The notes beneath the pieces are model-generated. The model saw nothing but the letters and a program-made list of their open reading frames with translations. It had not been told where the DNA came from and did no database searches. Position numbers and translations under genes: made by a program. A DNA stretch of 50,767 nucleotides. Source: a virus. How positions within the stretch are numbered: position 1 is the stretch's first letter; every line of letters starts with the position of its first letter. Shown one piece after another: positions 1 to 50,767 of this stretch. The stretch is from positions 1 to 50,767 of IMG/VR virus record IMGVR_UViG_3300011113_000109. One strand, 5' to 3'.

Positions 1-523
1 CCATCATCTTCTTAGCCATCATCTTCTTAGCCATCATCTTCTTAGACATTTTGCCCTCTTCAACTACATCTTCATCTTCGTCTTCTTCGAATTCTTCTTC
101 TCCGTCTTCTTCATACTCTTCTTCTTCCTCGGAGATGTACTCTTCATCAGACTCCTCGTCTTCTGATTCATACTCTGATTCCATAAGTATTTCAGATGCA
201 ACTTCTGCTATGAGAGCATCCAGATCAATTTCTTCACTTTCGTTAATTTGATCTAGACGATCAAGAACTCCGGCAATTATTTCCATATGCTCAAGAACTC
301 TATCAGCGTCAATAGCCTCGTCTAATTGAGAAGTGCAAAGAGGACAGATATGAGCTTCCTCTTCTAGCTGCTCCTCTTGTTCCTCTTGCTCTAATTGCTC
401 TTCTGATGATTCATTTAAGGTGTTCTCTTCGGATGAGGCTTTAGCATCAATACCAGCCTTGCCCCATGCGGCTGATTCTAACAACTTTTGACGGAATTCG
501 TCGTTTAAATTAATGTGGTTCAT
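1..523 (-). CDS. Acidic, Glu-rich protein with Lys/Met repeat tail (partial, runs off left edge)
   Basis: The frame is open from an ATG at 523 to the window edge (174 codons), and GGAG lies 7 bases upstream of the start. The protein begins MNHINLNDEFRQK. It then has a long Glu/Gln stretch, a CPLC pair near residue 60, and an Asp/Glu tract around residues 115-155. At the edge it has three copies of a 15-bp DNA repeat encoding a Met-Ala-Lys-Lys-Met unit. Acidic tracts followed by KKM motifs recall prohead core proteins of T4-like phages, but I do not recognise the family. It is the last visible gene of the leftward late operon and is separated from the PAAR gene by 84 AT-rich bases. Confidence 0.75.
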   Translation of the reverse strand, partial: MNHINLNDEFRQKLLESAAWGKAGIDAKASSEENTLNESSEEQLEQEEQEEQLEEEAHICPLCTSQLDEAIDADRVLEHMEIIAGVLDRLDQINESEEIDLDALIAEVASEILMESEYESEDEESDEEYISEEEEEYEEDGEEEFEEDEDEDVVEEGKMSKKMMAKKMMAKKMM

Positions 524-607
524 AAAATTCTCCAAATAAAGTTTTTCAAACTCTAAAATATGTAGGTGTGTAATTAAAATAACATATTTTTTTATTATTT
601 TTTGTCA

Positions 608-952
608 CTAACTTGTGAAAGTCCTTACTGCTCCTGGGCCTTCTGCTATATGCAGTATGCTACAAGCCATTGGATCCCCTGTAATATGTATAGGAACTCC
701 ATACGCAAACACTCTACAGAAAGTGTTTCCTATAGCTTGGTTGCCTGTAATCTCATGTATTATGTCTGGATCAGGGGCTGGATTAATATGTGCTGAATAT
801 AGATCCCCTTCCACAGCAATAGGAAGCCCCTCCACATAGACAGTTTGTTTATTAGCTATGCCATTAGTTAATATAGGGAATCCAGCGTCAGGGGAAATAA
901 ACCCGTCTGCTGTCGTGTTTCCAGTATCTCCTATTCTAATTAAGTTTGTCAT
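608..952 (-). CDS. PAAR-like tail spike tip protein
   Basis: This 114-residue protein starts MTNLIRIGD. It has the short repeating beta layout, Gly/Pro turns and scattered His residues typical of PAAR proteins, such as GDTGNTTADG, GDLYSAHINPAPD and GDPMACSILHIAEGPG. PAAR proteins form the sharp, metal-binding tip of contractile-tail spikes. The frame can be extended upstream to 1018, but the ATG at 952 lies one base past the stop of the preceding gene and gives the correct PAAR N-terminus, so I chose it. The partner is probably the gp5-like spike encoded at 20764-21918. The family call rests on pattern and length. Confidence 0.8.
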   Translation of the reverse strand: MTNLIRIGDTGNTTADGFISPDAGFPILTNGIANKQTVYVEGLPIAVEGDLYSAHINPAPDPDIIHEITGNQAIGNTFCRVFAYGVPIHITGDPMACSILHIAEGPGAVRTFTS

Positions 953-953
953 A

Positions 954-3773
954 TTATTCGAAAGGTAATAATCTTGAAACAGGGACCACTGAAGGAGTTT
1001 CCTGAGTTGGTGGATCAAAATAAATTCCAGTGTTAGTTCCCTTAATTTGAGTATAATTATCTTCAGCAGGAGCAGAAGCTCTTCTTTTAATTAAAGCTGT
1101 TCTTCTAGAAGCACTATCTCCTGCTCTTTTAACTGGATTGTAAATCTTAGGTCCAAATAACCCAGAGGATATTTCGGTTAATAATCCAGATCTAACATTA
1201 TTTTTAAACTCAGAGAACTGGTTCATATTCATTCTAGAATAGAAATCAAAATAAGTTATCCCTTTATCTAAAACATAATTATCATTTAATTCTTTGATAA
1301 TCTCATACGCAACTCTTAATCCAGTCTTCTTAGTTCTAGTTGGTTTTTCTTGTGTTTTATATGTGTTAGAAAAAATGTTATCAGTTTGAGAGATAGTTGC
1401 TTTTCTCCCATCTAAACTTTCAGAACCATAAATATCTTCTTCAGGATAAGTTGATGTTCTTCTAACTATTGGGTAGTATTGATTAGGTAAATCGGGATTA
1501 AATACTTTCTTATTAGTTGGAATTTTAAATTTTAAAGATCTACTAACAATTCTACTACGCCCTATGTTTAATACTGAAGTTGCAAGTAAAGGATTATATT
1601 CTTGTCTGTCTGTGGGAATGATAATAATATACCAAGGCAAAGTTCTAACTAATATTGGAACTGTTTTATTATTTTTTCTTGAGTGCCCATCAAATCTTAT
1701 ATCATCTTGTGTTAAAGAAATAGAACTTGAAGTTAGCATATGATCTAAAATTAAATCATCATACATAATTGGGAATATCTTATGTGTAGATTTAAATTTT
1801 ATATATTCATTTATAGCACTAAAATCAGCCCGTGTTTCTGTTGGCATTAATTCATATTCTGCAAAAGTTGTATCTAAATAAGGTGATTTTTGTTTTGTAT
1901 TAATGCTATCTGTTTTTAATTTTAAAAAGTACATATCCTGCCGAGTGGTACTTAGATCATATGTAAATTCTACTAAACTGCTATAGTTACTAGATGCAGT
2001 TAAATTTATTTTAGGTTCTCCACCTAACAAAGATATAGCTACATACTTTTCAAATGTACTTATTGTATAAGCGTGATCTTTTTCTGAAGTTAGATAAAGT
2101 CTTCTAGTACCACTGCTTGTAGTAAGATTAATATAATCACCATCTTCAATTTTTAGCCCTGCTCTTGCAATAACTACATCGTCATCATTAATATAATATT
2201 TTGTTTCTACTCCATCAATTATTATTGGAAGAGCTTTCTCAGTATCAGTTGCTAAAGTTTTTACTAGTAAACTATCTTTTCCTAAAAATTGATTACTCGT
2301 ATTTTCAGGATCTAAAGCAACCATAGTTTTTTCTAAATAAGAAAAAGCTAAGTTTATATTTACAGTCGAATTATTTGTTTTTTCAGGAGTGAATATTTTT
2401 GTTTTTTCTTGTTTGCTAAGAATTTCCCAAGAATAAGTATCTATTTCATCTAATTTATTTTCAACTAGTTTTTGTCTTATAAGACCTAAAAAATATTTTT
2501 TAGGAACAAGATCCCCAGTAACATCTCTTATATTAGTTATAATTTTTAACAGGTTATCACTCAAACTATTTTCAATTACCTGTAAATTAAGGTCATAGTA
2601 AGGTTCTGATTTCCAATCTAAAGTTCTTCCATTTCTTTCCAAATAATAACCTACACTTTTATGAACATAGTTTTTAAAAATGTTTAAGTATACTTGGTTA
2701 GGTCTAACTCTATAAATTGTCTCTGGAGTTCTGGCTATTAATGTTAAATCTAAATCTAAATTTGGGGGAGTAATTAAAGATTGGCTAAATTGCCCTGGTG
2801 TTGGAATATTAGAATTTCCTGGGGCATTTTGCTGCAACCCTTGAGTTGGTGGGCATTGACCAACTGTTTGGAAAATTGTTACACAAAAGGAACCTTGTCC
2901 AACTACATCGTCTTGTAACCATGATGGGCAAGCCACTGCTATATTTGTGCTTTGACCAAAGCATTGAGAAGCTCCTACAGCAGTATTATTACAATAAAAA
3001 CCGCCTGTTCCAGGTCCAGGTAGTTTATAACTTACACTGCAAAATCTTCTTTGTGGAATGAATTGTCCTGCAATTGGACCAGGTGCAACTGCTGGGTAAG
3101 TACAAGTGCATCCTTCAATATTACTATTACTATAATTTTCGTAAATATGTTTTGGGCAAGGACCACTTTCTGGCATTAAAGTGTTTGCTATTCCTGTAGC
3201 AGAAATACAAGCATAACAAGCAACTAAATTTATTGTTTGTTGACCATTTGAAGAAACACAAACGGTTTCTCCATACCCACCTAAAGGATCTCTATCTGGA
3301 TGATCTTCATAGCAAGCAGCTTCTGAATTATAAGTTTGTGTTCCGGGGGGACAAGGAAAAATGTCTCCTGGATTATAACTAGTGCATTTTTTAGTAGAAT
3401 TACATTGACAAGTTACATTATTAAACAAAGATTGTACATTAAAAGAAGTAGACCATCCTATTTGTGAGCACCCTCCTCCAAGTCCAGGCCCAGTAAAAGG
3501 ACTAGCCACATCTTCTAAAATCCAAATGGGGGAGGTTCCTGTAACTGTGCAATTACCATCTCCGGGGCCAGTATCTCCAGGACTTGGTTCTAAACCCCCT
3601 CCAGAACCTCCAGGAGGAGTAAAAACATCATTTATTTTTTTTGCATCAAAAAAGGGATTGTCTGGATCGGGAGGTTCTGGCTCTGTCCAACCATCTAGAT
3701 TTGGAGTATAGTTTGGAGGATCAATAAATTCAGGAAGAACTAATTGACATCCAAAAGATAATTTTGTTGTCAT
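954..3773 (-). CDS. Large virion protein with Cys-rich N-terminal third
   Basis: This is a 939-residue protein of unknown family in the late tail operon, directly before the PAAR gene. About twenty Cys fall in the first ~310 residues, among Gly/Pro-rich turns and CxC or CxxC-like pairs (VTCQCN, EGCTCT, CYACIS). I see none in the remaining ~620 residues, which look like ordinary mixed alpha/beta structural sequence. The N-terminus is Pro/Gly-rich (PEPPDPDNPFFDAK, TPPGGSGGG), like a flexible linker. The position suggests a baseplate- or fibre-associated surface protein, with the Cys-rich part perhaps stabilised by disulfides outside the cell. That role is inference. Confidence 0.85.
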   Translation of the reverse strand: MTTKLSFGCQLVLPEFIDPPNYTPNLDGWTEPEPPDPDNPFFDAKKINDVFTPPGGSGGGLEPSPGDTGPGDGNCTVTGTSPIWILEDVASPFTGPGLGGGCSQIGWSTSFNVQSLFNNVTCQCNSTKKCTSYNPGDIFPCPPGTQTYNSEAACYEDHPDRDPLGGYGETVCVSSNGQQTINLVACYACISATGIANTLMPESGPCPKHIYENYSNSNIEGCTCTYPAVAPGPIAGQFIPQRRFCSVSYKLPGPGTGGFYCNNTAVGASQCFGQSTNIAVACPSWLQDDVVGQGSFCVTIFQTVGQCPPTQGLQQNAPGNSNIPTPGQFSQSLITPPNLDLDLTLIARTPETIYRVRPNQVYLNIFKNYVHKSVGYYLERNGRTLDWKSEPYYDLNLQVIENSLSDNLLKIITNIRDVTGDLVPKKYFLGLIRQKLVENKLDEIDTYSWEILSKQEKTKIFTPEKTNNSTVNINLAFSYLEKTMVALDPENTSNQFLGKDSLLVKTLATDTEKALPIIIDGVETKYYINDDDVVIARAGLKIEDGDYINLTTSSGTRRLYLTSEKDHAYTISTFEKYVAISLLGGEPKINLTASSNYSSLVEFTYDLSTTRQDMYFLKLKTDSINTKQKSPYLDTTFAEYELMPTETRADFSAINEYIKFKSTHKIFPIMYDDLILDHMLTSSSISLTQDDIRFDGHSRKNNKTVPILVRTLPWYIIIIPTDRQEYNPLLATSVLNIGRSRIVSRSLKFKIPTNKKVFNPDLPNQYYPIVRRTSTYPEEDIYGSESLDGRKATISQTDNIFSNTYKTQEKPTRTKKTGLRVAYEIIKELNDNYVLDKGITYFDFYSRMNMNQFSEFKNNVRSGLLTEISSGLFGPKIYNPVKRAGDSASRRTALIKRRASAPAEDNYTQIKGTNTGIYFDPPTQETPSVVPVSRLLPFE

Positions 3774-3776
3774 ATA

Positions 3777-6377
3777 TTAATAAAGAGTAATTATACTGTT
3801 AGCATCTGTTCCATTAAATACAGGAATTGTATTTTTCTTTATGGCAAAAAGTTTCCATGTTACTGTTGGATAAACACAAATACCAAATCTTGGTAATGAG
3901 CCATTAATTCCACCAGTGACAGCATTAGTAATTACTGTGTTAATAGCTTCTAGTCTTGGAGACATTACTACAACAGATTCATATCTTCCAAAACCCCCTT
4001 CTCTTAAAAGTCCCCATGGAGTATTTCTTGAATTAGATCCAAATACTATTTGATTTACAGTACCTTTTGCCATAGGTAGAGGAACATAAATATGAAATCT
4101 GTTATATTCTTTTGTTACAAAAGGTTTTGATGGTAGTTGAGCAGTAATCATTTGCCTATCAGTATTTAATCCAGCATTAGTTCCACAAATTAAAGGGCTA
4201 CAATTTACAAAATCAACTTCTACATAATAATCTTTTAAATCAGCAGGTCTATTAAAAGTTACAGTTTTTCTAACATAAACATTAGCAACATGGTGTAATC
4301 CTGGTTGACCATTGGGCAATAAATCTTCAGTTCCACCAAAATCCGCAACTTGACTAGCCCAAGTTCCTTGGGTTAATCCATCATCCACCCAAGCATAAGG
4401 ATTATTGGCATCGTACAATGATGTTTTTGATCCTGTTGTAACAGTTCCTACTGCATTAGATACACCCCCAGGTTTTGCTGATAATAAAATATTTAATCTA
4501 TCATAAGGTTTATTTCCTAAATCTCCTCCAATTGTAGCTGTGTTATTATTGTTACACCAATAAGCAATTTCCCAATCAGGTAGATCTGGAATTGTTATTC
4601 GGTTTGAAGAATCATTTGCATCAGCATACCCATAAAAATTTTCAAATTCTAACTTAGCAGTTGCAGTCTCATCACCTGTTCCAGCATTAACATTACGGCC
4701 CTGAGTCACACAATATTCTCTAAATAGTGCAGCTTCTGGACCATATTGATAGCCACCAAAAACATAACCAACAGCAGCCACATAAGGAGGTCTAAAAGTA
4801 CTAGTAGGAATTACAATATCTTCTACTACTTGATCAAGATAAGAAGATACTCTGTAAAGTTCTCTGTCTAACTCTGCTTTTCCTACAGCAGGGTTAGCTA
4901 AAGAAAGTTGAGGAACCGCCGCAGCAATTCCCGCTCTTTCATTATAAGTTAATTCTGTTGTTCTAAAGAAAGGACGAATATCAATTACATCTGTTGTTTC
5001 TACAATATCGACCGCTGGAGTTGCGACAGCAGGAACATATACATATGCTACAGGTAAAATTGTTTGCCCAATAAGTTCTACAGCATTTTCCTCTAACTCA
5101 TTACACAGAAGAGGAGAAATGTTCATTATATCATCAGGGGATGGGAACGATCCTCTAACTGAGAAAGTTTGTTCAGTTCCGCTTGAAGATAAAAAACCAG
5201 TTGTCCCTGTTTGATAAGAGTCTGCAATGTGTGATTGAATTCTTGGATTTCCGTCTGAATCCAAAGCAGCCAACATATTATTAAAGTTTACATTTCCTGC
5301 TCCATCAGTAGTTGTTAATTGATCGCCAACAACTCCTTTAAATACTGGACCGATTCCAGCACCTCTAACTATGCCTAAAGCTGGTTCTGTTAATGTGTTA
5401 ACGGAACCATTTTTAAAAACTGTGGCTCCTGAAGCATCAACTGGTTTGGAATAAATAAAAACTAAGTCTATTCTAGCAACGGCTGTTTGTTGAACTTTAT
5501 TTCCACTTTCATCTACATAGTAAAAATCTTCTGGATTAAAAATTGGAACAGTTACAGAAAGTTCAGTTGGTACATCAACTATTGATGTTCTGGCAACCCC
5601 TCTCCATCTCTTAACAAACAAACTTTCTAAGAGTGGAAGTTTAGAAAATCCAATCGTAGCTCCAAATGCATTTTGTTCATTAGCAGTATCAAAATCATTT
5701 ATGTTATAAGAATAGCTTGTTCCATTTGGAGAAGCCATTACTCTAGGAAGAATTGCTTGAGAATATAAAAAAGGAGCTATCTCAGAAACATTTCCAGAGT
5801 ATGTTGGGAAAGAATATTTTAGTAAATCCGTTACTAATCCACCATAATCAGATGGCTTAAAAGAATCTCTTACTGCCCAAGTAAAAGCTCTTTCTGTTAA
5901 GCCGTTCATATTCATTGCATCAGCAGCCAAAATACTCTTAAATTTAGCTAAAGTGTTTGCTAATGTTTGGCTTGCAGTCTCTGTAGATGCATTTGCTCCA
6001 AATATTTTATACAAGTTGGTTTCATTTACTTCTTCTCCTAAAATTCTAGAAATAGAAGCTAAAGGATTTTTTCCAATATCGTTTATTCTAGCTGTATATC
6101 TTCCAGGACGAACTCTTACTAATCTATCACCACCATTAGCAAATGGTTTTAATTCATCTAGATCGCTTCTTTTTACAGAACCTATAGTTCCTGGACCTGT
6201 GGTTGACCCACCACCACCAGAAACTTTTTGTAATTGATCTTTTAACCATAAACAGTTTTCTTGCAACTGCTTTAAAGGAATGTTATCAACTTCCCAATAA
6301 TATGGGTCATTAGATTTAAAATATCTAATTGGTTCTATAAAACGATACTGGCTTTCTGAAAAAGTAAAAGTTGCCAT
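3777..6377 (-). CDS. Virion structural protein with shared WE-DN-P N-terminal motif
   Basis: This 866-residue protein opens with a motif around residues 26-49 (YYWEVDNIPLKQLQENCLWL). The next protein upstream in the operon, at 6380-9937, has a related stretch (FYNWEQDNLPIYDLDERTY). Similar motifs occur in large structural proteins of T4-like phages and may dock fibres to the baseplate. A Gly-rich linker follows near residue 55. The rest is long and beta-rich, without a domain I can name. The ATG lies two bases after the stop of the upstream gene. It is probably a baseplate or fibre-adaptor protein; confidence is high for the gene and low for the role. Confidence 0.85.
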   Translation of the reverse strand: MATFTFSESQYRFIEPIRYFKSNDPYYWEVDNIPLKQLQENCLWLKDQLQKVSGGGGSTTGPGTIGSVKRSDLDELKPFANGGDRLVRVRPGRYTARINDIGKNPLASISRILGEEVNETNLYKIFGANASTETASQTLANTLAKFKSILAADAMNMNGLTERAFTWAVRDSFKPSDYGGLVTDLLKYSFPTYSGNVSEIAPFLYSQAILPRVMASPNGTSYSYNINDFDTANEQNAFGATIGFSKLPLLESLFVKRWRGVARTSIVDVPTELSVTVPIFNPEDFYYVDESGNKVQQTAVARIDLVFIYSKPVDASGATVFKNGSVNTLTEPALGIVRGAGIGPVFKGVVGDQLTTTDGAGNVNFNNMLAALDSDGNPRIQSHIADSYQTGTTGFLSSSGTEQTFSVRGSFPSPDDIMNISPLLCNELEENAVELIGQTILPVAYVYVPAVATPAVDIVETTDVIDIRPFFRTTELTYNERAGIAAAVPQLSLANPAVGKAELDRELYRVSSYLDQVVEDIVIPTSTFRPPYVAAVGYVFGGYQYGPEAALFREYCVTQGRNVNAGTGDETATAKLEFENFYGYADANDSSNRITIPDLPDWEIAYWCNNNNTATIGGDLGNKPYDRLNILLSAKPGGVSNAVGTVTTGSKTSLYDANNPYAWVDDGLTQGTWASQVADFGGTEDLLPNGQPGLHHVANVYVRKTVTFNRPADLKDYYVEVDFVNCSPLICGTNAGLNTDRQMITAQLPSKPFVTKEYNRFHIYVPLPMAKGTVNQIVFGSNSRNTPWGLLREGGFGRYESVVVMSPRLEAINTVITNAVTGGINGSLPRFGICVYPTVTWKLFAIKKNTIPVFNGTDANSIITLY

Positions 6378-6379
6378 AA

Positions 6380-9300
6380 TTAATTATCTCTCTTTAGGTC
6401 AAAGATATTTGTCGATATGAATGTGTTAGAAGAATCACCTGAATTAGATTCGCCTAAATTTCCAGTTCCTGATCTATAGAAAGTTACCTTCTTTGGTCTA
6501 CCTGAACTTCCTAAAGAAGCATTTTTAGAGTTAGCAAAAATATTTCCAGCCGACTCATCAATTATAACTTGTGTTGGATTATTTGGAACAAACTCTACAC
6601 AATAATAGAATCCAGATGGGTGTAAGGTATCTGGGATACCATCTCCATTTGAGTCTTTACTTAGCTTCATTAGATTGGGGTGTATTGCACTAACCAAAGT
6701 CCAATCAAAAGATGATAATCCTCCTGACATATTATAGCCTTGTGAGAAGACTTGATACGCAACACCAGAGGCCGGAACAAAAGTTACTCCTGTAGAGTTC
6801 CAAGTTAAATCTCCATATTGATAACCACTTACATTATGTAGTAAATATTTTGCAGCAGGATCCACAGAGAAGTATAACCTAAATAGTCCTTTATTGTTGT
6901 AAGTAGTTCCAGCGGCAGCACTAGTTCCATATTGTAATCCTGTTGCTGTTAATCCTGAAACTGTTAATCCAGCAGCATTAGCTACTGCTGATGCTAATAG
7001 GCTATTATAACTTGAGGTTGCGAAGAATCTATCAAATGGATCATTGACCCCAACTCCAGGGACTGTTTTCCAAGTAGAAGATACTGAACTTCCACCAGCA
7101 CCAAAAGAATCTAAAACACTAAGAGTTCCTGTATCTGGTGTAGCTGAAGGAGCGTAGAACGCTGGGACAGCAGCAGTACCATTAGATCCTTTAGCATTGC
7201 TTGATGTGTAGAAAGATCTTGGACCATAATAAGGGCCGTCACCGCCATAAGTTCCACTTACGGAAAGTAAAGATGCTCTCAACTTAGAATCATCTGCTAA
7301 GTTCCAAATGTGCAAATGTTGACAACAATCATTTGCAGCATTATAATATAATCCATCTAATGGTCCAGTATTTGATCCTTCTCCAAAGTGAACATTGTGT
7401 GCATTAACTGTGCTATCATTTAAAGCTCTTACACAAACTCCTCCAATGCTTGGAGTATTTGTAATATACTCATATCTCTTACTAGTTGAATCTAATGAGA
7501 AACTTGGAGATTTATCAAAAGAAGCTCCATAAGAAGCAGGAACAATTACATCTGTTCCACTAGTGGTTACAACAGTGGAATTGAATGGATTAGGATGGAA
7601 TCGTATTGAACCTGAACTAAAGAACTGAGAAAGAGTTGTGTTTCCAAAATCCGTTCCTTTAGCTAAAGCTAAGGCTCCCTCAGTTCCAGTCCAAAGATTA
7701 GCATAGTAACCTAAATTTTCCATATTAATAACTGAGTTTTTATTAGCTACTAAACAAGATCTTGTTGCATGAAGATCTACAGAAGTATGATTTGCTCCGT
7801 TATTTAAATTAAATCCGCTAACATCTATTTGTCCTGTTTTTGGATTCATTGCTGGAGTTATATTTAAAGTAGAATTATTTTCTACTAAAACATCTATACC
7901 AGCTTGAGCAACTACTGTCGGCCCATACAGATTAATTGTTGATGAATTTTTACCAGCAATTGCAGCAATGTATTTTTGTTTACTAAATCCAGTAGCACCT
8001 AAAACTAATGTACAGTGATCTTTAGTTCCATAAAGACTTAAAGTAGAATTATTTTCAGCTAAAATAACTCTTCCGTAACAGTGTGTATTGTTTTCTATAA
8101 CACTAGACCCGACAAGATGTTGGGAGTTAATAAATTCCCCTAAAGAATTATTTGTTAACACAATTCCTGGGATTGTATATTTTGTTTGAGATGAAACTCC
8201 GTTGTCTGTTCCATGGTTATCTCTAAATACGAATGAACCGTAGATAGATGGTAAAGAGTTTGCTCTTTGGAATGTGAATATGGAATTATCTAAATAAAGA
8301 TGTTGCCCATTACCAGAGAAATCTACTTGTGCTCTTGGATCAGAATCAATAGTTGAAGATAACGCGAGCAGAGATTCATTAACTATAATGTTTGAATTTT
8401 TTGCAGTTATTCCAGCGTTTGTATGGAATTCACAGCAAAGTTCTTCGACAGAAAGTTTAGAATTTTCTAAATTTATCCCTTCTAAATTTTCGTAAACATC
8501 AAGTTGGCCTTTTAATAGAATTTGAGAGTTGAGGGCTTTTAATCCAGCACTACTATTTAATTCTAAAGCTAAAGTTCCTTTGTTTTCGTTAACTAAACCA
8601 ACTCTTTGGAATCCACCATTTAGAATTGAATTTTCTAGCTGAATTCCAATCTTATTATTTGAAGCACAGAATAAAATATTAGAACCAGATGTCTGGAAGT
8701 CTCTATTTGTTCCTGAGGCTCCCCCTACTAAAGCACTTAAAGTTATTTCACTATTAAGTGCTCTGAAGCCGTAAGATTCATCTGATGATCTTGTGGTTTG
8801 AGAAGTTTGATTGTAGTTTCTATAAGCATAAGCCATTCTTGATAAAATAACTTTTGAGTTACTAAACAAGAATCCTGTTTTCTTAGCAGCAAAAGCTGTG
8901 CAATTTTCTAAAACTACATCTGAATTTAAAATTTCAATTGCATGATCTTCCCCAGCAAAAGAAGAAGTTCTATTACCCCCATTGACTAAGAAATTTCTAA
9001 TATAAATTTTTCCAGAACAATTTTTTACTGATAATTTTGTAAGTTCGTTATTATAAAATGCACCTAGAGTGGTCTCTAATGTTATTGGAACTTGTCTATT
9101 TATTTTTGAAGGTGATCCAAAAGTACTAGCATATTGATTTAAAGAACTATGATCTAAACTTTCTACAGTATCAAAAGCATCAAAAGTTGATCCAGCTTTT
9201 TCATAATAAGTTGTTGTAAAATGATTTGCAGTAGCCCCAACAAATGGAGTACCCTCTTTCCCAGCATAAGTTAAATATCCTTTTCTTAAACTTGTTTTAG

Positions 9301-9937
9301 GATAAATTACAAATGTAGAATTATTTTGTGATCTTTCATCTGAATTTGCACTAAAGACAGTAACGCCTAAATTAACAGCAGATGTTCCTGAAGCTCCAAT
9401 AGAAAGAGTAGAACTTAAATCTATTGAACTAAATTGATTAATATAGGATCTTCCAGTTTGTCCTACAGTAACAGAAGTTATTTTTGAAAAATCATTATTA
9501 AAAACATTATTTTGATAAATAGTAGAATAGTTTCTATTTATTATTTCTATAGAACCATTTTCAACTATTTGAAAGTCGTTTAATTCTAGTTTTCCTAAAT
9601 TACCGAAATTACAAACCTCAACTAAAACAGGAAATCTTACCACTCTTGGTATTGCAGCTATAGCTGCGCTTACTGTTGTGAAAATATTTCTATTAGCTGC
9701 TAATGACGCTGCTGGAGCATTTCCACTAACTGTAAAAGCTAATCCACCTACGGAGGATGTTGGATACCCGTTGTATTCCCAAAGTTCATAAGTTCTTTCG
9801 TCTAAATCATAAATGGGAAGGTTATCTTGTTCCCAGTTGTAGAAAGAGCTAGTGTCAAACTTGGCTACAGTAGGAGTCCAAGAATTATAAACTTTAACGC
9901 TACCACTTGATGTATAAATGTCACGGGAATTAAACAT
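6380..9937 (-). CDS. Long tail fibre/tailspike with parallel beta-helix repeats
   Basis: This 1185-residue protein begins with a virion-attachment-like motif (YNWEQDNLPIYDLDE, residues ~33-47). From about residue 100 to 750 it has repeated short Asn/Ser-rich rungs of the type LENSxLxx, KNSNIIVNES and ENNSTLxLYG. These are typical of right-handed parallel beta-helix spikes such as pectate-lyase-like receptor-binding proteins. The C-terminal ~350 residues are Gly/Ser/Thr-rich and may form the receptor-binding tip. No catalytic residues are evident. It lies in the late operon between two shorter fibre-like genes and its paralogous-motif neighbour. Host recognition is the likely role. Confidence 0.85.
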   Translation of the reverse strand: MFNSRDIYTSSGSVKVYNSWTPTVAKFDTSSFYNWEQDNLPIYDLDERTYELWEYNGYPTSSVGGLAFTVSGNAPAASLAANRNIFTTVSAAIAAIPRVVRFPVLVEVCNFGNLGKLELNDFQIVENGSIEIINRNYSTIYQNNVFNNDFSKITSVTVGQTGRSYINQFSSIDLSSTLSIGASGTSAVNLGVTVFSANSDERSQNNSTFVIYPKTSLRKGYLTYAGKEGTPFVGATANHFTTTYYEKAGSTFDAFDTVESLDHSSLNQYASTFGSPSKINRQVPITLETTLGAFYNNELTKLSVKNCSGKIYIRNFLVNGGNRTSSFAGEDHAIEILNSDVVLENCTAFAAKKTGFLFSNSKVILSRMAYAYRNYNQTSQTTRSSDESYGFRALNSEITLSALVGGASGTNRDFQTSGSNILFCASNNKIGIQLENSILNGGFQRVGLVNENKGTLALELNSSAGLKALNSQILLKGQLDVYENLEGINLENSKLSVEELCCEFHTNAGITAKNSNIIVNESLLALSSTIDSDPRAQVDFSGNGQHLYLDNSIFTFQRANSLPSIYGSFVFRDNHGTDNGVSSQTKYTIPGIVLTNNSLGEFINSQHLVGSSVIENNTHCYGRVILAENNSTLSLYGTKDHCTLVLGATGFSKQKYIAAIAGKNSSTINLYGPTVVAQAGIDVLVENNSTLNITPAMNPKTGQIDVSGFNLNNGANHTSVDLHATRSCLVANKNSVINMENLGYYANLWTGTEGALALAKGTDFGNTTLSQFFSSGSIRFHPNPFNSTVVTTSGTDVIVPASYGASFDKSPSFSLDSTSKRYEYITNTPSIGGVCVRALNDSTVNAHNVHFGEGSNTGPLDGLYYNAANDCCQHLHIWNLADDSKLRASLLSVSGTYGGDGPYYGPRSFYTSSNAKGSNGTAAVPAFYAPSATPDTGTLSVLDSFGAGGSSVSSTWKTVPGVGVNDPFDRFFATSSYNSLLASAVANAAGLTVSGLTATGLQYGTSAAAGTTYNNKGLFRLYFSVDPAAKYLLHNVSGYQYGDLTWNSTGVTFVPASGVAYQVFSQGYNMSGGLSSFDWTLVSAIHPNLMKLSKDSNGDGIPDTLHPSGFYYCVEFVPNNPTQVIIDESAGNIFANSKNASLGSSGRPKKVTFYRSGTGNLGESNSGDSSNTFISTNIFDLKRDN

Positions 9938-9940
9938 GGA

Positions 9941-10525
9941 TTAGAAATTTATTGTCCAACGGAAGATTAAACCGAAATCATCAGTTTTGGCTATACTACT
10001 AAAAGCTCTGTACGCAACGAGATTAGAAGCATCAATTGCTAAACCAGTTGGATTTTTCATAAATAATCCAATTTCATTTAGGGTTATATTATTACAGGCT
10101 TCTTCATCTATTACAATTGTAAATCTTACTGAATTGTCGTTTATTCTAGTTATTTTACTGAATGGAATTTTTAAGAAAATTTTATCATTACTTGTGGTTG
10201 GAACACCAGCTAAAATTTGATTACAGGTTAAAACAAACAAATCACTGTCTACACCGTACTGAGATATAGAAGTTAAAGGACTTGATAATTGGTAAGTTGT
10301 ACTAACCTCTAGGTTTGTTCCTCCTGAAACTCCAAGTTGAACTCTATCAATCTGGTAATCAGTTATTTTCTTAGATCCTAAACCAGCAAATAAATAAACT
10401 AATCCAAATCCCATTCCTGAGACGATTATGTTATGGTCATCAAAAATAATCTCTTCCCTACCATCACCATAAGTTTTGGCTATTTGAAGATGACCATTTA
10501 CTCCTAAATCTTCAATAAAATTCAT
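9941..10525 (-). CDS. Fibre/baseplate-associated protein, paralogue of the next gene upstream
   Basis: This 194-residue beta-rich protein overlaps the upstream gene by four bases, so translation is probably coupled. Its N-terminus (GREEIIFDDHNIIVSGMGFG) parallels that of the neighbouring gene product (LREENLIVDGAGKTIVDM). Both have a charged strand, Asn-Ile/Leu-Ile-Val, and a Gly-containing turn. This suggests duplication followed by divergence. The domain layout, with a small beta sandwich and a C-terminus ending in an aromatic strand, resembles short fibre or fibre-base proteins. No enzyme motif is seen, and the function within the tail is inferred from position only. Confidence 0.8.
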   Translation of the reverse strand: MNFIEDLGVNGHLQIAKTYGDGREEIIFDDHNIIVSGMGFGLVYLFAGLGSKKITDYQIDRVQLGVSGGTNLEVSTTYQLSSPLTSISQYGVDSDLFVLTCNQILAGVPTTSNDKIFLKIPFSKITRINDNSVRFTIVIDEEACNNITLNEIGLFMKNPTGLAIDASNLVAYRAFSSIAKTDDFGLIFRWTINF

Positions 10526-11652
10526 ATAAATTTAATTCTCCAAACTAACTGAATATTTGATTGGTTGACTGTTGTATTATAAGTTAAACTTTTAGTAAAA
10601 GTTTTTTTACAAAATAACCTATACTTTATAGGATTATTTAGGTTATTAAAGGAATAAGGAGGGTTATTTCCTGCCTGAAGTGTTTTTTGTAGATCTATAG
10701 TCCAAAGACCAGCATTAAAAATACCACCATATAAATGAAGTAGTCTAACATCAGCTTGACCTATTCTCGTTCCATATACTAATTCACAAGTGCTACTAAA
10801 CCCCCCCGGTGCGCTGAGTTGAATTCCACTTCCTCCTCCTGTTCCTGCACTGAAATTTAATGTAGTAATTCCTGATGCTGCTGAAGGAGTTACTACATTT
10901 ATAAATCCATGACGGTCAACGCACTGTCTACCATTGTAACAAAGATTAGTTGCAGTATTTAAATTTGATTGAATTGCTGATGTGCCCCCCGTTAGGGCAC
11001 TTACAAATGGGGGAGTAGCTGTAGTGTTTATTTGATTTATAGTAGATACTAAAAATCCTGACGCTGCTGCATTGGAAGGGGCATAGCTTCCTATTACAAT
11101 TGCTATTGGGGAAGAAACTCCAAATTCATTGTAAATCGCAGGAATGCCAGCTACATTCATATGATGTCCAAAATCTTCAATTAGATAACCACCCGAAGTT
11201 GTATAAGGTAATCTAATGCTGGTTACTGGTCCCCAAGATCCTGAAGGACTACAAGTATTTTCTAGTTTAGTATCTAATGGGTCTGGGTACTTTGGAAGTA
11301 TATTATTTGGATCAGGATAGTAACCTGAAGCTGTTTCTACATAAGAATCGGTTACAGGATTTTGATAAACTATAAAAGAAGATAGAGTTAATGCACTAAC
11401 TATTTGAGGGTATGTTACGCTATGTAAATTTCTTTGATAAGATGCTGAAGCTGCTCCAAATGTTAAAGCTTTTATACTAAAATTAGAAGCGTCTAATAAA
11501 GAGGAGGCAGAAGGTATTGATGATAATGATGGTGATATAGTAAGCATATCTACTATTGTCTTACCCGCCCCATCTACTATTAAATTTTCTTCCCTGAGAA
11601 TTAAAAAATCCCCATTTTCATCACAAGAGTAAACTTCTACTATTCCCTTCAT
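10522..11652 (-). CDS. Fibre/baseplate-associated protein
   Basis: This is a 376-residue protein. Residues 1-45 share a layout with the product of the downstream gene at 9941-10525. A Ser/Gly-rich middle (ASAASGITTLNFSAGTGGGSG) and a C-terminal strand-rich end (TTVNQSNIQLVWRIKF) are typical of fibre-like virion proteins. The start ATG overlaps the upstream gene's stop by a single base. No known domain was recognised. It is probably a structural component of the distal tail or baseplate periphery. Confidence 0.8.
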   Translation of the reverse strand: MKGIVEVYSCDENGDFLILREENLIVDGAGKTIVDMLTISPSLSSIPSASSLLDASNFSIKALTFGAASASYQRNLHSVTYPQIVSALTLSSFIVYQNPVTDSYVETASGYYPDPNNILPKYPDPLDTKLENTCSPSGSWGPVTSIRLPYTTSGGYLIEDFGHHMNVAGIPAIYNEFGVSSPIAIVIGSYAPSNAAASGFLVSTINQINTTATPPFVSALTGGTSAIQSNLNTATNLCYNGRQCVDRHGFINVVTPSAASGITTLNFSAGTGGGSGIQLSAPGGFSSTCELVYGTRIGQADVRLLHLYGGIFNAGLWTIDLQKTLQAGNNPPYSFNNLNNPIKYRLFCKKTFTKSLTYNTTVNQSNIQLVWRIKFI

Positions 11653-14600
11653 TAATTTGTGAAATCTATGGATGTTACTTGTATAGCTGCCCCATCAAAT
11701 GCTTTAGTAACTAAATTTGGATGCAGTCTATAATTTAATCTACTTCCACCACTTGTATCTAGTACAGGACTAGAAATAGTGGAATTTCTAGTTGTATAAA
11801 CATTTGTTGTTAACCCATTAAAGAATTTTAAAACAGTCTGTAGTTCTTCTTTACTTAAGAAATATTTATATTCTTCTGAAAATTGTGTTAACGGTATTCC
11901 ACTTGTTTCAACTCCATAACCAGTTGGTATGCCAGCATTATTTTTAAGTGTTAAATCTTGAATTGATATTGTATCTATTAAAAGATATTTATTTTCATTT
12001 ACAGCAGGATAATAAAAAATTTCTACAAAATAATTTGTTGAACTTGTGTGAACTTGTGTTTTTATCTTGTTATAGACTTCAGGTATAGGTATAATTTGTA
12101 AATATTCTTTATTATTATAGTTCGTATAATTTTTGGTATTAAAATTAAATTCAAAAGATTTTAAATATTTTGAGTCTAAATTTATTATAGGGTCTTGATT
12201 TGAAGCAAAGTTATCATTATCAACTTCTGGATTTTCATTACCTAAACAATTTAGTACAGTTCCTGTATTAGTGGTATCAGTTATTCTTAGTGGATCCCCA
12301 AAGGAGTAACTTAAAGCTAAATCATTTTTTATAGCTTCAAGGCTTAATGCATTATAATTTATAAGTTCCCATTTATTTCTAGGAGTCCAAGACCACATAT
12401 AATACTTTCCATCTGTGGAACTTAAAGTATTAGTATGAATCCAAACTCCAACACGACCACTCCCATATTCCTGATATCTTAAATCAGCCACTTGGGATAA
12501 CAAAGTGAATTTAAATTCATGGTCGTTTATGAATAAATTTTTAGTTGGTCCATATGAAGACAAATCAAAAATTAATCTTGGGAAACCATTCGTTGTAAAA
12601 CATCTAATGAATGTTTTGTCATAAGCATAAGCAGAAACATTTGTGTTTAGATTCCTTGAATCTAGCTTTAAAATTTCAAACGAATTATTAGGTGAAGCTC
12701 CTGAAGTTTGAACAAATTCTATACCACTTAAAATATATGGGTTTCTAAACTCTGCTCCATTAGATCCTTGAGTAAAGAATCCTTCTTTTGGTATAGGCAT
12801 CTTATCTGCGGATGATGCTATGTAGGTTCCTGAAGCATATCCGTTCTGAACGGCACAAACGCTAAAGACTCCTGAACCTCCCCCAAAACCAATAGGAACG
12901 ATTGTGTCAATAGAAGATGCTATGTACCTACCTTCAGTGCTTGATACGGCAGAACCCTCTATAGAGAAGTCTGCGTTATATAGAATAGGACCAAAGGTGT
13001 GTGAGTATATGTTTGCTCCTGTATCATCAAAGTAATAAGGTGCTAAACTATTGTTAAAATAAGTCTTATAGTCTTTGAAAAGTAAATGTAATCCTTTACC
13101 AAATCTAAAGTTTTCATAATCAGAGAAGCTACTAGTTCCTACTGTCAAATTATTTATATAAGAATTTGCAATACTTTGTACATGGTCAAACCAGTAAAGA
13201 TCAGGTGTATAAGTTGTATTTTGATAAATAAGATCAGAAGCTCTCTGAATTGCTTCTTCATATTTAGCATTAACCATTATATTGAAAATAGGGTCTACTT
13301 GTCCTCTATCAACATACTTATCATGCCTATCAATAATTTCAGGCATTTTTACATCAGACCCAATAGCTGACAAACCTCTGCATGGGAAAGTATTGCTTAC
13401 ATCAACTCCAAAATAACTCTTATTTGAGGTTAATGAATTACATCCGTCCCAAACTGAAGATGGGTATATTGAATTGTATACTGGATAAAAACTGTTAGAA
13501 GATGGTATGTAACCTAAAGGTAGGAATCCAAAAGACGATGCCATACTTCTTTCAAGCACAGAAGGATCGAAAGATATTGGTTGATTAAATCCAGTTCTAT
13601 CGTAGTAAGTTTCACTTGGTAAAACAAACTTATAATTTCTTCTTCTTAAAGATCTTCTTGGAGCAATAATATAACTAGTGCTGCTTACTAAAGCGTCATT
13701 TAAACTATTTACATCATTCCTAGAGAAAGTATTTAATCCTCCTCTTCCAGAGTTTGTTCCAGGAGAAACAGTGTCCATTGATAATCCTGATATTTCTAAA
13801 CCAGCAAAAACTCCGCTAGGAACAGAATACATTGTTTGTTGCTGATTTAAATCTATAGAGTTAAATTCAGTGTTCTTCTCTATGTAATTATCGCTTAGAG
13901 AAGAAGCTTCTAGAGTTAGCTTTGTAATCGCGTGTGCTGGTAAATACTTATTTAATAAATCAGCGGTGCTTTGTAAAGCATACCGAGAACCCCCGGTAAA
14001 ATCATCACTCACAAAGGAGAAAGATGATGTGTTATAGTTAACAAAGACATGAGAGGATTTACCATTCCAAAGACTGAAGATTGCATTATTTAAAGAATCT
14101 CTATTTTGTAATACAGAAAAGTAGTTAGGTGGATTCTGCATTGATGAGAAGAACATCAAGAATCCATTTCTAAAACTTAAAGTATCAAGTAAATCGTAAG
14201 TATTTTGTTTTATGTAAGTTCCAACTTGCTCGGCAAATGAATTAGGGACACCAAAACATTTTAGTTTTTCAACTAAGAAAATCTTTAATTCATCAGTAAC
14301 ATCACAATCAGAATAATATTTTATCTCTTCAAAAGGTGGCATTGGGAATTTAGAATGCCCACGATAATTAAATACAAAAGAAGATGAACCTAATGAAGTT
14401 AGATAAGTTGGTCTAAATGTATCATCAAATGGATCTAAACTAGAGGTATCAAAATTTTCCTCTAAATATAAACCTCTACCTAAAGGACCATTATGGAAAG
14501 ATTTTGTAAAAGCATTAAACTCTTGTTGAGGAGGATCTACTATTGAAAATGCTAATGCCTCGTTTGGTTGGAAGTAAACTTTTTTGGGTTTAGGTTCGGT

Positions 14601-16019
14601 TACAAAACCAAAAACATCTTTTATTTCCCCTGTTAAATTATCTAAAACATAATATTTTTGGGGATCAAATTGCTTTTTTTGGAAATAGAATAGCTCTGGA
14701 AACTTTTTATTTGCCTCTAATAATATATAATCTACTAATATTTTTATATTATTCTCAAGATTTACAGAGTCGTAATTTGTTATCCCAGCTTGATTAGCTA
14801 ATTCTTGAGTCCAAGTTCCTAAATTTTTGAAATAGATTGACTCAGTTGCTAAAGCATACCATAGAATAAATGGTATGTAAGACTCCCAAGTTTCAGTTAT
14901 ATTTGAAGATACATTTAATCCTGTATTTTTTATTACAGTGTTTATTGCTAACTGAACTCCAGCAGATGTTCCTTTTCTCTTATAAAGATCAACTGCTGAT
15001 CTAAGTTGGTGTCTCCACTTTTCTGGGTCTGGACCAATTAGATCTAACCCTATCAAAGTAGCTAAATACTTAAGCAGTTCATCGGGGCAATCCTCAATGT
15101 CATACAATGATTCAAGTTTTTCTATATCATTGTTAACATCTGCTATTGAATAACCAAATGCTTTTAATAGTTGGGTATGAGGTCCAACAATATCTGTAGC
15201 AGTTATTAATCCTAATCCATTAATATAATTGTCTATAGAATCTCTAATCTTGAAATCTTGTCTGTCCATGTAGGCTTTGGAGTACAAAACTTCTATTAAA
15301 GTTTCTAATTTTTCTAATTGCTGTGTTCCACTAGTATAAGTTCCAGTCCCAGATAAAAATTTTGTAGGGATTAGCCCTTTAGAAGATATCTGTGTCTTAG
15401 TGGGATAGTTATACCAGACATATCTATTTAATCCTATAATACCGTCTAAAGTTTCTAAAGTATTATTAAGATATAATGTTGATAGTTGGCTAATGACATA
15501 AGAAGAAGGCTCATATGTCAGATTTCCTAACCCAGAATTATTCAAGAAATAAAACCAACCTAAATTATCAACTAAATAATCGTGAGTAGCAGAAGCTGTT
15601 GATCCGTATAAAGAAGAAGTGTTAGTAGCTAAATTTGGATCATTAGTTCTAATTTTAGGTATTAAAGTTCCTGATAAATAGGTTAAAAAATCTTCTTTGT
15701 TATCAAAATCCTGTAATGAAACATTTAAAGGATTTAGAATTCTTGTTTCAAAAGTTTGTGTTGTAACATTTGTTAAATTATTTTGCTTAACAAAGTACTG
15801 AGAAATAGATGAAATATCTGAGTACCCTGACACAAACAAAATAGAGCTAAGGTTAGCTGCTGTTTTTATGTGAGCATTTATTATTTGATCCGTGTCAGGA
15901 ATTGCAACTCCACTCAAATCATAATCTTTATCTTTATAAAGACTAGGAGATATTATTTCCAATGTCTCATGGAAATTTCTCTTATTATAATTATTTGGAG
16001 TTGGATTAAAAGGATTCAT
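11652..16019 (-). CDS. Large baseplate wedge protein, gpI/gp7-like
   Basis: This is a 1455-residue protein. Around residues 310-360 it carries the signature of phage tail protein I-like sequences: CPDELLKYLATLIGLDLIG, then a Trp-Arg and VDLYKRKGTSAGVQ. This is the conserved 'LA..lG..........R.a...yr.rGT..g' pattern. In the operon it follows the gp6/J-like gene, the usual order of J then I in contractile tails and of gp6 then gp7 in T4. The extra length beyond small gpI proteins fits a gp7-like wedge scaffold. The C-terminal half is beta-rich and unassigned. It should join six-fold baseplate wedges with the gp6-like and gp25-like proteins. Confidence 0.85.
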   Translation of the reverse strand: MNPFNPTPNNYNKRNFHETLEIISPSLYKDKDYDLSGVAIPDTDQIINAHIKTAANLSSILFVSGYSDISSISQYFVKQNNLTNVTTQTFETRILNPLNVSLQDFDNKEDFLTYLSGTLIPKIRTNDPNLATNTSSLYGSTASATHDYLVDNLGWFYFLNNSGLGNLTYEPSSYVISQLSTLYLNNTLETLDGIIGLNRYVWYNYPTKTQISSKGLIPTKFLSGTGTYTSGTQQLEKLETLIEVLYSKAYMDRQDFKIRDSIDNYINGLGLITATDIVGPHTQLLKAFGYSIADVNNDIEKLESLYDIEDCPDELLKYLATLIGLDLIGPDPEKWRHQLRSAVDLYKRKGTSAGVQLAINTVIKNTGLNVSSNITETWESYIPFILWYALATESIYFKNLGTWTQELANQAGITNYDSVNLENNIKILVDYILLEANKKFPELFYFQKKQFDPQKYYVLDNLTGEIKDVFGFVTEPKPKKVYFQPNEALAFSIVDPPQQEFNAFTKSFHNGPLGRGLYLEENFDTSSLDPFDDTFRPTYLTSLGSSSFVFNYRGHSKFPMPPFEEIKYYSDCDVTDELKIFLVEKLKCFGVPNSFAEQVGTYIKQNTYDLLDTLSFRNGFLMFFSSMQNPPNYFSVLQNRDSLNNAIFSLWNGKSSHVFVNYNTSSFSFVSDDFTGGSRYALQSTADLLNKYLPAHAITKLTLEASSLSDNYIEKNTEFNSIDLNQQQTMYSVPSGVFAGLEISGLSMDTVSPGTNSGRGGLNTFSRNDVNSLNDALVSSTSYIIAPRRSLRRRNYKFVLPSETYYDRTGFNQPISFDPSVLERSMASSFGFLPLGYIPSSNSFYPVYNSIYPSSVWDGCNSLTSNKSYFGVDVSNTFPCRGLSAIGSDVKMPEIIDRHDKYVDRGQVDPIFNIMVNAKYEEAIQRASDLIYQNTTYTPDLYWFDHVQSIANSYINNLTVGTSSFSDYENFRFGKGLHLLFKDYKTYFNNSLAPYYFDDTGANIYSHTFGPILYNADFSIEGSAVSSTEGRYIASSIDTIVPIGFGGGSGVFSVCAVQNGYASGTYIASSADKMPIPKEGFFTQGSNGAEFRNPYILSGIEFVQTSGASPNNSFEILKLDSRNLNTNVSAYAYDKTFIRCFTTNGFPRLIFDLSSYGPTKNLFINDHEFKFTLLSQVADLRYQEYGSGRVGVWIHTNTLSSTDGKYYMWSWTPRNKWELINYNALSLEAIKNDLALSYSFGDPLRITDTTNTGTVLNCLGNENPEVDNDNFASNQDPIINLDSKYLKSFEFNFNTKNYTNYNNKEYLQIIPIPEVYNKIKTQVHTSSTNYFVEIFYYPAVNENKYLLIDTISIQDLTLKNNAGIPTGYGVETSGIPLTQFSEEYKYFLSKEELQTVLKFFNGLTTNVYTTRNSTISSPVLDTSGGSRLNYRLHPNLVTKAFDGAAIQVTSIDFTN

Positions 16020-17593
16020 TAATCAAGATATTGCAAAGTTATTGAAAGATTGTTTAATTGTATTAATTCATTAAAATCAACATAAACATTATCTTTTAAA
16101 TTTTGTACACTAGCAATTCTAACTTCTGGAATTTCAAATATGGCTCTATTCAAATCAGCTAATACTAAAGTTTCGCCAAACTCTCTTTTGTCAACATTCA
16201 TAAAATCTAAAACAATTGCTGTAACTTTAGCCTTTATTGAAGATTCATTTGTTTTTAATTGTTTATCAACTTGAACCAAAACATCCAAGTCCAGTGTTCT
16301 AACAAGACCATCAACTGCAACGATCTCATCGGTTACCATTTTTTTAGACTGCATTGCAGCTACGAGTTGTTGCTTAAATGTAGGAGTTGCTTTTTGAACT
16401 TGCAAATCAGAAGCTTTTTCTAAAACATAAATATCGATTATATTACCAGAGCAATAAGCTTTTCTTGTAACAGCAACAGCTTTACCCACAGTTCCATAAC
16501 TACTTATGTATGTATTTGCAAAACTTGTATAATCATCTAAAGTTACTAATCTATCTTGTCTCGCAAAAGTTAAAGGTGCATACTTTTTAGCGTGTTCTAT
16601 ACTTTCTGCGTCTGATCCACCAGTTGCTTGTGTAGTATTTGTTATAACTCCAGTACGATCAACACTTGTGGTATTAACAGTGATATTGGAATTTATGAAG
16701 TTAGAAACTATATTACCTCTGGAACCTCCCCCGATTCTGTAGGTAGCAATATAAGAGGCATTGTCTGGTGGAACAACTCCTACCACTCCATCTCCAAACA
16801 CCACAGTTGCTCTAAAATCATTATCATAAACTACTTGGAATATTTTTTGGTTTATGGAAGATGCAAAGTATAAGTTATCAACCTCTGTGTAAGCTCCAGA
16901 TGAGTTTGCATTTACAGATATAAAAACATCAACAGAGCCCTCTACAACTGGAAATTGTGTTAATGGAATACTTTTTATTGATTCTGTAGCTGCAAACTGA
17001 CCATCGTCAACAACTAAAGCTCCCTCTTGTAAAACCAAGTTTGACCAAGTATTTGTAACTGCTTCAGCCTGGGTTAATACAATATCGCCTGTGGCATTAG
17101 CAATATCTACTAAACCATTATTAACTTTGTAAACTGTATATGCTAGTGAAGCTCCATCTTCAGGAGATTGAACAGTTATTGTTCTATTTTGAACTGGAAT
17201 GGTTATGTCACCTGAAGTATACCCATCCACTGTCATAGAAGCCTCTGCTGCTGCTGATAATGGCCCCTTTAATTTTACACCTATTAATTGCAACAACTTT
17301 CTTACTGAATTTCTATTTCTCGCTGTTAAAAGAAAATTTTCATTTGCTAACATATCTGCCTTAAAAGACATTACCGCTCCCATGTAAGCGACAAGTTCTA
17401 TCAGCATCATTCCAAGATCTGATTCAACAAAATAATTATAATCCAATGGGTATACAGCTTTAATATATTTAATTAAAGATTCTCTTAAGGTATTAAAATC
17501 AGTAGCTGCATAATTTATTAAATCCAGTTTGTTTTCTGGAGAAACTGTAACTAACTTTAAAAAATCAGATTTATTATTGTTAACAAATGTCAT
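16019..17593 (-). CDS. Baseplate wedge protein, gp6/J-like
   Basis: This 524-residue protein has the baseplate J-like core motif in its middle (VVFGDGVVGVVPP, then YRIGGGSRGNI). This pattern is shared by P2 gpJ, Mu gp47 and T4 gp6. Upstream is a long alpha-helical N-terminus with an MLIELVAYMG-type segment typical of the family. The gene overlaps the gp25-like gene by four bases upstream and its downstream neighbour by one base, giving the conserved gp25-gp6-gp7/I order. The product should dimerise around the baseplate and trigger sheath contraction. Confidence 0.9.
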   Translation of the reverse strand: MTFVNNNKSDFLKLVTVSPENKLDLINYAATDFNTLRESLIKYIKAVYPLDYNYFVESDLGMMLIELVAYMGAVMSFKADMLANENFLLTARNRNSVRKLLQLIGVKLKGPLSAAAEASMTVDGYTSGDITIPVQNRTITVQSPEDGASLAYTVYKVNNGLVDIANATGDIVLTQAEAVTNTWSNLVLQEGALVVDDGQFAATESIKSIPLTQFPVVEGSVDVFISVNANSSGAYTEVDNLYFASSINQKIFQVVYDNDFRATVVFGDGVVGVVPPDNASYIATYRIGGGSRGNIVSNFINSNITVNTTSVDRTGVITNTTQATGGSDAESIEHAKKYAPLTFARQDRLVTLDDYTSFANTYISSYGTVGKAVAVTRKAYCSGNIIDIYVLEKASDLQVQKATPTFKQQLVAAMQSKKMVTDEIVAVDGLVRTLDLDVLVQVDKQLKTNESSIKAKVTAIVLDFMNVDKREFGETLVLADLNRAIFEIPEVRIASVQNLKDNVYVDFNELIQLNNLSITLQYLD

Positions 17594-18060
17594 TCTAATA
17601 CAACCTCAACTTCAAATTGATTTTTTGATTCTTCTTTTAAAGCGACCAATAAAACTATTTTTAAAGCTTGCCCACCAGTTTCTGTTATTTTATCTAACTC
17701 AAATACTCCTAATTTTAATACTTGAATATCTTTGGTATAATCTCTTATTGAGGAAGAAATTTCTTCTTTTATTTCTTCAAAAGTATCTTCATCTAATGGT
17801 TGAAATAAAAATTTTTTTAAATCACAACCAAAGTTAGGAAGCATTACTCTCTCTCCTCTTTGAGTTAGTAATAGTTGAGTTAACCCATTTCTTATTGTCT
17901 CATAACCTGAGGTTTTTCTAAAAAAACCTCCTGAAGTCTTATTGTTTCCTATTGGAAAGTTTAATCCATACTCTTTAGGTTTTTTTAAAGTTACATTACT
18001 GATTTTTTTAAAATCAGGGCTAACTGGTCCGAAGACCCTAGTATTTTGATTATAAGCCAT
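17590..18060 (-). CDS. Baseplate wedge protein gp25 (GPW/gp25 family)
   Basis: This is a 156-residue protein, close to the usual family length. It contains the diagnostic GPW/gp25 segment LLLTQRGERVMLPNFG at residues 63-78, followed by the Asp/Lys-Phe-Leu-Phe-Gln-Pro-Leu stretch. Proteins of this family clamp the baseplate wedge to the first sheath ring; the old 'lysozyme' label is not supported for them. It sits between the LamG protein gene and the gp6/J-like gene, which it overlaps by four bases. Confidence 0.93.
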   Translation of the reverse strand: MAYNQNTRVFGPVSPDFKKISNVTLKKPKEYGLNFPIGNNKTSGGFFRKTSGYETIRNGLTQLLLTQRGERVMLPNFGCDLKKFLFQPLDEDTFEEIKEEISSSIRDYTKDIQVLKLGVFELDKITETGGQALKIVLLVALKEESKNQFEVEVVLE

Positions 18061-18061
18061 A

Positions 18062-20764
18062 TTAGGTTAGAATATTCTTGAAATAAACCTGTTGAGCCTT
18101 GTAATTCATCAAGACTTCTGAGGTATTTAGGGGTCTACTGTAGAATTTTAAACTTCCTATGAACCCACGCAAACCACTAACAACCCCTCCTCGATCTCCT
18201 CCCATGAAGTTTCCATAATCTGACATTCCGTCTGTATAACCACCCCCCACAATCCAAGGGGTATAGAAAGGATTCAGTTTTGGACCATTCTGCACGCTCT
18301 TTGGGCCATCTACCGATGTTGGAGAATACTCAAAGCTGTTATCTTTCTTAAAACTAGGTAAATCAATAGTTGCAAACTTCTGAACACCGAAAACAGTGCT
18401 AATAGATGAGGTAGTCATTAATTGACCATCACAATAAAGACTAATTTCATCTTTTCTTGGGTCACCAACAATATCAACTAAAATAAACTGACCTGAAGCA
18501 TCCCCAAATGATTTTCCATTTACTTTAGTTCTACAATCAAAGGACATTTTATAGAAATTAGTTTCATCTGTACAAGCTAAAGTATTGACCCAAGAACAGG
18601 AGCTTAAGTCTCTTGATTGAGTAGGTGCAACAAAGAAACTTAAAGATGAGACAGGATCGTTCAAACGATTATCATTGCTATAACCTTTTCCAGCTTGAGT
18701 TATTCTTCTATCTCTAGTGAACCCAGACAAGAACCCTCGTACAAAATCACTAGTTCTATCTAAAGCAAGATAATCAAGATCAAGAATTGTTCCAACAGAG
18801 TTAGTTGCTGTAATTCCATTTCTTGATCCTGTATTTTCATTTCCTAATAAAACCCTTGTTAGAGAAGATGTTGTTCCACTTAGCCAACCAAGGCTTCCAT
18901 CAGTTAGATAAGGAGCGTGAACCCAACATTCAATTGTAAATCCACTTGGGTTATACATCAAGTCTTGATACTCTTTAGTATCAGGTAGTCTTGCGTAAGA
19001 TCCTAATGCATCAGTTAATGATGGAGTTACTGAATTATTTTTTACTATACCTTGTAAATAAGGAATTGATAACCCAGAGACAAAAACTGAACTGGCATAA
19101 TTTGCGACCAATTGAATTTTGTTATAAGTTTTATCTACTGCTGTATTATTAATGTTATATTGAGTTGAAGATGGTTGTACTACATCAGCTTGCAAGAAGT
19201 TGTATATACCAAATAACCCATCTGTAACAACAGTGTCAGTTAGAGATTGAATGGTAGAACTAGTTTCTATTTCTGAATATATTATGTCACCAATTCCAAC
19301 TTCTGGGACTATCAACTCTCTAATTGTGATTACATCATTAGCTCTTACAGGAGGTAATGCGTATTTAGTTTCTATTGGAAGCACTATTCCAGAAACTTCA
19401 GCCTGTTCAAATATAAGCTTTCTTTGTTTATCAAATTCTACTTTAAAGTTGAAGTTGTTTAAGTAGGAGAAATCATTTATAGGAATCTCCCCAGGTTTAA
19501 ATACTATTGGATTATAAGATGGATCTCCAGAAACTTGTTGAAAGACTGTTGGAGTTTTTACAGCAATCTCAATTTGTTTCTTGCGTCTTCTAATCTTGGA
19601 TGCGTGATTAGCTATCTCGGACAATAAAGCTAATCTCATATTTTTTGTTATTGAATTTTCTTGATTTGAGTTTAAAACTAATTGAGTTGTCAAAACAGAA
19701 GATAAATCATAAATATGATTATCCCTTTGATCTATCAAATTTTGTAAAAAGACATCACTGTCATAATACGATTTAAGTTGTAAACTATCGTCAATAATGT
19801 CTGGATCAAATAAAGTATTTTTATACTTATTGAACTGATCCAAAGAAATTGCTTGGCCTTTTCCTCCAAGATTAGGATCATGTTCGTATTTCCATTTTTC
19901 TCCATCGGGTATAACTTTAGAGTTTATATTTACAAAAATTGGATTAAGTCCCCCTGTTTGGGAGTCATAGTATAATCCATCTTTTGTAAGTAAGAAATAT
20001 CCATTTGTGCTTATTGGTGGACCAAAAGACAATCTAAATGTAGGCTCCGTTGGAGTATCGTCCACTGCTTGTCTATTAAAATCAGTTCCACTTAAAGCTG
20101 AATCAAAAATAGATAGATCTGAAAATACAGGTTCTTTTGTTGGGTCAAGTTCTCTTTCTTGGAAGATTACTCCAATCTTGGCTTGTAACTCTTCACACTT
20201 TATGATAAAGTTTTTTGCTGATTCAAATCTATCTTTTTCTGCGGCATACTGGGCTGCTGCTAGTTGAGGATTTTTTAATAAAGATGAACTTCCTTTTTGA
20301 TATTTTAAAGCCTGTTCTAAAGATTGAATGCAGTTAGCTAACTCCTCTAATTGGTTTGCAACAAGTTGATAGTTTGTATAAAGTTGTGCTCCAAAAGCAA
20401 GACCTGTTTCGACAGCAGCAACAAACCCACCTAAGTTACCTAATTGAGCTAATCCATCGGCATCCAAACCATTTAGAGCATTTGATTTAAATTTTAATGT
20501 GCCATTCTCAGCATCAAATTCTATTATTCCTGTTTTGAAAAAAATGTTCTTTATAATTGAGGAAGTTACTTCATTTGCTTTCGCTTTTGCTTTCTGAACA
20601 TTTGAATTGATCTGATTCAAAACATCGGCAGGAAGTAAACTCAAAGCTTGGCTAGTAAAATCTAATATACATGGAGGAATTCCAAAAGCTGTTCCAACAG
20701 CTTGGAAAGGTGGTACTCCTGTACCTGTCTGTGCTGCAAATGTTTGAAGATCAAAAACTGCCAT
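18062..20764 (-). CDS. Baseplate-operon protein with C-terminal LamG-like domain
   Basis: This 900-residue protein is encoded between the spike and gp25 genes. The N-terminal ~200 residues are helical (LPADVLNQINSNVQKAKAKA and a Gln/Glu-rich coiled segment). The middle is mixed. The last ~300 residues look like a laminin-G/concanavalin-A-like sandwich: FTIECWVHAPYLTDGS, then EISLYCDGQLMTTSS, then GFIGSLKFYSRPLNTSEVL. That order (W-H/A start, 'y.dG.l' strand, 'G.ig.l..y.r.L...Ev') is typical of LamG folds that bind glycans or proteins. A carbohydrate-binding role at the baseplate is plausible but unproven. Confidence 0.85.
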   Translation of the reverse strand: MAVFDLQTFAAQTGTGVPPFQAVGTAFGIPPCILDFTSQALSLLPADVLNQINSNVQKAKAKANEVTSSIIKNIFFKTGIIEFDAENGTLKFKSNALNGLDADGLAQLGNLGGFVAAVETGLAFGAQLYTNYQLVANQLEELANCIQSLEQALKYQKGSSSLLKNPQLAAAQYAAEKDRFESAKNFIIKCEELQAKIGVIFQERELDPTKEPVFSDLSIFDSALSGTDFNRQAVDDTPTEPTFRLSFGPPISTNGYFLLTKDGLYYDSQTGGLNPIFVNINSKVIPDGEKWKYEHDPNLGGKGQAISLDQFNKYKNTLFDPDIIDDSLQLKSYYDSDVFLQNLIDQRDNHIYDLSSVLTTQLVLNSNQENSITKNMRLALLSEIANHASKIRRRKKQIEIAVKTPTVFQQVSGDPSYNPIVFKPGEIPINDFSYLNNFNFKVEFDKQRKLIFEQAEVSGIVLPIETKYALPPVRANDVITIRELIVPEVGIGDIIYSEIETSSTIQSLTDTVVTDGLFGIYNFLQADVVQPSSTQYNINNTAVDKTYNKIQLVANYASSVFVSGLSIPYLQGIVKNNSVTPSLTDALGSYARLPDTKEYQDLMYNPSGFTIECWVHAPYLTDGSLGWLSGTTSSLTRVLLGNENTGSRNGITATNSVGTILDLDYLALDRTSDFVRGFLSGFTRDRRITQAGKGYSNDNRLNDPVSSLSFFVAPTQSRDLSSCSWVNTLACTDETNFYKMSFDCRTKVNGKSFGDASGQFILVDIVGDPRKDEISLYCDGQLMTTSSISTVFGVQKFATIDLPSFKKDNSFEYSPTSVDGPKSVQNGPKLNPFYTPWIVGGGYTDGMSDYGNFMGGDRGGVVSGLRGFIGSLKFYSRPLNTSEVLMNYKAQQVYFKNILT

Positions 20765-21918
20765 TAGGTTGTAACTCCAAGTGGGTAATCAGGTAAAGCA
20801 GGAACTGTAGTAAGTGTTTCCTGTATTGACACTACTGGATTTGCTTTTAAAGAATTCAAATCAATAGTTTGCCCGTCTATATTTATAGGACCTGTAGAAA
20901 GCATATCAATTCCTGCTGCTGATTGTAACATTATTCTACCTTGTGTTGATTTTAAATGAATATTTCCTTCAGCTTCTAAATTTATTTCTGTTTTTCCTTT
21001 TATTAAAACAGTTCCCCCTGATATAATTGCTATGGTAGAATTTGGACTCTTAGTTTCTATTTGAATAACCTGAGGGGCTGTTGGATTTATCAAAGAATCA
21101 CAAAGTAAATGTATTTTAGATGTCCCTGGGCTTCCTGGGGTTCCAGGAGCTTGATTATCTTGACATCTAGAGTAAATATTAACATTTCCATTTTGTGCTT
21201 CTATGTTAACATTTCCCGCTCTTTGTCCAGCAACATCAATTAATTCTTTATTTATTTTTGTTGAGGAATTAACTATTGAGATATCTTTACCATCACCTAA
21301 AGCTATTACAATAGAACCTTCTTGAGCCCTGAGTTCTTGATTCATGGAAGCAAAGCTTTTAACAGTTCCCATGCAGTCTATGGCGTTATTACTTGAACTA
21401 ATTGTAACTCCGTCACCATGCTCGTTTTGTAAATAAATTGAATCAACATCAGGTGAATCATTAAGAGCTAATCTTTTTCCAGATGCGGATTTTAGATTAA
21501 TTCCAATATCTTTATACTCTTTACTGATACCATGACCAAACACTAGTTTATTACCAAGTTGATCTTTTAAAACTACTTTTTCTGGAACAGCATTAGCTTT
21601 ATAAATATTTGGTTCTATTTGGTCAACTAAAGGTTTCTCATCTTCTTTTATTTTATTTGGGTTATCAACTAAAGTTTCAGGCTGTTCTAGATAACTTCCT
21701 AAATAGAAAAAATCAGTAGTATTTTCTGGTTGGACAACTAAGATATGATTTCCTACGGAGGGTAATCCTATGAATCCTGATCCCCCTCCTCCAAAAAATG
21801 GAGAGGTGTATCTAATGGGATAATCTACATCTTCAGACATGGTATTAATTTTTGCTCTGAATGTTAGTTTATCATCACTGATACTGACTTGAGTTACTTC
21901 TGCTGTAGATATCTTCAT
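20764..21918 (-). CDS. Baseplate central spike, gp5/gpV-like (OB fold plus beta-helix)
   Basis: This is a 384-residue protein. Residues ~45-80 resemble the gp5/VgrG OB domain (GFIGLPSVGNHILVVQPEN, then FFYLGSYLEQP). The C-terminal half has repeated short strands with Asn/Asp turns (NVNIEAQNGNVNIYS, EINLEAEGNIHLKSTQGRI), typical of the triple-stranded beta-helix needle. No lysozyme domain is present, so this is a plain spike as in P2 gpV rather than T4 gp5. The PAAR protein at 608-952 is the likely tip. The ATG overlaps the next gene's stop by one base, and GGAG precedes the downstream start. Confidence 0.87.
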   Translation of the reverse strand: MKISTAEVTQVSISDDKLTFRAKINTMSEDVDYPIRYTSPFFGGGGSGFIGLPSVGNHILVVQPENTTDFFYLGSYLEQPETLVDNPNKIKEDEKPLVDQIEPNIYKANAVPEKVVLKDQLGNKLVFGHGISKEYKDIGINLKSASGKRLALNDSPDVDSIYLQNEHGDGVTISSSNNAIDCMGTVKSFASMNQELRAQEGSIVIALGDGKDISIVNSSTKINKELIDVAGQRAGNVNIEAQNGNVNIYSRCQDNQAPGTPGSPGTSKIHLLCDSLINPTAPQVIQIETKSPNSTIAIISGGTVLIKGKTEINLEAEGNIHLKSTQGRIMLQSAAGIDMLSTGPINIDGQTIDLNSLKANPVVSIQETLTTVPALPDYPLGVTT

Positions 21919-21921
21919 ATT

Positions 21922-24396
21922 TTAATTTCTTTGGTCTGTTAAATTATTAATAGCAGCTTCCCTTGGAGAAGTAATTGGTGCTCTAACTAAAACAAATTCT
22001 GAATACATTTGGTTATCTCTAAGAGTGTGCTTATATCCTTTAATTAAATAATAGTTTGTAATTAAATCTGTAAATCTAATTCCAGTCTCGGCTTCTCCTA
22101 TTATTTTTGGAGTTTGAGCAAACAAAAGACAAGGTAAGTTTATAACTGCATTACCTGACAAAAAAACAAAAGGCACAGTTTTAATTCTTAAACTCATTAT
22201 TTTATCATGCACTTGTTCAGCAATATCAGCATAAATCTCTACAGAAGACTTAGTTGTTAATTTATCTATAACTTGTATTCTTTTATTAGGATATTTTTGT
22301 ATTTCTTCAGCCGCAGCAATAAAAGCCTTAGCTAATTCTTCAGCGTTTCTATAACTACCGAAATTTTTGTAAATTGGAACAGGACTATTAGTACTAAGTT
22401 CGTCGGCTAATTCTTTTTCTAATTTTGTTTTTTCTTGATCACTTAATCCTTTGTTTAGTTTATTTAACACATAAGCTATTATTGATTCCCTAGAAGATAA
22501 TGCTCCATCTTTAAGAGATTCAGAATATTGTCCAGCAAGGTGATTAGTAGCTCCTTTAATTAACTCTTTTTGAAATCCTAATCTCAGTTGTTCAGTGTAA
22601 ACTAAATTTTGTACTACTTGAAGACTTTCTACATTTGGATTACTCATGTTATATCTAAACACTGGTAGTCCTGTAAAAAAATTTTTATTAATATCAGTGC
22701 TAAATTTTGTTTTATATGTAAATGTATCTGGGAAATCTGATATACTTCCAAAAGGGGTGGTATTTACAGGTTTTAATGCAACTTTTCGTATTTTTTCATT
22801 ATAATCAGAATCAACTAAAAGTGAATCTAAATAATGAATAATAATATTATTAAAATAATAATTTTGCTGCTGTTCTGTTTCTGATTCACTATAGGTAACT
22901 TTCTGAGAACCATATAAATATTTAGATACTAATGTTTTGTCGCCAAAGACAACATAAGTTCCACTAGGAGCGGAACTATTTCCATCATTGAAAGTATAAT
23001 AATCTTCTTTGTTCTCTTTTCTATAATTTTCCCAAGTATTTATTATATTAGTGTTAGACTCATAAAAAAGAACTGGATCAATAGGTTGAATTTGCGCTGT
23101 AGGTAGGTATTTGTTTATTAATTTTATTACATCTGTTATTCTTTCATAGTAGCTAGGTAATTCATCATCAAATTTAGTGTCATTGATTTCGCAATTAAAA
23201 TCTCCTTTTATATTATTAATTGCTAATAATTCTGCTGAAATGTTTTGTGTTGATTGTAGGGAGGTACTAAGTGGTTGTGGAGTTGTATTTGGTGAAACTT
23301 GTCTTACTAAATAAATTCTAAAAAAACCTAAAAATTGTCTCAAAAAATCTTCGGTAATTATGGACTGTTTTGTTTTAGTAGTAAAACCAGAGCCTGACTT
23401 AATGTTTTCTATAGTCTTTTCAAGGCTATCTAATTTAATGTCTTTAGCTAGTGCTTGAACCAATACATTTAAATTAGGGAGAAGCACTATTACATTAGAT
23501 AATCCAGTTATTTTTCTTAAATAATCCCTCATACAATCAGTTATCAATTGATGAAAATCAACTAAATTACTGTATTTACGAAAAAAACTATTAATTTCTG
23601 GAAATTTTCTTTGTATAAAAGTATTTTGTAGACCAAACTTTATAAGAAATTTTGTGTCTGATTTTCTAGCAGGATAGATAGAAATAGAATTTCCGTTTAT
23701 ATATTCTTCAAAATTTATTTTTTTTGAACGACCTGAAACTACTTGTTTTCTATAATGATTTTTAAAATTATAGGTTTTTAATATTTCATTTTGTTTATTA
23801 GTTCCTTTTTGAAGATCTGTTATACCTATAGAATTTCCTGAAGACTTAAAGACTAATTTAAACTTTTTAAACTCTGTAAAATTTACATCAACTTGCATTA
23901 GCTGACATCTAAATGGCCCTGCCCAAGTTTGAATATCTGTTCCTACTCCATAAGCAATAAAAAAATCTCTCTCTTGATTTGTCTCGGTAAAAAGTTTTAT
24001 GTATTCATAAGAAAATTCTTGTAATTTTTTTATTGCTACACTATTTCTATTTTTATCAAAGGCTTCTTTTAGTCCTTTATACTCGTTAGATTCTTTTAAA
24101 ACATCTTTAAAAGTATTAGGATAGTTTGATAAAGTTATCATTCTTAATTCAAACTCATTATTAGGGTCAATTATTTCTACTTCTATGGTAGTTGCTTTAT
24201 CATAATTTTGTTTATGTTCTAAAGATATTATATTTGGATTAGCATAGTTTGAAAATAATAAAGCTTCCTGATTTTCTCCAGAATATTCTTTTACTAAATC
24301 TTCTACTTGTAATGGTAATTCAGATGTAAATAATTTATTCATTACATCTTCAGTAAAAGAAATAAAAACGAATGGTACTGGAACTGGAGTTGTCAT
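21922..24396 (-). CDS. Baseplate hub protein (gp27/gpD-like, tentative)
   Basis: This 824-residue protein is encoded between the gp53-like gene and the spike gene, where tail hub proteins that hold the spike (T4 gp27, P2 gpD) are usually found. The N-terminus starts with beta strands and an acidic charge pattern, with ATTIEVEIIDPNNEFEL as a typical hub-type strand. Residues ~155-190 (FFIAYGVGTDIQTWAGPFRC) read like a tube-mimicking domain. No sequence motif is decisive, so the call rests mainly on synteny and size. A four-base overlap with the upstream gene implies coupled translation. Confidence 0.75.
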   Translation of the reverse strand: MTTPVPVPFVFISFTEDVMNKLFTSELPLQVEDLVKEYSGENQEALLFSNYANPNIISLEHKQNYDKATTIEVEIIDPNNEFELRMITLSNYPNTFKDVLKESNEYKGLKEAFDKNRNSVAIKKLQEFSYEYIKLFTETNQERDFFIAYGVGTDIQTWAGPFRCQLMQVDVNFTEFKKFKLVFKSSGNSIGITDLQKGTNKQNEILKTYNFKNHYRKQVVSGRSKKINFEEYINGNSISIYPARKSDTKFLIKFGLQNTFIQRKFPEINSFFRKYSNLVDFHQLITDCMRDYLRKITGLSNVIVLLPNLNVLVQALAKDIKLDSLEKTIENIKSGSGFTTKTKQSIITEDFLRQFLGFFRIYLVRQVSPNTTPQPLSTSLQSTQNISAELLAINNIKGDFNCEINDTKFDDELPSYYERITDVIKLINKYLPTAQIQPIDPVLFYESNTNIINTWENYRKENKEDYYTFNDGNSSAPSGTYVVFGDKTLVSKYLYGSQKVTYSESETEQQQNYYFNNIIIHYLDSLLVDSDYNEKIRKVALKPVNTTPFGSISDFPDTFTYKTKFSTDINKNFFTGLPVFRYNMSNPNVESLQVVQNLVYTEQLRLGFQKELIKGATNHLAGQYSESLKDGALSSRESIIAYVLNKLNKGLSDQEKTKLEKELADELSTNSPVPIYKNFGSYRNAEELAKAFIAAAEEIQKYPNKRIQVIDKLTTKSSVEIYADIAEQVHDKIMSLRIKTVPFVFLSGNAVINLPCLLFAQTPKIIGEAETGIRFTDLITNYYLIKGYKHTLRDNQMYSEFVLVRAPITSPREAAINNLTDQRN

Positions 24397-24701
24397 TTTA
24401 ATCTAGGTAATAAAATTCTTTGATTAGCATCTAGAGATTCAAAAGGATCTGCTATGTTGTTTACGAATAACACCAACCACCAATTTATTGGTGATCCATA
24501 ATAACTATTTGCGATTAGATCTGGCCTTTTTTTAAAGTCGGTTGGTAAGTATGTAAAATCATAATAGAATGTCTTATCAATATTAGTTATCTTATCATCA
24601 AAAGTTTGTGAATTAACAATACTATTAACAACTCTACCTTTATGATTGTAAATAACTGAATCATAATCATAAGGCCCTAAACTTGTTTTGTTATTTGCCA
24701 T
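24393..24701 (-). CDS. Baseplate wedge protein gp53-like
   Basis: This is a 102-residue protein with the gp53/LysM-like signature across residues 60-98: KKRPDLIANSYYGSPINWW, then VNNIADPFE and an ILLPRL end. The pattern 'RpD.iA..yYG...wWwl...N.i.DPf......i..P' is typical of T4 gp53 and related baseplate wedge proteins. The product links wedges to the hub. Its stop overlaps the start of the hub gene by four bases. Confidence 0.88.
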   Translation of the reverse strand: MANNKTSLGPYDYDSVIYNHKGRVVNSIVNSQTFDDKITNIDKTFYYDFTYLPTDFKKRPDLIANSYYGSPINWWLVLFVNNIADPFESLDANQRILLPRLK

Positions 24702-24703
24702 AA

Positions 24704-25597
24704 TTAAAATTTCTCATCTTGTGATATTGAACCAGGATCCATACTTCTGAAGTCTGATAAAACAGATTCATATCCTGTTAAATTATCTCTAGAAACAACT
24801 GTAAATTTGTCATACTTTTTAAAATCTCCAGTTCTATTTTCCTCTAATTCTAGCTCAAATGTTATCATTCTAGGCATAAGAGTATGAATATCAAATCCAG
24901 CCTTATCATCCCCAGATACTCTAAAAGAATAACTTTTACAAATGCATGGAATGTTTTGATACATTATTCCATGTGATAATCTAATTATTGGAGGACCTAA
25001 TAATGGATTTTGAGCATTGTTTACAACTGAACTTCTAATAATATTAGTCCAATATAAAACTAATTCTATAGCTTGAATATCTTTATTTTCTCTAAGTATC
25101 TCTAAATATTCTGCTGTTTTAAAAGAAGAATTTTCTAATAAATCTTGTACGCTATCAAAAGTATCAGGATTGTTTATTCCTTCAGCTATAGTTTTATCAA
25201 GAGAAACTTTTGAAATATATTTAGATGCATATACTTCTGATTGTTTTTGTTTTTTATTGTTACCAACCCCAGTTCTATCAAATGATTGAAATAAAATATT
25301 ATAATCATTTTTTATGTATTTAGTTTCATTTACATCTGCATGGTTATATTGGATGTGGGGTAATGTCATAGAAAATGTTAATCTAAGTTTTCTAGAATCA
25401 GCACCCAAATAACCATACAAGTTACTAGCTCTTGATAGCAATCTAAAATCTTGATACCTAGCTGCTTTACTTTCACTAATAGTTACATTTTCAAAAAAAG
25501 GTAAAGTAACTCTTATTGGAGCCTTACCTTTAGTATTGGGGAAATAAAAAACAAGTTTTGATCTTTCTGGAAGATCTCTACGATTTATTTTTGTCAT
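24704..25597 (-). CDS. Tail tube/baseplate junction protein (tentative)
   Basis: This 297-residue protein lies between the tape measure and the gp53-like gene. Residues ~28-80 (VTLPFFENVTISESKAARY, then LSRASNLYGYLGADSRK) and ~200-250 (PPIIRLSHGIMYQNIPCIC, then a Phe-Glu-Leu strand) look like the tube-fold proteins that cap the hub or start tail tube assembly (T4 gp48/gp54 or LysM-linked proteins). I cannot assign a definite family from sequence alone. Position and the two beta-rich halves support a role at the tube-baseplate junction. Confidence 0.75.
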   Translation of the reverse strand: MTKINRRDLPERSKLVFYFPNTKGKAPIRVTLPFFENVTISESKAARYQDFRLLSRASNLYGYLGADSRKLRLTFSMTLPHIQYNHADVNETKYIKNDYNILFQSFDRTGVGNNKKQKQSEVYASKYISKVSLDKTIAEGINNPDTFDSVQDLLENSSFKTAEYLEILRENKDIQAIELVLYWTNIIRSSVVNNAQNPLLGPPIIRLSHGIMYQNIPCICKSYSFRVSGDDKAGFDIHTLMPRMITFELELEENRTGDFKKYDKFTVVSRDNLTGYESVLSDFRSMDPGSISQDEKF

Positions 25598-25600
25598 AAA

Positions 25601-27190
25601 TCAAACAACAACTTCAAATGTTGGCCCTTGTAGTTTTTTGTTAAGATCGGTAGTATGGTACGCAGTTTTTGCACCATGCTCACTGATGTCTTTTAAGTAA
25701 CTAATAATTTGACCATTATTCAATTGTATAGATCCTCCAGATTTAAATCCAAGATAAACATCTATTGCATCTTGCAGTAATTGAAAATTAAAATCTGATC
25801 TGTTACTGTAATCTATATTTTTATTGTCAATATCGTCTGCAACAACTTTTGTATTTTTCTCAACTGGCTTCAAAGCATCTTGGAATGCTTTAATCATCCT
25901 ATCTGTTTCAGCTTTCTGTCTATCAACTTCTTCAGTGCTTGTAAATAAATCTCCTATATAATTTCCTATTTTAGCAAAGAAACTCATTATACTTCCTAAA
26001 AATGTAATTACTGGAGTTAATAATTCAACAAGCAAAACAAAAGATCTTCCTGCTCTAGTTGCTACTGGAACTAAGGTATTTATTACATAATCTCTAAATT
26101 TATTTATACCTTCTCCACTCTGAAATAAGCCTGTATGGAAACTACCAAAAGCATCCATTATTGGATTTAAAAAAGCTTGGGTTAAAAGAGATATTGCTTC
26201 CATAAAAGGTGGAATCAAATCTTTAAATTTTTCCATAAAATCTAACCTGATTTTTTCTACTGGAGCAAAAACGGCTTTCATGGTATTCCCAATGTTACCC
26301 ATTATTTCTGCAAATCTTTCGTTTGCGTCTTGAACAGGTCTTTGTTGATCTAATGCTTTGATTAAAGTATTTGGTAATGCTGCTAAATCTCTACCAAAAG
26401 TATCTTGAATAAATTCCACAGATTCAGAAGTTGCTCCTCTGAAAGTATCCATAGATTGTTTACTATCATTCAAAGCAGACTTAAAAGAATTCAACATTTC
26501 AGCCGCATTTAATTCTCCTGACAATAATGCTCTATGCTCATCAAGCATTCCAGCCATCAGTAATCTTTGACGATTAGCTTCAGATGGATCCATCAAAATC
26601 TTTATAAAGTTTTCTGCTAAAGCTTTATTAGCAAACCCTATTTGTCCTATAAATTCTTGAGTGGCTTTTGCAAAATTTTCGGAATCAACTCCTGCTATGT
26701 TAAGAGTTTCAAAAGCTGGTCTAAGGGCTTCTAAAGATTGAATTAAATCATCAGTTGCCATAGAATACTTTAACCCAGTTTGTAAAGTTGTCTCTGCTAA
26801 ATTGTTTAGACCTTGATTTGTCATCAAACCAACAGAAGCAACTTGAGCAAAGGTTGCAATTGTCTGTTTACTGGAAATACCTAAGGCTTCCTGCGCGGCA
26901 GCTAATTTACCAATTCCTTGAGTATTACCAACTATGGCGTTTCTTTGAAGTTCTAATCCAATAGAAAATCTTCGGTCAAGTGATAGACTAAGACCATTTG
27001 TAGCATCAGTTCCTTTTTTGAAAGTATCGTTTACAGACTGAGATATAGTCAGAGATCTTTGGCTAACCTCTGTATACATCTTGATACCTTTAGAAATCTC
27101 TGAAGCAGCAGATTGTAAAGCTGCTACAGAAGTTTGTAGTCCAGCTAAAGCTCCTTGAACTGCTGCTAATGCTGCTAATGGTAATGCCAT
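25601..27190 (-). CDS. Tail tape-measure protein (gp29-like)
   Basis: This 529-residue, almost entirely alpha-helical protein has an Ala/Leu/Gln-rich N-terminus (GALAGLQTSVAALQSAASEI). It has long stretches of Ser/Thr/Gln helices and a hydrophobic segment around residues 380-410 (LVELLTPVITFLGSIMSFF), as in tape-measure proteins. The length is similar to T4 gp29 (590 residues), suggesting a tail of comparable or slightly shorter length. It is the first gene of the contiguous baseplate block. The frameshifted chaperone gene upstream at 30573-31486 is its expected assembly partner. Confidence 0.82.
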   Translation of the reverse strand: MALPLAALAAVQGALAGLQTSVAALQSAASEISKGIKMYTEVSQRSLTISQSVNDTFKKGTDATNGLSLSLDRRFSIGLELQRNAIVGNTQGIGKLAAAQEALGISSKQTIATFAQVASVGLMTNQGLNNLAETTLQTGLKYSMATDDLIQSLEALRPAFETLNIAGVDSENFAKATQEFIGQIGFANKALAENFIKILMDPSEANRQRLLMAGMLDEHRALLSGELNAAEMLNSFKSALNDSKQSMDTFRGATSESVEFIQDTFGRDLAALPNTLIKALDQQRPVQDANERFAEIMGNIGNTMKAVFAPVEKIRLDFMEKFKDLIPPFMEAISLLTQAFLNPIMDAFGSFHTGLFQSGEGINKFRDYVINTLVPVATRAGRSFVLLVELLTPVITFLGSIMSFFAKIGNYIGDLFTSTEEVDRQKAETDRMIKAFQDALKPVEKNTKVVADDIDNKNIDYSNRSDFNFQLLQDAIDVYLGFKSGGSIQLNNGQIISYLKDISEHGAKTAYHTTDLNKKLQGPTFEVVV

Positions 27191-27196
27191 TTTAAA

Positions 27197-27595
27197 TTAT
27201 TTCTTTTCTTCTGTTTTTGGGGTATAGGTAGATAAAAGATAAATATTTCCTATTATTTTGGACATGATATATGTTCGATACTCTTTTTTATTTATGAGTG
27301 ATCTATTTTTATATAGAGATTTAACATAATTTACGCTTAAATCACTAGGCAAAGTTACTCGAACACAAGTTAAAAGAGTGTTCCCTGTCTTGGCATCCTT
27401 TTCTACTGGTCTGACAGCCATTACCGTTCTTTCTCTAACAGCATTGTTTTTGAACTGTTTAACTCTATATTTAAATAATAAAACATCTCCTTTTCTTATC
27501 ACGGAGCCACTTTTAGGTACTGGAACTAATTTAATTCCTTCTCCTGAATCCGCATTTTTTAAAATATTTGAGATTTTTTTTGAAAATACTGTCAT
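27197..27595 (-). CDS. Small basic protein of unknown function
   Basis: This 132-residue Lys-rich protein has an SH3-like core (GSVIRKGDVLLFKYRVKQ, residues ~29-46) and ends in a Lys/Glu tail. It is encoded six bases upstream of the tape-measure gene and reads with it. Only a weak AGG-type SD is visible. The small beta-barrel and the position suggest a tail-assembly or tube-associated factor, but I do not recognise the family. Confidence 0.75.
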   Translation of the reverse strand: MTVFSKKISNILKNADSGEGIKLVPVPKSGSVIRKGDVLLFKYRVKQFKNNAVRERTVMAVRPVEKDAKTGNTLLTCVRVTLPSDLSVNYVKSLYKNRSLINKKEYRTYIMSKIIGNIYLLSTYTPKTEEKK

Positions 27596-27642
27596 TTTTT
27601 CGCCTATAATAAATTCATATTAAGTTAGGAATACAATAAATA

Positions 27643-27972
27643 ATGTCTAGTGATAATATAAATATAGATATAGTAGATTTTATAGATTTAATAAATGATA
27701 CATTAAGTTCTCAGTTTATTGAAAGATGGAGACATAAGTATTCTGAAAAGTTTATAAAGCATTTTCAATTAAAACTTTTAGAATCTCTTACGAAACAAAA
27801 ACCATTAAAAATAAACATATTATATACTTATTTAACTAAAAAGTGTAAATATTCACCAGAACAAGTAACAAACTTTTTTGATTCTATAGACATTAATTTA
27901 TATAGACCTTTTATTACTGGTCGTTTGAAGCCTTTGAAGATGCCTTTAACTTCTTCAGGCTCTCCTCTATAA
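27643..27972 (+). CDS. Small protein of unknown function
   Basis: This 109-residue, AT-rich ORF is divergent from the preceding minus-strand gene. Residues 1-75 are predicted helical (VDFIDLINDTLSSQFIERW, and YLTKKCKYSPEQVTNFFDSI). No SD precedes the ATG. A TACAAT box lies five bases before it, so a leaderless start is possible, though no good -35 is visible. The 3' end overlaps the convergent nuclease gene by 59 bases. The family is not recognised. Confidence 0.65.
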   Translation: MSSDNINIDIVDFIDLINDTLSSQFIERWRHKYSEKFIKHFQLKLLESLTKQKPLKINILYTYLTKKCKYSPEQVTNFFDSIDINLYRPFITGRLKPLKMPLTSSGSPL

Positions 27973-28696
27973 CCAGAGGATCATTAAATTCAGGGCAAAG
28001 CCCTTTATAGGGACACCAGTTACAAAACTCATTTCTTGTGGCGGTTAGATCTGTTTTTTTTGCTTTTCTTATTTTCCAGACTTCATTAATTAAGTTCCTA
28101 GTATAGGCTGCTATTTGGTTTGAAGTATAGTTTATGTCTACCAAGTTTCCAGTTATTGGATAGTAGTGAGCCACAGTAATATTTTTAATAGGTACTTGGT
28201 ACATCTTATGAATGGCATAAGTGTAACCCTTCAGTTGAGTGTCTTGATATAGTTCTACTTTAGTTTTTTCTTTTTTTGAAGTCTTATAATCAATAATTAG
28301 ATAAGTGTTATTCTTACCCTTTATAACCCTGTCTATTACACCGTTAAGCTTAATATCTTTATCCAGTTCCACTTCAAAAGGAAGCTCTGTAGCTACGGTT
28401 TCTCCCAGTTTTTTATTGAACTGAAAGAAGTTTTTTATGCATACAAGATCTTTCCCAAAATAATCTGAAGAAATTTTATACCCAGCTATAATGGACTCTG
28501 AGAGCTTTACCATGTCTTTTTCAGATGTCAGCTTATATCCATCCTCAAAGATTTTGTGTATGTATGAGCCGAACTGCAAAGCTTCTGTGTTGGCATCGTC
28601 AGGCTCTTGAAGATAATCAACATACTTATACTTATATTTTAACCTACACTGTTTAAAAGTTTTAAACTTCGACTCTGATATCTTGTCTATGTGCAT
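27914..28696 (-). CDS. PD-(D/E)XK nuclease with Fe-S-type cysteines (Cas4/RecB-like)
   Basis: This is a 260-residue protein. The nuclease core shows LNGVIDRVIKGKNNTYLII followed by DYKTS, giving the D...(D)xK motif, and later Gln and Tyr as in motif IV (YQDTQLKGYTYA). An N-terminal Cys (FKQCRLKYKYKY, residue ~17) and a C-terminal FCNWCPYKGLC cluster match the four-Cys 4Fe-4S clamp of Cas4, AddB and related exonucleases. I chose the ATG at 28696 because AGGAG lies five bases upstream; the longer frame to 28714 lacks this. It probably acts in phage DNA recombination or end processing. Its start codon overlaps that of the divergent primase gene. Confidence 0.85.
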   Translation of the reverse strand: MHIDKISESKFKTFKQCRLKYKYKYVDYLQEPDDANTEALQFGSYIHKIFEDGYKLTSEKDMVKLSESIIAGYKISSDYFGKDLVCIKNFFQFNKKLGETVATELPFEVELDKDIKLNGVIDRVIKGKNNTYLIIDYKTSKKEKTKVELYQDTQLKGYTYAIHKMYQVPIKNITVAHYYPITGNLVDINYTSNQIAAYTRNLINEVWKIRKAKKTDLTATRNEFCNWCPYKGLCPEFNDPLVIEESLKKLKASSKASNDQ

Positions 28697-29678
28697 GATT
28701 GCTCCTGAATTCATTAAAGACTACATTTTAAATAAGTTCTCGGATACTGGGAAAATATCAGCCAGTGGAAGAGAGTTTATTATGGAATCCGTATTCGTAG
28801 AAAATGACTGGAAGCGTCACATGAGCATCAACCTAGAAACTGGGTTGTGGCAGGACTTTAAGTCTGGAGAGAAGGGAAACTTTGTTAGTCTCTATGCTTA
28901 TGTAGAGAACTTGCCTTACCAACAGGCTCAGATCCGACTCATAACTAAAAACTTTGATTCCATCACTTTTGATAAGAATCTTCAACTAAGTTCCACAAAA
29001 ACAATTAAAAATGAGAGCTTAGACTCTATCATTGAGATATCGTCTGATATGTCCTTTGCAACCTCTGAAGAAGAGCGAGCTTGGAGTTACCTACACAGTC
29101 GATGCCTCTTTGATTTAGACGATTCTAAAAAATACTTTATCTCTAGTAATCCACGATTTTCTGGAAGAGTTATAATCCCATTTGAGAAGGATGGGTTTAT
29201 GTACTACTTCCAGGCGCGGACCCTAACCGATCAGAAGCCTAAGTATCTAAACCCAACCTACTACAATAATCTTAGGGTTTCTGATGTACTGTATCCTTTT
29301 GATGAGGATGCTGAATACCTTGTTGTTTGCGAAGGACCCATAGACGCTATCTCACTCCAAATTCAAGGAGTTAACGCTACATCGACTCAAGGATGTCATG
29401 TTAGTCGTTCTCAAGTAGAAGCCCTAAGAGGTTTTAAAGGCAAAATCATTGTGGGATTTGACAATGATATCGCAGGACAAGGCGGGAGGGAATCGTTTGA
29501 TACTTTGCGTAAAAGTTTAATGATGCAAACCTTATGGCATTGTTCTCCCCCAAAAGGCCATAAGGATTGGAACTCCGCTCACACGAAGTTTGAAGATCTT
29601 CACGCTTGGATAAGTATTAATGCAAAGCCTATGGATGATTACTTCTTCATTCAGGAAATGATAAAGTACATGGGCTGA
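28695..29678 (+). CDS. DNA primase with Toprim domain (gp61-like)
   Basis: This ~327-residue protein has the Toprim motifs of DnaG/gp61-type primases in its C-terminal half: YLVVCEGPIDAISLQ (catalytic Glu) and VGFDNDIAGQGGRES (DxD). The N-terminal domain (WQDFKSGEKGNFVSLYAYVE) matches the primase zinc-domain layout but lacks obvious paired Cys, so the zinc may be absent. In-frame starts at 28689 (ATG), 28695 (ATG) and 28683 (TTG) are all possible, and no SD precedes any. It would make primers for lagging-strand synthesis with a helicase encoded elsewhere. The 3' end overlaps the convergent gene by 28 bases. Confidence 0.87.
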   Translation: MIAPEFIKDYILNKFSDTGKISASGREFIMESVFVENDWKRHMSINLETGLWQDFKSGEKGNFVSLYAYVENLPYQQAQIRLITKNFDSITFDKNLQLSSTKTIKNESLDSIIEISSDMSFATSEEERAWSYLHSRCLFDLDDSKKYFISSNPRFSGRVIIPFEKDGFMYYFQARTLTDQKPKYLNPTYYNNLRVSDVLYPFDEDAEYLVVCEGPIDAISLQIQGVNATSTQGCHVSRSQVEALRGFKGKIIVGFDNDIAGQGGRESFDTLRKSLMMQTLWHCSPPKGHKDWNSAHTKFEDLHAWISINAKPMDDYFFIQEMIKYMG

Positions 29679-30604
29679 GTTACAATAGTCTGGTCTAATA
29701 GATTGTACTTACAAGTTAAACAGTAAGTACCAACGATACCCCCAAAACTAGCAACGCTTGGGTGAGTTACAAGTTTTGTTGTATCAAATAAGAAGGTCAT
29801 TGTGTTCCCGTCTGTAATATTGACAAGAGAAGAAGTATGAGAGAATCCTGAAACTTCTACTCTAGCAGGTAATGTCATAGTATCATCGTTTATCTTTTCG
29901 ATTTTAAACATTGCAGACACTATGGCTGAATCTTTGAACACATTCCTCATAGATTCGTCAATGATTCTATTTCCAATATTAACATCCGTAGTTACCTGTA
30001 AATCTACTTTAGAATCTAGTTTTATATGTTTGTTAATTAATCTATTTTGTGAAGTTAGTAGTAAGGGTTCTGTTACTGTAAAGAAAGTGTCTCTATAAAG
30101 AGTAAAGTTATTTGTTAAAACTTGGTAGTCTGATCCCGCTGTAAACTTTACAGTCCAAACATCAATATAATCAGTTGCTGCTGAAGCAGAGTTCCTTACT
30201 TTAACTGAACTTCCATAGAAATCATATAAACCTGAAGTTGATTGAGTCCCGTCTAAAACACACACATACTGACCTTGTGAAACTCTATAGATTCCACTTG
30301 TCGAGGCTATGTTTGTGGTTGGGTTATAGGAGCTTGGATATAGTGCAGCCCCAGAATCATTAGCAGAAGCACCAAAGTGCATTAAAATTAAGCTAGAAGC
30401 AAGATCAGAATCTATTAAATTAGAACTAGAGTCTATTACTGAACTAGGGGATATATTTGCGAGCCTATTAAAAATAGTGACTCCGCTAATATCGTAGGGA
30501 TCATAAAATTCGCCATTGTTTATGAAATAAACCCGAAGCCCAACCTTTTGGAGTACTCCAGGTCTGTTATTTCTATCTACGATACTGATTCCGTTCAATA
30601 ACAT
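29651..30604 (-). CDS. Virion protein of unknown function
   Basis: This 317-residue beta-rich protein (many Ser/Thr/Val strands, no Cys pairs or catalytic motif) is encoded just downstream of the frameshifted tail chaperone. Its ATG at 30604 lies inside the -1 frame extension, a 32-base overlap. A GAAAGAG stretch upstream may act as SD. Composition and operon position suggest a tail or baseplate structural component. The family is not recognised. Confidence 0.75.
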   Translation of the reverse strand: MLLNGISIVDRNNRPGVLQKVGLRVYFINNGEFYDPYDISGVTIFNRLANISPSSVIDSSSNLIDSDLASSLILMHFGASANDSGAALYPSSYNPTTNIASTSGIYRVSQGQYVCVLDGTQSTSGLYDFYGSSVKVRNSASAATDYIDVWTVKFTAGSDYQVLTNNFTLYRDTFFTVTEPLLLTSQNRLINKHIKLDSKVDLQVTTDVNIGNRIIDESMRNVFKDSAIVSAMFKIEKINDDTMTLPARVEVSGFSHTSSLVNITDGNTMTFLFDTTKLVTHPSVASFGGIVGTYCLTCKYNLLDQTIVTQPMYFIIS

Positions 30605-30773
30605 CTTTTTCTCTTTCCACTTCTTCTTTTAGAAGCTTAATATAAATTGATCTTTCTATTTTATTCATGGATTTTACATCTGAATAAGTAAAACCAACTC
30701 TATGCACTAATATATAGGCTTCTAAAAGTAAGGAATCTAAATTTAATATTGCTTCTAGCTCTCTGAGAAAAAA
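30573..30773 (-). CDS. -1 frame C-terminal extension of the tail chaperone (64 residues)
   Basis: An open frame without a suitable start runs leftward from the slippery site at 30767-30773 to a TAG at 30573-30575. Joined to the zero-frame protein after its Phe-Phe, it adds 64 residues beginning LRELEAILNLDSLLLEAY and including VGFTYSDVKSMNKIERS. The extension is helical and charged. Its 'FT..d...M...ER..yi..L..E' pattern is typical of the T part of tail chaperones (lambda G-GT type) and of small helical tail-chaperone proteins. The fused product would be 304 residues. An internal ATG at 30668 could give a 31-residue peptide instead. I consider frameshift expression likely but unproven. Confidence 0.72.
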   Translation of the reverse strand, partial: FFLRELEAILNLDSLLLEAYILVHRVGFTYSDVKSMNKIERSIYIKLLKEEVEREKDVIERNQYRR

Positions 30774-31486
30774 TCAGAAGTGATGGGAAGTTCTAACACA
30801 TTAACATGAGAGCAGGAATTACAAGTAAACCCTACTTTAGTGTTTACCCCTATATCTGATTTCATAGATAAAATTATCTTCTTGACATCTTTTGATGGAA
30901 GTTTTTGAATAACCTCTGATATGACGCTCTTATCTGAAATACCATCAATTTCTTCCACAAATCTCCATAGGTTAGTTATTCCCACTGCTTGATCAACAAA
31001 ATAATTTTCATCTTTGTTTTTCATTAAACGGACTTTTGCCTTCTTTTTAATTCCAGTCAGAAAAACCTCGATAGGATCCTGGAAAGAATCATCTGCATAT
31101 TTAATATCCAGTTCTGATATTTTAACAGAAGCTTTATTTTCTATTTTACAGTTCTGGCAATGTAAGGTGAAGTTGTACTCATCTCCATAAGAAACTTCTC
31201 TAAGCTTGAGAAGAAGAAACATCTTATCTGCTGGAATTAAATCATTTATAGGTAGGTTTGATACGCATCTAGAAAGCACTATTCCTAATGGGTCAGAACC
31301 CTTACTAGTTGCAATAGTCTTTTCGTCTTCAAAGTTCATTGGACGAATTGTTATTGGTTTACTTGGATCTATGCTTGAGTAGATCTTTCCTAGACTTGGT
31401 ATCTTGATTTCTGTTTCTGAATTAAGTGGCAGAAACTCCAATATTTTATTTACTAAATCTTCTTTTTTATCTTGAGTTTGGTTCAT
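30755..31486 (-). CDS. Baseplate/tail assembly chaperone, T4 gp26-like, with zinc-ribbon Cys pairs
   Basis: This 243-residue protein begins with a short helical lead and a beta strand (TEIKIPSLGKIYSSIDP), then an IRPMNFEDEKTIATSKG segment. Two Cys pairs (LHCQNCKIEN near residue 115 and TCNSCSHVNV near residue 220) look like a zinc ribbon. The layout matches T4-like baseplate hub assembly proteins (T4_baseplate/gp26 type). An SD (TAGGATT) precedes the ATG. The last codons contain the -1 slippery heptamer. The likely role is to chaperone tape-measure/hub assembly, with short and frameshifted long forms. Confidence 0.82.
   Translation of the reverse strand: MNQTQDKKEDLVNKILEFLPLNSETEIKIPSLGKIYSSIDPSKPITIRPMNFEDEKTIATSKGSDPLGIVLSRCVSNLPINDLIPADKMFLLLKLREVSYGDEYNFTLHCQNCKIENKASVKISELDIKYADDSFQDPIEVFLTGIKKKAKVRLMKNKDENYFVDQAVGITNLWRFVEEIDGISDKSVISEVIQKLPSKDVKKIILSMKSDIGVNTKVGFTCNSCSHVNVLELPITSDFFSES
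30767..30773 (-). other. -1 ribosomal frameshift slippery site T TTT TTC
   Basis: On the minus strand the zero-frame codons read GAT TTT TTC TCA. The heptamer T TTT TTC fits the X XXY YYZ rule exactly, so both tRNAs can re-pair as TTT TTT after a -1 slip. The zero frame ends four codons later at TAG 30755-30757, and the -1 frame stays open for 64 codons. The position, at the end of a chaperone gene upstream of the tape measure, is where contractile and siphoviral tails commonly use programmed frameshifting. Confidence 0.72.
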
Positions 31487-31518
31487 AATATAATCCTAAC
31501 TATACTATAATAGTATAA
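31487..31518. promoter_or_regulatory. Divergent promoter with 17-bp palindrome
   Basis: This 32-base gap separates the minus-strand chaperone and the plus-strand helicase. Positions 31501-31517 are a perfect palindrome with 8-bp arms around one base (TATACTAT-A-ATAGTATA). It supplies TATAAT (31506-31511) for the plus strand and TATTAT for the minus strand. The plus-strand ATG starts seven bases after TATAAT, with no SD, so the helicase mRNA may be leaderless. The minus-strand gene has an SD. No convincing -35 is seen in either direction. Confidence 0.5.
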
Positions 31519-32883
31519 ATGAGAATTATAGTTAAAAACCTTACATCTAAAATTGAAACTGATAATCCTCAATTATTCGAGGCACTTTACAAACTATATA
31601 CAATTAAAGTTCCAGGATCCGAGTTTTCTAGCGCGTACAGAAAGCATCATTGGGACGGTAACAAACACTTCATAACTAAATCTGGAGTTTTTAATAGTGG
31701 ATTACTTCAAAGATTGTTATCCGACCTGAAGAAAATTAACTGCATACCTGAAATAAAGTACGAGGAGCAAGATCAAAAAAAAGTTAATGATTACCTCGTT
31801 CCAAATTATAAATTTTACGATTACCAGGAAGATTTAATTAAAAAAGCTTTAGATAAAAAACGCGCTGTAATAAAATCTCCGACAGGATCAGGAAAAACTT
31901 TAATTTTAGCGGGGTTGATACAAGCATTATCACCCAGGCGCATGGTGATTTTATTTAATTCTAAACAACTTCTAACTCAAACATATGATTTCCTAAAGAA
32001 GGAAATTGGATTCTCTGATGTTGGTCTTTGTTTTGGTGAAGGTTTTATTGAGGGGAAAATAATGCTTTGCACGGTTCAAAGCATAGAAAGAATAATTGAT
32101 ACTCATCTTTTAGAAGCAGAAGTATTATTTGTAGATGAGTGCCATGAGTTCTCTAAAGGTAAGATGGCTCTAGCCGCAATAGAATCCTTTCCCAAAGCCC
32201 TCTATCGATTTGGTCTTACGGCAACACCCCCAAGTGATGAGATGCGTCTATACGCCTTGGAGGGCGCATTAGGACCAATCGTAGAGGTCGTGGACACTAA
32301 TACCTTGGTAGAAGAAGGACATTTAACCAAGCCAATTATCCAGCTAATAAATAGAAAGTATGATGCCAGCGGATTAGACGATCAAATGACCTATCGAGAA
32401 GTTTACGATGCATATATTGTAAACAACAATGAGCGAAACGAAATAATCGTAAACATTGTAAATACGATTCATACTTCTCACCCAAAAGCTAAGATATTAA
32501 TACTAACCAAGTCTCTGGAACATGGTAGGCTTTTAGAAAAAAAGATATCAAACTCGCAATTCCTTGAAGGCGCGGATGATATTGCTACCCGTTACAAAAC
32601 CATAAATAAATTTAGAAAAGCCAGTAAAGTATCTGTTCTTATCGGAACTAACATTCTACAAACAGGGGTAAATATCAAAGAGATTACTCACTTTATTAAT
32701 GCTAGGGGTCTTATGAGTGAGATTGCAACATTACAGGCGTTAGGCCGAGCTTTAAGGAAGCATGAGTCCAAAGAAAAAGTTTTTATTTACGATTTCATGG
32801 ACAAAGAAAAATATTTAGTAAAGCACTCCAAGAAACGCAAAAAATACTACGAAGACGAAGGGCACGAAGTAACAACATTATGA
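31519..32883 (+). CDS. uvsW: UvsW-like SF2 DNA/RNA helicase
   Basis: This 454-residue protein has an N-terminal UvsW-type domain (GSEFSSAYRKHHWDGNKHF). It is followed by SF2 motifs: Walker A SPTGSGKT at residues 120-127, DECH at 206-209, GLTATP at 232-237, and C-terminal QALGRALRKH (motif VI). UvsW unwinds branched DNA and R-loops and drives the shift from origin- to recombination-dependent replication in T4. It overlaps the next small gene by four bases (ATGA). No SD precedes the ATG; see the divergent palindromic promoter upstream. Confidence 0.92.
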   Translation: MRIIVKNLTSKIETDNPQLFEALYKLYTIKVPGSEFSSAYRKHHWDGNKHFITKSGVFNSGLLQRLLSDLKKINCIPEIKYEEQDQKKVNDYLVPNYKFYDYQEDLIKKALDKKRAVIKSPTGSGKTLILAGLIQALSPRRMVILFNSKQLLTQTYDFLKKEIGFSDVGLCFGEGFIEGKIMLCTVQSIERIIDTHLLEAEVLFVDECHEFSKGKMALAAIESFPKALYRFGLTATPPSDEMRLYALEGALGPIVEVVDTNTLVEEGHLTKPIIQLINRKYDASGLDDQMTYREVYDAYIVNNNERNEIIVNIVNTIHTSHPKAKILILTKSLEHGRLLEKKISNSQFLEGADDIATRYKTINKFRKASKVSVLIGTNILQTGVNIKEITHFINARGLMSEIATLQALGRALRKHESKEKVFIYDFMDKEKYLVKHSKKRKKYYEDEGHEVTTL

Positions 32884-33107
32884 AATCAGAAAATGATATA
32901 AAAAAAGAATTAGTTAGCTTTACTGATACAGAAAAACAAACATTTAGATTTGTTGAAAAAGAATTACAATTAATTCAAGCAAGTAATTCTTTATCAGAAG
33001 ATAATGTTAAAAAACTAACGAATGTTATTACTCAATTAAATTCTCTTAAAGAATCTTATTTTTGGAGACTACTGAGAGCGGCTAAACAAAATCATATGAT
33101 TGATTGA
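32880..33107 (+). CDS. Small helical protein downstream of uvsW
   Basis: This 75-residue protein is translated by ATGA overlap with the helicase gene. It is charged and helical (TDTEKQTFRFVEKELQLIQ, and a C-terminal FWRLLRAAKQNH). T4 also has a small gene just after uvsW (uvsW.1), but I see no sequence evidence of homology. The stop codon abuts the stop of the convergent gene with no base between, leaving no room for a terminator. Confidence 0.75.
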   Translation: MKSENDIKKELVSFTDTEKQTFRFVEKELQLIQASNSLSEDNVKKLTNVITQLNSLKESYFWRLLRAAKQNHMID

Positions 33108-33455
33108 TTATTTAGTTTTTATTTTATCTATTTCCATCTCAAGTCTTTGAGAAATCTTAAGAACTTCCCGTGTAGTTTCTTGAAGTTCTTTTTGATTCTC
33201 TAATGCAACCTTCAACAACTCTTTTTGATTCTCAAGTATTTGCTCCATTTTAATTCCGGCTTGAGCATCATACTTTCCTCTTAAATCAGCATTTATTTCA
33301 TTTTTAAGAGATATAAGTTTTTGTTCTACTTCTATTTTTGCTGAATCACAGTGATCAGTTGCACGATATTCAATATACCCAGCAACAGATCCCACGCAAG
33401 CTATTACCACCAAAGTCATTTTGACCATATCTTGAGTTACTGAATTTATTGGCAT
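33108..33455 (-). CDS. Membrane-anchored coiled-coil protein
   Basis: This 115-residue protein has an N-terminal hydrophobic segment at about residues 12-28 (MVKMTLVVIACVGSVAGYI). A long charged heptad-like helix follows (VEQKLISLKNEINADL, then ENQKELLKVALENQKELQE), in which ENQKEL is repeated. I use the ATG at 33455, just after the upstream stop. A longer frame starts at 33479 inside the fibre gene. Topology (one membrane segment plus periplasmic coiled coil) resembles an inner-membrane spanin (Rz) or a holin-like accessory protein. The lysis role is inference, and no endolysin is seen in the window. Confidence 0.7.
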   Translation of the reverse strand: MPINSVTQDMVKMTLVVIACVGSVAGYIEYRATDHCDSAKIEVEQKLISLKNEINADLRGKYDAQAGIKMEQILENQKELLKVALENQKELQETTREVLKISQRLEMEIDKIKTK

Positions 33456-33456
33456 A

Positions 33457-36400
33457 TTAATATCTCTCTTGAATTGCATCGAAGGTATATGCGATGTAAT
33501 CTACATCAAAGTTCCTGGCTGTTGTAGTTGTCGGAGTTATATTGAATCCTGGAAGGACAGCTATTCCAGCTAGTGGTATTGTATTTGAAACATTGGTTTC
33601 ATTAGCAACTAACACATCATTTATATAGAATTGAACATTGTTTAAATCTTTTATAAAAATTCTAAAAGTATCAGGATCAGCAGTATTTTGATAAGTAATT
33701 CCAGTGTTTATTCTTCTTTCAGCAGAGGCTCTTCTAGTTACGGCATCCCAGGTTCCGCTTGCTGCTGCTCTTTCAAAATAGAATCCGTTTACTGGTGTTA
33801 TTGTAGTCAAGTCTGAAGTTAAGCCAAGTTGTACAGTATGATCAGTACCTGTAGTTGAAGCTCTTCCTCTAAGTTTAAATTCAACACAATGTTCTGTTAA
33901 TACTGTAGTGTTGGTTCCTGCATTAAGAGGATAGAAAGACGCTACTTGGTTGGCTGTAGTTCCTGAAGCTCTTCTGAAAGCTCCCATTGAACCAGAGAAA
34001 GTAGTGGCAGCTAATGCAGTTATAGATCCGTTTGTAAATGACCATCCTGCATATCCAGCCTCTCCTGTTTCAGTGGATCCCTGAATGAAATCATCAAATA
34101 CTGCATTAGTATCAGAATCCATAGTATCTCCACCATAGTCTCTATCGTGAGATAATACTACCCATTCACTTCCTGTAGAAAGAAGTTCTACTTGTTCTCT
34201 AGGCATTCTCATTTTTACCCTATTTAAAATAGTAGTTATTGATCCTCCAGAAACTGTAACTACTTGACCACTTGTATCTACTTTTATTATACTCATCTGC
34301 TTACCTTGGCAAGTATTTGCTGCTGGTAAAGTAAGATTCATAGGTCCATTAACTGCACTTGCAAACCAATGATCAATATCAGTTGTTAGCGTTACTGAAG
34401 TTGCAGTAATAGTAGAAACTTCATTCCAATTTGGTTTCCATTCTCCAGTAGAAACATATTTTAAGTTATGGCTTTTTGATGGAGCAGTGGAATTTACAGT
34501 GGTGCTTTGAATTTTATTAGCATTCCAAATTGCAGAAGCATAGTTAGCAGATACTGTAAAGTTACCACCAGCACCTCCATCATTAGAACTTAATCCTCCA
34601 TTAGCAACTAAAACTCTTTCATTAGTTAAAGTAGCATCTGTTGCTAATGTTAAATACTGGGCTGTTGTGGGTGCTCCTCCTCCCGCACCAGCTACTGTAC
34701 TAGAAGGAATTATTGACCAATTATCTCCAACACTATCATAATAAATTAAATCACCATTACTGACAGGAGATGTTCCTTCTAAACTTTTTGAAAACATTAC
34801 ACCCGCAGTCCAAATTGGGCTAGTATTATCTGCGTTTAATGTATAAGTAGAATTAGCACCCCCATCAATTCCAGTTAAACCAGTTCCAGCAGTAAATGTT
34901 CGTTCTCCTGTTAATTTAGTATTTGAAGTTAAAGTTAGATAAGTAGCATCTACAGGACCAGCATTTACGACATCTGTTGCACTTAATGATAATGTAGAAC
35001 TATAAGCATTTGTTGAACTATTAGCTAATGTAGAACTATAAGCATTTGTTGAACTATAGGAGTTTGTTGAACTATTAGCTAAAGTGGCACTATAGGAGTT
35101 TGTAGCACTTGTTGCATATTGCCAAACAACAGTAGAAGAAGGCAAGTTTAAGAATGTAGTTGCAGAAACTGTTCCACCTTTTATAGTTCCTGAAATATTT
35201 ATAGACTGAACATTCTTGAATGTACTAGTAGTTAAATCATAACTAATCAAGTCTCCGTTCACCAGACTTGAGTTTAAGTTCATTCCTACTATATCATTAA
35301 ACTCAGGAACTGTTTCTATTTTTACATAAATGATTCCATTATTTGCCTGACTACGAACAACATAGCCAACAGGGTGAGCTTCATATGGAGCAGGAGGTCT
35401 AATATTATTTAACTGTCCATTACTTGATACATACAGTATATCTCCACCTGAGAATAAACTAGTATTTAAAGGATCTCCCCCATTTCCACTAACTGCTCCT
35501 TCTGTTACAATGTAACCAAATGCTCCTGCTGCTATAGTTGTATCAGTTAAACCAAAGACATGGTTTGAAAAACCCGGTGCTTCTGGAACATGGGTATTAA
35601 CTGAAGAAAGAGCAGCGACATTTGCAACATCACCTGTAGTTCCAGTTACTGTAACTGGAGTTCCTTTTGGCATTGAAGCAGCCGTGCCATTCTTTACATA
35701 TTTTAAAACTCTTTGAGCATTGTTAGCTTCGTACCATAATAAAGTAGCAGAAGGAAGATTTAAATAAGTAGTTGCAGATAAATTACCTGTTACTGTAAAA
35801 TTATTAGGAGCTTGGGTTGAGTTTAATGAAGATGTAGAACTTAAAGAATAAGTTGAGCTATAAGCATTTGTTGAACTATTAGCTAATGTAGAACTATAAG
35901 CATTTGTTGAACTATAGGAGTTTGTAGCACTTGTTGCAGAACCCCAAGTTACTAAAGAAGAAGGAAGATTTAGATAATTTGCAGCAGAAAGTGAACCACT
36001 AACTGTTGCATTTGAAGACACAGCTAATGAACTAACGCTTGCAGTTCCAGTAACAGCTAAACTTCCTCCTGTGCCTATTGCTAATATACCTCCTCCAACC
36101 ATGGAGATATATCCACCGTTTACAATCTCAAGCCCAACTCCGTTGTATAGTTCTAAAGCACCCCCAGAACCAACTCTTACATCAGCAGCAGCTTGATATT
36201 CACTATCAGTTGTGGAGTATCTTAAAATAGATCCAGCGTTAGGTGCTGGCTGAGGACTAGTAGCAGTTCTTGCTACTCCCGTTATAAGAGTTCTGCCAAT
36301 TATTAAACCATTTGAAGAAACAAATAAAGCTTTTCCATCTGTGTAACCACTTAGAATCAGATCTCCTGACACATCTAAGTTAGTAACATTAGTTAGATTT

Positions 36401-36690
36401 TGACCATTAAATCCAACTGCTGCGCTTGCTTGTGCTAATGCTGATCTAACAGATTCAAAATCAACAGTAGCTGATACTCCGCTGACATCTTGAATTACAA
36501 ACTGACGAGTAGTAGTGTTATAAGTTACAGGAACATTACCAACAGAAGAAAATAGTCCAGAAAGGTTAGTTCTACCTGTTCCTCCTATAACTTCAGATAT
36601 GACATCTCCAGAACCAAATGCATTTAAACTAGATGGAGTTCCTGTATCAGGATCTATTCCCACATAAACTAATGCACTCGCGTCTGCCAC
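33457..36690 (-). CDS. Long tail fibre with repeated NLPS modules and Ser/Thr repeats
   Basis: This 1077-residue protein starts at a GTG with an AAGGAAG SD. Its modules contain a 'T-(Y/F)-LNLPS' motif (NYLNLPSSLVTW, TTYLNLPSATLLW, TTFLNLPSSTVVW), each leading into Ser/Thr/Asn/Tyr/Ala repeats of the type NAYSSTLANSST. Beta-rich domains follow, including a collar-like GGGAPTTAQYLTLATDAT segment. The last ~200 residues (AGWSFTNGSITALAATTF through VQLGLTSDLTTITPVNGFY) form a jelly-roll-like C-terminal domain, probably receptor binding. Fibre function follows from repeats and layout. It is encoded between the spanin-like and head-associated genes. Confidence 0.85.
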   Translation of the reverse strand: MADASALVYVGIDPDTGTPSSLNAFGSGDVISEVIGGTGRTNLSGLFSSVGNVPVTYNTTTRQFVIQDVSGVSATVDFESVRSALAQASAAVGFNGQNLTNVTNLDVSGDLILSGYTDGKALFVSSNGLIIGRTLITGVARTATSPQPAPNAGSILRYSTTDSEYQAAADVRVGSGGALELYNGVGLEIVNGGYISMVGGGILAIGTGGSLAVTGTASVSSLAVSSNATVSGSLSAANYLNLPSSLVTWGSATSATNSYSSTNAYSSTLANSSTNAYSSTYSLSSTSSLNSTQAPNNFTVTGNLSATTYLNLPSATLLWYEANNAQRVLKYVKNGTAASMPKGTPVTVTGTTGDVANVAALSSVNTHVPEAPGFSNHVFGLTDTTIAAGAFGYIVTEGAVSGNGGDPLNTSLFSGGDILYVSSNGQLNNIRPPAPYEAHPVGYVVRSQANNGIIYVKIETVPEFNDIVGMNLNSSLVNGDLISYDLTTSTFKNVQSINISGTIKGGTVSATTFLNLPSSTVVWQYATSATNSYSATLANSSTNSYSSTNAYSSTLANSSTNAYSSTLSLSATDVVNAGPVDATYLTLTSNTKLTGERTFTAGTGLTGIDGGANSTYTLNADNTSPIWTAGVMFSKSLEGTSPVSNGDLIYYDSVGDNWSIIPSSTVAGAGGGAPTTAQYLTLATDATLTNERVLVANGGLSSNDGGAGGNFTVSANYASAIWNANKIQSTTVNSTAPSKSHNLKYVSTGEWKPNWNEVSTITATSVTLTTDIDHWFASAVNGPMNLTLPAANTCQGKQMSIIKVDTSGQVVTVSGGSITTILNRVKMRMPREQVELLSTGSEWVVLSHDRDYGGDTMDSDTNAVFDDFIQGSTETGEAGYAGWSFTNGSITALAATTFSGSMGAFRRASGTTANQVASFYPLNAGTNTTVLTEHCVEFKLRGRASTTGTDHTVQLGLTSDLTTITPVNGFYFERAAASGTWDAVTRRASAERRINTGITYQNTADPDTFRIFIKDLNNVQFYINDVLVANETNVSNTIPLAGIAVLPGFNITPTTTTARNFDVDYIAYTFDAIQERY
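34975..35110 (-). repeat. Intragenic Ser/Thr-rich coding repeat block
   Basis: Tandem short DNA repeats encode alternating Ser-Ser-Thr-Asn-(Ala/Ser)-Tyr and Thr-Leu-Ala-Asn-Ser units inside the fibre gene. A second block with the same units lies at 35838-35935. The two blocks are near-identical over tens of bases and could recombine to change fibre length. Confidence 0.7.
35838..35935 (-). repeat. Second Ser/Thr-rich coding repeat block
   Basis: This is the partner of the block at 34975-35110, with the same Tyr-Ser-Ser-Thr and Leu-Ala-Asn-Ser-Ser-Thr units. It lies between two NLPS modules of the same fibre. Confidence 0.65.
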
Positions 36691-36693
36691 TTA

Positions 36694-37149
36694 TTAACTT
36701 CCTTTTGTATAAAGTTTGTTGTCTCCTGCCCTTAAGGTATTAAACTCTTGCACTATACCGTAAGTTAGCGTTGCATAACCCCCTACGGAGCCTAAATTGT
36801 ATAAATTAATTAAAGAAAAATTTTCATTTCCTAAGCAAATATATTCATAGATTGGCGAAACAACTACCCCATCAGACGCTAATGCAAACCCAACTGCTCC
36901 TGAGGTAGCAGCAGTACTACTTAAAGATGCTCCAATAGATGAAGGGTGAACAGTTAAAGATCCTACTTGTGGAGATACAAACAAAATTCCTCCACCAGTA
37001 ACAGTACCACTACAATCAAATTGTGTTGCTAAATAATTACATTTTAATAAATTTCCAACAGAATCAACACAACTTACTGTTAAAGATCCTCCTGTGGGGA
37101 CTGGAATTAATTTAGAAAATGTTCTTTGAGCTAGATTTGCATTTGCCAT
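36694..37149 (-). CDS. Small virion protein, possible head decoration
   Basis: This 151-residue Gly/Ser/Val-rich beta protein begins MANANLAQRTFSKLIPVPTG. It contains three Cys (SCVD, LKCNYL, FDCSG) and a repeated V-S-P motif. It lies between the fibre gene and the acidic head-associated gene. Size, composition and position are compatible with a capsid decoration or fibre-attached protein, but the family is not recognised. Confidence 0.75.
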   Translation of the reverse strand: MANANLAQRTFSKLIPVPTGGSLTVSCVDSVGNLLKCNYLATQFDCSGTVTGGGILFVSPQVGSLTVHPSSIGASLSSTAATSGAVGFALASDGVVVSPIYEYICLGNENFSLINLYNLGSVGGYATLTYGIVQEFNTLRAGDNKLYTKGS

Positions 37150-37150
37150 A

Positions 37151-38773
37151 TTAGTCGTTCTCCTCTTCTTCTGGTTTAACTCTGTCTGACATATTTAATT
37201 CGTTGGCTAAATCCTTGACCATTTGTTCAAGTTTCGCTACTTCTTTTTTAAGTTCCTCTGGGCTTTTTGTTTTTTCTGGTATCTCTTCTGATGGTTGTTC
37301 TTCTTCTGCTCCCTCTTCAGTTTCCATTTCTGGAGCTTGTCCTTCAGGAGCTTCAGGTTCTTCTTGTTCTTCCTCTTCAGGTTGTTCTTGCTCTTCCTCA
37401 GGCTCTTCTTGCCCCATGACTTCATCATCTTCATATTGGATATCTGCCTCAGAACCTTGACCTTGCGTAGTCTTGATGTAGGAAGCCATATCTTGTAAAT
37501 CGTTTGCTAGTTGCTTAAAATCAACTTTTGTATACATAGATAACATTTTATTTTCGTCAAGGATTTCTGAATAACCTGAACGAACAAACATTTCGTAAAT
37601 AACATCATTTACATCTATAGCTTCTACACCTGATTTATTTTTTAATGAATCAGCTAGTTCAGACATTATCTTTTTAACTGTGCTTCCATTTGGAGCCAAT
37701 CTAGAAATTGTTTCAAAGATAATTATTTGGGTATTTACTAAACTCTTAAAGCTTGGGGGCTCTTGTAAATTTAAAACATTAACTCCAAATTTTTCGTTCA
37801 TTGCATTGATTAAATATGAACGAACTTCTTTCTTAGCTTCAAAAATATTGGAAGCATACTTTTGAATATCCTTCTCTGAAACTCCAAGACCGTCAACAGA
37901 AGCTAAACAACTTGAGAATGTTTTATACAAGTTATTTTTAGAAGCTAAAGCTAAGTAAGGAACTTCTTTTAGTGCTTCTGAAAGAGCATTAATAACTTTT
38001 TCATCTGATTCAAAAATGCAATTTGCTAAATTTTGAATAGCTTTGTTAGATGCCCAAATTGTATCAAACTCTTTTTTGGACTCTAGAAGTTCTTTCTTTA
38101 CTAACTCCTGACGGCAAATCATCTCATATATTGATGAAGTGTAGCTGTTATTTAAAACATAAGTTCCTTGGGCTTCTAGTTCTTCGTGAGTAATTCTAGG
38201 TAATTTGAAAGCTTCTGAAATTGAGTTTGAAAGATTTACGGCATTACGAATCTCTGGAACTTTGCTAATCTTATTAAAGTTTGTTTTTAAGAAATTAATT
38301 ACTTGAGGTTCGATCTCTAAGAATCTTTGGAATTCCTCAGACTCTACTATCTTTTCCAAAGATCCAAGTTTTTCTGTTTTCTCATGTAGCTTCTTTTGCA
38401 CACTATCAAACTTTAGTCTATTTTCCCAAAGTGAAAGTATTTCTCCAAAGTTAGTCTCAGCAGATCTGTAATCATCTTCGTAAATGCTTTTAACAAAACT
38501 GGAAACCTTACCATTGATAAAGTTTTCATAGAGAGCATTGTCCTCGAAGATTGAACTGTCTTGAATTTTAATATTATGAAGAGCAGTTTCTTTTCCAAAA
38601 GTATACTTACCACTGATTACCATATTGCTTTCAGTGATGTAAGTTACTATCTCGGTCGATCCATCTATTGAGAAAAGATGAACATTTTCTCTTAATGATC
38701 TGCCAATACAGTCACCTAACTTAACAAGTTCAGAAATTTTCTTATCACGATTTTCGTACAATGATGTTATCAT
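37151..38773 (-). CDS. Head-associated protein with very acidic C-terminus (scaffold-like)
   Basis: This 540-residue helical protein has a C-terminal ~100 residues dominated by Glu, Pro and Gln (EEPEEEQEQPEEEEQEEPEA). It ends in a Lys/Glu coiled coil (KSPEELKKEVAKLEQMVKDL). It is transcribed directly after the portal gene, where T4-like phages keep prohead core and scaffold genes (67, 68, 21, 22). It may therefore be a core or head-vertex protein. No protease motif is seen. An AAGG SD precedes the ATG. The 43-base gap after the portal stop holds an AT-rich stretch that may be a late promoter. Confidence 0.75.
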   Translation of the reverse strand: MITSLYENRDKKISELVKLGDCIGRSLRENVHLFSIDGSTEIVTYITESNMVISGKYTFGKETALHNIKIQDSSIFEDNALYENFINGKVSSFVKSIYEDDYRSAETNFGEILSLWENRLKFDSVQKKLHEKTEKLGSLEKIVESEEFQRFLEIEPQVINFLKTNFNKISKVPEIRNAVNLSNSISEAFKLPRITHEELEAQGTYVLNNSYTSSIYEMICRQELVKKELLESKKEFDTIWASNKAIQNLANCIFESDEKVINALSEALKEVPYLALASKNNLYKTFSSCLASVDGLGVSEKDIQKYASNIFEAKKEVRSYLINAMNEKFGVNVLNLQEPPSFKSLVNTQIIIFETISRLAPNGSTVKKIMSELADSLKNKSGVEAIDVNDVIYEMFVRSGYSEILDENKMLSMYTKVDFKQLANDLQDMASYIKTTQGQGSEADIQYEDDEVMGQEEPEEEQEQPEEEEQEEPEAPEGQAPEMETEEGAEEEQPSEEIPEKTKSPEELKKEVAKLEQMVKDLANELNMSDRVKPEEEEND

Positions 38774-38816
38774 TTTAATTACCTTTTACTTTCATTTAAT
38801 ATATATGTTTTTATTT

Positions 38817-40601
38817 TCAAGATTTTTTCACTTTATTGGATTCTTTCTCAATAATTCTTTCTAGAATTAACTTATCTTGATAAGAAACATCTAAAATAGA
38901 AGTTAATTTAGACAGGTTTTCCGCTACTGGGGGTTGTTGAGGTTGGCCTGTAGGAGTTGCATTCTCCTGACCTTCCTGCCCTCCTGCTTCCCCATATCCA
39001 GGTTTAGAAGGCCGTAATGGGCCACCTTGAAGCTGTTGAGGCTGCTGTGGCTGCATAGCTGCTTGTTGCTCCATTTGTTTAGCAGCTTCCTCATCAAGCT
39101 CTTTAAGAACTTGGTCTATTTCTTCATCTGTCATATCAAAGTATTCTTTATAAAGTCTTCTTTGAGATAACATACCAAGTCCTTTTACAGCTTGAATAAC
39201 CCTGGTCTTTTGTTCATCCAGATCTAATTTGCGCTTGGCAAACATATCAGACGGGTCTGGAAGTTTAATTTTAATTTCTTTTATTAAATTTGGGGGGTAA
39301 TTTTTAAGTTGCAGATGTCTTTTGGCAACATTCTCTAAACCAACTTCAATGCTCTTCTGAACACGAATAATAACTCTTGCAAACTTGACATCTAATTGAG
39401 CTAGGTTGGCTTTACGCTCTGGAGATTTATCAAACTCTGTAATATAATCTTTTGGAATTTTAAGAGCAGCTAATAACTTATTTCTAAAGTATTGAACATC
39501 ATCAACCTCTCCAAGATTCTCTGCCCCTTTGAGGGTATCTACCTTTGTCCCTGCTCCGTTACGAGTTGCGATCCAATAATCCTCATCAACGCTTTGAGGA
39601 TTAAATCTAGCATCAACTGTTTGGTAACTAGTATTATAAAATTTTTCTTTTTTAAATTTTTCTTTTAATCTTTCTATAAAAAGCTCTGCTTTTTGGGTTG
39701 GTAGATTACCTGTATCAATGTAAAAAATTCTTCTCTCAGGTGCGCGGGAGAGTCTGTAAATCATCATTGCATCTTCCATCATACGCAAGGATTTGAATGT
39801 ACGATGGCAGGAAGCAGCTATTGATTTACCGTAAGGATAAAAGGCTGGATCTGATGTATGCAGTCTAAAATGGATTATTTGATTTTTGTCTAACTTAATA
39901 TACTTAGAAGGTTTAATTCCACCATACATTGCAATCGAAGCTGATTCCATGGTAACCTTATCTGGAATCTCTTGCATAAACTCTTTTAGATATCCAAATT
40001 CATCTTCAATTCTTAATATAAATCCAGGATTAAGAATTTTTATTTTTCTCAATCCCTGCTCAGGTTTATTTACATCTAGAACTAATTCAGTAAAACAGTC
40101 CCCATATTTTACAGTGTTTCTTACAATATCCCATAAAAATCTATCTAACTGAAGTCTATCAAATAATTCTTGGATTTCTTGAACAACTTCTTCACTGCTA
40201 GATTTTACTGACCATTCTTCATTTCTACTATTTCTCTGAGTTGAATCATCAGCATAAATATCAAATGCAGCACAGATCTCAGGATAATCATCCATCTCCT
40301 CATATTCTTTATATCTTCTTTTCCTATTGAGTTCTAGCTGAGGAATTAGAGGAGTTCTAGAAACTGTTACTGTTCCAGTAGGTCCTACTACTTCAGCATC
40401 AGTTTTTATAACATCATCGTTTACGATGGTGTCGCCTCGTTTATTCTCTAGCTCCTTCCTTAGTTCAGGAACAGCTTTTCTAGAGAAGAATTTAGCAAAG
40501 AAGCGACCTATAGGACCTGTTGGATAGTAAAACTCTGGTTGAGTTGTGTTACCAAACTCCGTATATCCCTCGTTTAATTTATTTTTTAACTCATCAGCCA
40601 T
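38817..40601 (-). CDS. Portal protein (gp20-like)
   Basis: This 594-residue protein matches the T4 gp20 family in length and layout. It has an N-terminal helical lead, then KRRYKEYEEMDDYPEICAAF and DIYADDSTQRN, and later LDKNQIIHFRLHTSDPAFYPYGKSIA-type stem sequence. A Gln/Pro-rich tail ends the protein (QPQQPQQLQGGPLRPSKPGY). The portal forms the dodecameric DNA channel at one head vertex and docks the terminase. The start codon lies 16 bases inside the terminase gene, preceded by GAGG, so translation is probably coupled. Confidence 0.92.
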   Translation of the reverse strand: MADELKNKLNEGYTEFGNTTQPEFYYPTGPIGRFFAKFFSRKAVPELRKELENKRGDTIVNDDVIKTDAEVVGPTGTVTVSRTPLIPQLELNRKRRYKEYEEMDDYPEICAAFDIYADDSTQRNSRNEEWSVKSSSEEVVQEIQELFDRLQLDRFLWDIVRNTVKYGDCFTELVLDVNKPEQGLRKIKILNPGFILRIEDEFGYLKEFMQEIPDKVTMESASIAMYGGIKPSKYIKLDKNQIIHFRLHTSDPAFYPYGKSIAASCHRTFKSLRMMEDAMMIYRLSRAPERRIFYIDTGNLPTQKAELFIERLKEKFKKEKFYNTSYQTVDARFNPQSVDEDYWIATRNGAGTKVDTLKGAENLGEVDDVQYFRNKLLAALKIPKDYITEFDKSPERKANLAQLDVKFARVIIRVQKSIEVGLENVAKRHLQLKNYPPNLIKEIKIKLPDPSDMFAKRKLDLDEQKTRVIQAVKGLGMLSQRRLYKEYFDMTDEEIDQVLKELDEEAAKQMEQQAAMQPQQPQQLQGGPLRPSKPGYGEAGGQEGQENATPTGQPQQPPVAENLSKLTSILDVSYQDKLILERIIEKESNKVKKS

Positions 40602-42112
40602 TTGTAATCATCCTCGGACATTAGTGATCGTTTTCCTTTGCTAGGCATTGGCATTGGTTGGGTATCTTGGTTGTTAGACTTCAGTAAATCAGCAGGAAGT
40701 GTATCTAACAAGTTTCTGTATCCATGTACTGCCAAAGCTAAACTCATTACTAAATCGTCATTTTTATTTTTTTCAGCTACTGCCTTACCAGACTCATTAA
40801 CAATAAAAGTTAGTAATTCATCACAGGTTCTTGTCGAGTTTATTTTAATTAATTCTGTTCTAATTGATTCTTCTAGGTTAGCTAGTAATTGTTCTCTGTT
40901 TTGTGAAGTTATTTGGTATCCGAACTTACCTCTATCATCAGACCAGATATTTTCATATTCGTAAACATTAAAGAGCCAGTCAATTAAATTGTTTCCTATA
41001 GTGTTCCGCTCAGGTAAAACATAAGCCATATTATATATACTAGCTTCTTCATTTATAATTGAAGCAAACTCATTTATCGGAGTATTATTAGAATAAAATT
41101 CTGCGACCTGTTGCCCATTATAGCAATTAATTATATGAAAGGCAGAATAATCTCGATTTCCACCTAAGGAAGTGTCACATCCAAGAACATAAGTATAATA
41201 AGGTAGAGGTTCTTGGAATATTCTCATTTTATTTTCATATTTTTGAATATAATTAGAAGCAACTTGAGAATTAACTCTAGTTAAAATTTCTCCAGCTATG
41301 AAAGTTTCTCCAGTTCCAAGAAAAGATCCTTCATATTCTTGCATCCATTGACGAACGGGCATATTGGCTCTGGTTGTTCTTTCCCAATCATCAACATTCA
41401 ACTGCTTCTCTTCCATCTCTTTATAAAGCCATTCAAATCCCAAGTGGCGTTTATATTCAGGATGATCTTGCCATCTAATGTCTATAGGATTGAACGAATT
41501 TTCTTTATTAATCGCTTTTGTATAAACTTCGTGATACCAATTACCGACACCATTAACGGTAGAAAGAACAAAAGCTCTACCACCAGTAGAAATGATCGGA
41601 TAAACTGCTGCCCAGATCGTATCAATATTTTCAATAAATGCTGCCTCATCAATTATTAGCATCGATCCAGCCAAAGAACGACCAGATTGTTTTCCAGAAG
41701 GTCTAGATTTGATTGTGGAGTTGGTAGATAACTTTAAAGTGTGTTTATTGTCTTCTATAATCCCAGGTTTTAACCATTTTGGAAGTTCATCATACATAAC
41801 TTTGATTCTATCAAGAACTTCTGTGGATTCAGCATCACCTTTTGACAAAATAACTACTTGTTTGTGTTTATTAAAGATAATAAACCACAAAGCATACGCA
41901 GCAGCAATAGTTGTACAACCAGCTTGACGAAATTTTCTTAAAATATTAAATCTGTGCGACTCTATTTCAGAAATTATCTTCTTTTGAAAAGGATAAAGCT
42001 TAAATGGAACTAAACCTCGAATGGGATGCACTACTTTTACATATTTTGATATAAAGTATGTTGGATCATCCTTACATAATTTAAATTCTTGTGTTAATTC
42101 TGGTTTTTCCAT
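40586..42112 (-). CDS. Terminase large subunit (gp17-like)
   Basis: This 508-residue protein has an ATPase Walker A-like loop RQAGCTT at residues 62-68, Walker B LIIDEA at 152-157, and an RNase H-like nuclease start GCDTSLGGNRDYSAF with catalytic Asp at 313. The layout and length fit the T4 gp17 group of headful-packaging motors, slightly short. It is the first gene of the leftward head block and is divergent from the glycosyltransferase across only 30 bases. No SD is visible before the ATG. No small terminase was found in the window. Confidence 0.95.
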   Translation of the reverse strand: MEKPELTQEFKLCKDDPTYFISKYVKVVHPIRGLVPFKLYPFQKKIISEIESHRFNILRKFRQAGCTTIAAAYALWFIIFNKHKQVVILSKGDAESTEVLDRIKVMYDELPKWLKPGIIEDNKHTLKLSTNSTIKSRPSGKQSGRSLAGSMLIIDEAAFIENIDTIWAAVYPIISTGGRAFVLSTVNGVGNWYHEVYTKAINKENSFNPIDIRWQDHPEYKRHLGFEWLYKEMEEKQLNVDDWERTTRANMPVRQWMQEYEGSFLGTGETFIAGEILTRVNSQVASNYIQKYENKMRIFQEPLPYYTYVLGCDTSLGGNRDYSAFHIINCYNGQQVAEFYSNNTPINEFASIINEEASIYNMAYVLPERNTIGNNLIDWLFNVYEYENIWSDDRGKFGYQITSQNREQLLANLEESIRTELIKINSTRTCDELLTFIVNESGKAVAEKNKNDDLVMSLALAVHGYRNLLDTLPADLLKSNNQDTQPMPMPSKGKRSLMSEDDYKWLMS

Positions 42113-42142
42113 AAAAAAGTTAAAGTTTTACTATCATATATT

Positions 42143-42835
42143 ATGAATATATATGTTTTTATATGTACAAGAACTAAAGAATTAAGTAATGTAACTAAAA
42201 AACTAATAAATTTCTATACTGACAATAATATTATAGTACATTTACTAGTTAATCAGAGTTCAATCTTTAGAGCTTACTCAAATGCCTTTAAAAAAGCTAA
42301 TCCAAAAGACGAAGATATTGTAATTTTATGTCACGATGACATAGAATTCACAATAAAAGGCAAAGATTTTGTTGATTTGATTAAAAAAGAGCTAGAAGAT
42401 CCTAAAATTTGCTTCTTAGGACCAGCAGGAACAACTTATTTGGGTAAAGATGCAGTTTGGTGGAACTGGGAACATCAAAAATTAGGGTTTCACAAGGGGT
42501 TAGTTGTACATTTAAATGATTTAAAGCAACCTTACCCAACATTTTACGGACCTTATGGCAATGTAGCTGTGTTAGATGGATTATTTTTAGCAGCTAAGGC
42601 GGGGAATCTTCGTAAAATAAGTTTAGAAAAGCCAGAAATCTTTGAAGGGGAGTGGGACTTCTATGATATTCATTATACCACTCAAGCTTTGAAGGCAGGA
42701 ATGGTAAATAGAACTGCGCCAATTAATATGATTCATCATTCCAGTGGTCAATTAGTAGGCAGAGATTCTTGGCACAAAAACCGAGAAGCCTTTATAAATA
42801 ACAATCAACTACCTATCATATACAAGGAAGAATAA
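42143..42835 (+). CDS. GT-A glycosyltransferase-like protein
   Basis: This 230-residue protein has the layout of the small GT2-related (StrF/Glyco_tranf_2_5-type) family: an N-terminal Rossmann strand (MNIYVFICTRTKEL), LCHDDIEF with the DxD-like HDD at residues 64-66, VAVLDGLFLAAK, and EGEWDFYDIHYTTQALKAG. It would transfer a sugar to DNA bases, virion proteins or host surface glycans; the sequence does not say which. It leads a two-gene unit with the DUF1360-like gene. No SD precedes the ATG. Confidence 0.83.
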   Translation: MNIYVFICTRTKELSNVTKKLINFYTDNNIIVHLLVNQSSIFRAYSNAFKKANPKDEDIVILCHDDIEFTIKGKDFVDLIKKELEDPKICFLGPAGTTYLGKDAVWWNWEHQKLGFHKGLVVHLNDLKQPYPTFYGPYGNVAVLDGLFLAAKAGNLRKISLEKPEIFEGEWDFYDIHYTTQALKAGMVNRTAPINMIHHSSGQLVGRDSWHKNREAFINNNQLPIIYKEE

Positions 42836-42838
42836 TCT

Positions 42839-43201
42839 ATGGAAGTAACTTACTTTTATTTAATAATGTCTATCTTAATAACTTTCGGTGGAAGTTATAT
42901 CATTTCAAATTCCACGGCCCTAGAGCCATTCAGAGCTTGGCTTGGAAAATTTTATTACAAGAATAAAATTCTGAAATGGGCTTGGATACTTATAACTTGC
43001 CAAGTATGCACATCGTTCTGGGTAGCTGGAATCATCGGTATTGTTTACCCAGCATACAGTTTAACAAACATCTTTTTACTTGATGGTATAATCGGGTGTG
43101 CTACAACAAACTTTATGATCGCAATCCATAAAAAGATTTTGCACACCCCCAAAACTTCATGTGGAGGATGTGCAAACAAAAATAAAGAAGATATTGATTG
43201 A
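42839..43201 (+). CDS. DUF1360-like small membrane protein
   Basis: This 120-residue protein has hydrophobic segments near residues 5-24, 46-72 and 78-95. It has the conserved ILITCQVCTSFWVAGIIG element (Cys-x-x-Cys plus Trp) of DUF1360-type proteins that are common in phages, and a Cys-rich tail (TSCGGCANKN). It follows the glycosyltransferase by three bases. A GC-rich hairpin lies directly after the stop. Function is unknown. Confidence 0.8.
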   Translation: MEVTYFYLIMSILITFGGSYIISNSTALEPFRAWLGKFYYKNKILKWAWILITCQVCTSFWVAGIIGIVYPAYSLTNIFLLDGIIGCATTNFMIAIHKKILHTPKTSCGGCANKNKEDID

Positions 43202-43202
43202 T

Positions 43203-43226
43203 GCCCTCCCTAAACTAGAGAGGGCT
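43203..43226 (+). terminator. Hairpin after the DUF1360-like gene
   Basis: GCCCTC (43203-43208) pairs with GAGGGC six bp downstream across a short AT-rich loop, immediately after the stop codon. There is no U-run, so it may be a processing or stability hairpin rather than a classical terminator. Confidence 0.5.
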
Positions 43227-43358
43227 ATGTACATCTACCCTTTCAGCAGTGAGCTATAGGGCGTAACATATAATTTTTATTAGTCCACATAAAAAATCCT
43301 CCTTTATTATGTAGACTTTTAAAACTACACACTATAATAAAATCAAGGAGATACCCCT
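43227..43358 (+). promoter_or_regulatory. Intergenic region with promoter and SD for the 62-residue gene
   Basis: TATAAT lies at 43333-43338 with a weak TAGACT (43312-43317) 15 bases before it. AAGGAG lies at 43345-43350 ahead of the ATG at 43359. A GTC-ACATAA/TTAT-ATGT-GAC hairpin (about 43283-43316) just upstream may end transcription from the left. I see no coding frame here. Confidence 0.55.
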
Positions 43359-43547
43359 ATGACAAACAAAAATAAAAATAAAAAAATCTGGATCGAGGCT
43401 GAACGCTCTGGTATGACAACTTACTACATGGTGATGTATCGTCAAAACCGTTACAGTTCTCCCATAGAACTTACCATGTATTCAAAGAGCCGAAAGCGTG
43501 CTGAGAGATTTATCAAGCAACTGCGTTCGGATCTAATGAGTGCGTGA
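43359..43547 (+). CDS. Small basic protein
   Basis: This 62-residue Lys/Arg-rich protein has a good SD (AAGGAG, eight bases upstream). The sequence MTNKNKNKKIWIEAERSGM is followed by a strand and a basic helix (SRKRAERFIKQLRSDL), which could suggest a small nucleic-acid-binding or inhibitor protein. It is not recognised. It is followed four bases later by a 34-residue membrane protein, probably in the same mRNA. Confidence 0.7.
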   Translation: MTNKNKNKKIWIEAERSGMTTYYMVMYRQNRYSSPIELTMYSKSRKRAERFIKQLRSDLMSA

Positions 43548-43551
43548 TTAA

Positions 43552-43656
43552 ATGCAAGCTGTACTTGCAACAGTTTGGATAGTTAGCACTTGTTGGCTAG
43601 GATTAATGTTCTTCTTTTGGTTGTCCTACAACAAAAAAGATAAAAACAACTCCTAG
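43552..43656 (+). CDS. 34-residue single-pass membrane protein
   Basis: ATG at 43552 to TAG at 43654-43656 encodes MQAVLATVWIVSTCWLGLM, then three Phe, WLSY and a Lys/Asp/Asn tail. This is a single hydrophobic helix with a charged cytoplasmic end. It starts four bases after the stop of the upstream gene, so coupled translation is likely. There is no strong SD of its own. Small phage proteins of this shape act on host membranes or transport, but the specific role is unknown. Confidence 0.55.
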   Translation: MQAVLATVWIVSTCWLGLMFFFWLSYNKKDKNNS

Positions 43657-43740
43657 CCTCTCTGGCGGGTTCTTCGTGGTATCTAATTTCACAAAATAAT
43701 CCGTTACCCGCCGAGTCGAAGGAGGTGATCCTGATACCAC
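43657..43740 (+). ncRNA. Pseudoknotted RNA carrying a 16S rRNA 3'-end complement
   Basis: Two perfect helices interleave. GGCGGGT 43664-43670 pairs with ACCCGCC 43706-43712. GTGGTATC 43676-43683 pairs with GATACCAC 43733-43740. This gives an H-type pseudoknot with 5-, 22- and 20-nt loops. The 20-nt third loop contains AAGGAGGTGATCC (43719-43731), a 13-nt complement of the conserved 16S rRNA 3' end. No ATG, GTG or TTG follows at a usable distance, so it is not an ordinary SD. A terminator follows directly. It is probably transcribed with the two small genes upstream. Pairing was found by eye. Confidence 0.6.
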
Positions 43741-43741
43741 A

Positions 43742-43777
43742 GAGGCCCTAGAGTTAATCTAGGGCCTCATTTCATTT
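43742..43777 (+). terminator. Rho-independent-type terminator
   Basis: This is an 11-bp perfect stem (GAGGCCCTAGA 43742-43752 with TCTAGGGCCTC 43758-43768), a 5-base loop, then ATTTCATTT. It ends the unit that contains the pseudoknot. Confidence 0.8.
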
Positions 43778-43860
43778 ATGGGACCCGTTAGTTTTTTTGA
43801 ATACTTATAAGGGGTGTCATACCTCCCCTATGGGACTCCTAAGCTTTTTTGGAATTTTAG
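43778..43860 (+). repeat. Two related short units, possible degenerate relatives of the 45-bp element
   Basis: ATGGGACCCGTTAG plus a T-run (43778-43798) and ATGGGACTCCTAAGC plus a T-run (43830-43850) share the ATGGGAC start and a T6-7 block. They loosely recall the ATGGGGCCCC...CCTAAG start of the element family found to the right. An AGGGG/CCCCT inverted pair lies between them. There is no gene here. Confidence 0.4.
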
Positions 43861-43876
43861 AAATTTTTAAAAGGTG

Positions 43877-43916
43877 TTGGAAGTAGTTGGAAGTAGTTGG
43901 AAGTAGTTGGAAGTTC
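43877..43916 (+). repeat. Four tandem 10-bp repeats (TTGGAAGTAG)
   Basis: TTGGAAGTAG occurs three times, followed by a fourth copy with a changed end (TTGGAAGTTC). The 10-bp spacing places copies on one face of the helix, as for protein-binding iterons. AT-rich sequence and a long palindrome follow. It sits in the non-coding stretch 43778-44028. Confidence 0.8.
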
Positions 43917-43986
43917 AGAAAAAAGTTATTTATTGGGGTTATAACTATAGAGTCTGATCTGGCTCGCCTTCATCCCCCTGTCAAGA

Positions 43987-44004
43987 AAAAAATCGCGATT
44001 TTTT
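43987..44004. repeat. 18-bp perfect palindrome with TCGCGA core
   Basis: Six A, TCGCGA and six T form an uninterrupted palindrome. A second T-run follows at 44011-44018. It could be an operator, a cruciform or a bidirectional terminator. It lies 25 bp upstream of a sigma70-like promoter. Confidence 0.6.
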
Positions 44005-44028
44005 CCGAGATTTTTTTTGCTTTTCCAC

Positions 44029-44056
44029 TTGCTTCCTGTTGGGGGAAGTGTAGAAT
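44029..44056 (+). promoter_or_regulatory. Sigma70-like promoter for the 74-residue gene
   Basis: TTGCTT (44029-44034), a 16-bp spacer, TAGAAT (44051-44056). The start point would be near 44063, giving a ~50-nt leader with an AGAAGGA SD before the ATG at 44113, unlike the leaderless genes further right. Confidence 0.7.
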
Positions 44057-44112
44057 GAAAGTGTCGGCGAGCAAGGTGCTCCCGACAATCGCAACAGAAG
44101 GAACATCCCACA

Positions 44113-44337
44113 ATGAATAATGGCTTTCCCAATCTGACCCTTTCCTATGTCCGCTCCATCCACCGGGAGGACATCAAGTACAATAACGCCGATGGCACGC
44201 ATTGGACCTCCACTCGCCTGTACTTCAAAAATGAGCAAGGCGTTACGCTTCTGTCGGTAGCCCTCCTCGGGGGCGAAACTGCTCCCGAAATCAAAACCAC
44301 CCCCCTGCGGGATTCGATTCTGGATCAACAACCTTGA
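44113..44337 (+). CDS. Small protein of unknown function
   Basis: This 74-residue protein begins MNNGFPNLTLSYVRS. It has beta strands (WTSTRLYFKNEQGVTLLSVA) and a short Thr/Pro tail. It is preceded by AGAAGGA about ten bases upstream and by a sigma70-like promoter, and followed by a strong terminator, making a complete single-gene unit. Base composition is visibly GC-richer than the structural genes. The family is not recognised. Confidence 0.75.
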   Translation: MNNGFPNLTLSYVRSIHREDIKYNNADGTHWTSTRLYFKNEQGVTLLSVALLGGETAPEIKTTPLRDSILDQQP

Positions 44338-44344
44338 TCCAGTA

Positions 44345-44387
44345 GGGGAACCTAGAGAAGAGAAGCCCTCTAGGTTCCCCATTTTTT
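44345..44387 (+). terminator. Strong intrinsic terminator
   Basis: A 13-bp perfect stem (GGGGAACCTAGAG 44345-44357 with CTCTAGGTTCCCC 44368-44380), a 10-nt loop and a T-run end the unit just after the 74-residue gene. Confidence 0.9.
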
Positions 44388-44391
44388 ATGC

Positions 44392-44419
44392 TTGCTTTTC
44401 TGGCCTAGTGTGCTAGAAT
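44392..44419 (+). promoter_or_regulatory. Sigma70-like promoter of a non-coding RNA
   Basis: TTGCTT (44392-44397), a 16-bp spacer, TAGAAT (44414-44419). The boxes are identical to those of the promoter at 44029-44056. No convincing ORF follows, but a strongly folded segment with its own terminator does. Confidence 0.7.
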
Positions 44420-44425
44420 GCATCA

Positions 44426-44630
44426 CCTGACAACAAGTAGCACAAGGGCGGTTTGAGCGTAGTTTCGTGGGAAGTTCTACGCTCTTACCCCTCCCCAACC
44501 CGTGCGGATAGCTTGCTTTTGCGATCAGGCTATAAGGGTTGGGGGTTTATTTCTCCCGTTGCCTTGCGGGGCTTCCTTCAAGAAATATCCATCCACCCCC
44601 TCTGGATTCTTGAAGGAAGCCCCCTTTTAT
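44426..44630 (+). ncRNA. Structured non-coding RNA A (about 205 nt)
   Basis: Three helices in series are visible. GAGCGTAG 44455-44462 pairs with CTACGCTC 44477-44484. CCCCAACCC 44493-44501 pairs with GGGTTGGGG 44536-44544, with an inner ATAGC/GCTAT helix. Finally there is a 17-bp perfect terminator stem (44568-44584 with 44607-44623) followed by CTTTTATTATATT. A promoter lies at the correct distance upstream. The 66-codon frame crossing it lacks an SD and does not fit the helices, so I reject it as a gene. It has no similarity I can recognise to 6S, tmRNA or tRNA. Confidence 0.65.
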
Positions 44631-44651
44631 TATATTTGATTTTTTGGTACT

Positions 44652-44759
44652 AGACCTTAGGGGAACTTGTCAAGAACAGGTAGTACTAAGGTCTTACTAG
44701 GTAGGTTTTTTGTCCGTCCTACCTAGGAGGCGTGTAGTTAGTTCCTACACGCCTTTTTT
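44652..44759 (+). ncRNA. Structured RNA B with three successive hairpins
   Basis: AGACCTTAG 44652-44660 pairs with CTAAGGTCT 44686-44694, with an inner ACTTGT/ACAGGT helix. CTAGGTAGG 44697-44705 pairs with CCTACCTAG 44718-44726. AGGCGTGTAG 44728-44737 pairs with CTACACGCCT 44745-44754, followed by six T, which is a strong terminator. No own promoter is clear, so it may be read-through or a processed part of RNA A. No ORF is credible. Confidence 0.5.
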
Positions 44760-44777
44760 GTTTTTATTTTGCAAGGT

Positions 44778-44820
44778 CAGGGGGCCCCGATTACCTAAGT
44801 CCTTTGTTTACAAGGGTTTA
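44778..44820 (+). repeat. 45-bp control element, copy 1
   Basis: TCAGGGGGCCCCGATTACC is followed by TAAGTCCTTTGTTTACAAGG. The tail can fold (TAAGTCCTT with AAGGGTTTA), and its C-G changes keep pairing compared with other copies. It lies 26 bp upstream of the -35 box of the leaderless promoter at 44847. Confidence 0.9.
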
Positions 44821-44846
44821 CAACATAAAAAAATCCTAGATTTAGC

Positions 44847-44875
44847 TTGCAATCCCCTCCTAAATAGCCGATACT
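44847..44875 (+). promoter_or_regulatory. Leaderless-type sigma70 promoter, unit 1
   Basis: TTGCAA, a 17-bp spacer and GATACT, with exactly six bases between the -10 box and the ATG at 44882. The start of transcription should coincide with the A of the start codon. Confidence 0.7.
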
Positions 44876-44881
44876 CCATGT

Positions 44882-45184
44882 ATGAATTACCAAGAAGAGA
44901 TTCGGAAGCTCGTCGAAGAAGCCCTCTCCAACATCCGAGACGGTTATGATGAGCTAGATATTGCAACGGAACTTGCTGAGGGCAGCCGATTGTCGATTTA
45001 CACGGCGAACAACTTTTTAGTGCTAAAAGAAAGCGAGAATTGCAATGCCATGATGGAAAATGGCTTCGGCGATGCGCTCGGCAGTATGAACAGCGTTGCC
45101 GAAATCGTCAGCGCGCTAGCTTTCCACGCGATCCGGCAAGATATTCTCGACGGCGTAAAGGAGAGCCAAAATGAAAAAGTTTAG
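44882..45184 (+). CDS. Small acidic protein of unknown function
   Basis: This 100-residue helical protein begins MNYQEEIRKLVEEALSNIRD and contains an IYTANNFLVLKESENCNAMM segment. The latter resembles a widespread phage small-protein pattern with an 'IYta...vl..s.N..A' core, whose function is unknown to me. No SD is present. The position of the -10 box fixes this ATG, rather than the out-of-frame ATG at 44878, and predicts a leaderless mRNA. It overlaps the next gene by 14 bases. Confidence 0.8.
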   Translation: MNYQEEIRKLVEEALSNIRDGYDELDIATELAEGSRLSIYTANNFLVLKESENCNAMMENGFGDALGSMNSVAEIVSALAFHAIRQDILDGVKESQNEKV

Positions 45185-45371
45185 AGTTACTTGGGTAGAG
45201 CAACAAGAGTGGGAATGCATTATTGAGGCCGAGTCCAAATCGGATGCGGTCAAAAAATGGAACGGTGGGTTCGTCGAGGAGTCAGATAGTCCCCCTGTCG
45301 AAACTAACTGGCATTGCATCGAAACCGATTCGGTAGAAGCACAAGAAATCGAAGATTCAGAGGAGCAATAA
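45171..45371 (+). CDS. Small acidic protein
   Basis: This 66-residue protein has a beta-rich start (KKFRVTWVEQQEWECIIEAE), a helix (SKSDAVKKWNGG) and an acidic C-terminus. The overlap with the upstream gene and a GGAGAG sequence (45161-45166) before its ATG suggest coupled translation. Phages often carry small 'strand-helix-strand' proteins of this type, with unknown roles. A long folded RNA segment follows its stop. Confidence 0.75.
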   Translation: MKKFRVTWVEQQEWECIIEAESKSDAVKKWNGGFVEESDSPPVETNWHCIETDSVEAQEIEDSEEQ

Positions 45372-45588
45372 ACAAACTCGTTCCAGCGAGTCTAAATAGG
45401 GTTTAGGCTGGAAGCGGCGACTATTGAGTCGCGTACCGTTATCAAGATGAAACAATGGTCAGAGTGGTTATCTAACCATTGTTTCTAACCAACTTGATTG
45501 AAGGGAAGACGCTCCCAAGGACATTATAAAAACATCGGTAGCTGGATGTTTTATTTGAAAGGGCTATCTCCTTTCAAAGTTTTTTTTC
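45372..45588 (+). ncRNA. Structured RNA C and terminator (3' UTR or separate RNA)
   Basis: Successive helices are: TTCCAGC 45381-45387 with GCTGGAA 45407-45413; GCGACT 45417-45422 with AGTCGC 45427-45432; ATCAAG 45441-45446 with CTTGAT 45493-45498 enclosing a 10-bp AAACAATGGT/ACCATTGTTT stem (45450-45459, 45475-45484); AAAACATC 45529-45536 with GATGTTTT 45545-45552; and a terminator TTTGAAAGG/CCTTTCAAA (45554-45562, 45570-45578) plus a T-run. No promoter is visible inside, so it may be processed from the mRNA. It is not a recognisable tRNA. Confidence 0.6.
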
Positions 45589-45606
45589 GCGCTAAATAAT
45601 CAATCT

Positions 45607-45647
45607 TAGCAATATCTTAGAAATGCAGAGTTGCTAAGATATTGCTA
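45607..45647. repeat. 14-bp perfect inverted repeat abutting control element copy 2
   Basis: TAGCAATATCTTAG (45607-45620) and CTAAGATATTGCTA (45634-45647) are exact inverses around 13 bases, ending against GGGGCCCC of copy 2. There is no T-run, so it is more like an operator or processing site than a terminator. Confidence 0.85.
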
Positions 45648-45694
45648 TGGGGCCCCCCGATATCACCTAAGTCCTTTGTTTTCAAGCACTTAGG
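45647..45694 (+). repeat. 45-bp control element, copy 2
   Basis: ATGGGGCCCCCCGATATCACC is split as ATGGGGCCCCCC then GATATCACC; after it CTAAGTCCTTTG and CAAGCACTTAGG follow. The flanks CCTAAGT/ACTTAGG pair over 7 bp. The -35 box starts about 30 bp downstream. Confidence 0.9.
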
Positions 45695-45723
45695 AAAACT
45701 TGTAGAAAAACCTGTTTTCCCTG

Positions 45724-45752
45724 TTGACCTTCGCCCCCCAAGGGTGTATAAT
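45724..45752 (+). promoter_or_regulatory. Near-consensus leaderless sigma70 promoter, unit 2
   Basis: TTGACC, a 17-bp spacer, TATAAT, then AGGGGC and ATG. This is the strongest promoter in the region. A GGAAAAC/GTTTTCC inverted repeat just upstream (about 45694-45720) may be an operator. Confidence 0.85.
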
Positions 45753-45758
45753 AGGGGC

Positions 45759-45959
45759 ATGGACAACAACGACTACCTCGACCCGATGGACTGCCAAGTT
45801 CAACCCGAAGAGCGCATCCAAGCTTGGGAACAATCGCCGCTCCAAGCCGAGATGAGCGAAGCCGAGATGGAAGCTTACCGCAAGGATTGGGAAGAGCGGC
45901 AGCGCATCACTCGGGAAGAATTGGTAATGATCATGGAAGAGCTTCTGAAGCGATTCTAG
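45759..45959 (+). CDS. Small acidic protein (leaderless)
   Basis: This 66-residue protein (MDNNDYLDPMDCQVQPEERI and a helical Glu-rich C-terminus EEERQRITREELVMIMEELL-like) starts at the ATG six bases after TATAAT, with no SD. The longer upstream frame runs through the control element and is rejected. Acidity and small size recall phage inhibitors that mimic nucleic acid, but this is speculation. It is followed by structured RNA D. Confidence 0.78.
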   Translation: MDNNDYLDPMDCQVQPEERIQAWEQSPLQAEMSEAEMEAYRKDWEERQRITREELVMIMEELLKRF

Positions 45960-46212
45960 TACACTTTTACCGATTGACAGAGACCCCTGCCTCTCCGTAG
46001 ATGACGCATCCGCGATCAGTTAGGCACAGTTCACCCCGGATGATACTAGTTCAACATTCGGGAAGCTGTCTTAACCGGCCTAACCAGAGCAAGCCTCTTA
46101 TTCTAGGACGCGAAACGGAGTAAACCTTCGTAAAAGTTAGAAAATAATCGGGGAGAGGTCGTTCCCGAAAGTTTTCGGCCCACCTAAGTAGCTACTGGGT
46201 GGGTTTTTTTAT
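45960..46212 (+). ncRNA. Structured RNA D with strong terminator
   Basis: A nested hairpin consists of GTTAGGC 46019-46025/GCCTAAC 46078-46084, ACAG 46026-46029/CTGT 46066-46069 and CCCGGATG 46035-46042/CATTCGGG 46055-46062. A long-range 7-bp helix CCTCTCC 45990-45996/GGAGAGG 46152-46158 could close the domain. The terminator CCCACC...GGGTGGG with a T-run lies at 46179-46209. TTGACA (45974-45979) and a weak TAGATG could make it a separate gene; otherwise it is the 3' UTR of the upstream gene. No ORF is seen. Confidence 0.6.
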
Positions 46213-46229
46213 TTGACTTTTTGGTAATG

Positions 46230-46273
46230 TCAGGGGGCCCCGATTACCTAAGTCCTTTATTTGCAAGCACTTA
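46230..46273 (+). repeat. 45-bp control element, copy 3
   Basis: TCAGGGGGCCCCGATTACC as in copy 1, then TAAGTCCTTTATTTGCAAGC and ACTTA. The tail can form a stem of 5+3 bp. It lies 27 bp from the -35 box. Confidence 0.9.
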
Positions 46274-46300
46274 CAACCACGGATTTCTCTTGATTCTCTA

Positions 46301-46328
46301 TTGCATTCGGAAACTAGGAGTGTAGAAT
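46301..46328 (+). promoter_or_regulatory. Leaderless-type promoter, unit 3
   Basis: TTGCAT, a 16-bp spacer, TAGAAT, six bases, ATG at 46335. Confidence 0.72.
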
Positions 46329-46334
46329 GTGAGC

Positions 46335-46580
46335 ATGGAAGCGCAAAATCCCTACAAAGAAGTTCAAAATGAACTTGCTCACCTGCTCATTGGGCTGGCA
46401 AACTTCACTCAATCAAAGTTTGATTCGAATGAAAAGAAGCATTCGGAAGACTTTGAGGCTGGATTCAAAACAGCAATGATGATTGTCATCACGGGAATCA
46501 CCGAAGTTTATTTGACGGAATTGCAAAAGCGTTCCCAGAATTGGGAAGAGGTTTCAAAGTTTCGCACGGAGGAAAACTAA
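46335..46580 (+). CDS. Small helical protein (leaderless)
   Basis: This 81-residue protein begins MEAQNPYKEVQNELAHLLIG. It has a helical body with a hydrophobic patch (FKTAMMIVITGITEVYL) that may be an amphipathic helix rather than a membrane segment. A GTG at 46329 would add two residues, but the promoter geometry favours ATG 46335. The stop shares one base with the next start (TAATG), so the three genes of this unit are probably coupled. Confidence 0.78.
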   Translation: MEAQNPYKEVQNELAHLLIGLANFTQSKFDSNEKKHSEDFEAGFKTAMMIVITGITEVYLTELQKRSQNWEEVSKFRTEEN

Positions 46581-46861
46581 TGTCCCGCAATACTGAAGGG
46601 TTCTTCTTTGATTTGGTCACTATTCCGTTGAAGGACGGAAAGATGACATTTGAAATAACAATTCATGGGCAATGCCGAATGTGCGGGGAGTTCGATATTG
46701 TGCCCGTGTCAGCGGAACAGTTCCAGGACTGGGCTAATGGTGAAAAGCTGATTCAAGACATCTTCCCGGAATTGAATTCAGATTCGCGGGAATTCCTAAT
46801 CTCTCGCACCTGTGGCAATTGTTTTGAAACTCTGTGGAATGAAATGGAGGAAGAAGCGTGA
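46580..46861 (+). CDS. Zinc-ribbon-like small protein
   Basis: This 93-residue protein starts at the ATG at 46580 with GGAGG about eight bases upstream. CRMC near residue 32 and CGNC near residue 79 give a four-Cys zinc site. Between them lie a beta-rich start (FFFDLVTIPLKDGKMTFEI) and an acidic helix. Longer frames upstream lack an SD. It is likely a nucleic-acid- or protein-binding adaptor. It overlaps the next gene by four bases. Confidence 0.8.
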   Translation: MSRNTEGFFFDLVTIPLKDGKMTFEITIHGQCRMCGEFDIVPVSAEQFQDWANGEKLIQDIFPELNSDSREFLISRTCGNCFETLWNEMEEEA

Positions 46862-47088
46862 TTCGGTGTGCCAATTGCAAATCTGACGAAAACATCAAAG
46901 CGCGTGTAAGCTTCTGGGTCAATCCCAATCTCGGTGTCCGAGAGCAATTGAAGGACAAATCCAAAAAGTTCGTTTTTGTTATGGAAGACGAATACTATTG
47001 CGGGTGCAATCCCAACAAGCTCGCAGATATTATTGATGACGATGAAATTGAATTGGACAAGGATGGATTCGTGATCAATCCTGAATAG
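46858..47088 (+). CDS. Small zinc-binding protein
   Basis: This 76-residue protein starts at GTG 46858 overlapping the previous stop (GTGA) with a GGAGG-type SD. It begins MIRCANCKSDENIKARVSFW; CANC and later YYCGCN give four Cys for a zinc ribbon. The C-terminus is acidic (ADIIDDDEIELDKDG). It is the third gene of the unit that starts at 46335. Function is unknown; two adjacent zinc proteins suggest a common target. Confidence 0.78.
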   Translation: MIRCANCKSDENIKARVSFWVNPNLGVREQLKDKSKKFVFVMEDEYYCGCNPNKLADIIDDDEIELDKDGFVINPE

Positions 47089-47127
47089 AAAATGAATGAT
47101 TGAGACTCTGTGTTACGAAAAGGTAAC

Positions 47128-47173
47128 ATGGGGCCCCCCTAAACTACCTAAGTCCTTTATTAGTAACAAGTTA
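47128..47173 (+). repeat. 45-bp control element, copy 4
   Basis: ATGGGGCCCCCCTAAACTACC follows as ATGGGGCCCCCC, TAAACT and ACCTAAGTCCTTTAT. The tail is more diverged (TAGTAACAAGTTA) and folds less well. A TGTTAC/GTAACA hairpin lies just upstream. Confidence 0.88.
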
Positions 47174-47199
47174 TGTCTAAAATTTATTTGGTTCCTCTC

Positions 47200-47227
47200 T
47201 TGCATTGTGGTAGAAAGGTGGTATTAT
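47200..47227 (+). promoter_or_regulatory. Leaderless-type promoter, unit 4
   Basis: TTGCAT, a 16-bp spacer, TATTAT, six bases, ATG at 47234. Confidence 0.72.
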
Positions 47228-47233
47228 AGTGGC

Positions 47234-47551
47234 ATGAGCGATTCATCTAACTACAACACCTATTGGATGGATACTTTCTATCCTCACTATACTGGTGTCC
47301 CTGAGTTTACCAAGCTGTCTTTGGTGAATTATTTGGTTTATGGGTATCACCCCGGATCTGGTCTAACTTCGATTCTGAAGTCTGATGTGGAAGGGTGTTC
47401 TTTGTTTTTGGATAAAGAGAACAAAAAACACTTTTTCACCATTGTTGCATGGCTTAGAAGCTATGCTCCAGAGGGTTCGTGGGGATCTTCTAAGAATGTC
47501 GAAAACTGGATTCAAAGTAAGCGTGAAGAGCGTGGTAAGGAGGCCATGTGA
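47234..47551 (+). CDS. Small protein of unknown function (leaderless)
   Basis: This 105-residue protein begins MSDSSNYNTYWMDTFYPHYT. It has an aromatic-rich N-terminal half and a helical, charged C-terminus (ENWIQSKREERGKEAM). The upstream-extended frame (from 47096) runs through the control element and promoter and is rejected. The last codons overlap the next gene's GTG (ATGTGA). Confidence 0.78.
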   Translation: MSDSSNYNTYWMDTFYPHYTGVPEFTKLSLVNYLVYGYHPGSGLTSILKSDVEGCSLFLDKENKKHFFTIVAWLRSYAPEGSWGSSKNVENWIQSKREERGKEAM

Positions 47552-47781
47552 AAAATAAAAAGAAAGAGCCGGAAGTTCCTATTGAAACTATCATTCAGCA
47601 ACTCCATAACCGTATTTTGATTCTAAAGATCAAAAAGAAACGCATGGAGAAGCTCTATGAGGAAATGATCAATCATGGGCAAGAGATTCTAGGATCCACA
47701 ATTACCAAGGATCTGGACAAAATCAAAGAACAGATCAACAATTGGGAAAAAGAAACTAGACAGTACGAAGAAAAGATCTAA
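47548..47781 (+). CDS. Coiled-coil small protein
   Basis: This 77-residue, Lys/Glu-rich protein is almost wholly helical (ETIIQQLHNRILILKIKKKR, then LDKIKEQINNWEKETRQYEE). It is translated from a GTG that overlaps the previous stop, after an AAGGAGG SD. The likely role is oligomerisation or adaptor; the family is not recognised. The next 32 bases before control element copy 5 contain only a weak hairpin (AGCC/GGC). Confidence 0.78.
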   Translation: MKNKKKEPEVPIETIIQQLHNRILILKIKKKRMEKLYEEMINHGQEILGSTITKDLDKIKEQINNWEKETRQYEEKI

Positions 47782-47813
47782 TTTCTTCCCAAAGAGGGCT
47801 GTGGAAGCCTTCG

Positions 47814-47857
47814 GCGGGGGGCCCCGTACACCTAAGTCCTTTGTTTTTAAGGGGTTA
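47814..47857 (+). repeat. 45-bp control element, copy 5
   Basis: GCGGGGGGCCCCGTACACC, then TAAGTCCTTTGTTTTTAAGG and GGTTA. The tail can pair TAA/TTA and CCTT/AAGG. It lies 27 bp from the -35 box. Confidence 0.9.
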
Positions 47858-47884
47858 CGAACACAGGATTCTTCGATTTTCCTC

Positions 47885-47912
47885 TTCCAAGGTTTAGAAT
47901 CGATGCTATACT
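47885..47912 (+). promoter_or_regulatory. Leaderless-type promoter, unit 5
   Basis: A weak TTCCAA -35, a 16-bp spacer, TATACT, then AGGGGC and ATG at 47919. Confidence 0.65.
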
Positions 47913-47918
47913 AGGGGC

Positions 47919-48707
47919 ATGGTACATCACTTTCTAACGCTGGAAGAGGTTCAATCCAAGGTTCCTAGTGCGCTGGCTGAGACGCACGATGGGCGCAGGT
48001 CGAACCGTTACAACTTCGTCTCATCTCGCCAGATCATCGAAAGCATGGCAGCGAACAACTGGGGGATCGTTTCGGTTGCTGGCCCTAAGACTCGCACCCC
48101 GGCTAGGACTCAATTCGGGCTTCACAAGATGGAATTCCAGGCTCGGGACAGTTCCCCGATCACGGATCCTCGCAGAGGCGCGATTTACCCTCGCATGATC
48201 GTGATGAACAGCCACAACGGAACCTCCAATTTTTCAGTCCACGCTGGCCTCCTCTGCATGGTCTGCTCAAATGGTCTGGTCGTTTCTGCTGGATCAATTG
48301 GAGAATTCCGAGTGCGCCACAACAATCAATTCAATATTGAGGACGCATTCGCTGCGATTCAACAATTCCGCGAGAATCTCAATCCGATTGTGGGAACGAT
48401 TGAGAAATGGGATGGGATTCAATTGTCGAACGAAAGGGCTATTGAATTCGCGACTCGTGCTGCTCGCATTCGCTGGGACAACGCGCAGGACATTCTCCCG
48501 GATTATGCATCCCTCCTTCAACCCCGTCGCCAGCAAGATCACGGAGGAAGCCTCTGGGCACGATATAATGTCGTGCAAGAAAACCTGATTCGCGGAGGCT
48601 ATTCCCGAAACAATCGCAAGGTGCGGGAAATGAATCAGATTCAAGAAATGATGCGAGTCAATCGGGAACTTTGGGATCTGGGAATCGAATTCGCAAACAA
48701 TAACTGA
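47919..48707 (+). CDS. DUF932-like protein (leaderless)
   Basis: This 262-residue protein shows the DUF932 pattern: N-terminal YNFVSSRQIIESMAANNW, central RMIVMNSHNGTSNFSVHAGL and LLCMVCSNGLVVSAGSIGEF, then helical FNIEDAFAAIQQFRENL. DUF932 proteins are common on phages and plasmids, and their function is unknown. The start is leaderless, and a strong terminator follows. GC content is clearly higher than in the structural genes. The DUF932 assignment is by pattern and needs a profile search. Confidence 0.83.
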   Translation: MVHHFLTLEEVQSKVPSALAETHDGRRSNRYNFVSSRQIIESMAANNWGIVSVAGPKTRTPARTQFGLHKMEFQARDSSPITDPRRGAIYPRMIVMNSHNGTSNFSVHAGLLCMVCSNGLVVSAGSIGEFRVRHNNQFNIEDAFAAIQQFRENLNPIVGTIEKWDGIQLSNERAIEFATRAARIRWDNAQDILPDYASLLQPRRQQDHGGSLWARYNVVQENLIRGGYSRNNRKVREMNQIQEMMRVNRELWDLGIEFANNN

Positions 48708-48711
48708 GAAT

Positions 48712-48741
48712 CCTACCCCCTGAGTGATGACGGGGGGTAGG
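48712..48741 (+). terminator. GC-rich hairpin after the DUF932 gene
   Basis: A 9-bp stem CCTACCCCC (48712-48720) with GGGGGTAGG (48733-48741), without a T-run. Together with the next hairpin it makes a tandem terminator. Confidence 0.55.
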
Positions 48742-48756
48742 TGGGTTGGAAGCCCT

Positions 48757-48812
48757 GAGGCTCCCCTAGCTGGGTATCAGAGTCGCCTAGCTACGGGGAG
48801 CCTCTTTTTTTA
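48757..48812 (+). terminator. Strong intrinsic terminator
   Basis: GAGGCTCCCC (48757-48766) pairs with GGGGAGCCTC (48795-48804), with an inner TAGCT/AGCTA helix. TTTTTTTATT follows. It ends unit 5. Confidence 0.9.
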
Positions 48813-48824
48813 TTCGAAATTTAT

Positions 48825-48870
48825 ATGGGGCCCCCCGCCATTACCTAAGTCCTTTATTTACAAGCACTTA
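48825..48870 (+). repeat. 45-bp control element, copy 6
   Basis: ATGGGGCCCCCCGCCATTACC read as ATGGGGCCCCCC, GCCATT and ACCTAAGTCCTTTATTTAC, then AAGCACTTA. The tail stem TAAGTCCTT/AAGCACTTA has 5+3 bp. The -35 box is 37 bp away, the longest distance in the set. Confidence 0.9.
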
Positions 48871-48907
48871 GAGCGTCAAAATACTTCAAACTTTTTCCAT
48901 TTTCTTC

Positions 48908-48936
48908 TTGTGTTTCTAGGTTTCTAGGTCGATACT
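48908..48936 (+). promoter_or_regulatory. Leaderless-type promoter, unit 6
   Basis: TTGTGT, a 17-bp spacer, GATACT, then TGGGGC and ATG at 48943. Confidence 0.7.
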
Positions 48937-48942
48937 TGGGGC

Positions 48943-49653
48943 ATGAGCAAGACTAGCGAAGCAATCGAGAGTGGGCGCACGGTCTATCTTCAATCCCTCA
49001 AGGGTTCGGATTACACCCATAGAGTCGTGAAGCCCAGCACCAATAAAAAGTTAGGAAAGAAAGTAAAGAAAGGCCCAGCGTCGTGGAAGGGTGCGATCAT
49101 TTATACTTTGACGCTGGAGGAGCGGAATACTTGCCCTACCTACTGTGCAATGTGGGAAAAATGCTACGGGAATAATATGCCCTTCGCTCACCGAATGTCT
49201 ATGCCGGATAGTGAACTAATGGCTAGACTGGCAAAAGAGATTGAAAGCCTGTGTGCTACTTATCAGAAAGTAGCGATTCGCCTTCATGTGCTAGGCGATT
49301 TCTTTTCTGTCGAATATACGGAGTTTTGGATTCGCCATTTGAATATGTATCCTAATCTTTATATTTGGGGATACACGGCCCATAAGTATGATACCAATAT
49401 TGGGCGGGATATTAGTTATGCGAACAGACATTTCCCAGATAGATGTCTGATTCGATTCTCCAATAGCAAGGAATCATGTCCCGATTCCGGCATCTATTCA
49501 GCTAATGTTTTCGAGGAAGAGGAGGATTCTATTACTTGCCCCGAACAACTCGGAAAGTGTGAATCGTGTGCAGATTGTGGATTGTGTTGGAATAAGCATA
49601 TTTCTAAGCCTATCCGATTTATTGAGCATCCAAAAAGGAAGAATAAAAAATGA
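48943..49653 (+). CDS. GP88-family-like protein (leaderless)
   Basis: This 236-residue protein has motifs of the phage GP88 family: TCPTYCAMWEKCYGNNMPFA, then RLHVLGDFFSVEYTEFW, IWGYTAHKYDTNIGRD, and a C-terminal Cys cluster (CESCADCGLCW). The many Cys suggest a metal or Fe-S centre. Its enzymatic role is unknown to me. The start is leaderless and unit 6 continues into the next gene via ATGA. The GP88 call should be checked with a profile search. Confidence 0.82.
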   Translation: MSKTSEAIESGRTVYLQSLKGSDYTHRVVKPSTNKKLGKKVKKGPASWKGAIIYTLTLEERNTCPTYCAMWEKCYGNNMPFAHRMSMPDSELMARLAKEIESLCATYQKVAIRLHVLGDFFSVEYTEFWIRHLNMYPNLYIWGYTAHKYDTNIGRDISYANRHFPDRCLIRFSNSKESCPDSGIYSANVFEEEEDSITCPEQLGKCESCADCGLCWNKHISKPIRFIEHPKRKNKK

Positions 49654-49928
49654 CACCTGAAGAGAATTTTGAGTTTTGTATCTCTGGAAGATCTAAGGAG
49701 TTTCAATATTATTGCCAATGCGGAGCTAATATTGGACTAAAAAAAAGAATAGTCCACAAACAAAGAACCTGTCCCTGCTGTGGAGAATCAATAACTATAC
49801 AGAATATTGATTTTCAGACAGCACAATTCGTGGAATATTATGAGAGAAACCGAGTTCCCTCATGGTCAGAGGTTGGGGGTTACTTATTGGATATGATCTT
49901 CTCCAAGAAAAAAAAGAAAAGATCATAA
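49650..49928 (+). CDS. Zinc-ribbon protein downstream of the GP88-like gene
   Basis: This 92-residue protein (MTPEENFEFCISGRSKEF) has CQCG and CPCCGE, typical zinc-ribbon knuckles near residues 22 and 41. The C-terminus is basic (FSKKKKKRS). It overlaps the upstream gene by four bases. The TAA stop forms the first bases of the inverted control element copy 7, so the end of the gene and the element are fused. Confidence 0.8.
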   Translation: MTPEENFEFCISGRSKEFQYYCQCGANIGLKKRIVHKQRTCPCCGESITIQNIDFQTAQFVEYYERNRVPSWSEVGGYLLDMIFSKKKKKRS

Positions 49929-49971
49929 GTGTTTGAAAATAAAGGACTTAGGTAACCTAGGGGGGCCCCAT
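49926..49971 (-). repeat. 45-bp control element, copy 7 (inverted)
   Basis: Read on the minus strand it is ATGGGGCCCCCC, TAGGTT and ACCTAAGTCCTTTATTTTC, then AAACACTTA. It is the only inverted copy and has no promoter or gene in the usual place. It closes the array at its right border. Confidence 0.88.
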
Positions 49972-50001
49972 GTAAACTCTAAGTAAATAAGAAAAACCCC
50001 G

Positions 50002-50029
50002 TAGACAAGCTTCCAACCTGTGCTAGGAT
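50002..50029 (+). promoter_or_regulatory. Extended -10 promoter
   Basis: TAGACA (50002-50007), a 16-bp spacer, then TAGGAT preceded by TGC (an extended -10). It points to the HNH gene but with a long leader. Confidence 0.6.
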
Positions 50030-50035
50030 CCCAAC

Positions 50036-50170
50036 CCTCGCAAGATATGGTAGGACATAGCTTTTGAAGACCACTATATCTTGTATAAGAGTTAGTCTCC
50101 AAAATCAGAGTTATTCTTAGTTTGATTTCGAATTTTGGGGGGATCTTTGAAAATAAGATGAAAGAATTAC
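50036..50170 (+). ncRNA. Structured leader or small RNA E before the HNH gene
   Basis: CAAGATATGGT (about 50041-50051) pairs with ACCACTATATCTTG in two parts. A CTCCAAAAT segment pairs with ATTTTGGGG near 50150. The region between 49972 and 50174 has no credible ORF. It could be the 5' UTR of the HNH gene or an independent RNA. Confidence 0.45.
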
Positions 50171-50174
50171 TATT

Positions 50175-50636
50175 GTGAAAATACATAACTCTAAGAGTTA
50201 TGACCTATATAATAGTATGGAAAATATATTATCTAAAGAAACGCAGACATTACTTGCAAAACATAATCTAAAAAGATTAGCCAAGCTTGACTTTTTAGCA
50301 AAAGAAGAAAAGAAAAAAAATCTAAAACAAACTAAAAAGGAAACTAAAAAGAAAACTAGAAAAATAAATGAAGAAACATACAAACTGAATTTAAAAAGAT
50401 CAAGAACTCTAAAAAAAGCTAATAAACAAAAAGCATTAGAATATTGTGGAGGTAAATGCTCTATTTGTAATTATAATAAATGCCCTGCTGCCCTTCACTT
50501 TCATCACAAAGATCCACAAACAAAAACAAAACAAGTTTCTCAATTGCTAACTTATGATTGGAATATAATAAAAGAAGAATTAGATAAATGCATTCTTCTT
50601 TGTGCTAATTGCCATCACGAAATACATTGGTTCTAA
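50175..50636 (+). CDS. HNH endonuclease
   Basis: This 153-residue protein has a Lys-rich N-terminal half (EEKKKNLKQTKKETKKKTRK) and a C-terminal HNH domain: CSICNYNKCPAALHFHHKD and LLCANCHHEIHW, with paired CxxC zinc ligands and the catalytic His-His. The start is uncertain: GTG 50175 or ATG 50217, neither with a good SD. The gene is AT-rich like the structural region, unlike its GC-rich neighbours on the left. It is likely a free-standing homing-type nuclease. Confidence 0.85.
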   Translation: MKIHNSKSYDLYNSMENILSKETQTLLAKHNLKRLAKLDFLAKEEKKKNLKQTKKETKKKTRKINEETYKLNLKRSRTLKKANKQKALEYCGGKCSICNYNKCPAALHFHHKDPQTKTKQVSQLLTYDWNIIKEELDKCILLCANCHHEIHWF

Positions 50637-50651
50637 CTTTGACTTTTTAGC

Positions 50652-50688
50652 AATTTGAACTCTAAACCAATTCTTACAAGTTCAAATT
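50652..50688. repeat. 10-bp inverted repeat downstream of the HNH gene
   Basis: AATTTGAACT (50652-50661) and AGTTCAAATT (50679-50688) are exact inverses with 17 bases between. TATAAT follows at 50693-50698 without a clear -35. It could be a terminator without T-run or an operator. No gene is seen to the window end. Confidence 0.65.
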
Positions 50689-50767
50689 ACATTATAATCT
50701 TGTATTAGATCTGAATTCTAAGTATGTCCAAGCTAGATTGCATTCCATAGATTCCCACTTTTGAGAG

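Follow-up and report, generated by a model that had tools for sequence, protein, structure and literature searches.

Several described systems bear on how a phage might deploy repeated promoter cassettes and leaderless messages. The PeSLs (promoter-early stem-loop cassettes) of T4-type phages are promoter cassettes with an inverted repeat, placed between small genes in a variable region of these genomes, and there is evidence that the cassettes are shuffled; a similar motif is found in the haloarchaeal virus HGTV-1. The ESAS and SAS elements of the cluster K mycobacteriophages are repeated inverted repeats that lie upstream of some non-structural genes, and for ESAS the consensus is subcluster-specific and the function unknown (PMC3203893). 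In the Thermus phage phiYS40, middle and late transcripts are leaderless (PMC3594737). For bacterial leaderless genes, TANNNT is found about 12 bp before the start codon (PMC3160421; also PMC12340547). Can such features be combined in a single phage locus?

The locus considered here lies in a viral record 50,767 bases long, the whole of which we call the window, and which is T4-like by its PHROG matches for TerL and portal. The GC content is about 33% across the window but 41-51% in a block at about 44-50 kb, and a relative (L066) has the same step. It is in this block of non-structural genes that six units, all on the + strand, are found at 44.8-49.0 kb, and an inverted seventh element closes the block. 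A preliminary description of this DNA had seen an element of roughly 45 bp recurring before the units, and pattern counts in the window agree that all six share an upstream element ahead of each promoter. What recurs can better be divided into two pieces, the GC palindrome GGGGCCCC and then a 25-bp dyad, TAANNNCTT-N7-AAGNNNTTA, with 9-bp arms and a 7-bp centre. There are seven copies of GGGGCCCC in the window, where 0.10 would be expected, and they are found only within elements; ACCTAAGTCCTTT has seven exact copies, six on the + strand and one on the - strand, and allowing up to 2 mismatches gives 9 matches against 2.5 expected in shuffles. To the six copies originally counted must be added the inverted seventh (49926..49969, - strand; dyad 49926-49950, GC palindrome 49962-49969), behind which neither a promoter nor an ORF was found.

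The units follow one plan. Element 1 (44781..44820) consists of a GC palindrome at 44781-44788 and a dyad at 44796-44820 (TAAGTCCTT-TGTTTAC-AAGGGTTTA), and promoter 1 (44847..44881) reads TTGCAA, 17 bp, GATACT and 6 nt to the ATG of unit 1 (44882..45371), in which a leaderless ORF (44882-45184, 100 aa) is followed by an SD-led ORF (45171-45371). The 3' region of unit 1 holds a pistol ribozyme (45376..45438, + strand; 55.4 bits, gathering threshold 34.5), and in L028 and L024 the pistol ribozyme is likewise placed between a unit and the next element. Element 2 (45649..45692; palindrome 45649-45656, dyad 45668-45692, TAAGTCCTT-TGTTTTC-AAGCACTTA) and promoter 2 (45724..45758; TTGACC, 17 bp, TATAAT, AGGGGC, ATG) precede unit 2 (45759..45959), a leaderless ORF of 66 aa whose product has 73% identity to that of an L028 gene at 4402, itself leaderless and provided with the element. 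Behind element 3 (46234..46273; palindrome, dyad 46249-46273) and promoter 3 (46300..46334; TTGCAT, TAGAAT, GTGAGC, ATG), unit 3 (46335..47088) comprises a leaderless ORF (46335-46580) and two SD-led ORFs (46580-46861 and 46858-47088). Unit 4 (47234..47781) follows an element (47130..47173) whose palindrome is joined by a dyad (47149-47173) with a degenerate right arm, and a promoter (47199..47233) that reads TTGCAT, TATTAT, AGTGGC, ATG; its leaderless ORF is at 47234-47551 and its SD-led ORF, with AGGAGG, at 47548-47781. Element 5 (47818..47857; palindrome, dyad 47833-47857) and promoter 5 (47884..47918; CTTCCA, 17 bp, TATACT, AGGGGC, ATG) lead into unit 5 (47919..48707), a leaderless DUF932 gene (PF06067, E 4.6e-27). 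Finally, element 6 (48827..48870; palindrome, dyad 48846-48870) and promoter 6 (48908..48942; TTGTGT, 17 bp, GATACT, TGGGGC, ATG) serve unit 6 (48943..49928), made up of a leaderless GP88-family gene (48943-49653; PF17338, E 6.7e-12) and an SD-led ORF (49650-49928). An inverted element copy 3' of GP88 is present in L027, L028, L029 and L030 as well.

What do these gene starts have in common? At all six, the -10-like hexamer ends exactly 6 nt before the ATG, with its first base 12 bp before it, and the ATG is preceded by GGC in four units and by GGGGC in three, just as first reported. None of the six first genes has an SD, and the five internal genes that these units contain all have one, so that the pattern looks like one of leaderless first genes; the original claim that every unit is leaderless needs the correction that most units also possess internal genes, which are SD-led. 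The sigma70-like -35 fares less well, as several boxes are poor (TTGTGT, CTTCCA), and a consensus promoter scan by itself lists one of the six window promoters. The case for leaderless promoters therefore rests on position and conservation, not on promoter score. Measured from the end of the dyad, the gap before the -35 is 25-37 bp, close to the 26-37 bp given before. From these positions we infer that transcription of the first genes starts at the A of the ATG.

The same arrangement is found in six further uncultured phage groups (L028, L022, L024, L029, L030 and L070), recovered from uncultured viral contigs, which are partial genomes, by searching with patterns and with proteins. All 37 units of the seven phage groups keep the -10 to ATG spacing, at 6 nt in 32 and 7 nt in 5, with start codons picked by rule (the second ATG was taken in two of the 37) and with element copies that, within one phage, are related by duplication and so are not independent. 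Background ATGs at the same loci have gaps spread over all values, and the spacing of the units is exceptional. A spacing that wandered among relatives was the outcome that the preliminary description had set against its own proposal, and it is not the outcome found. Particular genes tell the same story. In W, R, X and Y, whose GP88 proteins have 41-89% identity, the GP88 gene keeps both dyad and leaderless promoter, as it does in L029 and L030; the dyad is absent from the other 32 GP88 loci checked (L031-L064, some near-identical), where starts are mostly of the SD type. In W, R and X the DUF932 gene is arranged in this way too, with identities of 31-50%. One gene differs between relatives: at 3188 in L028 it has a dyad and a leaderless start, while at 44113 in the window the related gene lacks the dyad and has a leader with an SD.

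The distance from the dyad start to the ATG is 86 bp in most units and also 96-97 bp, with values of 80, 88-91, 98 and 101 bp in other phages. Two such distances in one phage tend to lie about a helical turn apart (86 with 96/97; 80 with 90), a phasing that the nominal p of ~0.0025 overstates, the copies being related by duplication; between phage groups, the helical phase is shifted by about half a turn, which weighs against the regulatory reading favored below. A fixed dyad distance was considered as an artefact and set aside, as across phages the distance varies from 80 to 101 bp, though in steps near one turn. Only 5 of 35 dyad promoters have a -35 that matches at 5/6 or better, and the contrast of a weak -35 with the dyad-less leaderless promoters of these phages is biased, since the latter were selected with a -35 filter. 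Might the -10 match be incidental, then, with short or ordinary leaders and start sites elsewhere? The weak -35 boxes and the poor yield of the consensus scan would suit such a view. We regard it as very improbable, given the 6-7 nt spacing of every unit, the partition of SDs between first and internal genes, and the use of TANNNT some 12 bp before the start codon as a mark of leaderless genes in published surveys (PMC3160421).

Is the element itself tied to leaderless starts? An exact 17-mer scan of viral contigs gave mostly single chance matches, and gapped and consensus patterns were used instead. The broad motif AAGTCNTTGATTTNNAAGGNNTT occupies at least 141 unique sites in uncultured viral contigs, where we estimate that ~1-2 chance matches would be expected. 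Of the 141 sites listed, 89% are intergenic, though 84% of that DNA is coding. Among the matches listed, a strong promoter follows 30 of 121 sites, versus 2.2 in shuffles, the -35 lying mostly +30 to +57 bp from the motif start; the genes behind these sigma70 promoters are, among the same matches, mostly SD-led with leaders. The array phages also hold leaderless promoters that have no dyad. Element and leaderlessness, which had been presented as one device, thus occur apart and are separable: as far as the sequences tell, the dyad is a module that sits ahead of promoters, and leaderless starts are a habit that these phages have. Searches for the broad motif gave one weak match each in isolate phages and plasmids, and matches in 17 open-literature papers that were judged unrelated by title (probably primers); the window element had no match in isolate phages. 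A host repeat was rejected as the identity of the element: at 2 mismatches, three records of cellular genomes (0.9-3.8 Mb) gave 2-4 matches, near the 0-1 of a reversed-pattern control.

What kind of molecule would recognize the dyad? When 38 dyads are compared, hardly any variation is seen in the outer TAA/TTA or the inner TT/AA; positions 4-7 are either GTCC-like or CCCC-like, and the 7 bp of the centre vary. The window form is TAAGTCCTT-N7-AAG(C/G)NNTTA, copy 4 departing in its right arm, with the centres TGTTTAC, TGTTTTC, TATTTGC, TATTAGT, TGTTTTT and TATTTAC. The three bases before AAGT are CCT in the window, CGC in 5 of 6 L028 units, GCT in L022 and CGT in L024; the first 3 nt of the dyad and its centre are characteristic of each phage. 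Promoters have a likeness of 0.86, 0.69 and 0.78 to the promoter of the ortholog in a relative, versus 0.56 within the window. The dyad variant, then, is phage-specific, whereas the promoters follow their genes. As RNA, the arms mispair at position 6 in 21 of the 38 dyads and at position 4 in 14, position 7 also being poor, and the stem energies are 0 to -9 kcal/mol overall and 0 to -5.5 kcal/mol for the window dyads. Selection therefore seems not to be on an RNA stem, and a protein dimer on the DNA would fit the dyad better. An IHF site, WATCAANNNNTTR, was rejected as the whole explanation, as the window copies read TTTGTT or TTTATT, not TTGATW; on reading, the IHF consensus does fit the broad motif and the L022 copies (TAAGTCNTTGATT). 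Some phages have a pair of dyads pointing away from each other, with the GC palindrome between them.

Other functions for the element must be weighed against a regulatory one. One is that the GC palindrome and dyad act as RNA, as an insulator or terminator that ends the transcription of the preceding unit. In keeping with this, position 23 is a T in 93 of 125 broad-motif sites among the matches listed, a T-run often comes after the right arm, and some broad-motif copies directly follow apparent tRNA 3' ends (by sequence); moreover, the last unit has the inverted copy at its end, and T-run terminators, again by sequence, precede elements 1, 3 and 6, in the first two cases at close range. The last point cuts both ways, as it means that three of the six elements already have a separate terminator ahead of them. 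The window-type elements, with their poorly pairing arms and weak stems, have no T-run, and for them an RNA hairpin or intrinsic terminator was rejected. We think that the insulator or terminator account is rather unlikely. A second possibility, which seems extremely improbable, is that the units are excisable cassettes and the dyads are core-type sites of a tyrosine recombinase. The 9-7-9 geometry does resemble that of core-type integrase sites, the arms are common to phages while the centre differs, and the units form a direct array with one inverted end copy. Most such enzymes, however, need identical overlaps, and the 7-bp centres in the window differ between copies; the dyad-promoter distance would not matter to a recombinase, and none was seen among the window proteins scanned.

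A further account would make the element mainly a homology block, PeSL-like, for swapping unrelated small genes, and would ascribe its proximity to promoters to the copying of whole cassettes. The element and the adjoining spacer GCACTTAGGAAAACTTGTAGAAA are shared by unit 2 of the window and unit 1 of L028, and L028 units 3 and 5 have spacer and promoter in common, the genes being unrelated in both cases; the L022 promoters are near-copies of one another, and the array genes are mostly small ORFs without Pfam matches. Yet the dyad arms are conserved between phages and the intervening DNA is not, and the length is held near one-turn steps, neither of which a pure homology block would need. As the main role of the element, we find gene swapping doubtful. 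Cassette shuffling is likely a companion of regulation, and the two are not exclusive.

We favor, with a probability of roughly 55%, a cassette array in which a GC-rich boundary, a candidate operator, a sigma70-type promoter and a leaderless first gene are combined, the units being switched together by a predicted phage-specific regulator. The template is kept in distantly related viruses, so that joint control of the genes by a DNA-binding switch is probable. Host RNA polymerase would start at the A of the ATG at each cassette promoter, and the first gene of a unit would be translated from a leaderless mRNA, the later genes by SD. A predicted dimeric protein, specific to the phage and bound to the dyad some 60-95 bp ahead of the transcription start, would set the strength and the timing, presumably early, of transcription; TAANNNCTT-N7-AAGNNNTTA would be its two-fold candidate operator, with the -35 coming 25-37 bp further, and the GC palindrome and nearby terminators would keep the units apart. 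Would the regulator activate or repress? Because the -35 boxes are weak, activation is the likelier sign. The inverted copy 7 counts against an activator site, behind which a promoter would be expected. No regulator was found by Pfam among 20 array proteins. A broader proposal, which we put forward tentatively and think improbable as it stands, is that of a widespread and undescribed code: a dimeric regulator in many uncultured phages would read TAANNNCTT-N7-AAGNNNTTA before sigma70 promoters, each phage with its own variant, and in one set of phages it would control a wholly leaderless group of units that could be translated when normal initiation is altered. The preliminary description had conjectured that such genes could be translated by 70S ribosomes or under altered initiation conditions.

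From sequence, the array argues for a leaderless regulon among phages that have no cultured relatives at this level, and it offers a candidate operator that is precise and testable. The broad dyad stands upstream of promoters in more than 100 uncultured phage contigs, with almost nothing in isolate phages, plasmids or the open literature, and it may mark a common regulator that cultured models have not shown. Natural pairs in which the same gene is SD-led in one phage and leaderless in another should help to ask what leaderless translation buys a phage.

How, finally, does the array compare with the described systems? In layout, the PeSLs and the HGTV-1 motif are nearest to the window cassettes. 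Promoter cassettes with an inverted repeat, and repeated sigma70-like promoters between small genes, are present in the window too, and the element and spacer shared before unrelated genes may come from shuffling of the kind reported for PeSLs. The differences are that here the inverted repeat precedes the promoter, makes a poor RNA stem and in this clade lacks a T-run, and that here the start codon is at the predicted transcript start; the PeSL-type stem-loop terminator is not seen, and a T-run terminator, separate from the element, precedes no more than three of the six. In pattern, ESAS is nearest to the window element, and both consist of repeated inverted repeats upstream of non-structural genes. 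ESAS and SAS are imperfect 17-bp inverted repeats and the 13-bp GGGATAGGAGCCC at the start site (PMC3203893), and GGGATAGGAGCCC with up to 2 mismatches has no match in the window; here the arms are 9 bp, the centre is 7 bp, and a sigma70 promoter lies between dyad and start. The leaderless middle and late transcripts of phiYS40 resemble the predicted set here, so that a leaderless phage regulon is not without precedent; a shared dyad, as found here, is not mentioned in the phiYS40 paper (PMC3594737). Since the defining features of no compared system are matched, we class the array as a variant and not a member of any of them, one in which a phage array joins the -10 signature of bacterial leaderless genes to a recurring dyad that resembles an operator.

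Two styles of translation initiation coexist in the window's genome, since its 33%-GC structural genes (1-42112) mostly lack a Shine-Dalgarno (SD) sequence, one of at least 4 nt being found in 6 of 23, and the internal genes of the element array differ from them in being SD-led. Another SD-led gene, at 44113, has a 10-bp tandem repeat, TTGGAAGTAG, upstream (43867-43914).

Long non-coding stretches sit before or after units of the array (44400-44760, 45439-45645 and 45960-46150), and fold more stably than shuffled sequences, with z about -3 to -6; terminator hairpins account for some of the extra stability. What else lies among the units? A pistol self-cleaving ribozyme (RF02679) occurs in three of the phages, each time between a unit and the following element: in the window at 45376-45438, and in two uncultured phage loci of the same arrangement, L028 (2339-2400) and L024 (2440-2516, minus strand). 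Its role is possibly 3'-end trimming. The L024 array also holds a short tmRNA family match (3176-3258, minus strand; 54.8 bits over 83 nt). An HNH endonuclease gene (50175-50636) lies directly past the inverted element closing the window's array, and a similar-looking gene (311-763) precedes the array of L028, so the borders of these arrays may be subject to homing.

A broader form of the dyad, AAGTCNTTGATTTNNAAGGNNTT, for which we found no description in the literature searched, was recovered by a viral contig scan from at least 100 uncultured phage contigs (L153, L155, L190, L194 and L211, for example), with a maximum of ten near copies within one 14.6-kb contig. The sites are for the most part intergenic, often with a promoter downstream. 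On contigs L153 (960-1021, 1467-1528 and 4376-4437) and L155, and in L022 (851-927), a third locus with the window's arrangement, two divergent dyads flank a GC-rich centre (GGGGCCCC or similar), a configuration that resembles a bidirectional boundary.
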